Shown one piece after another: positions 1 through 64,000 of a DNA stretch of 64,000 nt. This DNA is from an uncultured Roseovarius sp. Lineage in GTDB: Bacteria > Pseudomonadota > Alphaproteobacteria > Rhodobacterales > Rhodobacteraceae. The translations under genes were made by a program, and so were the position numbers. Position 1 is the stretch's first letter. Each line of letters begins with the position of its first letter. The stretch spans positions 1-64,000 of the forward strand of contig CANMFU010000001.1 in NCBI GenBank assembly GCA_947497295.1, given 5' to 3'. The notes beneath the pieces were generated by a model, which was not told the origin of the DNA, ran no database searches, and saw only the letters and a program-made list of their open reading frames with translations.

Positions 1-1
1 T

Positions 2-760
2 TTTGCCCTCTTTCGCCGATGGCCACACGAACCGACCCTTCTCCAGGCGCTTGCTGAACAGACAGGCACCTTGGCCGAGGGAGTCATTCGTATAGGTCTC
101 GCGCACGGTACGGTGACTGGCTTCGGTTCAGATGATAGCGACGTTTCCAACTACATCAGCCCGGATAGGCCAAAGTCGGCGGGGCTCGCCTATTTGGCGC
201 TGGGCGATTGGCACGGACAAAAAAAGATCAACGGCAAAGCCTGGTATAGTGGCACACATGAGATCGACGCCTTTGATGTAGAAGGCGGTGGACAGGCGCT
301 TCTGGTCGAAATTGAGAGTGCTAATGCCACGCCAGTTGTTAAGCCAGTTGAGACTGGCCATTATCGATGGATGACGTTCCGTGAGCAAATCAGCAGCCGC
401 AAAGAAATCGATGCTTTCGTTACGACCCTACGTCACAGCGGGGATGATCTGAACCGAATTCTGGCACGCATTCATGTTGAAGGTGCCGTCTCACTTCAGG
501 ATCGGCAGTATTTTGAAGAAAGAATCGTCGAACAGGTTTCGGCAGCTTTCTGTTATCTGCGAGTCGATGATGTCCGGCTCTTCCCAAGTCCGAGCGAAGA
601 CGACCTCGATCAGATTGATCGGGGCGGCTTTGTGCGAACTGCCGCCGATGCTTTGAAGCAAAAGGCTCATAACATGAGTGACCCCGAACACGAGATCGCT
701 GCGCTGGCGCTTCAACGTTTATACATTGAACATATGAAATTGCAGACGAGGAGCCAATGA
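2..760 (+). CDS. SbcD/YhaO-like metallophosphoesterase (DNA repair exonuclease), C-terminal part, truncated by window start
   Basis: Open frame continues upstream of the listed start (PTLLQALAEQTGTLAEG...IRIGLAHGTV...LALGDWHG); ATGA overlap with the following SMC-like ATPase gene. Confidence 0.7.
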   Translation, partial: FALFRRWPHEPTLLQALAEQTGTLAEGVIRIGLAHGTVTGFGSDDSDVSNYISPDRPKSAGLAYLALGDWHGQKKINGKAWYSGTHEIDAFDVEGGGQALLVEIESANATPVVKPVETGHYRWMTFREQISSRKEIDAFVTTLRHSGDDLNRILARIHVEGAVSLQDRQYFEERIVEQVSAAFCYLRVDDVRLFPSPSEDDLDQIDRGGFVRTAADALKQKAHNMSDPEHEIAALALQRLYIEHMKLQTRSQ

Positions 761-2161
761 AGATACGCTCCATCGCTGTCAATCAGTTCAAGAAGTTCAC
801 GACGCCGACGTGTCTCGACGACATCGGGGACGGCCTGAACGTAGTCGTCGGCCCCAACGAAATGGGAAAGTCAACGTTGCTCGATGCGTTGCGCGCCGCA
901 CTGTTCGAGAAATATAGTTCCAAGGCACAGCCAATTGCAGCGCTCCAGAATGACCGAAACCAGGCTGCACCTGTTGTCGAACTCGCATTCGAGGTTGATG
1001 ATGGGATTTATCGGATCAGAAAGCGGTTCGTCAAAAAACCATATGCTCGCCTGTTCTGCCCAGACGGGCGAAAATTGGAGGGCGATGAAGCAGAAGAAAC
1101 GCTACGCAAACTTCTCGGTTTCGATGAACCCGGCAAGACCGGCGCGAAGCCCGAAACCCTCGGTATGTGGAATGTGCTTTGGGTCCAACAAGGCCAATCC
1201 TTTGGTGCCCTCGATCTTCCTGACAGCGCACGGTCAAACCTACACAGCGCACTGGAATCTGAAGTCGGCGAGGTTCTCGGCGGCAGGCGTGGAAGGGCGG
1301 TGCCCGAGGCGGTTGATAGGCAGCTATCAGAGCTGGTCACGTCCACCGGCAAGCCCCGTGGAAATTATAAGGACCTGATCGAGGAAGTTGAGACGCTGCG
1401 GTCCGACATCGAAGGACTGCAAACCCGCCGCAGTGATCTCTCTAATACCTTGGAAGAGCTGGAAGCTGCGCAGGAGACGCTTGCGCGCCTTTCATCGAGA
1501 GAGCTTGATCAAAAGAACAAGGAAGAACTGGAGGCAGCTCGGAGCAGACATGGTGAGCTTGCCAAGCTGGAGTCGCGTATTGAGGCGGCGACGACAGATG
1601 TCGAGCTAAAGAAACGCAATCTGGAGCAAGCCGAACAGGCCCTGTCCGAGCGACGCGCTCTGAAGATGCAGATAATGACCGACGAGAAGGCAGTTGAGGC
1701 GGCGAAAGAGAAACTCGATGAAGTGCGCGAGAAAGATCAGGAGTTGAGGAAACGGGTCGAGGGGCTTCGCAAAGGCGCGAGGAAAGCAGAGGATGCAGTC
1801 ATCAAGGCTGACAACGCTGTGTCAATGGCTCGCCGAGTTCTCACTGCTGTCCAACGCGACGGACGAATTCGCGAGCTTCAGGAGCGCTACAAGAAAGCCC
1901 ATGAGGCTGAAAATAAGCAAATGGCAGCGCAGCAGGGTGCGGCAGCTATTCTCGCAGGGCCATCCCGCGACCGTCGTCCTAGACGATGCGTTGGTGTTCT
2001 CCGATGATCGGAGAATGGGCCGTATGTTCGACATTCTGAACATGGTTGGGCAGCAAGTTCAGATCATCGTACTTACGTGTCGTGAGCAGTTATTCGAAGG
2101 CATAGGCGGCCGCCAATTGTCTCTGAAAACTGCGCACGGCGAAGAATTAATTTCAGCATGA
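757..2161 (+). pseudogene. SMC/YhaN-like AAA ATPase with internal deletion/frameshift
   Basis: N-terminal Walker A (VVGPNEMGKSTLLDALRAALF) and coiled coil in frame 1; Walker B/C-terminus (HPATVVLDDALVFSDDRRMGRMFDILNMVGQQVQIIVLTCREQLFEG) in frame 2; frames switch near 1940-1960; ABC signature region absent. Confidence 0.75.
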
Positions 2162-2229
2162 GATATTTAATGAATAAGCGCTCGATTGAATTTTGATCTA
2201 CGCAAATTTGTACCGGAAAGGGAGTAGTT

Positions 2230-4932
2230 TTGGCATACAAAGAATTACTAGATTGGGCATCCCAAGAGAATCGGCCAACTTGGCAGAAAGACGCCTTGCG
2301 TCGGATTGCGAAAAACGGTGAGCTGACGGAAGAGGATCTATGTGTTTTGCGCACACATATCGAAGTATCCAAAGAGCTTTCCCATCATGATCTCCCAGAG
2401 CTAGACCCAATAGCCGAAGACCATCTCTCAGAGGCATCTAGCGACGCCCCAAAAACGGTTCTGGCCTCTCTTGGGCCTGTAAAGCATGTAGATCGACTGG
2501 AAACAGACCAGCCACCAATCCGGTTTGCAGTGAACGGAATCACGCTAGTTTATGGCCCCAATGGATCGGGTAAGAGTGGATACTGCCGAATAGCAAAAAA
2601 TTTATGTCGCTCTCTAGCGCCGGACAGACTGCGCGGGAATGTCTACAAGGATGTCCTCACACCTGCGGCGGAGGTGAATGTTGCATTCCGAGTTGGCGAC
2701 GACGGCGAAGAAAAGAACGAATTATTTTGGCTCGCTGACGAACAACCTCCATCAGAACTTTCAAGGATTTCCGTGTTCGATACAGCATCGGCGAGGGTCT
2801 ACGTCGATAAAGAGCGAAAGATCGAGTTTCTTCCCTACGAGCTAGACCTTCTCAACAAGCTCGGCCTTGCGGCACGCAGCTTGGACGGCGACTTTAAGAC
2901 ACAGGAAGATGCACTCAATGACCAGCTTCGAGTTGCTCTGCCGACCGGCTTTAGCAAGGACACAGCAGTTTCAGGTGTTCTGGCTAAGCTGATTCCAGAA
3001 ACACCTCTTTCAGATTTGCCGTCCAAAGAAGACATCGAGAAGCACGCTGTTTGGAGGGATGAGGAGCAGACTGAGCTTGATCGTCTGGTCGAAGAATCTA
3101 AGAACGATCCGGCTGCCATGGCGCGTTTGCGTCGCGAAGCCAAACAGGCTTTGGCAACAGTGCGCGGCAATATCTCCGATTGCGAGAGCAAAATTGGAGA
3201 TGCGGCGATAAGGGCGCTATCGGAAAAACAGAAAGACGCCGTGCGCAAACGCGAGGCGGCAGAGGCAGCAGCCAGTGAACTTTTCAAAGAGCAGCCGATA
3301 CCCGATATTGGCTCAGAGACATGGGGGCAGATGCTGAAATATGCCCGCGACTTTGCAATGGAAGTTTTTTCTGATCGCGAGGCCCCTCAGATTTCGACCG
3401 CTGGCAGATGTGTCCTGTGTCAGCAAGAATTGGACGATGATGCGTCCGCTCGATTGAAGGCGTTCGATGAGTACTTGGAGGATCGCGCCGCTGCGGATGC
3501 AGCCGCAGCCAAGAAAGGTTTCGAACAGGCGGCAACCTTAGTTTTAAATTACAGCATAAAGTCCCAACAGGAAGTTGGCACGCTTCTCGCTGGTTTCAGC
3601 GCGTTGGACGACGATAGCAAGGCTTTCGCGGTGAAAATTTGCGCGTACTTTGAAAAGGCCATAGCGCGTTTAACGCTGCTCAAGAAGGCGTTGGGAGAAA
3701 GCGAATTTAAGAATCTAGATAAACTTGAGCCTCTCCCGGACTTACCTGTCGATTTGATTTACGCCGATGAGAAAAAATTGGCTGATGACAGCGAAGAATT
3801 CGACCGTCTTGCCGCTGACGATCAGGAGTCGCTGAAGAGGGCTCTGCGAATTGCGGAGTTGAACGACCGCAAAAAACTCAGTCAGGAAATTGTTGTGATC
3901 CTTGATCGGCGGGCCAAACTAGAAGAGCGGCTCAAAATTGGCGGTTGCAGAGGACTTTGCCAGCTGACCCCAATTACCCGTCAAATCACTTTGCGTCGTC
4001 GAAAATTGCTCACGCCTTCGTTGAAGGACGCGCTAAAAGATGAACTTAGCGCGCTGCGGCATACGCATATTCCCGTCGATCTCAATGACCGTGGTGATTT
4101 GGGTAATAGCATTGTTGAAGTTGCACTGTCTGCGCAGCAGCGGGTTGCCAACAACAGCGAGGTGCTGAGCGAAGGTGAGCAGCGCGGGTTGGCGCTTGCC
4201 TGTTTCTTGGCGGAGCTTGAGGAAATTGGTCGCGATCACGGAATCATCGTCGATGATCCAGTTTCTTCACTCGATCACTCGCGGATGCAATCAGTTGCGT
4301 GTCGATTGGCTGAGGAAGCCGCTAAAGGTCGTCAAGTGATTGTCTTTACACATAATATTCTATTTCATCACATGCTTAGCTCTGAAGCACGACGCGTTCA
4401 GGTTGCCTGTCACGAAGAATGGATGAGCAGTCTTGGGGGTAGCCGTTTCGGGATCATCGACGATGCTCAAAAGCCGAGGCAGATGAAAGACGTTTCTAAA
4501 AGGCTTGCGGAGATTGATGACGACTTTAGAGAACTTTCAGATTCACAATATGATCATACTGACGAAAGTTTCCGGGAACCGGTCGTCGGTCTTTATACGC
4601 AGTTGCGAGATACATGGGAGCGCATCGTCGAAGAGATACTTTTGAACAAGGCTGTCCAAAGGTTTAGGCCGGAAATCATGACGCAGCGGCTTGAAGAAGC
4701 ATGTATCGATCCAAAAAATGATTACCCATTGATATTTGAAGGTATGAAGCGTTGCTCTCATTATTCGGGACATGATCTCGCGGAAAACCTACCAGATCAA
4801 CTCCCCGAGGCTGACGATATCATAAAGGATATCGAAGCACTCAAGGCTTTCTCTGATATGGCCTCCCAACGCAAGAAGGCGTTAAGAAAGTCAGGGAGGT
4901 ATGAAGATGGCGTGAAAGCCATTCTCCTCTGA
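2230..4932 (+). CDS. RloC/PrrC-like AAA_13-type ATPase with zinc-hook CxxC
   Basis: Walker A GPNGSGKSGYCRI, CVLC hook within predicted coiled coil, signature LSEGEQRGLALACF, Walker B GIIVDDPVSSLDHSRM, helical C-terminal domain. Confidence 0.75.
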   Translation: MAYKELLDWASQENRPTWQKDALRRIAKNGELTEEDLCVLRTHIEVSKELSHHDLPELDPIAEDHLSEASSDAPKTVLASLGPVKHVDRLETDQPPIRFAVNGITLVYGPNGSGKSGYCRIAKNLCRSLAPDRLRGNVYKDVLTPAAEVNVAFRVGDDGEEKNELFWLADEQPPSELSRISVFDTASARVYVDKERKIEFLPYELDLLNKLGLAARSLDGDFKTQEDALNDQLRVALPTGFSKDTAVSGVLAKLIPETPLSDLPSKEDIEKHAVWRDEEQTELDRLVEESKNDPAAMARLRREAKQALATVRGNISDCESKIGDAAIRALSEKQKDAVRKREAAEAAASELFKEQPIPDIGSETWGQMLKYARDFAMEVFSDREAPQISTAGRCVLCQQELDDDASARLKAFDEYLEDRAAADAAAAKKGFEQAATLVLNYSIKSQQEVGTLLAGFSALDDDSKAFAVKICAYFEKAIARLTLLKKALGESEFKNLDKLEPLPDLPVDLIYADEKKLADDSEEFDRLAADDQESLKRALRIAELNDRKKLSQEIVVILDRRAKLEERLKIGGCRGLCQLTPITRQITLRRRKLLTPSLKDALKDELSALRHTHIPVDLNDRGDLGNSIVEVALSAQQRVANNSEVLSEGEQRGLALACFLAELEEIGRDHGIIVDDPVSSLDHSRMQSVACRLAEEAAKGRQVIVFTHNILFHHMLSSEARRVQVACHEEWMSSLGGSRFGIIDDAQKPRQMKDVSKRLAEIDDDFRELSDSQYDHTDESFREPVVGLYTQLRDTWERIVEEILLNKAVQRFRPEIMTQRLEEACIDPKNDYPLIFEGMKRCSHYSGHDLAENLPDQLPEADDIIKDIEALKAFSDMASQRKKALRKSGRYEDGVKAILL

Positions 4933-5034
4933 GTTGACACGCATTGGTGCATCCTGACGGATCGGGCTCTCATGAACGGAGCCTGAAAAGGTCAGTCTCC
5001 GCCATCCGGCTTCCATCCCTTGCGCGATTTCGGA

Positions 5035-5061
5035 CAGCCGTGAACGGCTGACACTTTTTTT
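5035..5061 (+). terminator. Hairpin plus T-tract downstream of the RloC-like gene
   Basis: cagccg-tgaa-cggctg followed by acacttttttt. Confidence 0.55.
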
Positions 5062-5563
5062 CCTTTTGTTTGGGGCTTGCAGCCCCTGGCCATCAAGACC
5101 CAAGCGCCCTGTTGGGCGCGCTTTGGCGCGTATCCCCGCCCTTCCTCTCTTCGCTCGTGCAGGGCGGGTGCCAGAAGGCGAGATCCAGATGACGGTGTCG
5201 CAGCTTGCGGATCAGTATGGTCGACATACAGGCTGCACCCCAGGCCAGAATGTCGTCCTAGGGATAGGATGATGAGGCGTGCAACGTCAGGGCATTGATG
5301 GCCAGCGACCAGCGCGTCGCCCATTTTTTGTTTCTGAAACTCGGATCACAATCTGGACCCCGGCCTGAACAGGTCAGGGTTTCATTGCGGAAAAATGCGA
5401 AAAAGCGTTGGTTTGATGGACAAGAGATCTTTGCATAGAAGCAAAAATTTCGTGAGTGAGCCGCTTTGGCCCAGAGCGACAGTGTTGCAAATCGTGTATC
5501 CAAGGCAAAACTAGCTGGTCAAACCCGCACGTTCTTTGCCGATCTGGCCAGATTATCCCGCGA

Positions 5564-6082
5564 TCAGGCGCCGCTATTTGATCCGGGCGCTTTTGCATGT
5601 CCCCACGACACCCCATCGAGCAGGCTGAGGTCCAGTGTCTCGCCGTGCAGTACGCTGACATCGCCGGTCGCCTCCATCACGACGGCGCGCACGCAGCCGG
5701 GACTTATGGCGTTCGCTTCGCGTAGTTTGGCGCGCACTTCGTCTTGGGTGACTCGCGCCATTGCAAGGTTTTGCTCAAACAGCTCGCCTTCATAAAACAG
5801 CATCAGGGGCGCGTTGTCGGTCAACCGTGCCAGCGGCTGCCATTTCTGGCGGAGCAGAGAGATGACGAAGCGCGCGGCGAAAAGCGTAGCCAGTGCCACC
5901 AGCCCCGGCCACGGCGTCTTGGCGCTGGTCATCATCGTGGCCAGAACTGACCCCGCCGCGACGGTCAGAGCAAAATCAAAGCTCGCCATTTTCGAGAACG
6001 AGCGTAGGCCGTTCACCCGTGCCAGCACAATTACCGCGATCACGGCCAACAGGGTTTGCGCAGCAATGGCCAGCAGGTCCAT
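5564..6082 (-). CDS. DUF421 (YetF-like) membrane protein
   Basis: N-terminal TM helices and LARVNGLRSFSKMASFDFALTVAAGSVLATM motif. Confidence 0.75.
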   Translation of the reverse strand: MDLLAIAAQTLLAVIAVIVLARVNGLRSFSKMASFDFALTVAAGSVLATMMTSAKTPWPGLVALATLFAARFVISLLRQKWQPLARLTDNAPLMLFYEGELFEQNLAMARVTQDEVRAKLREANAISPGCVRAVVMEATGDVSVLHGETLDLSLLDGVSWGHAKAPGSNSGA

Positions 6083-6085
6083 GAT

Positions 6086-6751
6086 TTATCCTTTACCTTT
6101 CAGGGCAAGTCCCCGGAACAGAAAAACGGTGCAGAGTACCCCGACAATAGCGCAGGCGATCAGCCCCAAAACCCGCTCCAGCAGGCCGTCGATGGATGTG
6201 GCAGACATCAGGAACACCGCCGACATGACAGCCCAAAGTGGGCCCAGTACGATCAACGCAGCGCCCGACTTGCCATGGCCCGCGCTGCGTAAACCCGCTT
6301 GCATAACGGCGCAGACCGCAAGAAAAAGACCGCCCAGCGCATAGACGAGATACATGTGGATGACGACACCCTCGTTATCTTTGTCTCCGTATTCGTTTCG
6401 CGCTGCAATCACGGTGACCAGTGCGGCGAGCACGGCAAGCGAACCAACGCCGATGCTCCAACCGCCGGAACCCAGATGCGCGTGCGCGGCGGCCAGACCT
6501 GTTGCCATAAGTCCGGCGGCGAAACCGTATAGCGCCACGTCCATGATGATTTCGTGACGACCGGCCGCAAGATCGCTGATCGTATCGGCGATCCAGTCGT
6601 GATCAGGCACGATTATAGCAGCGATTACAGTGCCGACAATCAGTGCCGCGCATCCGGCGATTCCGATGATGCTAAGCGATATCAGCAGCCAGGGACGCTC
6701 TGGATTTTGGTGCAAGGCAGCGCTTTGCCGACGCGGCGATCCGTGCGACAT
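6086..6751 (-). CDS. DUF998-like integral membrane protein
   Basis: Multiple hydrophobic segments; family recognised by pattern. Confidence 0.6.
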   Translation of the reverse strand: MSHGSPRRQSAALHQNPERPWLLISLSIIGIAGCAALIVGTVIAAIIVPDHDWIADTISDLAAGRHEIIMDVALYGFAAGLMATGLAAAHAHLGSGGWSIGVGSLAVLAALVTVIAARNEYGDKDNEGVVIHMYLVYALGGLFLAVCAVMQAGLRSAGHGKSGAALIVLGPLWAVMSAVFLMSATSIDGLLERVLGLIACAIVGVLCTVFLFRGLALKGKG

Positions 6752-6917
6752 GACCTGATACCTCCCGGTGATTTCAGTTTAACGAATGAGTAACGCCGGG
6801 CGAGCGGCACCCGTTCCGCGTGGACGGCATTTCGCGGATTGCAAAGCTGAAGTCAGCGTTCTGTGGACCTGGATTCCAATGACGCCAGAAACCTCGATTT
6901 GTTTAAGCTAGGTTATT

Positions 6918-6947
6918 GCATACGTTGCAAAAATTTCCAACGTATGC
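6918..6947. repeat. Perfect 10-bp inverted repeat in intergenic region (possible operator or leader hairpin)
   Basis: gcatacgttg-caaaaatttc-caacgtatgc. Confidence 0.6.
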
Positions 6948-7020
6948 GCTTGGGCGCTGCTCGCCTGCGGCCACAAACTGGCAGGCAAATTTGCTGTTAT
7001 CTTTCCGGAGTAACGATCAT

Positions 7021-7349
7021 GCTTAGTGCTAATCTCAAAACGGCGGCGGTCGCCGCACTTTGCACCGCTTTGGCCCTGCCTGCCGCTGCTGCGGACCACA
7101 AGGTCGAAATCATCAAGAAGACGGGCTATGCGATCACTGAATTTTACGGATCGAACAACGACACCAAAAAACTGGGAAGAGGATATTCTGGGCGCGGATG
7201 CGCTGCCGCATAACGGGTCGCTGACCATCGACTTTGACGACGGCCCCGGCCATTGCATTTTCGATTTTCCGGCCAAGTTCTAGGATGGCGACATTCTCAG
7301 GCAAGAAGACGTTGACGTTTGCGCCATTGGCGAATTTACCTTTGAATAA
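7021..7349 (+). pseudogene. Small secreted protein, disrupted by a frameshift in an A-tract and a downstream in-frame TAG
   Basis: MLSANLKTAAVAALCTALALPAAAADHKVEIIKKTGYAITEFYGSNNDTK continues in another frame as NWEEDILGADALPHNGSLTIDFDDGPGHCIFDFPAKF*DGDILRQEDVDVCAIGEFTFE*. Confidence 0.7.
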
Positions 7350-7406
7350 GACCGCGCGAATGTGACTTGGGCGGCGCGAGTCGAACACGCGCCGTCTTTC
7401 GCGACC

Positions 7407-8570
7407 TTACTGCCAGCGGTCGGAAAAATCCTTGGGGATCATCAGGATATCGCGGTCCACCTTCCGAATATCGCGGTGTCCGCAGAACGCCATCGAGACG
7501 TCCAGTTCCTTGTGGATGACCTCCAGCGCGCGGGTCACGCCGGCCTCGCCCATGGCGCCCAAACCATAGATGTAGGCCCGGCCGATATAGGTGCCGGTGG
7601 CACCCATCGCGAGCGCCTTCAGCACGTCCTGACCAGAGCGGATGCCGCTGTCCAGATGCACCTCAATCTTGCCGCCGACCGCGTCCAGGATCGCGGGCAG
7701 AGCGCGGATCGAGCTGAGCGCGCCATCAAGTTGCCGACCGCCGTGGTTGCTGACGATGATGGCGTCGGCGCCCACATTCAGCGCCTGAACCGCGTCGCGC
7801 GCATCGATGATGCCCTTGATGATCAACGGGCCATCCCACATGCGGCGAAACTGCCGGATGCGGTCCCAGTCCAGGGACACATCGAACGCTTCGTTCGTCC
7901 AGACGGCCAGATCGCTGGGGTCTTTGACGCCATGCGCATGGCCTACGATATTGCCGAAAAACCGTCGTTTGGTGCCCAGCATTCCGAGGCCCCATTGCAC
8001 CTTGGTCGCCATGTTGGCGACGCTGCGCGCGGTCAGCTTGGGCGGGGCCGAGAGTCCATTCTTGATATCCTTGTGCCGCTGGCCCAGCATTTGCAGATCG
8101 ACGGTGATGACTGCGGCGGAACATTTTGCCGCCTTGGCCCGGTCAAACAGCCGCTGCATGAAATCGTCGTCTTTGAGCGTATAGACCTGCAACCAGAACG
8201 GTTTCGACGTGTTCTCGGCCACGTCCTCGATCGAGCAGATGGACATTGTCGACAGCGTGTAGGGCACGCCAAAGCTTTCGGCGGCGCGGGCGGCCTTGAT
8301 CTCGCCATCGGCGCATTGCATGCCGGTAAGGCCGACAGGCGCCAATGCCACGGGCATTGCCACATCCTGCCCGATCATCTGGCTGGCGGTCGAGCGGCCC
8401 GCCATGTCGATGGCAACACGCTGGCGCAGCAGAATGTCATTAAAATCGCTGCTGTTGGCGCGAAACGTCTGTTCGGTCCAGCTGCCCGACTCGGTATAAT
8501 CGAAGAACATGCGCGGCACGCGGCGGCGGTAGATGCGCTTGAGATCGGCGATTTCGGTGATGACAGGCAT
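7407..8570 (-). CDS. lldD: FMN-dependent alpha-hydroxy acid dehydrogenase (L-lactate dehydrogenase type)
   Basis: MPVITEIADLKRIYRRRVPRMFFDYTESGSWTE..., IIVSNHGGRQLDGA, HLDSGIRSGQDVLKALAMGA. Confidence 0.88.
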   Translation of the reverse strand: MPVITEIADLKRIYRRRVPRMFFDYTESGSWTEQTFRANSSDFNDILLRQRVAIDMAGRSTASQMIGQDVAMPVALAPVGLTGMQCADGEIKAARAAESFGVPYTLSTMSICSIEDVAENTSKPFWLQVYTLKDDDFMQRLFDRAKAAKCSAAVITVDLQMLGQRHKDIKNGLSAPPKLTARSVANMATKVQWGLGMLGTKRRFFGNIVGHAHGVKDPSDLAVWTNEAFDVSLDWDRIRQFRRMWDGPLIIKGIIDARDAVQALNVGADAIIVSNHGGRQLDGALSSIRALPAILDAVGGKIEVHLDSGIRSGQDVLKALAMGATGTYIGRAYIYGLGAMGEAGVTRALEVIHKELDVSMAFCGHRDIRKVDRDILMIPKDFSDRWQ

Positions 8571-9173
8571 GGCGGTCCTTTGCGTCGACTTGAGCGAATT
8601 GACCACGTATTGCAGGCTTCGGCAACGGGGCAATTGCCGCGCGGTTGCCAACTGATGACCCAGTCCGTTGCAGTACGGCTCAGATTCGCCTGCATATTCC
8701 GCGCGCACTGAATAAAGAGTCCAGGGTGTGCGAATCTTGGGGTGATCGAGGAGGCAGACAGACAGCCTAAGACAGGGTCCGTGCCAGTCCCAGCCTCGAA
8801 TACCTTGTTGGCGAGGACAGTGGGCGCAAGCCTGATGTCGGGCCGGGACAGTTTGTCCCGAAACGCTTTCAGTGCAGCGCTGACATCGAAGGGCTGTGTC
8901 TTTATGGCAATGATATTCATGGACCCGACCTTGCGGTATGCGTCCCGGAATTTTGCAACGCAGCCTCTTGCCCAGCCTCAGCGATCAAAAAAGAATCCAC
9001 GACCTTGCGGGCGTCGGAAAGGGTCTTAGAAAGCCAAGTTACGGCCCGCCAAGGTTCAGAGCGCGGCATCGTCAAAGCCCCAAACGACCACCGTCAATTC
9101 GGCAGCCGCTATACAGTGGACACGTTGACTGCTTTTGTCTGTCGTAATCTGGAAACGCTCGGCAGTCGCGACG

Positions 9174-9791
9174 TCAGCTGTCCGCGCCCGGCGCCAGAAG
9201 TCCCGCAATCATCGCCTTGGCACTGTCCGAGCTCCAATGCGCATCGCCCTGCATCCGGGCAACTTCGCGCCCCTCGGGGTCAAGAATTACGGTGATGGGC
9301 AGTCCCAGTACGCCCATTTCGCGCGCAACCTTCTGTCCCGGATCGCGGTGGGCGGGTAGGTTGGCCACGTCGATCTCGTCAAAGAAGCTCTCAATTGCGG
9401 GCACCGCGTTGCGGCCTGTGGCGAGGGTCAGAACCTCAAAGTCGTTGCCGCCGAATTCGGTCTGCAGTTCGGATAGCATCGGCATTTCCTTGCGGCAAGG
9501 CGCGCACCATGTCGCCCAGAAATTCAGCAGCACATATTTGCCCTCGAAATCGACCAAAGTCGCCGTGCCGCCATCCTCGGTGGTAAAGCTTGCGCCTGAT
9601 GCATCCTTGGGGGCGCTGTGAAAGCTGAGTTTTTTCATGTCACCGTCCAGCCCGGCGGCCAGCGCGGTATAGTCGCGCGCGGGTGCCTCGGCGCGGGCGG
9701 TGTCGCCGCCGCCGGCCGCAAGGGCCAGTCCTACTGCGATTGCACCGAGGGCGAGGGCGGGATAAAGCAGTGTTGAACGTGACAGGCGCAT
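9174..9791 (-). CDS. tlpA: TlpA-family thiol:disulfide interchange protein
   Basis: Signal-anchor N-terminus, [16 protein letters not shown] thioredoxin motif; divergent from argH as often seen in Rhodobacteraceae. Confidence 0.85.
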
Positions 9792-9813
9792 ATTTCCTCC
9801 AAAGGGGCAGGGC

Positions 9814-11205
9814 ATGGCAGACAAGACTTCGAACCAGATGTGGGGTGGCCGTTTCGCCGCCGGACCCGATGCGATCATGGAGGCGATCAACGCCTCGATC
9901 GGGTACGACAAGCGGATGGCGGCACAGGACATCGCCGGATCGAAGGCCCACGCCGCCATGCTGGCAGCAACGGGCATCGTTACAGATAGTGATGCTGAGG
10001 CGATGAAGGAAGGGCTGGATACGGTTCTGGCTGAAATCGAGGGCGGCAGTTTTCAGTTTTCCGCAGCTCTCGAAGATATTCACATGAACGTCGAGGCGCG
10101 TCTGAAGGAAATCATTGGCGAGCCAGCCGGGCGCCTGCACACAGGCCGGTCGCGCAACGATCAGGTCGCGACCGATTTCAAGCTGTGGGTGCGCGACCAG
10201 CTGGACGCGACCGAGGGCGCGCTGCTGGCCTTGATGCGCGCTTTGGTCGCGCAGGCGGACGCGGGCGCCGATTGGGTCATGCCCGGCTTTACCCATTTGC
10301 AGGTGGCGCAGCCGGTGACATGGGGCCACCACATGATGGCATATGTCGAGATGTTCGCGCGCGATCTTTCGCGCGTGCGGGACGCCCGCGCGCGCATGAA
10401 TGAATGCCCGCTGGGCGCGGCGGCGCTGGCGGGGACCAGCTTCCCCGTCGACCGGGACATGACGGCGCAGGCGCTGGGATTTGATCGCCCTGCCGCCAAT
10501 TCCCTGGACGCGGTCAGCGACCGTGATTTCGCGCTGGAGTTTCTGAGCGCGGCCAGCATCTGCGCGATGCACCTGTCGCGCATGGCCGAAGAGCTGGTGA
10601 TCTGGTCATCGGCGCAGTTTCGTTTTGTGTCGCTCAGCGACCGTTTCTCGACCGGAAGCAGCATCATGCCGCAGAAGAAGAACCCGGATGCCGCCGAGCT
10701 GATCCGTGCCAAGATCGGGCGGATATTCGGAGCCAATGTCGCGCTGACGCTGGTGATGAAGGGACTGCCGCTGGCCTATTCCAAGGACATGCAGGAAGAC
10801 AAGGAACAGGTGTTCGACGCCGCCGACAACCTCATGCTGGCGCTGGCAGCGATGGAGGGGATGGTGCGCGATATGAGCGCCAATCGCGATGTACTTGAGA
10901 TCGCCGCTGCCACAGGATTTTCGACCGCGACCGACTTGGCCGATTGGCTGGTGCGGGTGCTGGGCATGCCGTTCCGTGACGCGCATCACGTGACCGGCAC
11001 GCTGGTGGCGCTGGCCGAGCGAAAGGGCTGCGATCTGCCGGATCTGACGCTGGGTGATATGCAGGACGTGCATGGCGCGATCACACAAGAGGTGTTCGAT
11101 GTGCTGGGCGTGCATAATTCCGTCGCCAGCCGCGTAAGTTACGGCGGCACCGCGCCGGAAAATGTGCGCGCGCAAGTGGCGCGCTGGCAGGAGGTCTTGG
11201 GATGA
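9814..11205 (+). CDS. argH: Argininosuccinate lyase
   Basis: [46 protein letters not shown]. Confidence 0.97.
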
Positions 11206-11381
11206 GGTTCGCTTTGGCATTTGCCACCCTGATCGCGCTGAGCGCCTGCGGCGTCGATGGCGCGCCGGTCAGACCGGATGAAAGTGACAGCGCCTCCGGC
11301 GGCCGAAAGGCCACGGTCAAGCCGGATACGGATGACTGGATCACCGGCACCGTCAGCATGCACACGGCGGCCACCTTGTGA
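11202..11381 (+). CDS. Small predicted lipoprotein
   Basis: [20 protein letters not shown] lipobox; ATGA overlap with argH. Confidence 0.65.
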
Positions 11382-11683
11382 GGTACGTCTATCTGGCGCT
11401 CGCCGTTTGGGGCACGATCCATCCGATGAGCTATTTTTTGCGCTGGTTTGCCGAGAATGGCTTTGACCTGGGCGGGATGGTGACAGCGTGGCATGCCAAT
11501 GCGGCCACCAGCGGGCTGGTCTGGGATCTGACCATTGCCGCCGCCGCGCTGACCATCTGGGTGCTGGCCGAGGTGGTGCGAAGCCGTGATTGGCTGCGGC
11601 TGATCGCCATTCCGGCGACGTTCTGCATCGGGGTCAGTTGTGGATTGCCGCTTTACCTCTATTTGCGTCTGCGCAAGGGGTGA
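11378..11683 (+). CDS. DUF2834 membrane protein
   Basis: Three to four TM segments, overlap with preceding ORF. Confidence 0.65.
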   Translation: MRYVYLALAVWGTIHPMSYFLRWFAENGFDLGGMVTAWHANAATSGLVWDLTIAAAALTIWVLAEVVRSRDWLRLIAIPATFCIGVSCGLPLYLYLRLRKG

Positions 11684-11742
11684 GGGCGGAATTTGGGTAT
11701 TTTGACCAAGAAAAAACTTGAGGTCGGGTAGGGACGTTTAGC

Positions 11743-13008
11743 GTGGATCATTTTCTGTACAAGGATGGCGTTTTGCACGCCGAGGATGTGCCGGTGGCCG
11801 AGATTGCGGCGGCTGTGGGCTCGCCGTTCTACGTCTACTCCACCGCCACGCTGGAGCGGCATTATCACCTGTTCAACGATGCGCTGGCGGGGATGGATCA
11901 TCTGGTTTGCTATGCCATGAAGGCGGCCAGCAACATTGCCATTCTGAAAACGCTGGCGCGGCTGGGGGCCGGGATGGATGTAGTCTCGGGCGGTGAGTAT
12001 CTGCGCGCCAAGGCCGCAGGAGTGCCGGGCGACAAGATCGTGTTTTCCGGCGTGGGCAAGACCCGTGATGAAATGCGTCTGGCGCTGGAGGGCGGCATAC
12101 GCCAATTCAACGTCGAGAGCGAGCCTGAGATGGAGGTGCTGAGCGCCGTGGCTGTTGAGCTGGGGGTGCGCGCACCAATCACGGTGCGGGTCAATCCGGA
12201 CGTGGATGCCAAGACGCATGCCAAGATTGCCACGGGCAAATCCGAGAACAAGTTTGGCATTCCGATTTCGCGCGCGCGCGAGGTTTACGCGCATGCCGCG
12301 CGCCTGCCCGGGCTGGAGGTGATCGGCATCGACGTGCATATCGGCAGCCAGCTGACCGATCTGGAGCCGTTTCGTCTGGCCTATCAAAAGGTTGCCGAGC
12401 TGACCGAAATCCTGCGCGCGGATGGTCATGACATCCGGCGGCTGGATCTGGGCGGCGGCCTTGGTATCCCATATACACGCGGCAACGAGGCGCCGCCGCT
12501 GCCCAGCCAGTACGGCGCGATGATCAAGGAAACGCTGAGCCATCTGGGCTGCGAGATCGAGATTGAGCCGGGGCGCCTGATTGCGGGCAATGCCGGGTTG
12601 ATGGTGAGCGAGGTCATCTATGTCAAATCGGGCGAGGGGCGCGATTTTCTGATCCTCGACGGGGCGATGAACGATCTGATCCGCCCCGCCATGTATGACG
12701 CCTGGCACGACATTATCCCGCTGGTGGAGCCAGCGCCGGCCGCCGAGCAGCGCCCCTATGACATCGTCGGTCCGGTCTGCGAAAGCGGCGATACCTTTGC
12801 CCGCCAGCGCATGATGCCGGAGCTGAGGGCCGGTGATCTGGTCGCGTTCCGCAGTGCCGGCGCCTATGGCGCGGTGATGGCGAGCGAGTATAACACCCGC
12901 CCGCTGATCCCCGAGGTTCTGGTCAATGGGCAGGAGTTTGCCGTGATCCGCGCAAGGCCGACCTTTGACGAAATCATAAATCGCGATACCATCCCAGAAT
13001 GGCTCTAG
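11743..13008 (+). CDS. lysA: Diaminopimelate decarboxylase
   Basis: YAMKAASNIAILKTLARLGAGMDVVSGGEYLRA, DVHIGSQLTDL, GPVCESGDTFA. Confidence 0.96.
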   Translation: MDHFLYKDGVLHAEDVPVAEIAAAVGSPFYVYSTATLERHYHLFNDALAGMDHLVCYAMKAASNIAILKTLARLGAGMDVVSGGEYLRAKAAGVPGDKIVFSGVGKTRDEMRLALEGGIRQFNVESEPEMEVLSAVAVELGVRAPITVRVNPDVDAKTHAKIATGKSENKFGIPISRAREVYAHAARLPGLEVIGIDVHIGSQLTDLEPFRLAYQKVAELTEILRADGHDIRRLDLGGGLGIPYTRGNEAPPLPSQYGAMIKETLSHLGCEIEIEPGRLIAGNAGLMVSEVIYVKSGEGRDFLILDGAMNDLIRPAMYDAWHDIIPLVEPAPAAEQRPYDIVGPVCESGDTFARQRMMPELRAGDLVAFRSAGAYGAVMASEYNTRPLIPEVLVNGQEFAVIRARPTFDEIINRDTIPEWL

Positions 13009-13039
13009 CGCGCGGCAGGGCCAGTTTCCGGAGAGGTGC

Positions 13040-15601
13040 ATGGCCCAGCGTTCGAACCTGACCGGCCCGGTGATGGCGCGGCTGCGGCTGCCGCTGTCCC
13101 TGACATGGGCGGGGTTGTTGGCCGAGCGGCTGGTCCGCGCGTTCTGGCCGCTGTGGACTTTGCTGGCGACTTTGGCGGCGGCGCTGATGCTGGGGCTGCA
13201 CGACACCCTTCGGTTCGAGATTGCGGCAGGCCTGTTGATGGCTGCCGCGCTGGGCGCTGCGGCGCTGCTGGTGGTCGGATTGGCGCGGTTCCGCTGGCCC
13301 CGCCGGGGCGAGGCTTTGGCGCGGCTGGATGCGGCGCTGCCGGGCCGGCCCTTGCAGGCGCTGGGCGACGCGCAGGCGATCGGGCGCGGAGATGCCGCAT
13401 CCGAGGCTGTGTGGCAGGCGCATCGCCGCCGGATGGAGCAGGCAGCCCGCGCCGCCCGCGCGCCGCGTCCCGATCTGCGCATTTCGCGGCTGGACCCGTT
13501 CGGACTGCGTTATATCGCGCTGCTGGGGCTGGTTGTGGCGCTGCTATTTGGGTCGGTTTGGCGCATGACATCTGCGGTGCACATGGCGCAGGGCAGCGCC
13601 GCGCCGGTTGGCGGGCCAACCTGGGAAGGCTGGATCGAGCCGCCGGCCTATACTGGTCTGCCCAGTCTGTACCTGACCGATCAGCAGGGCAAAACCCTGA
13701 ACGTGCCCATTGGCAGCCGCGTCACGCTCCGATTTTATGGCGAGGTCGGCGCGCTGGCATTGGCCGAGACGGTATCGGCGCGAACCGAACGCATTGGCGC
13801 TGCGACCGACACCGAGCACAGCTTTGACGTGGTGCAGAACGGCACATTGGCGGTGGACGGAGCGGGCGGGCGTGAATGGGATGTGGCGGTTATCCCCGAT
13901 AGCGCGCCAACCGCCACGCTGACCGATGACGGCGCCAAGACCACCTTTGACGGGCAGATGAGCCAGCCATTCACGGCGCAGGATGATTATGGCGTGACGG
14001 GCGGCACCGCCACCTTCCGGCTGGCGCTGGCGGATGTGGATCGCCGGTATGGCTTGGCGCCGGAGCCAGAGCCGCGCGATCCCATCGTGCTGGATCTGCC
14101 GATGCCAATTACCGGGAGCCGCGCAGAGTTTGACGAAGTTTTGGTTGATAACCTGTCGCAGCATCCTTGGGCGCATTTGCCTGTTACAGTGACGCTGGAT
14201 GTGCGCGATGCGGTCGATCAGACCGGCTCCAGCGTGTCTGTGACGATGCCCTTGCCGGCGCGGCGCTTCTTCGATCCGATGGCCGCCGCCGTTATCGAGC
14301 AGCGCCGCGATCTGCTGTGGAGTGGCACAAATGCGCCCCGCGTGGCACAGGTGCTGCGCGCGATTACCTACCAGCCGGGCAAGACGCTGTTCCGCGACAT
14401 GGCCGATTTTCTGAAGTTACGCACGATCCTGCGCCGGATCGAGGCGGCAACGACAGATGGCAGCATCCCTGCTGAGGCCCGTGACGGACTGGCGCAGGCG
14501 CTGTGGGACTTGGCCGTGACGCTGGAGGACGGTGATATTGCGGACGCGCTGGAGCGGATGCGCGAGGCGCAGGAACGCCTGAGCGAGGCGATGCGCAATG
14601 GTGCCAGCGAGGATGAGATCGCGCGCCTGATGCAGGAGTTGCGCGATGCAACGGATGATTACCTGCGCCAGAAAACTCAGCAGGCCCAGCGCGAGGGTGG
14701 TGCCGATCAGCCAGATGCAGGTGATCAGGACATGACCATGCTAAGCCAGCAGGACCTGCAGGACATGATGGACCGGATCGAGGATCTGATGCGTCAGGGC
14801 CGCATGGCCGAAGCCGAAGAGGCGATGCGCCAGTTTCAGGAAATGATGGAAAACCTGCGCGTCACCGAAGGACAGGGCGGCGAAGGAGAAGGCAGCCCCG
14901 GAGGACAGGCCATGGAGGGGCTGGCCGATACGCTGCGCGAGCAACAGGGGCTGTCGGATCAGGCGTTTCGTGACTTGCAGGAGCAGTTTAACTCAGGCTC
15001 CGGCGCCGGCAACAGACCCGGACGCGAGGGTGGCCGCGCACCGGGCGAAGAGGGTCAGCAGGGTCAGGGACAGGGTCGCAGCGGCGACCAGCCCGGCGAG
15101 GGCTCCGCGCCGGGATCGCTTGCCGACCGCCAGCAGGCGCTGCGCGATGAGCTGGAGCGCCAGCGCGGCGATCTGCCCGGCAGTGGCGCGGCCGCAGACA
15201 GCGCCCGCGAGGCGCTGGACCGGGCAGGCGAGGCGATGGGCGGTGCCGAAGAGGCTCTGAGGGATGGCGACATGGCAGGCGCGCTGGACCGGCAGGCCGA
15301 GGCGATGGATGCGCTGCGCGACGGTATGCGCGATCTGGGCCAGGCGATGGCCGAGCAGAATGGCACGCGGCAGGGCGGGCAGGGGCAGGCCGGAGATAGC
15401 ACCGGCGGGCAGCAGTCCGATCCACTGGGACGCCGCACCGGGGATGGCAGCAGCGCCGGGACCGAAGGAAATCTGTTGCAAGGCGAGGATGTCTATCGGC
15501 GCGCGCGCGATCTGCTGGACGAATTGCGGCGTCGATCGGGTGAAGGCGCGCGACCAGAGGTCGAGCGAGATTACCTGCGCCGCTTACTGGACCGGTTCTG
15601 A
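13040..15601 (+). CDS. TIGR02302/DUF4175 family protein
   Basis: N-terminal TM region, long Q/G/R-rich disordered C-terminal region; position after lysA. Confidence 0.8.
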   Translation: MAQRSNLTGPVMARLRLPLSLTWAGLLAERLVRAFWPLWTLLATLAAALMLGLHDTLRFEIAAGLLMAAALGAAALLVVGLARFRWPRRGEALARLDAALPGRPLQALGDAQAIGRGDAASEAVWQAHRRRMEQAARAARAPRPDLRISRLDPFGLRYIALLGLVVALLFGSVWRMTSAVHMAQGSAAPVGGPTWEGWIEPPAYTGLPSLYLTDQQGKTLNVPIGSRVTLRFYGEVGALALAETVSARTERIGAATDTEHSFDVVQNGTLAVDGAGGREWDVAVIPDSAPTATLTDDGAKTTFDGQMSQPFTAQDDYGVTGGTATFRLALADVDRRYGLAPEPEPRDPIVLDLPMPITGSRAEFDEVLVDNLSQHPWAHLPVTVTLDVRDAVDQTGSSVSVTMPLPARRFFDPMAAAVIEQRRDLLWSGTNAPRVAQVLRAITYQPGKTLFRDMADFLKLRTILRRIEAATTDGSIPAEARDGLAQALWDLAVTLEDGDIADALERMREAQERLSEAMRNGASEDEIARLMQELRDATDDYLRQKTQQAQREGGADQPDAGDQDMTMLSQQDLQDMMDRIEDLMRQGRMAEAEEAMRQFQEMMENLRVTEGQGGEGEGSPGGQAMEGLADTLREQQGLSDQAFRDLQEQFNSGSGAGNRPGREGGRAPGEEGQQGQGQGRSGDQPGEGSAPGSLADRQQALRDELERQRGDLPGSGAAADSAREALDRAGEAMGGAEEALRDGDMAGALDRQAEAMDALRDGMRDLGQAMAEQNGTRQGGQGQAGDSTGGQQSDPLGRRTGDGSSAGTEGNLLQGEDVYRRARDLLDELRRRSGEGARPEVERDYLRRLLDRF

Positions 15602-16525
15602 CGGGATCGCCATGGGCGGCGCGACGGTTGCCTTGCGCAGGGCCGCGAACGCCTCGATCACTGCCGCGCCGATGATCAGCACGCCGCCCGACAGACGCCA
15701 CAGGCCGAACGGCTCGTCCAGAAGCAGCACGCCCGACACGACGCCAGACACGATCTCCAGCGTGAAAAGAAAGCTCAGCAACGCCGGCGATAAGCGCTGA
15801 GCGCCCCAGAGCGAAATTGCAATTATCGGCAGCAGATAGACTGCCCCCAGCGCCAAGGACGCCACAATCGCCGCCGCGCTGGCAACGTTCGGCAGCGCCT
15901 CGCCTGTGAGCCACGCGAAAGCCAGCGACAGCAGCATCGCCCAGAACGCCGTCGCCAGGGTCAGCGCCGAAGCGGTCGCGCGCCCATCGGAGAAAACCAG
16001 CGCCGCGCCGATGGCCCAGGATGCCCCCGAAAACAGCGCCAACGCGTCACCTGCGTTGATGCTGGACAGTGACAAATCGCCGCCCAGCACCAGCCACGCC
16101 CCCACGAGAGACAGCGTCAGTGTCACGCTTGACACAGCGCGCCAGCGATGTCCGAGAAAGGCCCACTCGATGATCTTGCCCCATGCCGGAGCGAGGTAGA
16201 ACAATAAAATAACGCGCACCACATCCGACAGCGTCAGCGCGACTGAATAAGACGCGAACGCCGCCCCGATCAGCGCCGCGCCCAGCACGGTGCGCGCTGT
16301 AACACGCGGACGCACGCGAGCGATTATAATGTAGCCAAGGATGGCTAGCGCCGCGCCTGCGTTGCAAATAACGCTGGCCTGCGCGCCGCTTAGGCCCATG
16401 CCCTCGATCCAGCGAATGGGCATCCACCACAGACCCCAGAGAATGGCCGACACCAAGGTAAGCAGAACCGGCGTCATCGCTGGATCAGGCGCCCCGCGAC
16501 TACCGTGGGCCACCTGCCGCATCAT
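15584..16525 (-). CDS. EamA/DMT family transporter
   Basis: Ten hydrophobic segments, EamA repeats. Confidence 0.8.
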   Translation of the reverse strand: MMRQVAHGSRGAPDPAMTPVLLTLVSAILWGLWWMPIRWIEGMGLSGAQASVICNAGAALAILGYIIIARVRPRVTARTVLGAALIGAAFASYSVALTLSDVVRVILLFYLAPAWGKIIEWAFLGHRWRAVSSVTLTLSLVGAWLVLGGDLSLSSINAGDALALFSGASWAIGAALVFSDGRATASALTLATAFWAMLLSLAFAWLTGEALPNVASAAAIVASLALGAVYLLPIIAISLWGAQRLSPALLSFLFTLEIVSGVVSGVLLLDEPFGLWRLSGGVLIIGAAVIEAFAALRKATVAPPMAIPSEPVQ

Positions 16526-17496
16526 TCAGGCGCTGTATCGCCGGCGGGCGCGTTGGCGGTGGATGCCATGCCGTCCAGCCACAGCATCAGCGCGGCAATC
16601 TGACTGTCCAGCCATAGGCGCAGCCCGTCGATCCAGACGACATAATCGCTCAGCGTATTGCGAAGGGCTGGCAGTGCGTCTGACAATTGCGGCGCAAAGA
16701 CATAGACCAGCAGCGCGGCGACCGCGATCAGCAGCGCCGACAGGAATCCGCGCCGGAACCCGCCACCCGTGCCGGGCCGAGCCTCCGGGTAGGCATTGTT
16801 GCCGGAATCCGAGCGGTTCGCATCGCCGCCGGGGGCAAGCGACGAGTTGATTTCTGCGAGGTCGGGGAAAAGACTGCGGCGGGATACCGGATCAATGCCT
16901 TGCGTGTCACCGTCCTGGGCATCAACCTTCTGTGGATCGGTCTGCCGCTCATGGATATCCTTTGGAATGCGGCCCTGCGGATCAGATGCGGCGCCATCAT
17001 CGCCGCGCAGAGAGGCCATACGTGCGCGCGCTTCTACGCTGTGCCGGTCGTCATTTGGGGCATCCTGAAGGCCCAGATCGGTCTGCACCTCCAGCCCGCC
17101 AGCCAGCCCGCCACCTCGTGCGGCGGCGCGGGCGCGTTTTTCCCGCTCGGCTTCTTCGCGCAAGACGCTGGCGACTGCCGGATCGATCTCGCGCCGGACA
17201 GGGCGCGCCTCCGATCCTGGCTTGTCTGCTTCAGGCGAAGTTGTTGTGGTATCCTCGGGGTCTTGCGTCGGCTGTTCGGGCGCATCTGCAACGGCCGGTT
17301 TTGCGGCAGGTTCGGGCGCAGCTTGTTGCCGATCGTCCGGCGCGGCTGCGCCGCCCTGCCGCGCTGCGGGGTGGTCCGGATGCGTCTGAAACCATGTATC
17401 GCCGCAGTTGGAGCATTGAACGTCGCGCCCCGCTTGCGGGATTGCATCACCCGGAACTTCGTACTGCGCCCCGCAATTCGGGCAAGTCAGCCTCAT
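16522..17496 (-). CDS. Zinc-ribbon (MJ0042-type) domain protein with a C-terminal TM segment
   Basis: MRLTCPNCGAQYEVPGDAIPQAGRDVQCSNCGDTWFQ. Confidence 0.85.
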   Translation of the reverse strand: MRLTCPNCGAQYEVPGDAIPQAGRDVQCSNCGDTWFQTHPDHPAARQGGAAAPDDRQQAAPEPAAKPAVADAPEQPTQDPEDTTTTSPEADKPGSEARPVRREIDPAVASVLREEAEREKRARAAARGGGLAGGLEVQTDLGLQDAPNDDRHSVEARARMASLRGDDGAASDPQGRIPKDIHERQTDPQKVDAQDGDTQGIDPVSRRSLFPDLAEINSSLAPGGDANRSDSGNNAYPEARPGTGGGFRRGFLSALLIAVAALLVYVFAPQLSDALPALRNTLSDYVVWIDGLRLWLDSQIAALMLWLDGMASTANAPAGDTAPE

Positions 17497-17658
17497 AGTC
17501 GCACCTGTTCACTGTCCCCTCTTGGCGGGGTTCGTCCTCATTGCGGTCACTCTAGGGTTTAATGGACTGGCGGAAAAGAGCAAAGGATTTGCGTCACCCG
17601 ATTGCAACACAGCAGACAGTGGGGCATTTAGGGTCCAATTTCGCATAAGGGGCAGACG

Positions 17659-18336
17659 GTGATAGATCTGGAAAATGTGGCCTATTCCTACGGGGGCGGC
17701 GAGTTGCTGAGCGATATCACGCTGCGGCTGTCGCCGGGGTCGTTCCATTTCCTGACCGGGCCGTCTGGCGCGGGCAAGACAACGCTGCTCAAGCTGTTTT
17801 ACGGCGCGCTGATGCCGACTGCGGGCCACGTCCGGCTATTCGATGCCGATGTTCGCGAGCTGACCCGCGACGACATCGCGATGGCGCGGCGCCGGATCGG
17901 GGTGGTGCATCAAGATTGCCAGTTTCTGAACCATCTGACGGTGACCGAAAATATCGCCCTGCCGCTGCTGGTATCGGACCGCGATATGCTGGCCGAGGAT
18001 GCGAATTTGCGCGAGCTGATCAACTGGGTCGGCCTGACGCAGCGCGCCAACGCCTTGCCGCCCGAATTGTCGGGTGGTGAGCGGCAGCGTGCCGCGCTGG
18101 CACGCGCGCTGATCATGTCGCCCGACGTCATTCTGGCAGACGAGCCGACCGGCAACGTCGATTGGGAGATGTCCCAGCGTCTGATGCGCCTGCTGGTCGA
18201 GTTGAATCGGATGGGCAAAACGATCATGATTGCAACCCATGATCTGGCCTTGATCCGAGCGGCCAAATCGCAGGTTCAGGCGCGTGTGCTGCGTATTTCG
18301 AACCGCAGCTTGCAACTGGCGGGGGCGGATCTGTGA
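17659..18336 (+). CDS. ftsE: Cell division ATP-binding protein FtsE
   Basis: ABC ATPase GPSGAGKTTLLKL, LSGGERQRAALARAL, DEPTGNVDWEMS; coupled to ftsX. Confidence 0.95.
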   Translation: MIDLENVAYSYGGGELLSDITLRLSPGSFHFLTGPSGAGKTTLLKLFYGALMPTAGHVRLFDADVRELTRDDIAMARRRIGVVHQDCQFLNHLTVTENIALPLLVSDRDMLAEDANLRELINWVGLTQRANALPPELSGGERQRAALARALIMSPDVILADEPTGNVDWEMSQRLMRLLVELNRMGKTIMIATHDLALIRAAKSQVQARVLRISNRSLQLAGADL

Positions 18337-19247
18337 AGCTGCCAAAGTTAGATATGGAGCAGGTGCGCGGCCTTCTGTCCGGGGATGCAGGTGCAGACCG
18401 GGTGGTGCCGCCCACCGGCTACACTGCGTGGCTGACCTTGTTTGCTGCCGGGGCGATGGCGTTTCTTGCGGTCTTTGCGCTGGCGCTGTCGCTGGCGACT
18501 GCGCGGCTGGCGGATCGTTGGGGCGACGCTCTGGCGCGCAGCTCGACCTTGCGGATCTCAGCGCCCGAAGGGCAAATGATCGCGCAGACAGATGCCGCGC
18601 TGAACGTTCTGCAAACGACGCCCGGCATTGCCACCGCCCGCGCGCTGGACGCGGGCGAACAGCGCGCCCTGCTAGAGCCGTGGTTTGGCCCCGATCTGCC
18701 GATCGAGAGCCTGCCGATCCCCCAGCTGATCGAGATCATCGAGGAAGGCGCCGGCTATGATGCCGCCGGTCTGCGCCTGCGCCTTGCTGCCGAGGTGCCG
18801 GGCGCGGTGCTGGATGATCACACCCGGTGGCGCGAGCCACTGGTGCGGGCCGCATCGCGCCTGCGCCTCTTGGGCTGGCTGTCCTTGGTGCTGATCGCGG
18901 GCACGGTGGCGGCGATGATCACGCTGGCGGCAAACGCGGCGCTGTCGGCCAATGCGCAGGTTATCGGCGTGCTGCGCCTTGTCGGCGCGCGCGATCGTTA
19001 CATCGTCCTCGCCTTTGTGAGACGGTTCACCTTGCGCAGTCTGAGCGGCGCGGCTGTGGGCACGGTATTGGGCTGCCTGGCTGTCATGCTGTTGCCGCGC
19101 GCCGAAATTGGCGGCGGGTTTCTGACCGGCCTCGGGTTTCAGGGCTGGCACTGGATCTGGCCGCTGACCATTCCGCTGCTCTCGGGCGGGGTGGCCTATT
19201 TGGCCACGCGCGCGGCGGCGCAGCGCACACTAAAGGACATGCCATGA
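18333..19247 (+). CDS. ftsX: Cell division protein FtsX
   Basis: FtsX-like permease topology, overlaps ftsE. Confidence 0.9.
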   Translation: MKLPKLDMEQVRGLLSGDAGADRVVPPTGYTAWLTLFAAGAMAFLAVFALALSLATARLADRWGDALARSSTLRISAPEGQMIAQTDAALNVLQTTPGIATARALDAGEQRALLEPWFGPDLPIESLPIPQLIEIIEEGAGYDAAGLRLRLAAEVPGAVLDDHTRWREPLVRAASRLRLLGWLSLVLIAGTVAAMITLAANAALSANAQVIGVLRLVGARDRYIVLAFVRRFTLRSLSGAAVGTVLGCLAVMLLPRAEIGGGFLTGLGFQGWHWIWPLTIPLLSGGVAYLATRAAAQRTLKDMP

Positions 19248-19984
19248 AACAGGCCGTGCAATGGCTGCGCTCGCTGCTCTTCGTCGTGCAGATGTATCTG
19301 GCGATGGCGATCCTTGGCCTTGCGTTCTTCCCTTGGGCACTGGTCAGCGCGCGCGGCGCGCGGGTGGCATGCAACACATTCTGTCACTGGGTTCGGTTCA
19401 GCGCGCGCTGGATCGTGGGCCTGCGCAGTGAAATTCGCGGTACGCCGCCGGCAGGCGAGGTGGTGATTGCGGCCAAGCATCAGTCCTTTCTCGATATCAT
19501 CCTGATCTTCAGCTCGGTTCCGGCCGCCAAATTCATCATGAAGCGCGAGCTGATGTGGACGCCGGTGCTGGGCCAGTATGCCCTGCGCATCGGCTGTATC
19601 CCGGTGGACCGCGGCAAGCGCAGCGCGGCGATCAAGAAGATGATGGTCGACGTCGCCAAGGGCGCGCAGCAGCCCGGCCAGCTGATCATTTATCCGCAGG
19701 GCACCCGCGTCGCGCCGGGCGCCCATGCACCCTACAAGACCGGCACAGGCGCGCTCTATGCTGAGCTGGGACAGGATTGCATACCCGCCGCGACCAATGT
19801 GGGCCTGTTCTGGCCCAAGCGCGGTATCCTGCGCAAACCGGGGCTTGCAGTTGTTGAATTCCTGCCTCCGATCAAGGCGGGGCTGGGCCGGGCCGAATTC
19901 ATGGCGCGGTTGGAACGCGATGTTGAGAGCGCGTCAGACGCACTGATGCGGGAGGCCGGGTTTGACAGCGGCAACCAAGCCTAG
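19244..19984 (+). CDS. plsC: 1-acyl-sn-glycerol-3-phosphate acyltransferase
   Basis: AAKHQSFLDIILI (HX4D), CIPVDRGKRSAA, YPQGTRVAPG. Confidence 0.9.
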   Translation: MKQAVQWLRSLLFVVQMYLAMAILGLAFFPWALVSARGARVACNTFCHWVRFSARWIVGLRSEIRGTPPAGEVVIAAKHQSFLDIILIFSSVPAAKFIMKRELMWTPVLGQYALRIGCIPVDRGKRSAAIKKMMVDVAKGAQQPGQLIIYPQGTRVAPGAHAPYKTGTGALYAELGQDCIPAATNVGLFWPKRGILRKPGLAVVEFLPPIKAGLGRAEFMARLERDVESASDALMREAGFDSGNQA

Positions 19985-20031
19985 ATATCGGCGCGTTTTA
20001 TTCGTCTGAGCCAGTAAGAACCAAATAACAT

Positions 20032-20059
20032 CCTGCCGGGCAGCGCACCGCCCGGCAGG
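20032..20059 (-). terminator. Hairpin between convergent plsC and lpdA
   Basis: cctgccgggc-agcgcacc-gcccggcagg perfect 10-bp stem. Confidence 0.6.
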
Positions 20060-20073
20060 GTAATTGTGTGTCG

Positions 20074-21462
20074 TCAGGCGTGAATGGCACCGTCGCCGCA
20101 GGCAAGAGCAGCCTCGCGCACGGCCTCGGAATACGTCGGGTGCGCGTGGCATGTCAGCGCCAGATCCTGCGCCGCGGCGCCAAATTCCATTGCAACGCAA
20201 ACTTCGTGGATCAGGTCGCCCGCTGATGGGCCGATGATGTGACAGCCCAGAATGCGGTCGGTTTCCTTGTCCGCAAGGATTTTCACAAATCCATCTGCGG
20301 CGAAGTTCGCCTTGGCGCGGGCATTGCCCATGAAGCTGAATTTTCCGACCTTATAGGCGCGGTCGGCCTCTTTCAGCTCGTCCTCGGTTGCGCCGACATT
20401 GGCAACTTCGGGGTGGGTGTAGATCACGCCGGGGATGATGCCGTAATTGACATGCCCATGCTTGCCCGCCAGCACCTCGGCGCAGGCCATGCCCTCGTCC
20501 TCGGCCTTGTGGGCCAGCATGGGGCCGTCGATGGCGTCGCCGATGGCATAAATGCCCTGGATGTTGGTCTGCCAGGTCTTGTCCGTTTTGATCTGGCCGC
20601 GTTCAGAGGTTTCAACCCCCAACGCGTCCAGCCCCAGACCCTCGGTAAAGGGGCGACGGCCGGTCGCCAAAAGGACGGTGTCCGCCTCGATCTCGGCCTC
20701 GGTTTCTTTCTTGCGCAGGATGTATTTCACCGTCGCCTTGCCGTTCTTGACCTCGCAGGACTGCACGGCGGCGCCCATGACAAATTTCAACCCCTGTTTC
20801 TTCAGAGTGCGCTGGAAAGTCTTTTGTACCTCCGCGTCCATGCCCGGCGTGATCGCGTCGAGATATTCGATCACCGTCACTTCAGCGCCGAGACGCGCAT
20901 AGATACTGCCCATTTCCAGCCCAATAACGCCGGCACCGATCACGACCATCTTCTTGGGGATTTTGGCCAATTTCAGCGCGCCTGTGGAGGAGACGACAGT
21001 TTCCTCGTCCACCTCCACACCCTTCAGGCTGGCAGGTTCGGACCCCGATGCGATGATGATATTTTTCGCCTCATGGATGTCATCGCCGACCTTCACCTTG
21101 CCCGCCTCGGGGATCGAGGCCCAGCCCTTGATCCAGTCCACCTTGTTCTTCTTGAACAGAAATTCGATGCCTTTGGTATTGCCGTCGATCGTGTCCTGCT
21201 TGTAAGTCTGCATCTGCTTCCAGTCGACGGATGGCGATTTGCCCTTGAGGCCCATCGCAGCAAAATTATGTTCGGCCTCGTGCAGCATGTGGGACGCATG
21301 GAGCAGCGCCTTGGACGGGATGCAGCCGACGTTCAGGCAGGTGCCGCCCAATGTCTCGCGACCTTCGACGCAAGCGGTTTTCAGGCCCAGCTGCGCGCAG
21401 CGGATCGCGGCGACATAGCCGCCCGGGCCGGAGCCGATAATGATGACATCATAACTGGCCAT
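20074..21462 (-). CDS. lpdA: Dihydrolipoyl dehydrogenase
   Basis: [25 protein letters not shown] motifs, [16 protein letters not shown]. Confidence 0.96.
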
Positions 21463-21582
21463 GGTGATTTTCCTTTTTTATCGGGTTCGGTTGGGGTCAA
21501 GCAGACAGGGAATTGCCCCTAGCGTCAACCGGAGGCGGATTTGGCAAGGCTCGGATATGAGTATTTTTGCCAAGATGAAATG

Positions 21583-21993
21583 TCAGACAAGCGCCGCCAG
21601 CAACATGAGCGCCGTGGCGCCGAAACCGACGCCCCAAATGACCGAGCGCCACGGGACGAGGCCGAAGTAATAGGCAGGCACGTAGGCAATGCGGGCGGCC
21701 AGGTAGATCCAGGCGCAGGTGGCAGTAAGCGCCGTGGACTGGCCGGAAATGGCGATGACGGTGCAGGCGATGGTGAATAGGATCAGCCCCTCGAAATGGT
21801 TGTTCAGTGCCCGCACGAGGCGACCCGATTTGGCGCTGATCTGCTCGGCCATGGGGCCGCCGATGTCGCCGGGATCGCGGGGCGACATGGTTTTCTCGGG
21901 GCCCAGTTCCAGATTGACGGGGATCGCCATGAGGAAGAATTGCACAACCTGCAGGAGCGCGGCGAGGGTGAGGACGATGAGTTCGGGGGTCAT
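21583..21993 (-). CDS. MAPEG family membrane protein
   Basis: RALNNHFEGLILFTIACTVIAI and TM pattern. Confidence 0.8.
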   Translation of the reverse strand: MTPELIVLTLAALLQVVQFFLMAIPVNLELGPEKTMSPRDPGDIGGPMAEQISAKSGRLVRALNNHFEGLILFTIACTVIAISGQSTALTATCAWIYLAARIAYVPAYYFGLVPWRSVIWGVGFGATALMLLAALV

Positions 21994-22643
21994 GCGGTTT
22001 CCACTGCTTTTGCGATGAGGGCGGCACGCCTGTCATAGCTGCCGATGCGGGCCGAAGGGTGCGGGGCCGGGATATGGTCAATGCCGAAATGGGTGAGGAC
22101 CTGCGCGGCGTCCGTTCCCAGCGCGACGGGGCGGCGTCCCATCAGCTCGTGGCGCCCTACGGCGTCAAAGCTGGCGCGGGCATGGGCGGCAGGAATGGTA
22201 GAGGAGCGTTTGGGCGTGAGCAGGTGAAAGACGGGGCTGATGTAGATGTCTTTGCGTTGGAGGCCCATCAGGGCAAGCGCCTTGTCAATCACGCGGATGA
22301 AGGGGTTATTAGGCAGATGCCCGTATTTTTGCAGATGTGCGCGGTGGGCAAGGGCGGAGGGCGCATCAAGCCAGTCCTTGGAAATCAGCAGCGGGCCGGT
22401 GTAGTTGCCGCAGGCGATCTGGATGGGCGAGACGTAGTCGCCGTCGAAGCCGAGATCGGCGAGGGTCGGGTAGCCCGGCAGGTGAAAGGCGCGGCGGGCG
22501 GCGATGGCGTGTCGAGATAGATATTGATGAACGTAGAAACCCGTCAGATCCCCAGCGTTGGTATTATACATTTTTTTCATCAGGTGGCGGCAATCGTTTG
22601 GGCACCGGGGGAAGTGTAGGAACTGCTGGTACGTTTGGAGCAT
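21990..22643 (-). CDS. Uracil-DNA glycosylase-like protein (start uncertain)
   Basis: GPLLISKDWLDAP..., C-terminal VALGTDAAQVLTHFGIDHIPAPHPS resembling the UDG HPS motif. Confidence 0.55.
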   Translation of the reverse strand: MLQTYQQFLHFPRCPNDCRHLMKKMYNTNAGDLTGFYVHQYLSRHAIAARRAFHLPGYPTLADLGFDGDYVSPIQIACGNYTGPLLISKDWLDAPSALAHRAHLQKYGHLPNNPFIRVIDKALALMGLQRKDIYISPVFHLLTPKRSSTIPAAHARASFDAVGRHELMGRRPVALGTDAAQVLTHFGIDHIPAPHPSARIGSYDRRAALIAKAVETA

Positions 22644-23262
22644 TCAGTACTCCATGCCGTTCGACCTCAGCGTCAGACTGAAGACCAACCAATTGTGCAA
22701 TTGTAGCTATTGCGGCTGGCGCGTCAGCGAAAAATGCCGTCGTTCCTCCAAGGCCAGCTGCACAAATTGCGATGGTTTTCATCAGCTCCGAAAATGTTAT
22801 CTGCTCCTTTTCAATCTCCAGCTCCAATTCTCTCAATCGAGCTAAGAGTCTGTCTTTTTTAGAGCTTGAAAGATCCGATTCACAAACGATTTCACGCAAA
22901 CGATGTAATTCTTCATGCAAGCGCAGTTTAACATTCTGCGACAAATACAGCTTGTCAGGATCGGTAACGCTTTTCTGTCGTAGACTTAACCGTGCCGCCA
23001 TGGCGGCGGCTGCTGAACGGAAGTGATCAAACTGCTCAAGCTGATCAAACGGGCTAAGGTCAGTTACTGAACCAAGACCTAGTTCTTCAGCTGTGGCGTT
23101 TAAAATATCGATGTACTGCAGTCGGTCTTTTTGGTCATAACCACCAGTTTGGCCGTCCATTTCCAAATCTAGGCGCTGCTCCAGCAAGTCGCGCAGCACT
23201 AACCACTGCGCGACGGGGTCGGCAGGCAAATCATCGAAATCACCATTTCGGAGCAGCGCCAC
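22564..23262 (-). CDS. Hypothetical protein with coiled coil and hydrophobic segment, AT-richer than neighbours
   Basis: Long ORF between sucB and the UDG-like gene, no recognised family. Confidence 0.6.
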   Translation of the reverse strand: MALLRNGDFDDLPADPVAQWLVLRDLLEQRLDLEMDGQTGGYDQKDRLQYIDILNATAEELGLGSVTDLSPFDQLEQFDHFRSAAAAMAARLSLRQKSVTDPDKLYLSQNVKLRLHEELHRLREIVCESDLSSSKKDRLLARLRELELEIEKEQITFSELMKTIAICAAGLGGTTAFFADAPAAIATIAQLVGLQSDAEVERHGVLNAPNVPAVPTLPPVPKRLPPPDEKNV

Positions 23263-23264
23263 TC

Positions 23265-24851
23265 TTACAAATCCATCAACAACCTGCGCGGATCCTCCAA
23301 CGCTTCCTTCACCCGCACCAAGAACGTCACCGCCCCTTTACCGTCGACAATCCGGTGGTCGTAGCTGAGCGCCAGATACATCATCGGGCGGATCACCACC
23401 TCGCCCTTGATCGCCATCGGGCGGTCCTGGATCTTGTGCATGCCGAGGATGCCCGATTGCGGCGGGTTGAGGATGGGCGAGGACAGTAGCGAGCCGTAGA
23501 CGCCGCCGTTGGAGATGGTGAACGTGCCGCCCTGCATTTCCTCCATGGTCAGCTTTCCGTCACGCGCCTTGGCGCCCATTTCGCCGATGGATTTCTCGAT
23601 CTGGGCAAAGCTCATCGCGTGGGCGTCGCGGATCACCGGTACGACAAGGCCGGTGGGGGTGCCGGCGGCGATGCCCATATGCACGAAGTTCTTGTAGACA
23701 ATCTCGGTGCCGTCGATTTCGGCGTTGACCTCCGGGACCTCGTTCAGGGCATGCACGCAAGCCTTGGTAAAGAAAGACATGAAGCCCAGTTTCACGCCGT
23801 GTTTTTTCTGGAACGCATCCTTGTATTCGCTGCGCAGGGCCATGATTTCGGTCATGTCCACCTCGTTATAGGTGGTCAGCATGGCGGCGGTGTTCTGGCT
23901 GTCCTTCAGGCGGCGGGCGATGGTCTGGCGCAGGCGGGTCATCTTGACCCGTTCTTCGCGTTCCGCGTCACTGGCAGCAGACGGCGCGCGTTGGGCGGGG
24001 GCTGGTTTAGGGGCATCCGGCGCTTTGGCGGCGGGGTCGGTGTCGCCTTTGGCTGCCTTTGCCACGTCTTCCTTCATGATGCGGCCATCGCGGCCGGTGC
24101 CGGTGACCTGATCGGGGCTGAGGCCGGCCTCGGCCATCGCCTTTTTGGCGGATGGAGCGTCTTCGACCTCCTTGTCGCTGTCGCCGCCGCCGGGTTCGGG
24201 CTGTTGGTACTGTGCGCCGTCTGCGGGCGCATCATCGGTGGCCTGTGCCACGCCTGCATCGCTGCCCGAGGACAGCACGGCAAGCTTGCCGCCCGCCTGG
24301 ACGGTCTCGCCCTCGGCGGCGAGGATTTCGGACAGGGTGCCAGCGCCGGGTGACGGCACCTCGACCGAAACCTTGTCCGTCTCTAACTCGCAAAGCATTT
24401 CATCAGCTTCGACCTTGTCGCCGGGCTTCTTGAACCAGGTGCTGACGGTGGCCTCGCTGACGGACTCGCCCAATGTGGGGACCATCACATCAATAGAGCC
24501 GCCGCCGGCGCCTGAGGATTTTTCAACCTGCTTTGCGCCAGATTTCTCGCTGGATTTCTCGGCGGATTTTTCGGGTACTTTATCCGCTGATTTGGGCGCG
24601 CCCTTCTCGCCTGCGCCTTCCTCGATTGTGGCGAGCAGAGCGTCAACGCCGACAGTCTCGCCCTCGGCGGCGACGATGTCGCCCATCGTGCCGGCTGCGG
24701 GGCTGGGGACCTCGACGGTGACCTTGTCGGTCTCAAGCTCGCACAGCATTTCGTCGGCCTCTACCTTGTCGCCCGGTTTTTTGAACCATGTGGCAACGGT
24801 GGCCTCGGAAACGGATTCGCCCAGGGTGGGAACGCGGACTTCGGTGCTCAT
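23265..24851 (-). CDS. sucB: 2-oxoglutarate dehydrogenase E2 (dihydrolipoyl succinyltransferase) with two lipoyl domains
   Basis: Two [13 protein letters not shown]...ELETDKV(T/S)VEVPSP modules; catalytic [16 protein letters not shown]. Confidence 0.95.
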
Positions 24852-24854
24852 GGT

Positions 24855-27815
24855 CTAGTTTCCTTTGATCGTCAGCGCGTCGTCAATCAGCGCTTCTTGT
24901 TGTGCTTTGTGCTGGCTGGCAAGGCCCGTTGCGGGCGATGCAGCCGCGGCGCGGCCCACATAGTCGGGGCGCTTGTGTTTGGCGTCGATGCGGGTCAGGA
25001 CCCATTCGATGTTCGGTTCGATGAAGGACCAGGCGCCCTGGTTCTTTGGCTCTTCCTGACACCAGACCATTTCGGCATGTTTGAAGCGCTCGAGCTCCTT
25101 GACCGACGATTGCGCGGGGAAGGGATAAAACTGCTCGTAGCGCATCAGATAGATGTCATTGATGCCGCGCTTGTCACGCTCTTCCAGCAGATCAAAGTAG
25201 ACTTTGCCCGAACACATGACGACGCGCTTGATTTTGTCATCGGCCACCAGTTCGGTGTCCGAATTGCCGTATTGCGCATCGTCCCACAGCACCCGGTGGA
25301 AGCTGGAGCCGACGATGAAATCCTCGGCCTTGCTGACGGCGAGCTTGTGACGCAGCAGCGATTTTGGCGTCATCAGGATCAGCGGCTTGCGGTAGGTGCG
25401 GTGCAACTGGCGGCGCAGGATGTGGAAATAGTTCGCCGGGGTCGTGCAGTTGGCGACGATCCAGTTATCCTGTCCGCACATGGTCAGGAACCGTTCCAGA
25501 CGGGCGCTGGAGTGTTCCGGCCCTTGCCCCTCATAGCCATGCGGCAAAAGGCAGACGAGGCCGGACATGCGCAGCCATTTCGACTCACCCGACGAGATGA
25601 ACTGATCGAACATGATCTGCGCGCCGTTGGCGAAATCGCCAAACTGCGCCTCCCACAGGGTCAGCGCGTTCGGCTCGGACAGCGAATAGCCATATTCGAA
25701 CCCGAGCACCGCATATTCCGACAGCATCGAATCGATGACCTCGTAGCGGGACTGCCCTTCGCGGATGTTGTTGAGGGGATAGTACCGCTCCTCATCGTCC
25801 TGACTGATGAGGGCCGAGTGGCGCTGGCTGAACGTGCCGCGCGCGCTGTCCTGACCGGACAGGCGCACCGGGAACCCCTCGGTCAGAAGCGAGCCAAAGG
25901 CCAGCGCCTCGCCGGTGGCCCAGTCAAAGCCGGTGCCGGTTTCGAACATCTGCGCCTTGGCGTCCAGAATACGCTTCACCGTCTTATGGATCGGGAAGCC
26001 ATCGGGAACGCGGGTCAGGGCGGTGCCGATCTCGTGAAATGTCTCTTTTTCGATGGCAGTCGGGCCGCGCTGGTATTCCTCCAGCTTGCGGTGCAGATGC
26101 GACCACTTGCCGTCCAGCCAATCGGCCTTGTTCGGCTTGTAATTGACGCCGGCCTCGAACTCGTCGGCAAGGAAGGACTGGAACGCCTCCTTCATATCCT
26201 CGATCTCGCCCTCGGGGATCAGGCCGTCCTTGACCAGACGCTCGGTATACAGCGTCAGCGTGGTTTTGTGCTGCTTGATTTCTTTGTACATCACCGGGTT
26301 GGTGAACATGGGCTCATCGCCCTCGTTATGTCCAAAGCGGCGGTAGCAGATGATGTCCAGCACCACGTCCTTGTGGAATTTCTGGCGATATTCGGTCGCG
26401 ACTCGGGCGGCATGCACCACCGCTTCGGGATCGTCGCCATTGACGTGGAAAATCGGCGCTTCGACCATCAGCGCGATGTCGGTGGGGTAGGGGCTGGAGC
26501 GGCTGAAATGCGGCGCGGTGGTAAACCCGATCTGGTTATTCACCACGATATGCATGGTGCCGCCCGTGCGGTGGCCCTTCAGCCCTGACAGGCCAAAGCA
26601 CTCCGCCACGACGCCCTGACCGGCAAAGGCCGCATCGCCGTGCAGCAGGATCGGCAGCACCTTGGTGCGGTCGGTGTCGTTATACTGGTCCTGCTTGGCG
26701 CGGACCTTGCCCAGAACGACGGGATTCACCGCCTCCAGATGGCTGGGGTTCGCGGTCAGCGACAGGTGCACCTCGTTGCCATCGAATTCGCGGTCTGAAC
26801 TGGCGCCGAGGTGATATTTTACGTCGCCCGAGCCATCGACGTCTTCAGGCTTGAAACTGCCGCCCTGAAATTCGTTGAAAATGGCGCGATAGGGCTTGCC
26901 CATGACGTTTGCCAGCACCGACAGGCGGCCCCGGTGGGGCATGCCGATGGCGATTTCCTTAACGCCCAGTGATCCGCCGCGCTTGATGATCTGCTCCATC
27001 GCCGGGATCAGGGATTCGCCGCCATCAAGGCCGAACCGTTTGGTGCCCATGTATTTGACATGCAGATACTTCTCAAAGCCTTCGGCCTCGACCATCTTGT
27101 TCAGGATTGCCTTGCGACCCTCGCGAGTAAAGGTGATTTCCTTGTCGTAGCCCTCAATCCGCTCCTTAAGCCAACCGGCCTGTTCGGGGTCCGAGATGTG
27201 CATGTATTGCAGCGCGAACGTGCCGCAATAGGTGCGCCGAACGATGGCCAGAATTTCACGGATCGTGGCGATTTGCAGGCCCAGAACATTGTCGATGAAG
27301 ATCGGACGGTTCATATCCGCCGAGGTAAAGCCGTAGCTTTCCGGGTCCAGCTCGGGGCGGAAGGGTTGCTCGCGCAGTCCCAGCGGGTCCAGATCGGCAA
27401 TCAGATGGCCGCGGATGCGATACGCGCGGATGAGCATCAGCGCACGGACCGAATCCAGAACGGCGCGCTGGATAGCCTCGTCGCTGACCTCGACGCCCTT
27501 TTCGCGGGCCTTTTCGGTCAATTTCTTGCCAACGTCCGCCGCTTCGGGCTCGGCGGGATATTCACCGGTCAATGCGACGGTCAGATCATCCTGGGGCATC
27601 GGCGGCCAATCGGCGCGCGCCCATGACGGGCCGGCCGCCTCGGCGATGGCGTCGGCAGTATCGTCGCCCATCTCGGCAAAGAACTTTTGCCACGCCTCGT
27701 CAACCGCGTTCGGATCGTTCGCGTAGCGGGCATAGAGCTGTTCCAGATACTCCGCATTGTGCCCCTGCATGAAGCTGGAGGAGCGGAACTGATCGTTGGG
27801 GGATTGGTCGGTCAT
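24855..27815 (-). CDS. sucA: 2-oxoglutarate dehydrogenase E1
   Basis: MTDQSPNDQFRSSSFMQGHNAEYLEQLYARY..., GMPHRGRLSVLANV, RFGHNEGDEPMFTNPVMY. Confidence 0.97.
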   Translation of the reverse strand: MTDQSPNDQFRSSSFMQGHNAEYLEQLYARYANDPNAVDEAWQKFFAEMGDDTADAIAEAAGPSWARADWPPMPQDDLTVALTGEYPAEPEAADVGKKLTEKAREKGVEVSDEAIQRAVLDSVRALMLIRAYRIRGHLIADLDPLGLREQPFRPELDPESYGFTSADMNRPIFIDNVLGLQIATIREILAIVRRTYCGTFALQYMHISDPEQAGWLKERIEGYDKEITFTREGRKAILNKMVEAEGFEKYLHVKYMGTKRFGLDGGESLIPAMEQIIKRGGSLGVKEIAIGMPHRGRLSVLANVMGKPYRAIFNEFQGGSFKPEDVDGSGDVKYHLGASSDREFDGNEVHLSLTANPSHLEAVNPVVLGKVRAKQDQYNDTDRTKVLPILLHGDAAFAGQGVVAECFGLSGLKGHRTGGTMHIVVNNQIGFTTAPHFSRSSPYPTDIALMVEAPIFHVNGDDPEAVVHAARVATEYRQKFHKDVVLDIICYRRFGHNEGDEPMFTNPVMYKEIKQHKTTLTLYTERLVKDGLIPEGEIEDMKEAFQSFLADEFEAGVNYKPNKADWLDGKWSHLHRKLEEYQRGPTAIEKETFHEIGTALTRVPDGFPIHKTVKRILDAKAQMFETGTGFDWATGEALAFGSLLTEGFPVRLSGQDSARGTFSQRHSALISQDDEERYYPLNNIREGQSRYEVIDSMLSEYAVLGFEYGYSLSEPNALTLWEAQFGDFANGAQIMFDQFISSGESKWLRMSGLVCLLPHGYEGQGPEHSSARLERFLTMCGQDNWIVANCTTPANYFHILRRQLHRTYRKPLILMTPKSLLRHKLAVSKAEDFIVGSSFHRVLWDDAQYGNSDTELVADDKIKRVVMCSGKVYFDLLEERDKRGINDIYLMRYEQFYPFPAQSSVKELERFKHAEMVWCQEEPKNQGAWSFIEPNIEWVLTRIDAKHKRPDYVGRAAAASPATGLASQHKAQQEALIDDALTIKGN

Positions 27816-28054
27816 TGCTGGTTTCCTCGACAGGTCATGGTCGCATGGGCGTGGCCCCGTACCCACTGAAAGATGCTTTGTGGCTGGAAGTCGACATCGG
27901 TATCGCTGTCATTACAAAGAGCATTCGCAAACTCCGAAACCGAGCCGTGATCGTGCAGTCTCGTGCTGTAGCTGAATGCTCTGATGTCTGATCCGGGCGT
28001 CATCGGCGATAGCCGGATGCCGTCTGGAATTGAGAGAATATGAAACTGGTCCAT
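27812..28054 (-). CDS. Small hypothetical ORF between sucD and sucA
   Basis: MDQFHILSIPDGIRLSPMTPGSDIRAFSYSTRLHDHGSVSEFANALCNDSDTD..., ends overlapping the sucA start. Confidence 0.35.
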   Translation of the reverse strand: MDQFHILSIPDGIRLSPMTPGSDIRAFSYSTRLHDHGSVSEFANALCNDSDTDVDFQPQSIFQWVRGHAHATMTCRGNQQ

Positions 28055-28229
28055 CGGTTTGATTTCACTATCTGCAGGCAAATTCGACGCTGAAAAAGCC
28101 AGCAACGTCGCCAGCGGGATCGCCCCTCGGCACCGCCGGGCCGCGCCCAACGGCCCCCATGTGCGGAGGTTTCGCACCGACCTGCGGCCGGGCGCGGCCC
28201 ATAGCGCATATGCCCAACCGGCAGCCAAA

Positions 28230-29111
28230 TTACCCGATCGCCTCAAGCACGGCCTCGCCCAGGCCAGCGGGGCTTTCGGCCACGACGATACCGGCGCTGC
28301 GCATCGCTTCGATCTTGTCCTCGGCGCCGCCCTTGCCGCCGGCGACGATGGCGCCGGCGTGACCCATGCGGCGGCCCGGAGGGGCAGTGCGCCCGGCTAT
28401 GAAACCTGCGGTCGGCTTCCAGCGGCCTTTCTTTTTCTCATCGGCCAGGAACTGCGCGGCTTCTTCCTCGGCGGAGCCACCGATTTCGCCGATCATGATG
28501 ATCGACTGCGTTTCGTCATCGGCCAGAAACCATTCCAGCACGTCAATATGCTCGGTCCCTTTGATCGGGTCGCCGCCAATGCCGACGCATGTGGACTGGC
28601 CAAGGCCGACATCGGTGGTTTGCTTGACCGCCTCATATGTCAGTGTGCCTGACCGGCTGACGACGCCGCAGGAGCCGCGTTTGTGGATGTGGCCGGGCAT
28701 GATGCCGATCTTGCAGGCGTCAGGCGTGATGACACCGGGGCAGTTGGGACCGATCAGGGTGGATTTCGACCCTTCCAGCGCACGCTTGACGCGCATCATG
28801 TCCAGCACCGGGATGCCTTCGGTGATGCACACGATCAGCTCCATCTCTGCGTCGATCGCCTCAAGGATGGAATCGGCAGCAAAGGGGGGCGGCACATAGA
28901 TAACCGACGCATTCGCCTGCGTCTCGTGCCGCGCTTCATGCACCGAGTTATAGACCGGCAGGTCCAGATGCATCTGCCCGCCCTTGCCGGGGGTCACGCC
29001 GCCAACCATTTTTGTGCCATAGGCAATGGCCTGTTCAGTGTGAAAAGTCCCCTGCGAGCCGGTGAGGCCCTGGCAGATAACGCGGGTGTTTTCGTCTACG
29101 AGGATTGCCAT
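28230..29111 (-). CDS. sucD: Succinyl-CoA synthetase alpha subunit
   Basis: [45 protein letters not shown]. Confidence 0.97.
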
Positions 29112-29186
29112 TTGTGGCTCCTTCTTCGGGGCAGGCATCGGCCTGCCATGTATCATTGGGCATGCGGACCACGGCCCGCCCTGAGT

Positions 29187-30380
29187 TCAACCTTTGACGG
29201 CCTTCACGATCTTTTGCGCACCGTCCTTCAGGTCGTCCGCAGCAATTACGTCCAGACCGGAGTTGTTGATGATCTCCTTGCCCTTCTCGACATTGGTGCC
29301 CTCAAGCCGCACCACCAGCGGCACTTTCAGCCCGACCTCTTTGACAGCAGCGACAACGCCATCGGCAATCACATCGCAGCGCATGATGCCGCCGAAAATG
29401 TTGACGAGGATGCCTTTGACCTGCGGATCGGAGGTGATGATCTTGAACGCCTCGGTCACCTTTTCCTTGGTCGCGCCGCCGCCCACGTCGAGGAAATTGG
29501 CAGGCTGGGCGCCATACAGTTTGATGATGTCCATCGTCGCCATGGCAAGACCCGCGCCGTTGACCATGCAGCCGATTTCGCCGTCCAGCGCGATGTAGTT
29601 GAGGTCGTATTTCGACGCCTCCAGTTCCTTGGCGTCCTCTTCGGTAGTGTCGCGCAGCTCGGCGATGTCGCTGTGGCGATACATCGCGTTGCCGTCAAAG
29701 CTCATCTTGGCGTCAAGGCAGCGCAGATCGCCCTTGTCGGTGACGATCAGCGGGTTGATCTCCAGCATCTCCATGTCCTTGTCCAGGAACATCTGGTAGA
29801 GGGTGCCCATCAAGCGCACGCACTGCTTGACCTGCGCGCCCTCCAGCCCGAGGCTGAATGCGATCCGGCGGCCATGGTAGGGCTGATAGCCGGTGGCAGG
29901 ATCAACCGAAAAACTGAGGATCTTGTCGGGTGTGTTCTCGGCCACTTCCTCGATGTCCATGCCGCCTTCGGTGGACGCGACAAAGCTGACGCGGCTGGTT
30001 TGGCGGTCGACCAGCAGGGCGAGGTAGAATTCGCTCTTAATTCCGGCTCCGTCTTCGATGTAGATCCGGTTGACCTGCTTGCCGGCCGGGCCGGTCTGTT
30101 TGGTCACGAGGGTGCGGCCCAGCATGCGCTTGGCCTCTGTCGCGGCTTCTTCGACGGATTTGGTCAGGCGCACGCCGCCAGCCTCGCCTGCGCCGGCCTC
30201 TTTGAACGTTCCCTTGCCGCGTCCGCCGGCGTGGATCTGCGCCTTGACGACCCAGACAGGTCCGTCCATTTCGCCAGCGGCGGTCTTGGCCTCTTCGGCG
30301 CGCAGAACGACGCGGCCATCCGACACAGGCGCCCCGTAGGAGCGCAGCAACGCCTTGGCCTGATACTCGTGAATGTTCAT
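29187..30380 (-). CDS. sucC: Succinyl-CoA synthetase beta subunit
   Basis: [27 protein letters not shown]-grasp; [17 protein letters not shown]. Confidence 0.97.
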
Positions 30381-30486
30381 GCAAGCTGTCCCGTTTTTCT
30401 AGTTCCGTTCAGGTATACATATAACGGTTTACGGGGATTGAACGGTTTTCTGCTGTTTGCGCGCGTTATAAGGCAAATTTTACAGA

Positions 30487-30521
30487 TTTGTGATCACGGG
30501 CTTTGGGCGTGTGATCACAAA
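30487..30521. promoter_or_regulatory. Candidate operator upstream of sucC: paired GTGATCAC palindromes
   Basis: tttgtgatcac-N13-gtgatcacaaa, perfect 11-bp inverted repeat, two palindromes 21 bp apart. Confidence 0.5.
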
Positions 30522-30601
30522 CTTCGGCTACCTTGCCCATTGCGGGGAATCAACACGTCACTACAGTGCCGGAACCTGAACCAGATCCGCAGGAGCCAGC
30601 G

Positions 30602-31633
30602 ATGCCCACCGACCCACTGCCGCCCGCCAGCTGGGGCGCCGTGTTGACCGCGCATGAGCCTGCGCAGCTGCTGCTGGCGAATGTCGGTTGGCATATCGGC
30701 ACCGGCGCGGCCGAGATGCATGTGTATCTGGACGATCCCGAAGACCCCGCTCTGACCCTGCTTGAGGCGATCCCGGGTGTGCGCACCGTGCGCTGCGATG
30801 CCGCGCACTGGCGCGAGGCTGCGCCGTCGGGACGGCGTCCGGTCACGCATCGCAGGCGGCAGGCGCTGAATGCCAATCATGCGCTGAAACGCTGCCGGGT
30901 GGATTGGCTGGTGCATCTGGATGCAGACGAATTTCTGATACAGGACCGCCCACTGGGGCTGGAGATGACTGCCGTCCGCGAACTGGAATGTGAGCTGTAT
31001 TTCCGGGTGGCGGAGCGGTTGTATCTGCCCGGCCCGCAGGCGTCGATCTGGGACGGGGTGTTTCGCACTTGCACCCGCGCGCAGATCCGGCGGGGCGATG
31101 GAATTAGCAATGACCGGGTGATTTATGGCGATCACGCCGCCTGTCTGGATTACGGCGTGCTGGGCCATTCGGCTGGCAAATGCGCGGTGCCGGTGGGCGA
31201 GGGCTTTCGCCTCGGTATCCACTGGGCGTTTCGCGGCGATGGCCGCCGCCGGGCCGAGCGTTTCCGCAGCACTGCCGCGCGGCTGCTGCATTTCGACGGG
31301 CTGACGCAGCTGCAATGGTGGGCCAAGCTGCGCCGCTATACTGAATATGATCCAGCCGATTTCAACGTGGCCGCGCACCGGCAGGCGCAGATTGATCTGG
31401 CCGTGCATGCCGGTGAGATACCCGGCGGATACGAGGCGATGCACGCCGAATTGAAGGAAATCAGTCCAAATGTGCAGGCGCGGTTGCGCGCTTTTGGTCT
31501 GCTGTATGAGGTGCCATTTAATCCGGCGCCGGTGCTGTGCAAGGTGCTGGGGGAAGTTCCAGATTTCAGTGTCGAGACGTTTGACGCGGACCTGCGCAGA
31601 CGATTGCCGGAGCTAACCAGAGGCCTGCCATAG
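30602..31633 (+). CDS. Glycosyltransferase family 2-like protein
   Basis: MPTDPLPPASWGAVLTAHEPAQLLLANVGWHIGTGAAEMHVYLDD..., VDWLVHLDADEFL. Confidence 0.7.
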   Translation: MPTDPLPPASWGAVLTAHEPAQLLLANVGWHIGTGAAEMHVYLDDPEDPALTLLEAIPGVRTVRCDAAHWREAAPSGRRPVTHRRRQALNANHALKRCRVDWLVHLDADEFLIQDRPLGLEMTAVRELECELYFRVAERLYLPGPQASIWDGVFRTCTRAQIRRGDGISNDRVIYGDHAACLDYGVLGHSAGKCAVPVGEGFRLGIHWAFRGDGRRRAERFRSTAARLLHFDGLTQLQWWAKLRRYTEYDPADFNVAAHRQAQIDLAVHAGEIPGGYEAMHAELKEISPNVQARLRAFGLLYEVPFNPAPVLCKVLGEVPDFSVETFDADLRRRLPELTRGLP

Positions 31634-31644
31634 GCGCAACGAAA

Positions 31645-31672
31645 AAGGCCCCGCGCGCAATGCCGGGGCCTT
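31645..31672. terminator. Bidirectional terminator between convergent glycosyltransferase and mdh
   Basis: aaggcccc-gcgcgcaatgcc-ggggcctt flanked by A-run and T-run. Confidence 0.75.
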
Positions 31673-31694
31673 CCGTCTTTGTTGAACCGCAGGC

Positions 31695-32663
<969 letters not shown>

Positions 32664-32864
32664 TTACCTCCGATTGGCAAAGAATTTCCGCCGTTGGCGT
32701 AGTCCTATTTAGCTCCGCGCGCAAGGGTTCTGCGCTTCGGCGACGCGGGTGGACCGCTTTTACAAAGCCATGTATTCTGCGCTGCGGCGAGAAAAGCCTT
32801 GAACCAATGCGCCGGAAAATGGCATCCCTGAGCAATAATTTTGCCAGTCCCAGCAGGAGAGATC

Positions 32865-33725
32865 ATGGACTCTGCCACGCGCCCGTACCGGTCGGTCCTA
32901 TATATTCCCGCCTCGAAAGAGCGCGCATTGCAAAAGGCGCGCGATCTGCCGTGCGATGCGATCATATTCGATCTGGAGGACGCGGTCGCGCCTGATGCCA
33001 AAGGGGCGGCCCGCGGCACGCTGGTACAGGCGCTGAAGGACGGCGGCTACGGCCACCGGGCCAAGATCGTGCGCATCAATGCGTTGATGACCGAATGGGG
33101 GCTTGAGGATGTGCGCGCGTTAAAGGACGCAGGCGCCGATGCGATTCTGCTGCCCAAGGTCAACACCCGCTCGGACATCGACAATCTGGCCGATCTGCTG
33201 CCGGAGAGTATGCCGATCTGGGTGATGATGGAAACGCCGGTCAGCGTGTTCAACGCGCGCGACATCGCCGCGCATGGACGCGTTCGGGGTCTGGTGACAG
33301 GTACAAACGATCTGACCAAGGATCTGGGCAGCCGCGCCCGCACTGACCGTCTGCCGCTGATGATGGCGCTGCAAACCATCGTCATGGCCGCCCGAGCCGC
33401 GCGCGTTGTAGCGATAGACGGAGTCTATAACCGGTTTCGCGACGGCGACGGTCTGATGGCGGAATGCGAGCAGGGCCGCGATCTGGGCTTTGACGGCAAG
33501 ACGCTGATTCATCCCGCACAGATCGAGGGGGCAAACCGCGCCTTTGCGCCGACAGCGTCCGAGATTGACCTTGCCCGCCGCCAGATCGCGGCGCATGAAG
33601 CCAGTCAGGCCTCGGGCGAGGGGGTCGCCGTTGTGGACGGCACAATCGTGGAAAACCTGCACGTCGTCGGCGCCCGCAGGATATTGGCCAAGGCGCAGGT
33701 GCTGGCCGAAATGGAGACGACATGA
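32865..33725 (+). CDS. mcl2: HpcH/HpaI aldolase/citrate lyase family; probable (3S)-malyl-CoA thioesterase
   Basis: SVLYIPASKERALQKARDLPCDAIIFDLEDAVAPDAK; adjacency to a mesaconyl-CoA hydratase-like gene. Confidence 0.75.
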   Translation: MDSATRPYRSVLYIPASKERALQKARDLPCDAIIFDLEDAVAPDAKGAARGTLVQALKDGGYGHRAKIVRINALMTEWGLEDVRALKDAGADAILLPKVNTRSDIDNLADLLPESMPIWVMMETPVSVFNARDIAAHGRVRGLVTGTNDLTKDLGSRARTDRLPLMMALQTIVMAARAARVVAIDGVYNRFRDGDGLMAECEQGRDLGFDGKTLIHPAQIEGANRAFAPTASEIDLARRQIAAHEASQASGEGVAVVDGTIVENLHVVGARRILAKAQVLAEMETT

Positions 33726-34276
33726 TGGGCATTGCAATTCTGATACTTGGCCTTGCGCTGTGGTTCGCCGGGCATTTTTTCAAACGCGCCGCACCCGATG
33801 CGCGCGCGGGCATGGGCTCTGGCGGCAAGGGCATGATCGCGCTGGTGTTGCTGGCCTCGATCGTATTGATGGTGATCGGTTATCGCATGTCGGATACGGT
33901 GTATTTCTGGGGGCGGCACCCGGCGACCGTCGGCATCAATAACCTGTTGATGCTTCTGTCGATTTACCTCTTTGCCGCGGCCGGCATGAAGACCGCACTG
34001 GCGCGCAAGATGCGCCATCCGATGCTGGCCGGCGTCAAGGTCTGGGCGCTGGGGCATCTTCTGGTGAATGGCGATACCGCATCCTTCATTCTCTTTGGTG
34101 GTTTGTTGGCATGGGCGGTCGTCGAGATGATCGTGATCAACCGCGCCGAGCCGAACTGGACCCCGCCGCCCCCTGCGCCAAGGCGCAAGGAGGTGATTGC
34201 AGTTGTGGCCAGCCTGGTGCTGTACGCGGTCATTGCGGCGGTGCATTATGCGCTGGGCTACCCGGTATTTGGATGA
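33722..34276 (+). CDS. Conserved integral membrane protein
   Basis: Five to six hydrophobic segments; overlaps mcl2-like gene. Confidence 0.6.
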   Translation: MMGIAILILGLALWFAGHFFKRAAPDARAGMGSGGKGMIALVLLASIVLMVIGYRMSDTVYFWGRHPATVGINNLLMLLSIYLFAAAGMKTALARKMRHPMLAGVKVWALGHLLVNGDTASFILFGGLLAWAVVEMIVINRAEPNWTPPPPAPRRKEVIAVVASLVLYAVIAAVHYALGYPVFG

Positions 34277-34283
34277 GGATGTT

Positions 34284-34487
34284 ATGAAACTGTATCGCTT
34301 TCTCAGTGCGGACGACACAGCCGAATTCTGCCACAAGGTAACGGAGGCGCTGAACAAGGGATGGGAGTTGTATGGCTGCCCGACCCAGGCCTTTGACGCG
34401 GCCAATGGCGTGATGCGCTGCGGTCAGGCTGTGACCAAGGATGCGCCGGGCGTCTACACCCCTGATACGAAACTGGGCGAGCAGTAA
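34284..34487 (+). CDS. DUF1737 protein
   Basis: MKLYRFLSADDTAEFCHKVTEALNKGWELYGCPT. Confidence 0.75.
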   Translation: MKLYRFLSADDTAEFCHKVTEALNKGWELYGCPTQAFDAANGVMRCGQAVTKDAPGVYTPDTKLGEQ

Positions 34488-34489
34488 AT

Positions 34490-35524
34490 ATGACCAAGAC
34501 AAAAACAAATCCGGGCCGTTTCTTTGAGGATTACAGCGTTGGCCAGGTTATTGAGCACGCAGTGCCGCGCACCGTCTCGGGCGGCGAGCGGGCGCTCTAT
34601 CATGCGCTCTATCCTGCGCGCCATGCGCTGTATTCGTCTGATGAATTCGCCCGGTCCTGTGGGCTGGACGGCGCTCCGCTGGACGATCTGGCAGCGTTTC
34701 ATGTGGTGTTTGGCAAGACGGTGCCGGACATTTCGCTGAACGCGCTTGCCAATCTGGGTTATGCCGAGGGGCGCTGGCTGCGCACCGTTCATGCGGGCGA
34801 CACGCTGCGCTCGGTGTCCGAGGTGATCGGGCTGAAGCAGAACTCGAACGGCAAATCCGGCGTGGTCTGGGTGCGCACGAAAGGGTTCAACCAGCGCGAT
34901 GAGGCCGTGTTGGAGTATGTCCGCTGGGTGATGGTGAAAAAGCGCAGCACGGACGCCGCGGCGCCCGAAACGGTAGTTCCTGAACTGGCGTCCGCGCTGA
35001 GCGCCGATCAGTTGGTGATCCCGGACGGTCTGAATTTCACGAACTACGACTTCACACTGGCCGGCGAGCCGCATCGCTGGGGCGATTATGCTGTGGGCGA
35101 GGTGATCGACCATGTCGACGGTGTCACCATTGAGGAGGCCGAGCATATGTTGGCCACGCGCCTGTGGCAGAACACCGCCAAGGTGCATTTCGACAAGACA
35201 GCCCGCGAGGGCGGACGGCTGATCTATGGCGGGCATGTCATCTCGATGGCGCGCGCACTCAGCTTTAACGGGCTGGCGAATGCGCAGATCATTGCGGGAC
35301 TCAACGGCGGCGCCCATGCCAATCCGTGTCATTCTGGCGACACGGTTCGCGCCTGGAGCGAAGTTCTGGATCGCGCCGAGACTGCGGCGCCGGGCGTCGG
35401 CGCGCTGCGTCTGCGGCTGGTGGCGACCAAGGGCGGCACGGCTGGTGACGTGAAAGGCAAGGACGGCCGGTACTTGCCGGACGTCCTGCTGGACCTCGAC
35501 TATTGGACACTGATCCCGATGTGA
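34490..35524 (+). CDS. mch: MaoC-type mesaconyl-CoA hydratase
   Basis: GRFFEDYSVGQVIEHAVPRTVSGGERALYHALYPARHALYSS; tandem hotdog length. Confidence 0.85.
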   Translation: MTKTKTNPGRFFEDYSVGQVIEHAVPRTVSGGERALYHALYPARHALYSSDEFARSCGLDGAPLDDLAAFHVVFGKTVPDISLNALANLGYAEGRWLRTVHAGDTLRSVSEVIGLKQNSNGKSGVVWVRTKGFNQRDEAVLEYVRWVMVKKRSTDAAAPETVVPELASALSADQLVIPDGLNFTNYDFTLAGEPHRWGDYAVGEVIDHVDGVTIEEAEHMLATRLWQNTAKVHFDKTAREGGRLIYGGHVISMARALSFNGLANAQIIAGLNGGAHANPCHSGDTVRAWSEVLDRAETAAPGVGALRLRLVATKGGTAGDVKGKDGRYLPDVLLDLDYWTLIPM

Positions 35525-35614
35525 CATTGGGCGAGGTGGCGCTGGGCTTTGATCCTCGGGGCGTTTGAAGGGCCGGGATTTAGGGTGTTTTTGTAAAGGT
35601 TAAAGCGCGGCCTG

Positions 35615-35849
35615 ATGGTGACGGTAGCGCTGTGCCGAGATGATGGCGCGGGCCGTGATTCGGGCCTGCCCGTTTACGACAGCGGTGGCTCTGGCGCGGT
35701 TCTGGCACCTGGAGCGCGGGCGCTGATGCCGACAGGGCCGCGGCTGGCAATCCTCGAGAGGAATCAAGTGCAGCTGCGGCCACGCTCGGTACTGACGCAG
35801 AAACATAGCGTGATATAGAGCCAATGCGTCAGGCGCGATCGACAGCGAT
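35615..35849 (+). pseudogene. dut: 5' fragment of native dUTPase gene (decayed)
   Basis: MVTVALCRDDGAGRDSGLPVYDSGG...LAPGARALMPTGPRLAILERNQVQLRPRSVLTQKHSV; after a +1 shift, (g)ccaatgcgtcaggcgcgatcgacagcgat reads ANASGAIDSD, matching dUTPase NAPGTIDSD. Confidence 0.75.
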
Positions 35850-35883
35850 ATTTATGACATTGCGAAAGTGGATGAATCCGCTT

Positions 35884-35913
35884 GTTAGCGGCGCGGCCAA
35901 GACTGTCGCTAAC
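35884..35913. repeat. Inverted repeat followed by T-rich stretch near the left end of the dut insertion
   Basis: gttagcg-N16-cgctaac then ttctgttttttctgttgttt. Confidence 0.45.
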
Positions 35914-35940
35914 TTCTGTTTTTTCTGTTGTTTGGGGTGG

Positions 35941-36312
35941 TTATTTTACAGGCAGATAGGGGGCTACGTAGCCTTCTTGTAGCGCAGCAGCCGCCAATCT
36001 GCCTTGCGCAACGAGAAACACTTGGGATGTCGGGTTTTTTAAACAGGTATTTGTTTTATCTGAGCGTTTTGAGCGGCTGAAATTTTTAAGCGGCTCACTT
36101 TCGTCAATTGCCGACACTGCGATCCCAAGTACGGCTTCCGGCGGCACTTCCAGCGCCCGAGCCAGAGCAAAAAATTCAATCGCATCAATTCGTCGTTGGC
36201 CGCTCTCGATCTTCGCAGTCATGGAGGGCAGGCGCCCAAGTTTAGCTGCGAGATCACGCTGCGAGGATCTGAGAAAGCGAGCGGACAGACTGGATGCGTT
36301 TGCGACGGTCAC
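35941..36312 (-). CDS. XRE-family HTH regulator (start uncertain, GTG proposed)
   Basis: SQRDLAAKLGRLPSMTAKIESGQRRIDAIEFFALARALEVPPEAVLG. Confidence 0.6.
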   Translation of the reverse strand: MTVANASSLSARFLRSSQRDLAAKLGRLPSMTAKIESGQRRIDAIEFFALARALEVPPEAVLGIAVSAIDESEPLKNFSRSKRSDKTNTCLKNPTSQVFLVAQGRLAAAALQEGYVAPYLPVK

Positions 36313-36568
36313 GAGACCATCTGAAGAAACGCCGTCAAATATCAATGATAGAGAGCATGCCGCATTTCTGCTCCAAAACTTCGTGGCGGCCAAGACCCTG
36401 AGAGACCAAGAGCTTGAACGCGTCGAAAAGCTAAACACAGAACTACTTGATGCTAAGCAGCAATTTGGTGAAATGGATACGTCCTCCGAATGTGCTTCCA
36501 TTCAAGTGGAATATCCTCCGGTGTTGTTTGATACTTTGCTGAGAAGAAATGAGAATTTGAATGGCTGA
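36221..36568 (+). CDS. Small hypothetical protein (start uncertain, partly antisense to the XRE gene)
   Basis: INDREHAAFLLQNFVAAKTLRDQELERVEKLNTELLDAKQQFGEMDTSSECASIQVEYPPVLFDTLLRRNENLNG. Confidence 0.45.
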   Translation: MEGRRPSLAARSRCEDLRKRADRLDAFATVTRPSEETPSNINDREHAAFLLQNFVAAKTLRDQELERVEKLNTELLDAKQQFGEMDTSSECASIQVEYPPVLFDTLLRRNENLNG

Positions 36569-36580
36569 CGGAGAGCGAAA

Positions 36581-37036
36581 GTGCAGATAAAGATTACTGA
36601 CCCACGGCTAGCAGATTGGGGGTTGCCAAAGTTCCAGTCTGAAGGAGCCGCCGGAATCGACCTTGTGGCGTGTATAGATGACACGATGCTCATTGATGCC
36701 CAAGCCCCTTCAATTCTCATGAATTCTGGCATAGCGATCTCTTTCGGGGATTTATCGATAGCCGGACTTGTGTTGCCTCGATCAGGATTGGGACACAAAA
36801 AAGGATTAGTGCTGGGAAACACAGCCGGATTGATTGATCCCGACTATGATGGCGAAATACTGATCAGTGTTTGGAATCGAAGTGCGATCGGCACGCCGCC
36901 AATCGAAATTCACCCCGGAGAGCGAATTGCTCAGATGGTTTTTGTGCCGATTGTCCGTCCAACATTTGAGATCGTTGAAAACTTCACCAACCAGACAGGG
37001 CGTGGTGACGGTGGGTTCGGGTCGACTGGCAGCTGA
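36581..37036 (+). CDS. dut: Complete dUTP diphosphatase, gammaproteobacterial/phage-like type
   Basis: All five motifs: AAGIDLVA, LPRSGLGHKKGLVLGN, GLIDPDYDGEILISVWNRS, PGERIAQMVFVPIV, RGDGGFGSTG. Confidence 0.9.
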   Translation: MQIKITDPRLADWGLPKFQSEGAAGIDLVACIDDTMLIDAQAPSILMNSGIAISFGDLSIAGLVLPRSGLGHKKGLVLGNTAGLIDPDYDGEILISVWNRSAIGTPPIEIHPGERIAQMVFVPIVRPTFEIVENFTNQTGRGDGGFGSTGS

Positions 37037-37130
37037 TGATAGTGTAACGGTCTTCATCTGGTTTCATCTTGAAAATGGATGGAGTAGTCATAAGGTGCTG
37101 AAATAAATGAACTTCATCCACGTTCCTGTC

Positions 37131-37313
37131 CTGAGATCGGACTATCGCGGGCCGCTGGGGGTGATCCCGATCAATCCGGGCGATGCGCTGTTCGAAGTGG
37201 TACATGATGCGCAAATTACGCAGATGGTTGTCGCGCCTGTCGTTGGGGCGGAGTTTGCGCTGGAGAACACGGCGCGCGGCAAGGGCGGCTTTGGTTCGAC
37301 CGGGGTGGGCTGA
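37131..37313 (+). pseudogene. dut: 3' fragment of native dUTPase gene
   Basis: SDYRGPLGVIPINPGDALFEVVHDAQITQMVVAPVVGAEFALENTARGKGGFGSTGVG, ending in the moeB start codon. Confidence 0.85.
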
Positions 37314-38359
37314 TGCTGTTGGTTCTGATCCTCGCTGGCGTGCTTTGGGGTCTGGGGGCGCTTTTGGGCACGCCCCGGCGCTTGCGCTGGGGGATGATCG
37401 CGTTTCTATGGGCTGGTGTGGTGCTGATGCATCTGATGCTGCCTGCGGCCTCGCCCCTGCGCGTCGCGACCGGCGGCAGTGCAGCGCTTTGGCTGCTGTT
37501 GGGCGGGTTTGCGGCGCTGGTGTTGATTTATCGCGCCGGGCTGCGCCGGGTGCGGGCGCGCGCGGAGGCGGGCAACGTGCCGGTCGAGCGCAGCGGCGCG
37601 TTTTCGGATGCCGAGCTGGAGCGTTACGCGCGCCATATCGTCCTGCGCGAGGTTGGCGGACCGGGACAGAAGAAGCTGAAAAACGCCAGTGTTCTGGTGA
37701 TCGGCGCGGGCGGTCTGGGATCGCCGGTAATGAGCTATCTGGGCGCGGCGGGTGTCGGCACGATCGGCGTGATCGACGATGACGTGGTCGATCTGTCCAA
37801 CCTCCAGCGGCAGGTGATTCACCGCGACGCGGATATCGGCGTGCCCAAGGTGCATTCCGCCGCCGCAGCCGTGCGCGCGCTGAACCCGCATGTGGAAATG
37901 CGCCCCTACGCGCGCCGCCTTACCGAAGACATCGCCGCCGATCTGTTTGCTGACTATGACATGATCCTTGACGGGACGGATAATTTTGCAACCCGGCATC
38001 TGGTGAACCGTACCGCGGTTGCCACCGGAAAACCTTTGATTTCCGGCGCTCTGGCCCAGTGGGAGGGGCAGCTGAGCGTGTTCGATCCCGCAAATGGCGC
38101 CCCCTGCTATGCCTGCATTTTCCCCGACATTCCGGCTGAGGGGCTGGCGCCGTCCTGCGCCGAGGCCGGTGTGATGGGGCCGCTGCCCGGCGTTATCGGT
38201 GCGATGATGGCGGGCGAGGCGATCAAGCTGATCACGGGCGCGGGCGCGCCGCTGCGCGGGACGCTGCTTATCTATGACGCGCTTTTTTCCGACGCGCGCC
38301 GCATTCAAATCAAACGCCGCGCGGATTGCGCCGTCTGCGGCACCAAGGAGGCCACATGA
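37313..38359 (+). CDS. moeB: MoeB/ThiF/HesA family adenylyltransferase
   Basis: YARHIVLREVGGPGQKKLKNASVLVIGAGGLGSPVMSYLGAAGVG. Confidence 0.93.
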   Translation: MLLVLILAGVLWGLGALLGTPRRLRWGMIAFLWAGVVLMHLMLPAASPLRVATGGSAALWLLLGGFAALVLIYRAGLRRVRARAEAGNVPVERSGAFSDAELERYARHIVLREVGGPGQKKLKNASVLVIGAGGLGSPVMSYLGAAGVGTIGVIDDDVVDLSNLQRQVIHRDADIGVPKVHSAAAAVRALNPHVEMRPYARRLTEDIAADLFADYDMILDGTDNFATRHLVNRTAVATGKPLISGALAQWEGQLSVFDPANGAPCYACIFPDIPAEGLAPSCAEAGVMGPLPGVIGAMMAGEAIKLITGAGAPLRGTLLIYDALFSDARRIQIKRRADCAVCGTKEAT

Positions 38360-40368
38360 CCAATCCGCTCCTGGGCGCATGGGACACCCCCTTTGCCGTC
38401 GCTCCGTTCGACCGTATCGATGATGCCGATTTTGCCCCTGCGCTGGAAACGGCCCTGACGCTGGCGCGCGCCGAGATCGCGGCGATTGCCGAGGATCCCG
38501 AGGCGCCGACATTTGCCAACACCATTGAGGCGCTGGAAGCATCGGGCAAGGCGCTGGACAAGGTGCTGAGCGTTTTCTTCACGGTTGCCGGGGCGGACAG
38601 CAATCCGGCACGCCAAGCGTTGCAGCGGGATTTTGCGCCGAAACTGTCGGCGTATTCTTCGTGGATTTACGCTCAAAAGCCGCTTTTTGCCCGGATCGAG
38701 GGGCTGTGGAAGCAGCGCGAAACGCTGGAGCTGAGCGATGAGCAGGCGCGCGTCTTGATGCTGACGCATCGCGGTTTCGTGCGTCATGGCGCAGCCCTTA
38801 ATGGGGCTGAAGAGGCGCGGATGCAGGCCATCATGGCGCGGCTGGCCGAACTGGGCACGGCCTTCACTCAGAACCTGCTGGCCGACGAGGCGGGCTGGCA
38901 TATGAAACTGGGCGAGGACGATCTGGTAGGGTTGCCAGACTTCCTCATCCGCAGCGCACGCGCGGCGGGCGCTGAGAAGGGGCTGGACGGGCCGATCATC
39001 ACATTGTCGCGCTCGCTGATCGTGCCGTTCCTGCAATTCTCGCCGCGCCGCGATCTGCGCAAGCGGGCGTTTGATGCGTGGACCGCGAGGGGCGCCAATG
39101 GCGGCGACACGGATAACCGCGGAAACGCGGCTGAAACGCTGGCGCTGCGGCATGAACGCGCGCAGCTTCTGGGCTATGACAGCTTTGCCGCGTTCAAGCT
39201 GGAGACGGAGATGGCCAAGACGCCGGGCGCCGTGCGCGACCTCCTGGTGCAGGTCTGGGAACCGGCCAAGGCGCAGGCCGATCGTGATGCCGAGTTGCTG
39301 ACCGAAATGATGCGCGAGGATGGCATCAACGCGGATCTGGCGCCGTGGGACTGGCGTTATTACGCCGAAAAACGCAGGCAGGCCGAGCATGATCTGGATG
39401 AGGCCGAGCTGAAGCCCTACCTGCAATTGAACCGCATGATCGAGGCCGCGTTCGCCTGCGCAAACCGTCTGTTCGGGCTGGAGTTCAGGCCGGTGCAGAT
39501 CCCGCTTTACCATCACGATTGCCGGGCATGGGAGGTGACGCGCGGCGGCGAACATATCGCTGTCTTCATTGGCGATTATTTCGCGCGCGCCTCCAAACGA
39601 TCCGGCGCGTGGTGCAGTGCGATGCGCGGTCAGGCGAAGTTCCCTGAAAAACAGGGGCCGGTCGTCATCAACGTGTGCAACTTTGCCAAGGGCGATCCGG
39701 CGCTGCTGAGCTATGACGACGCGCGCACGCTGTTTCACGAATTTGGCCATGCGCTGCATCAGATGCTGTCGGACGTGACCTACGAGAGCGTCAGCGGCAC
39801 CTCGGTTGCGCGCGATTTCGTGGAACTGCCCAGCCAGCTTTATGAGCATTGGCTGGAGGTGCCCGAGGTGCTGCGCGAATTTGCGACCCACGCGGAGACG
39901 GGCGCGCCGATGCCGCAGGCGCTGCTGCAAAAGGTGCTGGATGCCGCGACATTCGACATGGGGTTCCAGACGGTCGAATATGTGGCGTCGGCGCTGGTCG
40001 ACCTCAGCTTTCACGATGGCGCGCCGCCCGCCGATCCGATGGCGCGGCAGGCCGAGGTGCTGGCAGAAATCGGCATGCCCGAGGCGATCACGATGCGCCA
40101 TGCAACGCCGCAGTTTGCGCATGTGTTCGCCGGGGATGGCTATAGTTCGGGCTATTACAGCTACATGTGGTCCGAGGTGATGGACGCCGATGCCTTCGCC
40201 TCGTTCGAGGAGGCAGGCGGCGCATTCGATCCCGAGCGCGCCCGCGCGCTGGAGCAGCACATCCTGTCGCGCGGCGGATCGGCCGACGCGGAGGAGCTGT
40301 ATCTGGCATTTCGCGGGCAGTTGCCAGACGCCCGCGCGCTGCTGAAAGGTCGCGGGCTGGTTAGCTGA
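38356..40368 (+). CDS. M3 family oligopeptidase (oligopeptidase A/Dcp-like)
   Basis: Zn motif LFHEFGHALHQM. Confidence 0.92.
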   Translation: MTNPLLGAWDTPFAVAPFDRIDDADFAPALETALTLARAEIAAIAEDPEAPTFANTIEALEASGKALDKVLSVFFTVAGADSNPARQALQRDFAPKLSAYSSWIYAQKPLFARIEGLWKQRETLELSDEQARVLMLTHRGFVRHGAALNGAEEARMQAIMARLAELGTAFTQNLLADEAGWHMKLGEDDLVGLPDFLIRSARAAGAEKGLDGPIITLSRSLIVPFLQFSPRRDLRKRAFDAWTARGANGGDTDNRGNAAETLALRHERAQLLGYDSFAAFKLETEMAKTPGAVRDLLVQVWEPAKAQADRDAELLTEMMREDGINADLAPWDWRYYAEKRRQAEHDLDEAELKPYLQLNRMIEAAFACANRLFGLEFRPVQIPLYHHDCRAWEVTRGGEHIAVFIGDYFARASKRSGAWCSAMRGQAKFPEKQGPVVINVCNFAKGDPALLSYDDARTLFHEFGHALHQMLSDVTYESVSGTSVARDFVELPSQLYEHWLEVPEVLREFATHAETGAPMPQALLQKVLDAATFDMGFQTVEYVASALVDLSFHDGAPPADPMARQAEVLAEIGMPEAITMRHATPQFAHVFAGDGYSSGYYSYMWSEVMDADAFASFEEAGGAFDPERARALEQHILSRGGSADAEELYLAFRGQLPDARALLKGRGLVS

Positions 40369-40424
40369 ACTTGCGCGAAGGTGTGCGGAGTGGCATGGTC
40401 AGCCAGACCCTTGGAGAGGTTAAG

Positions 40425-40880
40425 ATGCGTAAATTCATGGTGGTGCTGGACGACAGCCGCGAATGCCTGAACGCCATGCGCTTTGCTGCGATGCGCGCCG
40501 CCCGCACTCAAGGCGGCGTGACCATCCTTTCGATCATCCCGCCCGAAGAATTCAACCATTGGATCGGTGTCGGCGACATCATGCGCGAGGAACAGCGCGA
40601 GCGGATCGAGGCGCATTTCGAGGTTTTCGCCAAATGGATGCGTGACAAACAGGGCGTCGACCCCGAATTGGTTATCCGCGAGGGCGAGCCCGTGGCCGAG
40701 ATCATCGCCCAGATCGCCGAAGATCCGGAGGTTGGCGTGCTGGTACTGGGCGCGTCGGCGGATCGGGGTGGGCCCGGCCCGCTGGTCAGCCAGATGAGCC
40801 GCGGGGCAGGCAGCCTGCCCATCCCCATCACCATCGTACCGGGCGATCTGAGCAAGGACCGGCTGGAGATGATTACCTGA
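40425..40880 (+). CDS. Universal stress protein
   Basis: MRKFMVVLDDSRECLNAMRFAAMRAARTQGGVTILSII, VLVLGASAD. Confidence 0.8.
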   Translation: MRKFMVVLDDSRECLNAMRFAAMRAARTQGGVTILSIIPPEEFNHWIGVGDIMREEQRERIEAHFEVFAKWMRDKQGVDPELVIREGEPVAEIIAQIAEDPEVGVLVLGASADRGGPGPLVSQMSRGAGSLPIPITIVPGDLSKDRLEMIT

Positions 40881-40973
40881 GCGGGTAGCAAAGACAGTTT
40901 AGAATGGTTCCAAACCTTGACTCTGTCTGTGCCGAGGCGCATATGCTGTCTTAGCAAATACAAGGGGTGTCCC

Positions 40974-41537
40974 ATGTTCATTCAGACCGAATCCACGCCG
41001 AACCCGGCCACACTGAAATTCCTGCCGGGACAGAATGTTCTGCCCGTGGGTACCGCCGATTTTCCATCGCCCGAGAATGCGGGTGCATCGCCGCTGGCCA
41101 CGCGCCTCTTTGCGGTCGAGGGTGTCACCGGCGTCTTTTTTGGCAACGACTTCGTGACGGTTACCAAGGCGGACGGAACCGAGTGGGACCATATCAAGCC
41201 GGCACTTCTGGGCGCGATCATGGAGCATTTCCAATCTGGTCTGCCGGTGATGAAGGATGGCGGCACGGCTGCGTCCGGCCATTCCGAGCATACCGGCGAA
41301 GATAGCGAAATTGTCAACCAAATCAAGGAATTGCTTGATACTCGAGTGCGCCCCGCTGTGGCGCAGGATGGCGGAGACATCACCTTTCACGGGTTTGATC
41401 GCGGCATTGTCTATCTGCACATGCAGGGCGCCTGCGCCGGTTGTCCGTCCTCGACCATCACCCTGAAAATGGGGATCGAAAACCTGTTGCGCCACTATAT
41501 CCCCGAAGTAACCGAAGTGCGCCCCATTGGTGTCTGA
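40974..41537 (+). CDS. NifU/NFU-like Fe-S scaffold
   Basis: MFIQTESTPNPATLKFLPGQ..., GACAGCPSSTITLKMGIENLL. Confidence 0.92.
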   Translation: MFIQTESTPNPATLKFLPGQNVLPVGTADFPSPENAGASPLATRLFAVEGVTGVFFGNDFVTVTKADGTEWDHIKPALLGAIMEHFQSGLPVMKDGGTAASGHSEHTGEDSEIVNQIKELLDTRVRPAVAQDGGDITFHGFDRGIVYLHMQGACAGCPSSTITLKMGIENLLRHYIPEVTEVRPIGV

Positions 41538-42120
41538 CGCGTACATTCTGGGCTTTGATACATCGGCCGCGCATTGCGCGGCCGCTTTGCTATGCGGCTC
41601 CAGCATGGTGGCAATGCGCAGCGAAGCCATGACGCGCGGGCAGGCCGAACGCCTGATGCCGCTGTTGGAGGACGTGCTGGCCGATGCGGGCATCGTTTGG
41701 GGCGATCTGGCGCGTATCGGCGTTGGCGTTGGGCCGGGCAATTTCACCGGCATCCGCATTGGCGTGTCCGCTGCGCGCGGGCTGGCGCTGGCACTTCAGA
41801 TCCCGGCGATTGGGGTTACCGGCTTTCAGGCGATATCGCTGGACGAGACGGCGCCGCATATCGCCGCTATCGCAGCCCCGCGCGATCATGTTTATATTCA
41901 GACGCCGGACGGCACGCAGTCGCTGGTGAAGGTGGCCGAAGCCGAAGCCATGGACGCGCCGCTGCGCTATTTGCCCGAGGCTGGGGAAATGGCCTGCCGG
42001 ATTGCCCGGCTGGCCGCTGCCGCGACGCCCGGACCCGCGCCTGCGCCGCTGTATTTGCGCGCGGCGGATGCGGCGCCTGCGCGTGATGCGCCCCCGGTGA
42101 TGCTTGATGTGCGCGACTGA
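41527..42120 (+). CDS. tsaB: tRNA threonylcarbamoyladenosine biosynthesis protein TsaB
   Basis: GVGPGNFTGIRIGVSAARGLALAL. Confidence 0.9.
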   Translation: MVSDAYILGFDTSAAHCAAALLCGSSMVAMRSEAMTRGQAERLMPLLEDVLADAGIVWGDLARIGVGVGPGNFTGIRIGVSAARGLALALQIPAIGVTGFQAISLDETAPHIAAIAAPRDHVYIQTPDGTQSLVKVAEAEAMDAPLRYLPEAGEMACRIARLAAAATPGPAPAPLYLRAADAAPARDAPPVMLDVRD

Positions 42121-42529
42121 GGATATGGCCCGCCTGCACAGCCGCGCCTTTGCCGGGCACGGCCGGGGATGGAGCGCGGACGAGTTTGCAGAGCTGCTAG
42201 CCTCGCCTTTGACATGCTTCTGCGCTGGACCGCACGGTTTTGCCATATCGCGGGTGATTGCGGATGAGGCCGAGCTTTTGACGCTGGCGACGGACCCAGA
42301 GCATCGCAGGCAAGGTGTTGGTGCGGCGTTGCTGGCTGCCGTTGAGGCCGATGTTGCTGCGCGCGGCGCACTGCGGCACTATCTTGAGGTTGCCGCCGAC
42401 AACACTGCCGCCCGTGCGTTATACAGCCGCGCTGGGTATAGTCAGACGGGGCGGCGGGCCGGGTATTACGCGCGTCGGGAGGGCGATCATGTCGACGCTC
42501 TGTTGATGGAAAAGTCGTTGCGCACCTGA
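42104..42529 (+). CDS. rimI: GNAT N-acetyltransferase, RimI-like
   Basis: LLTLATDPEHRRQGVGAALLAAVEADVAARGA...AARALYSRAGYSQTGRRAGYY; overlaps tsaB. Confidence 0.85.
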   Translation: MMCATEDMARLHSRAFAGHGRGWSADEFAELLASPLTCFCAGPHGFAISRVIADEAELLTLATDPEHRRQGVGAALLAAVEADVAARGALRHYLEVAADNTAARALYSRAGYSQTGRRAGYYARREGDHVDALLMEKSLRT

Positions 42530-42614
42530 CGCCCGCCCGATGCAAAACTACCGCAGGCGGTACGCTCGTGCATAGCGGGCGCTTGCCAAGCCGCCGGATT
42601 GGGGGCTACCAAAG

Positions 42615-43535
42615 GTGATGCAGATTTACCTTCCCATAGCCGAAGTGTCGGTCAACGCCTTTTTATTGCTGGGCCTTGGCGGGCTGGTCGGCGTGCTATC
42701 GGGCATGTTCGGCGTCGGCGGAGGGTTCCTGATGACCCCGCTGCTGTTTTTTATCGGCATTCCGCCCCCCGTGGCCGTGGCAACGGGCGCGAACCAGATT
42801 GTCGCATCTTCCTTTTCGGCTGTTTTGGCACATTTCAGGCGGCGTGCGGTGGATCTGAGGATGGGTACCGTCCTGCTGATCGGCGGCCTCTTTGGTGCCG
42901 CGCTGGGTGTCATGTTGTTCAACTACCTCAAGGCGCTGGGGCAAGTCGATCTGCTGGTCACACTGTTCTATGTGGTGTTTCTGGGCATCATCGGCATGCT
43001 GATGTTTGTGGAAAGCCTGCGCGCCATTCGCCGCGCGCGCGGCGGCAAACCTGCAACCAAGCGCAAAAAACATACCTGGATTCAGAAGCTGCCGCTCAAA
43101 ATGCGGTTTCGCGCCTCCGGCCTGTATATCAGCGTTATCCCCCCGCTTCTTGTGGGGCTGTCGGTGGGCGTGCTGGCGGCGATTATGGGCGTTGGCGGCG
43201 GGTTCATCATGGTGCCGGCGATGATCTACCTGCTGGGCATGCCGACCAAGGTGGTCATCGGCACGTCGCTGTTCCAGATCATCTTTGTCGCCGCATTCAC
43301 CACAATGTTGCATGCGGTCAGCAGCCAGATCGTTGATGTGGTGTTGGCCGTCCTGCTGCTGGTGGGCGGCGTTGTCGGCGCGCAGTTCGGCACGCGGATC
43401 GGCAGCAAGATGAAGGCCGAACAGTTGCGCATCCTGCTGGCCATTCTGGTGTTGGCGGTTTGTTTCAAGCTGGGGCTGGACCTGCTGATTGAGCCGCGCG
43501 AGGTGTATTCGATCAGCAGCGCGGACGCATCATGA
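42615..43535 (+). CDS. TauE/SafE family sulfite exporter-like permease
   Basis: LVGVLSGMFGVGGGFLMTPLLFFIG and repeat VGVLAAIMGVGGGFIMVPAMIYLLG. Confidence 0.85.
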   Translation: MMQIYLPIAEVSVNAFLLLGLGGLVGVLSGMFGVGGGFLMTPLLFFIGIPPPVAVATGANQIVASSFSAVLAHFRRRAVDLRMGTVLLIGGLFGAALGVMLFNYLKALGQVDLLVTLFYVVFLGIIGMLMFVESLRAIRRARGGKPATKRKKHTWIQKLPLKMRFRASGLYISVIPPLLVGLSVGVLAAIMGVGGGFIMVPAMIYLLGMPTKVVIGTSLFQIIFVAAFTTMLHAVSSQIVDVVLAVLLLVGGVVGAQFGTRIGSKMKAEQLRILLAILVLAVCFKLGLDLLIEPREVYSISSADAS

Positions 43536-44293
43536 GGGCGCGTCTGGCGGTTGCGCTGCTTTTGCTGGCTGCGCTGCCGGTGCGCGGCGAAGAGGTGGTT
43601 CTGGGGCTCAGCCAGAACAGCGTGTCGATTGATACCACCTTTAGCGGCTCGCAAATTCTGCTGTTCGGCGCGATCAAGCGCGAGGTGGCGATCCCGCCCG
43701 ACGAGCTGGGCGTCGTTGTCACCATTGCCGGGCCCAGCCAGCCGCTGGATGTGCGCCGCAAAGAGCGCCGGTTTGGTATCTGGGTCAATGTGGATGCCGT
43801 CGAGGTCGACAGTGCGCCCAGCTTTTACGCGGTGGCGACCAGCGGCCCGTGGGATGATGTGCTGACCCAGGTCGAGGATTTACGCCATAAAATATCGATC
43901 CCGCGCGCGATCCGGTCGGTCGGCGCGCCCAGTACTGTTGAAAGAGCGCAGGATTTCACCGATGCGGTGATCCGTATCCGCACCCGAAACGGGGCCTACC
44001 AGATCCGCGAGGGCGCGGTTGAGCTGTCCGAGCAGACGCTGTTCCGCACCTCGGTCGACTTGCCGTCGAACCTGGCCGAGGGCGGCTATGTCACGCGCAT
44101 TTTCCTGACCCGCAGCGGCAATGTGGTGTCGGAGTACGAGACTGTTATTGACGTCCGCAAGGTCGGGATGGAGCGCTGGCTGTTCGAGTTGTCACGCGAG
44201 AACGCGATGATTTATGGCCTGATGTCGCTGGCCATCGCCATTGCCGCAGGGTGGGCCGCATCGATGGCGTTCCGGCTGTTGCGGCGGGGTTAG
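43532..44293 (+). CDS. TIGR02186 family transmembrane protein
   Basis: Linked to TauE/SafE; LGLSQNSVSIDTTFSGSQILLFGAIKRE. Confidence 0.75.
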   Translation: MRARLAVALLLLAALPVRGEEVVLGLSQNSVSIDTTFSGSQILLFGAIKREVAIPPDELGVVVTIAGPSQPLDVRRKERRFGIWVNVDAVEVDSAPSFYAVATSGPWDDVLTQVEDLRHKISIPRAIRSVGAPSTVERAQDFTDAVIRIRTRNGAYQIREGAVELSEQTLFRTSVDLPSNLAEGGYVTRIFLTRSGNVVSEYETVIDVRKVGMERWLFELSRENAMIYGLMSLAIAIAAGWAASMAFRLLRRG

Positions 44294-44907
44294 GCTGCGA
44301 TTTCGGCTTTGGCCATAGCCCAGCGTCCGGGCGCGCCGCTCAGGTGCCAGCTGGCGGGCGGCGCTGTGCGGGCGCGGGCGCGGGTCAGGGTCCAGCCGCG
44401 GGCGCCGGGCCTATGGGCCAGGGCCATGTGCCAGCGTGTCTCGATCCCCGGTGCGCCGCCTGTGCCGGGCGTCAGGATCAGCCCCAGAGGTGCGGCCTTG
44501 CCCGTCTCTGTGCTTGCCTCGGCACCCGTTTCGGCGGCCAGATGCAGACGGCGCACCGGCGTCAGGCCGGGCGGGCCGGGCAGATCGGCCACCACCAGGG
44601 GCGCAGCGCCGCTGCGCAATGCCTCCTCCAGCGTCCATAACATATCTGCAGGCCGCTCGGGCGCGATCCAGATAAACCGCTCTGGCCCGGTAAAGGCAAC
44701 AATGGCGTCAGGGTTCAGCGCGGCACCCTGCCAGGGCGATGCGATCCACAACACAGGCCCTTGGGTGGCCGCCGCGACAATCATCGCAAAGGTGTAGCGC
44801 GCGGCGCCGCATGCCTCGTGCAGGCGCGCCAGCGGCAGGGCCAGATCACCCAGCACCTGCAGGGCTGGGCGGATGGTTTGCGGGTGGAGATTCGGAAGGG
44901 CACTCAT
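44290..44907 (-). CDS. ImuA-like (RecA-fold) SOS-associated protein
   Basis: EACGAARYTFAMIVAAATQGPVLWIA... and preceding GTTC-N7-GTTC box. Confidence 0.55.
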   Translation of the reverse strand: MSALPNLHPQTIRPALQVLGDLALPLARLHEACGAARYTFAMIVAAATQGPVLWIASPWQGAALNPDAIVAFTGPERFIWIAPERPADMLWTLEEALRSGAAPLVVADLPGPPGLTPVRRLHLAAETGAEASTETGKAAPLGLILTPGTGGAPGIETRWHMALAHRPGARGWTLTRARARTAPPASWHLSGAPGRWAMAKAEIAA

Positions 44908-44923
44908 AGGTTCAGGGTAATGT

Positions 44924-44938
44924 GTTCGCTAAATGTTC
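44924..44938 (-). promoter_or_regulatory. LexA/SOS box of the alphaproteobacterial type
   Basis: GTTC-gctaaat-GTTC, 17 nt upstream of the ATG of the ImuA-like gene. Confidence 0.7.
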
Positions 44939-45012
44939 TCAATCCTATTTTGCACGTGACGCGGCCTGCGAACAGGTTACGTTGCGCGCAAGCGATGAAA
45001 GGAATACCCGCG

Positions 45013-46056
45013 ATGAAGATGAATCCGCTTGGCCGTACCGGCCTGATGGTGTCCGAGCTGTGCCTTGGCTCGATGACCTGGGGCACCCAGAACACCGAAG
45101 CCGACGGGCACGCTCAGATCAACCGCGCGCTGGAGCGAGGCATCAATTTTATCGACACGGCCGAGATGTATCCGGTTACGCCCAAGACCGCCGAAACCCA
45201 AGGCCGCACCGAAGAGATCATCGGCACATGGCTGGCCGCCACCGGGCGGCGCGATGATGTCATTATCGCCAGCAAAATCAACGGGCCGGGCATGTCCTAT
45301 GTGCGAGGCGGCGGGCCGATCAATGCAGAAGGGGTGCGGCAAGCCGTCGAAGATTCGCTGAAGCGGATGCAGACCGATCATATCGACCTTTATCAGCTGC
45401 ACTGGCCCAATCGGGGCAGCTATATGTTTCGCCAGAACTGGGACTATGACCCGTCCGGGCAGGACACTGCCGCAGTGCTGGATGACATGGCCGAAACGCT
45501 GGAGGCGCTTGCCGCCGAAGTCGCGCGCGGCACCATCCGCCATATCGGCCTGTCGAACGAAAGCGCGTGGGGCACCGCGCAGTTTTTGCGGCTGGCACAG
45601 GCGAACGGCTGGCCACGCGTGGCCAGTATCCAGAACGAATATTCGCTGCTGTGCCGCCTCTACGACACCGATCTGGCCGAGCTGAGCGCGCATGAGAATG
45701 TCGGCTTGCTGGCTTTTTCGCCCCTTGCGGCGGGGCTGCTGACGGGCAAATATCAGGGCGGCGCCGTGCCGGATGGCTCGCGCATGTCGATCATTGAGGA
45801 TCTCGGCGGACGGGCCACGCCGCGCGCTTTTGCCGCCGTGCAGACCTATCTGGGCATTGCCGCGCGCCATGATTTGCACCCGGTTCAGATGGCGCTGGGA
45901 TGGACATTGACGCGGCCCTTCATAGCCTCGTCCATCTTTGGCGCAACGACGATGGCGCAGCTGGATCTGGCGTTGGGCGCGGCGGATATCACCCTCAGCG
46001 ATGCGGTTATGGATGAGATAGCGACAGCCCATCGCGCGCATCCCATGCCATACTGA
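45013..46056 (+). CDS. Aldo/keto reductase (Tas-like)
   Basis: MNPLGRTGLMVSELCLGSMTWGTQNTEADGHAQINRALERGINFIDTAEMYPV. Confidence 0.92.
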   Translation: MKMNPLGRTGLMVSELCLGSMTWGTQNTEADGHAQINRALERGINFIDTAEMYPVTPKTAETQGRTEEIIGTWLAATGRRDDVIIASKINGPGMSYVRGGGPINAEGVRQAVEDSLKRMQTDHIDLYQLHWPNRGSYMFRQNWDYDPSGQDTAAVLDDMAETLEALAAEVARGTIRHIGLSNESAWGTAQFLRLAQANGWPRVASIQNEYSLLCRLYDTDLAELSAHENVGLLAFSPLAAGLLTGKYQGGAVPDGSRMSIIEDLGGRATPRAFAAVQTYLGIAARHDLHPVQMALGWTLTRPFIASSIFGATTMAQLDLALGAADITLSDAVMDEIATAHRAHPMPY

Positions 46057-46065
46057 ACGCAGGTT

Positions 46066-46929
46066 TCAGGCGTGGATGTCCCCCGCAAGATCGCGCAGAT
46101 ACCCGGGCATCTCGCGGCCCGATACCGATGCTTCGCGCACAAGGTGATCGAAATGCTCGGTCAGCGCCTGTACCCGTTCGGTATCGCGAAAGGCCATGTA
46201 ATTTCGCCCGATATAGAGCACCGCCAAAAGCGGGCCAAAGATGGTGACAGGCGCCGAATACACCCGGCGCGCGTCGAACAGCGACAGCCGCAGGCGGGGG
46301 TATAACTGCTGCGTGACGTCCACCAGCCGCGCGATCTGTGCGCGGCGCACCTCCAGCGGCAGGCCGCGATAATACCCCTCGGCCCGCACGAAACTGTGTA
46401 GCTCATAGAGCGGCATGGCGATTTCGTAATCGGACTGCGCGCTGCGCATCCATTCCAGACGGTCCTCGGACGCGCCGATCACTTGATCGGTGCTGCGCCC
46501 CAGATGCGGGGCGTATTCCCATTCCAACATGGCGCGCGTTTTCAGCATATCGGGCATCGCGGCGGGGACGTGGCGGATTTTGTAGCCGGCCGCCTCTTTG
46601 TGCCAGTCGAAGATCTGCGCATCGACCGCTGCGCGCGGCGCCTCTGTCAGCGACAGCGAATTGGCCAGAATATCGGTTGCCGTTTCGGGCCGGTCCGTCA
46701 GGCCCAGAAGCCAGTCGGCGGAAATGCCGAGAGTGCGGGCGCATTCGCCCACCACCTGCGCATTGGGAAGTCGCGCGCCCGCGCCCGACAGCAGTTGCGA
46801 CACCGTCGAGCGGTCAACGCCGATGCTGCGGGCCAGTGCGCTCTGGCTCATATGTTTGGTTCCCATCGCCTCGCGCAGACGGGACCGGAACAGGGTGGCG
46901 CGGGCGCGTTTGTCGGTTTTTACCATCAT
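46066..46929 (-). CDS. XRE-family HTH transcriptional regulator
   Basis: MSQSALARSIGVDRSTVSQLLSGAGARLPNAQVVGECARTLGISADWLLGLTDRP. Confidence 0.85.
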   Translation of the reverse strand: MMVKTDKRARATLFRSRLREAMGTKHMSQSALARSIGVDRSTVSQLLSGAGARLPNAQVVGECARTLGISADWLLGLTDRPETATDILANSLSLTEAPRAAVDAQIFDWHKEAAGYKIRHVPAAMPDMLKTRAMLEWEYAPHLGRSTDQVIGASEDRLEWMRSAQSDYEIAMPLYELHSFVRAEGYYRGLPLEVRRAQIARLVDVTQQLYPRLRLSLFDARRVYSAPVTIFGPLLAVLYIGRNYMAFRDTERVQALTEHFDHLVREASVSGREMPGYLRDLAGDIHA

Positions 46930-46947
46930 TGATGACCTTTATCATCA

Positions 46948-46970
46948 TTGCAGTGAAATGTTAACTGCAA
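46948..46970. promoter_or_regulatory. Candidate operator upstream of the XRE regulator
   Basis: ttgcagt-gaaatgtta-actgcaa perfect 7-bp inverted repeat. Confidence 0.45.
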
Positions 46971-47027
46971 ACGGAATGTGCACGCGGCCCAAGACCGCCT
47001 ACCCAAGTCCTTGTAATGCAACCCATT

Positions 47028-47243
47028 GGAGTATTTATGGAACGGCCCCGGCGCACATTGGTCAAAGCGATTATCTGGAACATCAACGGCCTGATGGTGA
47101 TGAGCCTTGTTGGTTATGCCATGACGGGATCTGCCGGGACCGGCGGATTGATGGCGCTGGTGAACACCGTCATCGGCCTGAGCCTTTATGTCCTATACGA
47201 GCGTATCTGGTCGCGCATCGCTTGGGGCCGCGCGCATGCGTGA
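47028..47243 (+). CDS. DUF2061 membrane protein (start uncertain)
   Basis: RTLVKAIIWNINGLMVMSLVGYAMTG...LSLYVLYERIWSRI. Confidence 0.75.
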   Translation, partial: GVFMERPRRTLVKAIIWNINGLMVMSLVGYAMTGSAGTGGLMALVNTVIGLSLYVLYERIWSRIAWGRAHA

Positions 47244-48120
47244 TGTTGAATGGCCCACGCTGGCACTTTTGATTGCGGTCTACGCGCTCTGGGCCGCCGC
47301 CACGACGTGGGGCGCCGGGCTGTGGTTGCCGCTGGGTATCATGCTGACGACAGTGGCCATCGCTCAACATTCGTCGCTGACGCATGAGGTGCTGCATGGC
47401 CATCCGTTCGGCAGCCAGCGGACGAACGAAGCAACGGTCTGGCCCTGCCTCGGCCTGTTCGTGCCTTATGCACGGTTCCGCGACACCCATCTGGCGCATC
47501 ACCGCGACGCGCTGCTGACGGACCCATATGATGATCCGGAATCCAACTATCTGGACCCCGTTGTGTGGGCGCGCCTGCCGGGCGCGGGGCGCGCAGTGCT
47601 ACGGTTCAACAACACGCTGCTGGGGCGCATGACCATCGGACCAGCGATAGGAATCATCGCGTTCTGGCGTGGTGACTGGCGGGCGATCCGCGCAGGCGAC
47701 GCCGCCATTCGTCGCAATTGGTTGTGGCAGATAGCGGCAATTGCGCCTGTGCTGGTGTGGGTCTGGATGTCGCCCATGCCGCTTTGGGCCTATGGGATTG
47801 CGGCCTATTGTGCGATGTCGCTGCTGAAAATCCGCACCTTTCTGGAGCATCGCGCGCATGATCGCGCCAGCGGCCGTACTGTCGTGATCGAGGATCGAGG
47901 TCCGCTGGCCCTGCTGTTTCTGAACAACAACTATCATCTTGTGCATCATATGCACCCCCGCGCAGCGTGGTATCGGCTGCCGGAGCTTTATGCCCAAGAC
48001 AAGGCGCGCTACCAGCGCCGCAATGAAGGTTATGTCTACACCAGCTATGCGCAGGTCTTTCGCCGGTATTTCCTGCGCGCCAAGGACACGGTGGCGCATC
48101 CACTGTGGCCCCGGCCCTGA
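47236..48120 (+). CDS. Fatty acid desaturase family protein
   Basis: His boxes HEVLH, HLAHH, HHMHP. Confidence 0.85.
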   Translation: MRDVEWPTLALLIAVYALWAAATTWGAGLWLPLGIMLTTVAIAQHSSLTHEVLHGHPFGSQRTNEATVWPCLGLFVPYARFRDTHLAHHRDALLTDPYDDPESNYLDPVVWARLPGAGRAVLRFNNTLLGRMTIGPAIGIIAFWRGDWRAIRAGDAAIRRNWLWQIAAIAPVLVWVWMSPMPLWAYGIAAYCAMSLLKIRTFLEHRAHDRASGRTVVIEDRGPLALLFLNNNYHLVHHMHPRAAWYRLPELYAQDKARYQRRNEGYVYTSYAQVFRRYFLRAKDTVAHPLWPRP

Positions 48121-48128
48121 CCCAGGGC

Positions 48129-48833
48129 TTATTTCAACTGGTCCAGGGCGCCTTCTCCGCGGAGGCGTAAAAACAGGCTTTCTTCGTCATCATTGCGAAA
48201 AAACGGGATCGACGCAGGCGGCGCTGCGCCATCGGCGCGCGCGGCGACTTCGGCCAACACCACCTCTGTGATGAAAGGAAGGTCAAAGCGCCGCGCCTCA
48301 GGCAGAGGCACCCATTGCAGATGCGACAGCTCTTCGCTGGCGGCGCTGAAATCAGCGGGGTCGCCTGCGATATGGCCCGCATCTATCAAAAAGAACCGCG
48401 CGTCGAAACGGCGGGGGTGGCCCGGCGGGGTGATCGCGCGAAACACGAATTGCAAGGCGCCGGCATCCGGAACAAAGCCGCGCGCGGCGAAATCCGCCCA
48501 ATCGCTGGGCACAGCGCCGGGCCATCTGCCGGGGCGCCCGACGATCAGGCCCGATTCCTCCCATAATTCACGAATGGCGGCGGCGGCCAGCGCAGAAGCA
48601 AGGCCGGGCGCGCTGTCCTCGCTCAGCCGCCTTGCGCAGAGGGCAGGCAGCGGCGCGGCAAGGGGTACGGCGGCATCGCCGGGATCGACCGCCCCGCCGG
48701 GAAAGACAAACTTGCGCGGCATAAACGCTGCCTGCTCGCCGCGCTGACCCATCAGAACCTGCCGCTCTGCTCCGTCGCGGCGCAGGACAATGACGGTCGC
48801 CGCATCGCGGATCCGAGGCGATTGATCAGACAT
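48129..48833 (-). CDS. NUDIX hydrolase
   Basis: GGAVDPGDAA...AAAIRELWEESGLIVG. Confidence 0.8.
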   Translation of the reverse strand: MSDQSPRIRDAATVIVLRRDGAERQVLMGQRGEQAAFMPRKFVFPGGAVDPGDAAVPLAAPLPALCARRLSEDSAPGLASALAAAAIRELWEESGLIVGRPGRWPGAVPSDWADFAARGFVPDAGALQFVFRAITPPGHPRRFDARFFLIDAGHIAGDPADFSAASEELSHLQWVPLPEARRFDLPFITEVVLAEVAARADGAAPPASIPFFRNDDEESLFLRLRGEGALDQLK

Positions 48834-48859
48834 GGCTCCCCCTTGCGGCATGGGCGCGG

Positions 48860-49252
48860 TCAGGCGCTGGTGCCGAACCCGTGCATTTGGCGCGCCCACT
48901 GAAAAGCAACAATCGCGCCCTTGAGGCGCGGCAGAAGATACAGCGAAAGGCCAACGCAGCCAATGGCGAAGATCGTAAACAGAACCAGCGGTTCGGGGCG
49001 GAAATTCACAAATACGATATGCAGCATCGGCGCCATGATGTGCCCGACGATCAGAATGGTCAGATAGGCCGGGCCATCATCCGCGCGGTGCTGCGACAGG
49101 TCTTCGCGGCAAACGGCACAGATATCACGCACCTTGAGATAGCTTTTCAGCAGCGGCCCCGCGCCACAATTGGGGCACTTACAGCGAAAGCCCTTGCGCA
49201 GCGCGGGCCAAAGCTCGCGATCTTCGGTTGTGATTGTGGTTTGGTCGGTCAT
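48860..49252 (-). CDS. DUF983 protein
   Basis: LRKGFRCKCPNCGAGPLLKSYLKVRDICAVCREDL. Confidence 0.85.
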   Translation of the reverse strand: MTDQTTITTEDRELWPALRKGFRCKCPNCGAGPLLKSYLKVRDICAVCREDLSQHRADDGPAYLTILIVGHIMAPMLHIVFVNFRPEPLVLFTIFAIGCVGLSLYLLPRLKGAIVAFQWARQMHGFGTSA

Positions 49253-49441
49253 GTAATCCTCGAAGCGTGTTCAGCGCAATCTGGTGTAGTGCCGGGCAAA
49301 AAGAAAGGGGGAACACGCACGCCATGCATATTACGTGCGGATTTGCCGCGCTGCGGTGGCGCGGCCGAAGTGCTTTTGGGATGAACCGCCAAACGCAAAT
49401 GCGCTATGCTGGATGTTTCAATCCGCCGCTGTCCCGCGCGG

Positions 49442-50854
49442 TTACGCAGCGGGCCGGGCGCTGATGGTGACGTTGTTGCGCCCCCGCCCCTTGGCCCGGT
49501 AAAGAGCGCGGTCCGCTTGGTCCAGAAGGGCATCCAGGTTACTGGCTGCCATGTCCTGAGACTGCCCGCCTTTGCCCATCGCGACACCGATGCTGACAGT
49601 AACGTGGACCGGGCCGGCCTCGCCCTTGGGCATTATGGCAGTGGCAGCGATCCGGCGGCACAGACGATCTGCGGTGCGGCGCGCCTCATCCCCGTCGGCG
49701 CCGGGCATGATGATCAGAAACTCCTCACCGCCGATCCGGGCGACCAGATCGCCCTCGCGCACGCCGCTTCCCAGCAGGTCGGCGACATGGCACAGCACCC
49801 GGTCGCCTGTCGCATGGCCATGATGATCGTTGATCTGTTTGAAGTGGTCCAGATCGGCAACCATAACGGCAAAGTCCTTTGCCCCGGGCGCGCGGACTGT
49901 GATCTGCTCGCGCAGGAACGGCATGGCAAAGCGGCGATTGTAGAGCCCGGTCAGCGGATCAATCATTGCAGCACGCAGCCCGTCATGCAGCCGGGTGCGC
50001 AGCTGGTCGATGGCCTGCTTGCGCTGAATCTGGCGGGTCATGCGCAGCCGCCATTCATCAAGATCGACGTCGCCAACGATCACATCGTTGGCGCCCATAT
50101 CCAGCAGGCTGGCGGCCAGCGTCTGGCAGCCCGCAGGCACCCGTGCCACGATGCGGCTGTGTCGCGCCTCGGGGGCTGCGCGCAGTTCGGCCATCAGCTC
50201 GTGACCCAGGTCATTGGTCGCCGGAATTCCTGCGGCGTTCGGTATCAGCAGAACAAACACATCCGCAGCGGGATCTCCGGCGGACTGCGTAACAGGTCCG
50301 CTGGCCCGCAGCGCCGTAATCTGATGACGGCAGGCGCGGCGCAGGCGTGTACGCAAGGCCATTGCGTCGGCAAGATGCGCGCCCAGTAGTGTAATGCGTC
50401 CGGGCCGGTCAAAGGCTACCTGAGACTCGCCGAATGCAGAGGTATGTTCAGATCCGGCGTTCAGGCGCATATCCTGAAGCGCGTGATGCTGGCGCATAAG
50501 GCCTCTCATGCGCGCCAGCATGATCCGTTCGTGGATGGGATGACTTATGACGTCATCTGCTCCGGCCCTCAGCGCATCGACGCGGCCTTGTGTGTTATCG
50601 TGAGGCAGCAGGGCGACGATAGGGACGACCGCAGTGCCAGGCGCGGTGCGCAAAGCTGCGATCAGATCGATGCAGCCCATATCCGGCAGGGCTGCGCCAA
50701 CGACGATCAGATCGGGTCGCGCAAGGCGCGCCATTTCAAGCGCATCCTTGCCCGATGAGGCCTGCGAAACCTCGAAATGCGCTGCGGACAGTTTGACCTT
50801 GAGAACGATCCTGTTGGTTGCCACCGCGTCGACGATCATTATTTTGCCTGACAT
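49442..50854 (-). CDS. pleD: PleD-like diguanylate cyclase with degenerate receiver domains
   Basis: MSGKIMIVDAVATNRIVLKVKLSAAHFEV... , DPLTGLYNRRF, RIGGEEF, I-site REGD. Confidence 0.8.
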   Translation of the reverse strand: MSGKIMIVDAVATNRIVLKVKLSAAHFEVSQASSGKDALEMARLARPDLIVVGAALPDMGCIDLIAALRTAPGTAVVPIVALLPHDNTQGRVDALRAGADDVISHPIHERIMLARMRGLMRQHHALQDMRLNAGSEHTSAFGESQVAFDRPGRITLLGAHLADAMALRTRLRRACRHQITALRASGPVTQSAGDPAADVFVLLIPNAAGIPATNDLGHELMAELRAAPEARHSRIVARVPAGCQTLAASLLDMGANDVIVGDVDLDEWRLRMTRQIQRKQAIDQLRTRLHDGLRAAMIDPLTGLYNRRFAMPFLREQITVRAPGAKDFAVMVADLDHFKQINDHHGHATGDRVLCHVADLLGSGVREGDLVARIGGEEFLIIMPGADGDEARRTADRLCRRIAATAIMPKGEAGPVHVTVSIGVAMGKGGQSQDMAASNLDALLDQADRALYRAKGRGRNNVTISARPAA

Positions 50855-50941
50855 GGGCCACGCCCTTTCTGACTTGCCCTTTTCTGACGTCCAACTATCC
50901 ATGCAAGTGGTTAAGAAAACCTTTCCGGGAATTTAAAGCTT

Positions 50942-51226
50942 ATGATGACTACGCGGGAATCCGCCGAGACCCTCGCCCTGCAATGTATGGGCTGGCTGCT
51001 GGCAAATGATGAGCTTTTGCCTGTTTTTATGGGCGCAACTGGCGCGGGCGAGGATGATCTGAGGCGCGGCGCAGGCGATCCGGCGTTTCTGGGTGCGGTG
51101 TTGGACTTCTTAATGATGAACGATCAATGGGTAATCGAATTTTGCGCCTTTGCGGGGATTGCCAACGATATGCCGATGTGCGCGCGCGCTGCGTTACCCG
51201 GCGGACAGCAGGAGCATTGGACATGA
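50942..51226 (+). CDS. DUF3572 protein
   Basis: ESAETLALQCMGWLLANDELLPVFMGATGAGEDDLR. Confidence 0.8.
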   Translation: MMTTRESAETLALQCMGWLLANDELLPVFMGATGAGEDDLRRGAGDPAFLGAVLDFLMMNDQWVIEFCAFAGIANDMPMCARAALPGGQQEHWT

Positions 51227-51933
51227 CGGCACTGGCAAACCGGCGCGATATCGAAGGGATCATCTTCGACAAGGACGGCACCCTGTTCGATTTTCATACC
51301 ACCTGGTCCGATTGGACACGTAGCCTGCTTGGCATCCTTGCCGAAGCACATACCGCATCGCCCGAGGTTCTGGCACGCGCCGTCGACTATGATCTGGCGG
51401 CCGGCCGTTTTCTGCCGGGCAGTCCGCTTATAGGCGCCACCAACCGCGAAGGCGCCGAACTGCTGGCCAGCGCGATACCGGGCGCGGACGCGGATGAAAT
51501 AGAACAGACCATCCGGCTGACATCGGCCACAGCGCCACTGGTTGCCGCCGTGCCTCTGGCGCCGTTCCTGACCGGCCTCGCCGCGCGCGGGCTAAAGATC
51601 GGACTGGTCACGAACGACACCGAGTATGGCGCGCGCGCCCATCTGGGCAGCGCGGGCGTTCTGGAGCTTTTCGATTTCATCGCAGGATACGACACAGGCC
51701 ACGGCGCCAAGCCTGAGGCGGGCGGCTTGCTGGCCTTTGCACAGGCGATGGGGCTGGCGCCGTCGCGCGTGGTGATGGTGGGCGACAGCACGCATGATCT
51801 GATCCCCGGACGCCGCGCGGGCATGCATACGCTGGGCGTGCTGACCGGTATCGCCAAAACCGCTGATCTGGCACCCTATGCCGATGACGTTCTGCCGGAT
51901 ATCGGCCACATCCCCGGCTGGCTGGACGCGTGA
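51223..51933 (+). CDS. HAD hydrolase (phosphoglycolate phosphatase-like)
   Basis: IIFDKDGTLFDFHTTW, VMVGDSTHDLIPGRRAG. Confidence 0.88.
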   Translation: MTALANRRDIEGIIFDKDGTLFDFHTTWSDWTRSLLGILAEAHTASPEVLARAVDYDLAAGRFLPGSPLIGATNREGAELLASAIPGADADEIEQTIRLTSATAPLVAAVPLAPFLTGLAARGLKIGLVTNDTEYGARAHLGSAGVLELFDFIAGYDTGHGAKPEAGGLLAFAQAMGLAPSRVVMVGDSTHDLIPGRRAGMHTLGVLTGIAKTADLAPYADDVLPDIGHIPGWLDA

Positions 51934-52838
51934 CGCGGCACCCGCTCTTTGGCCTCGCGCTGGCCACCTTCGGGGCGCTGGCGCTGACGCCGGATGCGAT
52001 GCTGCTGCGCCTGTCCGGCATGGACGGGCCGCAAATGATGGGCTGGCGTGGGCTGTTCATGGGCACTGCGCTGCTGCTGATCTGGGCTGCCGTGTCGCGT
52101 AGGCGGCGCGCCGATCTGGCGCTGTTGGGCAGCGGCGCGGGATTTGCCATCGTGGCGTGCCAGTTCTTCAATTCCTCCTTCTTCTCGCTTGGCATTGCGG
52201 GCGCACCTGTTGCCATCGTGTTGTTCGGGGTCGCGACAACACCGATCTTTGCCGCGCTTTTCGCATGGGCATTGCTGGGCGAGCGGACGGCGCGCGCCAC
52301 ATGGATCACAATCGCCGCTGTCGCGGTCGGCATCGGAATTGCCGTACTGGGTGGTGGCGGCGTGGTGGCCCCAACCAGCGCTGTGATCTTTGGCGCGGCG
52401 GCGGGTCTGGCCGTCGCCGCGATGCTGGCGCTTAACTTTGTCGTTTTGCGCGCGCATCCGCAACTGCCCATTCCGCTCCTGATTGGGCTTGGCGCGCTGT
52501 GCGCCGGGGCGGCGGGCGTGACCGCCACCGGCCCGGCGCAGATGCTGGACGGAAATGTCTGGGCCATCGCGCTGACTGGCTGCGTCGTGCTGCCGGTGTC
52601 GTTCATGTCGCTCTCCTTTGCCTCACGGTACACGGCCGCGTCAAATGTCAGCCTGCTGCTGCTGCTTGAGACGGTGCTGGGCCCGGTTTGGGTGTGGCTG
52701 GCGCTGGGCGAGGAAATGACGCCCGCGATGCTGATGGGTGGAAGCATTGTGGTCGGGTCAATAGCGCTTTACCTGCTGCACGCCCGGCGAACGGCGCGGC
52801 GGAACACGGCAAAAACGACAAACCTTGCCGTTAAGTGA
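51930..52838 (+). CDS. EamA/DMT family transporter
   Basis: Ten TM segments; overlaps HAD gene. Confidence 0.8.
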   Translation: MTRHPLFGLALATFGALALTPDAMLLRLSGMDGPQMMGWRGLFMGTALLLIWAAVSRRRRADLALLGSGAGFAIVACQFFNSSFFSLGIAGAPVAIVLFGVATTPIFAALFAWALLGERTARATWITIAAVAVGIGIAVLGGGGVVAPTSAVIFGAAAGLAVAAMLALNFVVLRAHPQLPIPLLIGLGALCAGAAGVTATGPAQMLDGNVWAIALTGCVVLPVSFMSLSFASRYTAASNVSLLLLLETVLGPVWVWLALGEEMTPAMLMGGSIVVGSIALYLLHARRTARRNTAKTTNLAVK

Positions 52839-52896
52839 CCACTGACCCAAAGCGCGGCGTGCATCATAGGTCCATGCCAAGCGGGAAGGATGCGCG

Positions 52897-54459
52897 ATGA
52901 TCGACGAACCGAAGCGCCGCCAGCGGACCGGCGGCCGGGCGGGGAACGCAGGTCGACGCGGCACGGCGGTGATAGAGCAAATGCCGTGGAAGCCTCCGCT
53001 GAACATCGACCGACTGACCGAGCCGCTGGACGACGATGGCATCGCCGCGATCCATGATGGGGCCATGCGCATCCTTGAAGAGATCGGGATCGAGATCCTG
53101 AACCCCGAGGCGCTAGAGATTTTCCGCGCCAGCACCGGCTGCACGATATCGGGCACGAACCTGCGTATGGGCCGCGATTTCGTGATGGATGAGGTGGCCA
53201 AAGCCCCCGAGCAATGGGCAATCACGCCGCGCAATCCGGACCGGCAGCTTACCATCGGCGGGCGACACCTGAATTTTGGCAATGTGTCCTCGCCGCCCAG
53301 CTACTGGGACATGAAGCTGAGCCGTAAGGTGACAGGCACACGCGAGATGTGCGCGAATCTGCTGAAACTCAGCCAATATTTCAACTGCATCCACTTCATC
53401 GGGGGCTACCCGGTCGAGCCGCAGGATATCCACGCCTCGGTGCGACACCTCGATGTGCTCTACGATACGCTGACGCTGACCGACAAGGTGTGCCACGCCT
53501 ATAGTCTGGGCAAGGAACGGGTCGAGGACGTGATGGAAATGGTGCGTATCGCAAGCGGGCTGAGCCCTGCTGAATTCGACGCCAGCCCGCGCATGTTCAC
53601 CAACATCAACTCGACGTCGCCGCTGAAACATGACGTGCCGATGCTGGACGGCTGGATGCGCCTCGCGCGGCGGGGTCAGGGGCTGATCGTCACACCCTTC
53701 ACGCTGGCGGGCGCGATGGCACCGGTGACACTGGCGGGCGCAGTCGCGCAATCGCTGGCCGAGGCGCTGGTGGCGGTCGTGCTGGCCCAACTGGTGCGCC
53801 CCGGCGCGCCCTGCGCCATCGGCACGTTTACGTCCAATGTCGATATGAAATCCGGCGCGCCCGCCTTCGGCACACCCGAATACATGCGGGCGACCCAGAT
53901 GACCGGGCAGCTTGCGCGGCTTTACAAGCTGCCGTTGCGCGCCAGCGGCGTCTGCGCGGCAAACGTGCCCGATGCGCAGGCAACATGGGAGACGTCCAAC
54001 AGTCTATGGTCGGCCGTTCAGTCCGGCACCCACATGGTCTATCACGCGGCCGGATGGCTGGAGGGTGGGCTGATCGCCAGCCCTGAAAAATTCATCATGG
54101 ATTGCGAGATCTTGCAACATATCCAGCGCTACATGGACCCGACGCTGACCGCCACCGGTCCGGACGAGATCGCCGTAGACGCCATAGCAGAGGTCGGCGA
54201 TCAGGGCCATTTCTTCGGTATCCAGCACACGCAGGACCGATACACGACTGCGTTCTATCAGCCCTTCCTCAGCGATTGGCGCAACTTTGAGGCGTGGGAG
54301 ACCGCTGGCGGTATCTGGACTGCGCAGCGCGCACATCAGACATTCAAGGACATCGTCGCCAGCTTTGAACCGCCCGCCTTGGACGAAGCAATCCGAGAAG
54401 AACTGGCAGATTTTGTCGCCCGTCGCAAATCCGAAGGCGGCGCCCCCACCGATTATTGA
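52897..54459 (+). CDS. MttB-like trimethylamine methyltransferase family protein (no in-frame amber)
   Basis: LDDDGIAAIHDGAMRILEEIGIEI..., TIM-barrel-length protein with family-like sequence. Confidence 0.85.
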   Translation: MIDEPKRRQRTGGRAGNAGRRGTAVIEQMPWKPPLNIDRLTEPLDDDGIAAIHDGAMRILEEIGIEILNPEALEIFRASTGCTISGTNLRMGRDFVMDEVAKAPEQWAITPRNPDRQLTIGGRHLNFGNVSSPPSYWDMKLSRKVTGTREMCANLLKLSQYFNCIHFIGGYPVEPQDIHASVRHLDVLYDTLTLTDKVCHAYSLGKERVEDVMEMVRIASGLSPAEFDASPRMFTNINSTSPLKHDVPMLDGWMRLARRGQGLIVTPFTLAGAMAPVTLAGAVAQSLAEALVAVVLAQLVRPGAPCAIGTFTSNVDMKSGAPAFGTPEYMRATQMTGQLARLYKLPLRASGVCAANVPDAQATWETSNSLWSAVQSGTHMVYHAAGWLEGGLIASPEKFIMDCEILQHIQRYMDPTLTATGPDEIAVDAIAEVGDQGHFFGIQHTQDRYTTAFYQPFLSDWRNFEAWETAGGIWTAQRAHQTFKDIVASFEPPALDEAIREELADFVARRKSEGGAPTDY

Positions 54460-54563
54460 CTGCCAGTTTAAAGGAGCGCGCTGCGCGCGCACAGGGTTCA
54501 AGAGCCGCCCGTTTCAAGCGCGGCGCCTTGCACTTTGGGTGCCGCTGATTTTGCGCCGTCGAT

Positions 54564-54628
54564 GGGTATTTGTACCAAGAAAAGCCATGAAGCGCAGTGT
54601 TGATTTTTCTTGGTGAAAATACCCAAAT
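54564..54628. terminator. Long inverted repeat between convergent genes built from a dispersed motif
   Basis: gggtatttgtaccaagaaaa ... ttttcttggtgaaaataccc. Confidence 0.65.
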
Positions 54629-54653
54629 CCTACGCCCGCCAACGTGCGCGCGG

Positions 54654-55391
54654 TCAGCCATTTTTGTCCAGCGTGGCACGGCAGGTACGGTCGACGACGG
54701 CGTGCAGCAGAACGGTAAAAACAGCCAGCACGATCAGCGCGGCGAACATCAGGTCCGTCTTGGCCCGGCCACTGGCAAGCAGCATCAGGTAGCCGAGGCC
54801 CTTGGATGCGCCGACCCATTCGCCGATGATCGCGCCGATCGGCGCATAGACCGCCGCCAGCCGCAGGCCCGAGGCAAAACCGGGCAGGGCGGCGGGGATG
54901 CGGATATGGCGCATGATGCGCGCAGGGCTGGCGCCCATCAGGCGCGCCATGTCGATCCAGGCTTGGGGCGTGCGCATCAGGGCGTCGAAGAACGCCGACG
55001 TGACGGGGAAGTAGATCACCAGCAGCGTCATCACCACCTTGGAGCCGATGCCATAGCCGAACCACAGGGTCAGAATCGGGGCGAGGGCAAAGACTGGCAC
55101 GGCCTGACTGAATATCAGCATGGGCCGCACAAGTTGGCGGGCAAGGGGGGATGCGGCCAGCGCGATGGCTGTGACGCCGCCCAGCGTGGCGCCAAGCGCG
55201 AGGCCGGCCAGCACTTCGATCGCGGTGATCACTGTATGATGCGCGATCAGCGCGCGGCTGGTCCAGAGCGTTTCGGCCACCAGCGCGGGGCCGGGAAGGA
55301 TGAAGCGCGGCACGCCGGTCAACAGCACCAGCGCTTGCCAGGCGGCGAGAGCGACGAGCGCCGAAGCGATGATGCTGCCCGCGCGCCTCAT
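54654..55391 (-). CDS. thiX: ABC transporter permease (thiamine-precursor uptake)
   Basis: BPD-type permease, operon under TPP riboswitch. Confidence 0.75.
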   Translation of the reverse strand: MRRAGSIIASALVALAAWQALVLLTGVPRFILPGPALVAETLWTSRALIAHHTVITAIEVLAGLALGATLGGVTAIALAASPLARQLVRPMLIFSQAVPVFALAPILTLWFGYGIGSKVVMTLLVIYFPVTSAFFDALMRTPQAWIDMARLMGASPARIMRHIRIPAALPGFASGLRLAAVYAPIGAIIGEWVGASKGLGYLMLLASGRAKTDLMFAALIVLAVFTVLLHAVVDRTCRATLDKNG

Positions 55392-56110
55392 GGGTCGGCT
55401 CGCAATTCCGCCAGCAGGGCGCCCTGGGCGCTGAGCGTCTGCGTATCGTCCACCGGGCGCGGCGGTGCGCCGGGCGGTGCGGGGCGCGCGCGCAGGCTGT
55501 CCGGGCCGAGGATGAGGATGGCATCGCTCAGCCGGGCGGCCTCGGCCGGATCATGCGTGACCATCAGCACGGTTTTGCCCGCCAGAAGCTGCGCTGTCAG
55601 GTCCTGCACCTGCGCGCGGGTGCGCGCATCAAGTGCCGAGAACGGCTCGTCCAGCAGGACGATGGGGCGGTCCTCCATCAGGGTCCGGGCCAGCGCAGCG
55701 CGCTGGCGCTGGCCGCCCGACAGCGTCGCGGGACTTTGATCAGCCTGCGCGCTCAGGCCGACGTCGTTCAACAGGTCTGCGGCGCGCCGGGCATCTGGCA
55801 CCGTGCCGCGCAGGCGGGCGCCGAGGGTGACATTCTGTGTGACGGTCAGCCATGGCAGCAGCAAATCGGACTGCGCCATCAGCGCCACGCGCCCGGCGAG
55901 GGGAACGCCGTCAGTTGCATTTAGCGTGCCGTTCAGTGTCGCCTCGTCCGCGATGCCCGAAATCAGGCGCAGGATTGTGGACTTGCCCACCCCCGACGCC
56001 CCAAGCAGGCAGGTCCATCGGCCTGCCGCCGCGGTGAGCCGAATAGGCGGTATCAGCGGCTCGCCGTCGATAGCGACGGAGCCTTCAAGCAGGATGCCGG
56101 GCGCCGTCAT
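55388..56110 (-). CDS. thiZ: ABC transporter ATP-binding protein (thiamine-precursor uptake)
   Basis: LLGASGVGKSTILRLISG, LSGGQRQRAALARTL. Confidence 0.8.
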   Translation of the reverse strand: MTAPGILLEGSVAIDGEPLIPPIRLTAAAGRWTCLLGASGVGKSTILRLISGIADEATLNGTLNATDGVPLAGRVALMAQSDLLLPWLTVTQNVTLGARLRGTVPDARRAADLLNDVGLSAQADQSPATLSGGQRQRAALARTLMEDRPIVLLDEPFSALDARTRAQVQDLTAQLLAGKTVLMVTHDPAEAARLSDAILILGPDSLRARPAPPGAPPRPVDDTQTLSAQGALLAELRADP

Positions 56111-56778
56111 TCCGGCAGGCCCATGCCCCAAAAGCCGATCTCCAGCCGCGTGGCGGTGGCGAAGCGCTGCGAAAGCGCGGCCCATCGCGGGCTGTCCTGC
56201 GGCGATGGGCCCAGACGGCGGGTCACGGCGCCGTCGATCAGGGCGCCGACGTCGCGGCAGGCTTGCTGGTACTCCGCTCCGGCATAGGTGTCGATCCAGT
56301 CGCCATAGGGCGTGTCGCCGCGCGCCGCCGCCAGCCGCAGACCGATTTCGCCATAGCCCAGCACACAGGGCGCCAGCGCCGCCAGCAGGTCCAGAAAATC
56401 GCCTGAGTGGCCCGCATCCAGCACATAGCGCGTATAGGCGATGTTCTGCACCGCCTCGGGCGCGGCAAACAGCGTGGCCTCGTCAATGCCTTCGCGCGCG
56501 CAGGTGGCGACATGCAGCGCGATTTCGCCGTTCAGCAGCGCATCCAGCGTGTTCGTGGCAAAACGCATTTCCTCGACCGTGTCGGCCTTGACGACCGCCA
56601 GCGCCCATGCGCGGGAGAAGTGGATGAGGAACACATAGTCCTGCACCAGATAGCGCAGATAGGCCTCGCGCGGCAGGGTACCATCGCGCAAGCCCTCGAC
56701 AAAGGGATGATGGGTGTAGGCGTGCCAGTCCTGCGCCGCGTCCGCGCGCCAAGCGCTGAAGGTATTGCCATACATCAC
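56107..56778 (-). CDS. tenA: TenA family aminopyrimidine salvage protein (thiaminase II-like)
   Basis: DWHAYTHHPFVEGLRDGTLPREAYLRYLVQDYVFLIHFSRAWALA; conserved Cys in LAPCVLGYGEIG. Confidence 0.92.
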   Translation of the reverse strand: MMYGNTFSAWRADAAQDWHAYTHHPFVEGLRDGTLPREAYLRYLVQDYVFLIHFSRAWALAVVKADTVEEMRFATNTLDALLNGEIALHVATCAREGIDEATLFAAPEAVQNIAYTRYVLDAGHSGDFLDLLAALAPCVLGYGEIGLRLAAARGDTPYGDWIDTYAGAEYQQACRDVGALIDGAVTRRLGPSPQDSPRWAALSQRFATATRLEIGFWGMGLPE

Positions 56779-57743
56779 TGCGTCTCCGGTACTGCATTGG
56801 CCTCGGCGCCCGGATCAATCGCCAGTTCGGATACCGGGCGAGTCCCGTCCAGCAGGCCGGCTTTGACCAGAAAACGCTCGAAATCGGCGTATCGGGCGAT
56901 GTCGACGGCGGCGGGGCGCAGGGCGAAGCGGGGGATCGTGTCGGTCCAGGCGCGGGCGTTCAGGGCATCGTCCAGTTCGGTCGAGGTGGATTTGAAGATA
57001 TCCCAGCTGTCCTCGGGGTGGTTGACGATGTATTGGGTGGCCTTGGCCGTCGCCCGCAGGAAGCGCGAGATTTTGCCCGCATCCATCGTCTCGGGATTGG
57101 CGACATAGATCAGCTCGTCATAGGTCGGCACGCCAATTTCTTCGAGGTAAAAGCAGGTGCCGGGGACGCCTTCGATCTCCATCTGGTTCAGCTCGAAATT
57201 GCGATAGGCACCGATCACCGCATCGACCTGTCCGGACATGACCGAGGGGCCGAGCGACCAGTTGACGTTGATCATTTCGATATCGTCCAGCGCGATGTCC
57301 TGCGCATTTAGAATCGAGGTCAGCAGCGCCTCTTCGACGCCGGCCACGGAATAACCGATCTTGCGGCCCTTGAGGTCTGCGATGGCCTTGATGGGGCCGT
57401 CCTGGAGCACCAGCAGACAGTTCAGCGGGCTGGCGATCAGGGTGCCAACGCGGATCAGCGGCAGGCCCTCGGCGATCTGAAGATGCAACTGCGGCTGGTA
57501 GGAGACGGCCAGATCAACTTGTCCTGCCGCGACCATTTTTGGCGGTGCAGAGGCGTCGGCGGGCGCTATAATTTCAATTTCCAGACCTTGGTCGGTAAAA
57601 TACCCCCGCTCCTGCGCAACGATGATTGGGCCGTGATTGGGGTTGACGAACCAGTCCAGCACGACGGTCATCTTGTCCTGTGCAAATGTCGGTTCAGCGG
57701 TCAGCGCGCTTAGAAAGGCAACTGTGAAAGCGAGAGATCTCAT
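56775..57743 (-). CDS. thiY: NMT1/THI5-like substrate-binding protein (aminopyrimidine)
   Basis: Signal peptide, KMTVVLDWFVNPNHGPIIVAQERGYFTDQGLEIEIIAPADASAPPKMVA. Confidence 0.88.
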   Translation of the reverse strand: MRSLAFTVAFLSALTAEPTFAQDKMTVVLDWFVNPNHGPIIVAQERGYFTDQGLEIEIIAPADASAPPKMVAAGQVDLAVSYQPQLHLQIAEGLPLIRVGTLIASPLNCLLVLQDGPIKAIADLKGRKIGYSVAGVEEALLTSILNAQDIALDDIEMINVNWSLGPSVMSGQVDAVIGAYRNFELNQMEIEGVPGTCFYLEEIGVPTYDELIYVANPETMDAGKISRFLRATAKATQYIVNHPEDSWDIFKSTSTELDDALNARAWTDTIPRFALRPAAVDIARYADFERFLVKAGLLDGTRPVSELAIDPGAEANAVPETQ

Positions 57744-57864
57744 GTCGGCTCCTTGGCGGCGACGGGTGCACCAAAGGCGCGCACGACCGCAGTACGGGTT
57801 TAGGCACAGCTCCGGCACAGAAAACGGAAGATTGGCGCAGAACCACTCAGGCGGCATCTGCAAG

Positions 57865-57955
57865 CTCCGTTCCCTCCGCCGGTACTGACCGGATCAGGTT
57901 CGATGGGTCGGCGCATTGCCTCTCAGCCCCGGCATAGCGGAGCACCCCAACGGAT
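57865..57955 (-). ncRNA. TPP riboswitch (THI element)
   Basis: Reverse strand reads ggggtgctccgctatgccggggctgagaggcaatgcgccgacccatcgaacctgatccggtcagtaccggcggagggaacgg. Confidence 0.93.
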
Positions 57956-58097
57956 ATGTCGAATCTAGCAATCTGGCGGCACCTGCGCAAGCGACGAAAG
58001 AGCGCGCCGCGCGGTCTGGCGCTTGCGATGCAAATCGTCCGTTCAGCTTGGGCGCGAAAGGCGCTAGGTTGCGCGCGGAATCTCCGGAGTGTCGCCC

Positions 58098-59846
58098 ATG
58101 TTACCCAGATCCGAAACCTTCGAAACGCGGCTGTCATACGCTATTGTTGGTGCGGTAGCGGGCCTTTCGGTCTGGGGGCTGACCGATGTTCTGCCCGATA
58201 TCGTCGACAATGCGCGCGCCGCACTGCTGGCGATCGCAGCGGGGCTGGGGTTTTTCAGCGTACTGCTGGCGCTGCTGGGTCCGGTGCGGTTGATACCGGC
58301 GGCGCTGGCGGCGTTGGGCATGGCGGTGCCTGCTGCGCTGCTGCTGTTTTGGGCAAGCTTTCGCCATGTGCAAGTCGAGACATTTCTAGACAATGGGTTT
58401 GCAATTGCCGCCTATGTTTATCTGCTGGCAATCGGGGCGCCTTTTGTCATTGCCGGTCTGCACAGGCATGGTGGCTGGCGTCATTACGGCGACTTGTTCG
58501 ACGCTGCGTGGAACTTGGTAGTGCGCTCTGCCGCCGCCTGGCTGTTCGTCGGGGTGGTTTGGCTGGTACTTTTGCTGTCTGACCAGCTGCTGGGTCTGGT
58601 CGGGATCGATATCATCGAAGATCTGATAGATCTGGATCCGATGCCCTACCTGATCAGCGGCATCGCGCTGGGCCTTGGGCTGGCGATTGTGCATGAACTG
58701 CGCGATTACGTGTCGCCTTTTCTGGTGATCCAACTGCTGCGCGTGCTTCTGCCGGCGCTTTTGGTGGTGCTGACAATCTTTATTGCTGCGCTGCCGTTTC
58801 GGGGGCTTGGCAATCTGTTTGGTCAATTCTCGGCCGCGGCAACACTGATCGCGGTGACGGTGGCGGGTATAACGTTGGTGACAACGGCAATTCACCGCGA
58901 TGATGGGTTATCGGTGCAGGAGGCGGGCATGCAGATCGCCACCCGCATGCTGAGCGCGATGCTACCCGTGCCGGCGGCTCTGGCGCTGTGGGCAGTGTGG
59001 CTGCGTGTGGACCAATACGGGCTGACGCCTCACCGGGTGGCTGCGCTGATCGCGGCGGCTGTGGTGCTGATCTATGCGCTTGCTTATTTCGCCGCGCTGC
59101 TGATGCGGACTGATTGGCGCCGCCAGCAGCGCAGTGTCAACCGCTGGATGGCGCTGATTACGCTGGCTATTGCGGCGCTTTGGTTGACGCCGCTGTTGAA
59201 CGCCGAGCGTCTGGCAACTGCCAGTCAGGTCTTTCGCGCCGGTGCGGCGCACCCAGATGTAGCGCTGTGGGAAATGGCGCATGAATGGGGCTATCCGGGC
59301 CAGCGCGGTCTGGAACGGTTGGAGCAGCGCGCGCAGGCGGATGGTGACGCCGACCTGCTGGCAATGATTGGGCGCGCGCGGCGGGCCCCGTCCAGATGGG
59401 CCTTTGAGAAGGTCGAGCGCGATGACGGGATTGCCACGCTGGACGGAATTGTTCCGCTGCGCCCGAAGAGTGTCACGTTGCAGCCAGGCGCGCTGGACGG
59501 GCTGGATTCCGGCGAACGGCAAAGGATACATGACGCGTGCAAACGCCGCCTGACAGGCGGTCATCCTGGCTGCGTTATCGTGGTCGCCCCGTTCGAGCCA
59601 GCTGAGGAAACCGACCGTGCCATCGGTTTGTTTGCGACCGAAGGCGACGGTGCGCGACTGGTGGCCTACCGGGTCCATGAGGGGCGCCTGATCCAGCAGG
59701 GATTTCCCCGCGACATTCTGGCAGGCAGCTATCCATATGTTTCAAGGGACGTGATCGCGGACATCCTGAAGGGGCGGTTCGGTCTGGTTCCTGCGCCGCG
59801 GACCGTGCTGGACGTCGGGGGAATGCAGTTATTTCCGCAAAATTGA
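58098..59846 (+). CDS. DUF4153-type polytopic membrane protein
   Basis: About ten TM segments and soluble C-terminal region. Confidence 0.7.
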   Translation: MLPRSETFETRLSYAIVGAVAGLSVWGLTDVLPDIVDNARAALLAIAAGLGFFSVLLALLGPVRLIPAALAALGMAVPAALLLFWASFRHVQVETFLDNGFAIAAYVYLLAIGAPFVIAGLHRHGGWRHYGDLFDAAWNLVVRSAAAWLFVGVVWLVLLLSDQLLGLVGIDIIEDLIDLDPMPYLISGIALGLGLAIVHELRDYVSPFLVIQLLRVLLPALLVVLTIFIAALPFRGLGNLFGQFSAAATLIAVTVAGITLVTTAIHRDDGLSVQEAGMQIATRMLSAMLPVPAALALWAVWLRVDQYGLTPHRVAALIAAAVVLIYALAYFAALLMRTDWRRQQRSVNRWMALITLAIAALWLTPLLNAERLATASQVFRAGAAHPDVALWEMAHEWGYPGQRGLERLEQRAQADGDADLLAMIGRARRAPSRWAFEKVERDDGIATLDGIVPLRPKSVTLQPGALDGLDSGERQRIHDACKRRLTGGHPGCVIVVAPFEPAEETDRAIGLFATEGDGARLVAYRVHEGRLIQQGFPRDILAGSYPYVSRDVIADILKGRFGLVPAPRTVLDVGGMQLFPQN

Positions 59847-59903
59847 AGATGTTGGTGAATTCTTAAGAAGCGGCGTGCATACCTGATTCACCGCAGATCG
59901 GAG

Positions 59904-60497
59904 ATGGATATGCACGGGCTGATAAATCGGTCGATAGAACGCTTTGTGCGCGACACATATGGGCGCGACGTCTGGGGTGCTGTGATGCGGCGTGCCGGGC
60001 TGGATTATATCGAATTCGAGGCGATGCTGATCTACGAGGATCACGTTACCCGTGACGTCCTCAGCGCCCTTTCCGGAGTGCTGGATCGTGCGGAGCAGGA
60101 TATCCTTGAGGATATCGGAACATATCTTGTCTCGCACCCGAATTTTGAGGCGCTGCGCCGCCTTTTGCGGTTCGGCGGGCCGACGTTCACCGAATTTCTG
60201 CATTCGCTCGACGACCTGCCAGCACGCGCACGGCTTGCCGTTTCAGATCTGATCCTCCCGGAGATTGAGTTGCGCGAGCATGGCGATGGACGGTTCAGCG
60301 CCCTTTGCCGTGGCAAGGAGGCGGGATTTGGTCATGTCATCGTCGGTCTTCTGCGCGCGCTTGCGGATGATTACGGCGCGCTGGCCGTGTTGGAATACAA
60401 GGGCGGACGCGACAGTCTGGAGATAGTCGAAATCCGGTTGCTGGCGGTAGAGCATGCCAGCGGACGCAGCTTTGATCTGGGCGTGGGGGCAGTTTGA
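59904..60497 (+). CDS. H-NOX (heme NO-binding domain) family protein
   Basis: MHGLINRSIERFVRDTYGRDVWGAVMRRAGL...LEDIGTYLVSHPNFEALRRLLRFGGPTFTEFLHSLDDLPARA. Confidence 0.85.
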   Translation: MDMHGLINRSIERFVRDTYGRDVWGAVMRRAGLDYIEFEAMLIYEDHVTRDVLSALSGVLDRAEQDILEDIGTYLVSHPNFEALRRLLRFGGPTFTEFLHSLDDLPARARLAVSDLILPEIELREHGDGRFSALCRGKEAGFGHVIVGLLRALADDYGALAVLEYKGGRDSLEIVEIRLLAVEHASGRSFDLGVGAV

Positions 60498-61585
60498 TGA
60501 AGATACCCGACGACAACGCCGAACACGTTGATGGCAGCGCCATGATGGATGTGCTGTGTCCCATGCACGCCGTGCTGGATTCCACGGGCCATGTGGTCCA
60601 CGCCGGACCGACTTTGGCCAAGATATTCGGAAACACGCCCTTGATCGGCACTCGGTTTGCCGAGCTGTTTGAAATCAAACGCCCAAGGACCGATGGATCC
60701 ATGCGCATGCTGCTTGCGATGGCGGGCGCAAAGCTGCATCTGCGCATGCGCGGCGCGCAGCGTACCCACCTCAAGGGCGTGGCTGTGCCCCTCGCGCCCG
60801 GCGCAGCCCCTGAAGGCGGCGCCCTAATTGATCTGTCTTTTGGGATCTCGATTGTGGATGCCGTGCGGGATTATGCGCTGACCAGCAGCGATTTTGCCGC
60901 AACTGATCTGGCAGTAGAGATGCTCTATCTGGTCGAGGCAAAGACTGCGGCCATGGATGCGTCCCATAAATTGAACGTGCGCCTTCAGGGGGCAATGATC
61001 GCGGCCGAGGAAAAAGCCTATACAGACACGCTGACCGGGCTGCGCAACCGGCGCGCACTGGACTATGTGCTAACGCGGCTGTCCGAGGCCGAGCAGGATT
61101 TTGCGCTGATCCACTTGGATCTTGATTACTTCAAGGCGGTCAATGACAGCATGGGCCACGCCGCAGGCGATCATGTACTGCGTGAGGTTGCGCGCATCAT
61201 GATCGAAGAGACGCGCAGCGACGACACAGTTGCACGCGTGGGCGGTGACGAATTCGTTCTTGTGCTGAAACGTGTGACTGACGCCTGCCGTGTGCACGAT
61301 ATCGCAGAGCGGCTGATCGGACGCTTGTCGCGCCCTATCCCCTTTGCCGACCGGTTTTGCACCATAACGGCAAGTGCGGGGTCGGTCCTGTCGTGCAATT
61401 ACGCGCATCCTGATACGGCCCGGCTCATGCTGGAAGCTGACACTGCGCTTTATGCCGCCAAGGACCAGGGGCGCGGGCGGCATGTTTCGTATTCGCGGTC
61501 CTTGCGAAATGACGACGAGAATTTAGGGACCGCCGGAGCGGAAGTGAGTGCGTGCGCAGCGTGTGGGGGTGACACCGAAGTTTAG
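60494..61585 (+). CDS. HNOBA-like plus GGDEF diguanylate cyclase
   Basis: ATGA-coupled to H-NOX; DTLTGLRNRRALD, VARVGGDEF, I-site RSDD five residues upstream. Confidence 0.85.
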   Translation: MMKIPDDNAEHVDGSAMMDVLCPMHAVLDSTGHVVHAGPTLAKIFGNTPLIGTRFAELFEIKRPRTDGSMRMLLAMAGAKLHLRMRGAQRTHLKGVAVPLAPGAAPEGGALIDLSFGISIVDAVRDYALTSSDFAATDLAVEMLYLVEAKTAAMDASHKLNVRLQGAMIAAEEKAYTDTLTGLRNRRALDYVLTRLSEAEQDFALIHLDLDYFKAVNDSMGHAAGDHVLREVARIMIEETRSDDTVARVGGDEFVLVLKRVTDACRVHDIAERLIGRLSRPIPFADRFCTITASAGSVLSCNYAHPDTARLMLEADTALYAAKDQGRGRHVSYSRSLRNDDENLGTAGAEVSACAACGGDTEV

Positions 61586-61977
61586 TTCAAGGCTTCGGTT
61601 TCTGGCATCAATGCACGGTCGGTCTCGGGGACGTCCAGCGTTGACCATGTGTCATCCTCTGGAGGGGGCGGCGGAGCTGTGCAGGAGCCTTTGTGGATAT
61701 TCACCTTGGCAATGAAATTCGCAGATATTGGTGCCGTGACAAACAAAAAGGCCATGATCAACAGATCGTGCAAGGCGCCGTCACTGAATATCTGCGCGTG
61801 GATCATCGACGCTAGCAGCAGCGCACCGATGCCGACAGTGCCTACTTTGGTCGGCGCGTGCAGACGCGTCATGGCATCGTTGAATTTGAGCAGCCCGATA
61901 GAGCCGATCAGAGAGAATGCAGCGCCGACGATCAAGCAAAAGGCGACGGCGTATATTGCTACGGTTTCCCAGATCAT
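61582..61977 (-). CDS. mrpG: Na+/H+ antiporter subunit G
   Basis: IGSIGLLKFNDAMTRLHAPTKVGTVGIGALLLAS. Confidence 0.9.
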   Translation of the reverse strand: MIWETVAIYAVAFCLIVGAAFSLIGSIGLLKFNDAMTRLHAPTKVGTVGIGALLLASMIHAQIFSDGALHDLLIMAFLFVTAPISANFIAKVNIHKGSCTAPPPPPEDDTWSTLDVPETDRALMPETEALN

Positions 61978-62261
61978 TCGATGATATCCCCCCTCAATAC
62001 GAATCTTGCATAGGCCACGGTGCTGACAAATCCCAGCATGGCAATGATCAGCGCGACTTCGAAATAGATGTGGCTTCCGTGTGCGATCCCGAGCAGGACG
62101 ATCAGACCGATCGCGTTTATCACCATAGTATCCAGAGCCAGAATCCGGTCGCCCGTATCCGGTCCGATGATCAGCCGGATCATGGCCATGACCTGCGCCA
62201 CCGCGACAGCGATAAAAGCTATCCATAGCGCGACAGTCATCACATCCATGGCAAGGGTCAT
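61974..62261 (-). CDS. mrpF: Na+/H+ antiporter subunit F
   Basis: MIRLIIGPDTGDRILALDTMVINAIGLIVLLG. Confidence 0.92.
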   Translation of the reverse strand: MTLAMDVMTVALWIAFIAVAVAQVMAMIRLIIGPDTGDRILALDTMVINAIGLIVLLGIAHGSHIYFEVALIIAMLGFVSTVAYARFVLRGDIIE

Positions 62262-62758
62262 GTGAAAATCTCCAGCAAGCGGCGCTCGTAGCGTTGTTTT
62301 ATATCGTCACGCACGGCGTCAGGATCATCGGTGTGCAGCGCGTGTACCAACAGGCTGTGCCCTTCGTCGGACAGATCGGCAGATACGGTTCCTGGCGTAA
62401 GTGTGATCGTGCCTGCAAGGACTGTTATCGCCTCGGGTTGGCGCAATTCCAGCGGTACAACGACCCACGCGGGGCGCAGGCGCGCATTTGGCTTGGTCAG
62501 AACGATCCAGGCGACCTGCACATTCGCAACCATGATGTCCCACAGGACGATGACGATATAAACAGCCATGCGGCTCAGCCGCAAGCCGCTGGGCGTACCC
62601 GGCCACCATGCTGCCGTGCCCCACGGGATCAGGATGCCCAGAATGAGGCCGAATACCACCATTCCGGGCGACACTGTGCCTTGAAGCAACAGCCAGACCA
62701 CCGTGAGCAAGAGGGTAAGGAACGGATGCGGCAACAGCCAGTAGAATGCGCGCTTCAT
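62258..62758 (-). CDS. mrpE: Na+/H+ antiporter subunit E
   Basis: MKRAFYWLLPHPFLTLLLTVVWLLLQGTVSPGMVVFGLILG, TLTPGTVSADLSDEGHSLLVHAL. Confidence 0.92.
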   Translation of the reverse strand: MKRAFYWLLPHPFLTLLLTVVWLLLQGTVSPGMVVFGLILGILIPWGTAAWWPGTPSGLRLSRMAVYIVIVLWDIMVANVQVAWIVLTKPNARLRPAWVVVPLELRQPEAITVLAGTITLTPGTVSADLSDEGHSLLVHALHTDDPDAVRDDIKQRYERRLLEIFT

Positions 62759-62759
62759 G

Positions 62760-64000
62760 TCAGTTCCCCTCCTGCGGTGGGCTCAGCTTGCCCGGTGTGT
62801 CCAGAACCGTGCCGATGTAGGGCGCCGGGGCGAAAAGCTGCGCGGCGATGGCTGTAGTATATCGATGCGCGGGACCGGCGAGAACCGTTAGCGCGACCAA
62901 GAGCGCCAGCAGCCCGCCCACCGACGTATAGGCCAGAGCAGACGGCGCAGGCGCGGGATCGTCCTCGGGCGCCAACGCGCGCGCCTTCCAAAAAATGGTG
63001 CTGCCCGCACGGCCGAATCCGACAAGGCTGATCACGCTGGTGATCAGCACGACTGCCCAGATCCACACCACGAGCGATGAGTCCAAGGCGGCAGTCAGGA
63101 TCAGCAGCTTGCCGACAAACCCGGACAGCGGCGGCAGGCCGATCATGGCGATGGCGGCGACAAAGAACATGCCAGCCGTCAGCGGTGCGCCTGCGATCTG
63201 GGGGGCTGCGCTCAGACGCAGATCTGCGCGGCCGCTGCGCACCAGATCGGCGATCAGGAACAGCGCGGCCGATGCCAGTGTCGAATGGGGGATATAATAC
63301 AGTGCAGCGGCGATGCCTGCTTGTGTAAAAAGGGCGATGGCGATCATGACCATGCCCATCGATCCGATAACGGCATAGGCCACCAAACGGTCCAGCCGCC
63401 GCGCGGCCAGCACGCCGATCATACCGACGGCTATTGTTATCAGCGCAGCGGGAGCCAGCCATAGTCCGTGCAGTCCGGCGGTGAACTCCAGATCGGGCGG
63501 AAAGATCAGCGTATAGACGCGGATGATCGCGTAGGCGCCCACTTTGGTCATGACGGCGAACAGCGCGGCGACAGGCCCCGGCGCTTCGGCATAGCTGGAC
63601 GGAAGCCAGAAATGCAGCGGAACGATTGCGGCTTTGATCGCAAAGACCAGCAGCAGCAGCACCGCTGCCACGCGAATGCCCACGGTGCTGCCCGCGTCGA
63701 TCATTGCCACGCGCCCGGCAAGATCGGCCATGTTCAGCGTGCCCGTCTCGGCGTAGATCGCGCCAAGTGCGAACAGAAACAGCGTCGAGGCGAGCAGGTT
63801 GTACAGTACGTATTGCACACCCGCGCGCAGCCTCACGTTGCCGCCGGAATGGATCATCAGCCCGTAGGATGCGATCAGCAGCACCTCGAAGAACACGAAA
63901 AGGTTGAACAGGTCCCCGGTCAGGAACGCGCCCATCAGGCCCATCATCTGAAACTGAAACAGCGCGTGAAAATGCCGACCGCGTTCGTCCCATTTCGACC
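62760..64000 (-). CDS. mrpD: Na+/H+ antiporter subunit D, truncated by window end
   Basis: Open frame runs through the edge: RWDERGRHFHALFQFQMMGLMGAFLTGDLFNLFVFFEVLLIASYGLM. Confidence 0.92.
   Translation of the reverse strand, partial: SKWDERGRHFHALFQFQMMGLMGAFLTGDLFNLFVFFEVLLIASYGLMIHSGGNVRLRAGVQYVLYNLLASTLFLFALGAIYAETGTLNMADLAGRVAMIDAGSTVGIRVAAVLLLLVFAIKAAIVPLHFWLPSSYAEAPGPVAALFAVMTKVGAYAIIRVYTLIFPPDLEFTAGLHGLWLAPAALITIAVGMIGVLAARRLDRLVAYAVIGSMGMVMIAIALFTQAGIAAALYYIPHSTLASAALFLIADLVRSGRADLRLSAAPQIAGAPLTAGMFFVAAIAMIGLPPLSGFVGKLLILTAALDSSLVVWIWAVVLITSVISLVGFGRAGSTIFWKARALAPEDDPAPAPSALAYTSVGGLLALLVALTVLAGPAHRYTTAIAAQLFAPAPYIGTVLDTPGKLSPPQEGN

Follow-up and report, generated by a model that had tools for sequence, protein, structure and literature searches.

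The resident dUTPase gene (dut) of an uncultured Roseovarius sp. is split by an insert of 1,287 bp (35850-37136) that carries an XRE gene, an orphan open reading frame (ORF) and an intact, foreign dUTPase. The window, i.e. the whole stretch of DNA that was analysed, comprises 64,000 nucleotides. The likely origin of this arrangement is a site-specific element of the GInt/SE/Tn554 type with a foreign dUTPase, which split the resident dut, replaced it and later decayed; mobilisation of the insert by a recombinase and the supply of the essential activity are inferred parts of this account. The insert is probably the half-decayed remainder of such an element. It is described here as a relic working like a GInt/SE element, and not as a member of that group, because the four-gene recombinase operon is absent.

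The order in the window is a mesaconyl-CoA hydratase-like gene, dut', the insert, dut'' and moeB (Table 1), and the split is directly observed. A profile of same-genus resident dut genes (48 sequences before removal of duplicates) matched 35615-35818 over profile positions 1-81 (E 6e-11) and 37131-37307 over positions 88-150 (E 9e-20), which bears out the proposal in the initial annotation that a native dut is interrupted at the IDSDYRG motif by an insertion of about 1.3 kb. Read from the sequence, the frame of dut' (35615-35818) ends in TAG and is continued after a one-base shift by ANASGAIDSD (35820-35849); the frameshift and the loss of motif 1 that had been described are both present. The dut'' part opens with SDYRGPLGV at 37137; at its end, TGATG, the moeB ATG overlaps at 37313. 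This fragment scored 51 bits against NF001862 (dut equivalog), below the full-length cut-off of 103. Another complete resident dut elsewhere would have refuted the proposal, but no other complete dUTPase was found in the genome, which is 99.97% complete; besides the gene at 36581-37036, only dut'' and one dcd-like sequence matched. The presence of a single intact dUTPase is thus also a direct observation.

Table 1. Features of the split dut locus, with positions in the window.
Feature	Position	Strand	Remarks
Mesaconyl-CoA hydratase-like gene	34490..35524	+	Pfam PF19315; upstream neighbour, in the slot held by coaBC in most sister genomes
dut', decayed 5' half of resident dut	35615..35849	+	Lacks motif 1; after a stop (35816-35818) and a one-base shift the reading resumes as ANASGAIDSD
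Left 6-bp core AGCGAT (Ser-Asp codons)	35844..35849	+	The hexamer most often found here in intact resident dut genes
Left end of insert, ATTTATGAC	35850..35858	+	Same as the element flank after dut' in P. alkanivorans
XRE-family regulator, cargo	35941..36312	-	PF01381 above cut-off; related proteins on Rhodobacteraceae plasmids
Small orphan ORF with coiled-coil-like end	36221..36568	+	Immediately precedes the dUTPase; uncertain start, with overlap of its 5' part and the XRE gene
Intact foreign (E. coli-type) dUTPase	36581..37036	+	GTG start; all five motifs present
Right end of insert, about 100 bp	37037..37136	+	Resembles the right ends of two related loci, L069 and L066
Right 6-bp core TCGGAC (Ser-Asp codons)	37137..37142	+	Differs from the left copy; read as footprint of the previous target
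dut'', 3' half of resident dut	37137..37313	+	SDYRG to TGA; overlaps the moeB start
moeB (ThiF family), native flank	37313..38359	+	PF00899; 86% identical in sister G087

The GC content of the insert is 0.493 against a window mean of 0.614, essentially the lowest of any stretch of that size in the window, and the insert is thus AT-richer than its flanks as had been noted by eye. A change in composition this sharp could also result from an assembly artefact or from contamination, an explanation that can practically be dismissed because the contig around the insert is 1.3 Mb long and belongs to a genome that is 99.97% complete, and because the same junctions occur in independent genomes. No recombinase homologue was found between 35850 and 37136, in line with the earlier failure to see any integrase or transposase. 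The orphan ORF had no family match, and neither 85 genomes of the genus nor 72,556 plasmid records contained a relative. It is possibly the end of a ginD/tnpC-like gene, which has not been shown: its coiled coil and that of ginD, the fourth gene of the recombinase operon described below, align collinearly, but 138 of 2000 shuffles scored as high, and a profile comparison with the fourth gene gave no match. The similarity of the right end of the insert to that of locus L069 was reached by 0 of 1000 shuffles and the similarity to L066 by 11 of 1000. In Oceaniovalibus the right end has, by inspection, the same spacing of 36 bp from ATGAAC to TAT; the local alignment itself is not significant (218/1000).

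The XRE gene adjoins the dUTPase and dUTPases are common in phages, so that the insert might be read as a prophage remnant, in which an XRE repressor and a dUTPase formed a phage switch (cf. phage dUTPase-Stl) or the dUTPase was merely phage-borne. This reading is highly improbable. Phage dUTPases reach only about 50% identity as opposed to 85% for bacterial relatives, neither the dUTPase nor the large recombinase has relatives in IMG/VR, and the other foreign-dut loci contain no XRE homologue. A search for the XRE-ORF-dUTPase combination in other genomes, proposed in the initial annotation, gave no homologous pair at any other foreign-dut locus, and its status as a conserved cassette was rejected.

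The gene at 36581-37036 is the intact dUTPase that the insert had been said to carry, with 150 bits against NF001862 (cut-off 103) and 98.8 bits against PF00692 (trimeric dUTPase, cut-off 22), full-length and with the conserved motifs. Identity to the resident genes is only about 40%. Relatives in the genus are found at 73% (G011) and 68% (G087), and others at 65-85% in Sulfitobacter, Oceaniovalibus, Pseudorhodobacter, Oceaniglobus and further genera. The phylogenetic tree places it beside Rhodobacteraceae F11138 and Sulfitobacter, well separated from the resident type. Of the earlier assignment to the E. coli/gammaproteobacterial type, the broad E. coli type holds, but the nearest relatives are other Rhodobacteraceae and not gammaproteobacteria. 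The source of the enzyme, as far as sequence comparison alone can tell, is the pool of E. coli-type dUTPases circulating in Rhodobacteraceae. Relative to the F11138 gene dN is 0.084 and dS 1.37, and the foreign dUTPase gene is under purifying selection.

Forcing the three same-genus foreign copies into one clade was rejected (AU p 0.0045), and a clade of the window and sister G087 was not rejected (AU p 0.152). A single acquisition common to these two alone is disfavoured by the 68% identity of the dUTPases compared with 86-88% for the flanking genes. The window and F11138 are 84% identical in the dUTPase and 67% in moeB, whereas the window and G087 are 68% identical in the dUTPase and 86% in moeB; from this conflict it follows that the foreign dUTPase gene moved independently of its neighbours. 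Homologous recombination across coaBC and moeB, by which an already replaced locus would be moved between species, may well be the route by which clean replacements spread, and it suits the position of the foreign gene directly before moeB in nearly all foreign-type loci, some with coaBC before it. As the explanation of the window it is very unlikely, since moeB, the M3 peptidase gene and coaBC agree with G087 (86-88%) and the dUTPase does not (68%), and since the locus retains both resident halves.

Upstream of the foreign dut start, the loci L064, L065 and L066 (about 3955-3985) share a short CCATATAGAT-like motif, perhaps a promoter travelling with the foreign dut. The motif is missing in the window, where the foreign dut closely follows the orphan ORF.

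The position of the break can be compared with that in Paracoccus alkanivorans. The break in the window falls in the Ser-Asp of IDSDYRG, and the dut of P. alkanivorans is cut at the same codons. On the left side of the window GACAGCGAT is followed by ATTTATGAC at 35850, and on the right side TCGGAC is followed by TATCGC. The dut' of P. alkanivorans is uninterrupted up to GACAGCGAC and is then followed by ATTTATGAC, a sequence with a single match in the 64-kb window, at 35850 (0.14 expected). The right junction of P. alkanivorans, on another contig, has the order foreign dUTPase, GTCATAAAT, AGCGAT, TATCGC, dut'' and moeB. Target codons and a nine-base flank common to two genera are accordingly matters of direct observation. 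In P. alkanivorans GTCATAAAT is the reversed nonamer of ATTTATGAC, giving a terminal inverted repeat that is perfect over nine bases; the match to the left end is 5 of 9 bases for the right end in the window and 7 of 9 for that in Oceaniovalibus.

The C-terminal resident remnant starts at residue 89 in P. alkanivorans, 90 in the window and 91 in Oceaniovalibus sp. ACAM 378, and in G011 at residue 90 with a weak match (E 0.04). Local alignments often begin at conserved motifs, so that these starts are no proof of a shared break by themselves; for the window and P. alkanivorans the junction DNA (core and ATTTATGAC) does provide that proof. Both junctions carry a Ser-Asp core, and its two copies differ: they read AGCGAT and TCGGAC in the window, AGCGAC and AGCGAT in P. 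alkanivorans; AGCGAT occupies this site in 23 of 43 intact resident dut genes. Integration of SEs and of Tn554 leaves two different 6-bp junctions, that of the target and one brought from the previous location (PMC10214605), and the two core versions per insertion agree with this prediction. If the two-footprint rule applies, the previous location of the element was also a dut.

Plain horizontal transfer, in which a fragment with a foreign dut landed in the resident gene by illegitimate or microhomology insertion and without a dedicated recombinase, would fit the lack of a recombinase in the window and the many clean in-situ replacements without any element, and recombination between two dUTPase genes could start at their conserved motifs. 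It leaves unexplained the exact break with nine adjoining non-dut bases common to two genera, the four remnants that begin at essentially the same residue, the 6-bp core present in two versions at both junctions, and the recombinase operon that adjoins the foreign dUTPase in P. alkanivorans. This explanation is regarded as unlikely, and insertion by a site-specific element is preferred.

The operon, which is likewise directly observed, consists of four consecutive genes of 421, 650, 676 and 166 amino acids upstream of the foreign dUTPase, the last gene before the right end. Genes 1 and 3 have Pfam integrase domains and are XerC/XerA-like; in the authors' reading of the sequences gene 2 is without the catalytic arginine and gene 4 ends in a coiled coil. 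A Microvirga plasmid carries homologues of all four genes in the same order (E 3e-19, 9e-41, 2e-39 and 1e-5). By gene content and order the operon is of the GInt/SE/Tn554-type make-up; no comparison with published GInt/SE proteins underlies this assignment, and recombination is inferred. The claim that an element targeted dut while supplying the replacement gains support from the target codons, the nine-base flank and the tyrosine-recombinase operon of P. alkanivorans. The dut halves of this species are on two contigs with no visible left end bounding the operon, and no whole element between two dut halves was found. The operon was not detected in 397 family genomes (E 1e-15) or 385 class genomes (E 1e-12), a set without a positive control, and the carrier is therefore rare or poorly sampled.

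Two minor features of P. alkanivorans were seen: a transposase-like ORF (IS1182-like by eye) on the reverse strand just inside the left end of the element (L168, about 6939-8342), and a dut' that follows infC, not coaBC. The Microvirga quartet (Microvirga sp. VF16 plasmid pMVF16-3, L174 3205-10961) adjoins a KwaB-like (Kiwa) anti-phage gene, which suggests that defence genes, too, are among the cargo of these elements in Alphaproteobacteria.

GInts consist of three tyrosine recombinase-like proteins and a small protein, followed by cargo, and have high target specificity and imperfect end repeats (Bardaji et al. 2017, PMC5385486). The P. alkanivorans element has the same four-gene operon followed by cargo, but the protein read as lacking the catalytic arginine is the middle large one, whereas in GInts it is GinC. 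The reported GInt targets differ as well: they are mostly ssb ends and intergenic sites, the target is not fully inactivated, and neither a dut target nor a replacement gene is among them (PMC5385486). Strand-biased circularizing integrative elements (SEs) encode an integrase, an incomplete large recombinase-fold protein, an integrase and a coiled-coil protein (Idola et al. 2023, PMC10214605). The P. alkanivorans element shares this gene order, and the dut insertions share the different 6-bp junctions and the integration at few selected sites. SEs are however reported only from Gammaproteobacteria; the authors found none in Alphaproteobacteria and described no dut target (PMC10214605). A further likeness is to Tn554, which combines tyrosine recombinases with a small TnpC, a 6-bp footprint and insertion in a conserved gene. 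The gene targeted by Tn554 is radC. There are two recombinases in Tn554, not three, and the target gene is not replaced.

The foreign dUTPase has been acquired repeatedly in place of the resident gene. Among the moeB loci fetched from the genus, coaBC-dut-moeB is intact in 21 of 22 members, the exception being G011, which is itself replaced; this comparison with sister genomes, advised in the initial annotation as a check for an empty site, gives coaBC-dut-moeB as the ancestral state. The foreign type was found at E 1e-40 in 8 of 397 family genomes, nearly all of different genera. The resident dut is kept in none of the eight, and the foreign gene itself accounts for their best resident-type matches (1e-17 to 1e-23). 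A full-length resident dut was also absent from a second set of foreign-type genomes (0/21), and a clear dut' relic was found only in P. alkanivorans among the other foreign-type genomes. The foreign dut is located directly before moeB in seven other family genomes and at nearly all of the named Rhodobacteraceae loci checked, some with coaBC directly upstream. In G087 and Sulfitobacter F26204 its end overlaps or touches the moeB start, like the resident gene. Recurrent replacement in situ is thus a direct observation, and on sequence evidence the foreign gene replaces rather than adds to the resident dut, almost always in the dut slot.

In the genome of the window coaBC is on another contig (G000:C2). 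It also lies outside the dut-moeB locus in sister G087 and has the same new neighbours there (L162, L164). Because coaBC is displaced alike in both, the junction upstream of dut was probably rearranged before the lineages split.

According to the proposed mechanism, a tyrosine-recombinase element would integrate into the resident dut at the 6-bp Ser-Asp core of IDSDYRG. With the foreign dUTPase near the right end of the element the host enzyme would, by inference, be lost and a substitute gained in one step. Loss of the element would then cost the host its dUTPase and make the insert indispensable. SE-type elements stay because they leave no empty site on circularising (PMC10214605). Subsequently the recombinase genes would be deleted and the resident halves would decay, with selection keeping the foreign dUTPase alone. 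The remnants would vanish last, so that the foreign gene would come to lie against moeB, the state found in G087 and Sulfitobacter F26204. As a further inference, they could be cleared in one step by recombination between the GGFGSTG ends, which are conserved.

The closest precedent for the dut insertion is an island of 65 kb in Pseudomonas putida KT2440, which splits tmk and whose last gene, PP_1964, encodes a replacement kinase shown to be essential (Wirth et al. 2023, PMC10653934). Its relatives keep four flanking genes, namely two for tyrosine recombinases, a TetR-like gene and one unknown; the authors called the island prophage-like and the first case, and element-free end states exist (PMC10653934). 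As with the dut insert, the gene interrupted by the island is an essential one for thymidine nucleotides and overlaps its downstream neighbour (holB there, moeB here), and the replacement enzyme is encoded by the last gene of the island. The replacement in the island is a relative of the T4-type phage kinase, whereas that of dut belongs, as a distant member, to the dUTPase family of the gene it replaces, and the island is still large, whereas the dut insert is a 1.3-kb relic in Rhodobacteraceae hosts. The Srap protein of SEs has a weak TetR-like N-terminus (PMC10214605), and the tmk islands may, by inference from analogy, be elements of the SE/GInt type. In the literature no paper was found that links tmk islands to SE/GInt elements or that describes dut as a target.

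That a distant homologue can take over the chromosomal position of an essential gene is well known as a pattern, but it is usually unclear how a lethal gap is avoided. The present genomes show intermediate stages, with a recombinase-bearing element in P. alkanivorans, decaying splits in the window and Oceaniovalibus, and clean replacements in many genera, and they offer a testable mechanism and an addiction-like strategy for a mobile element. It is probable that dut is the second case beside the tmk island; it brings in another essential gene and another bacterial family and shows more of the decay stages. The evidence is evenly balanced as to whether the dut elements and the Pseudomonas tmk islands form one class, characterized by a tyrosine-recombinase quartet, a break at a conserved motif of an essential nucleotide gene, a substitute as end gene and a host made dependent. 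If they do, essential thymidine-metabolism genes would be replaced as part of the lifestyle of the element and not by accident, many clean bacterial gene replacements would be the last stage of an element-driven process, and the differing 6-bp footprints would show the element moving from dut to dut.

Some further observations concern members of the genus. G011 has a repeat of about 80-90 bp before the foreign dut and after coaBC (L035, about 1400-1490) and a second copy upstream of the dut''-moeB remnant (L019, about 3490-3560, minus strand); recombination between the copies could explain why this locus is torn in two. G015, which is 100% complete, G072 and G093 have no match to the trimeric dUTPase family and may use another type of dUTPase. 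G047 retains the resident dut and has in addition a second, distant dUTPase (G047:C3:16386-16808).
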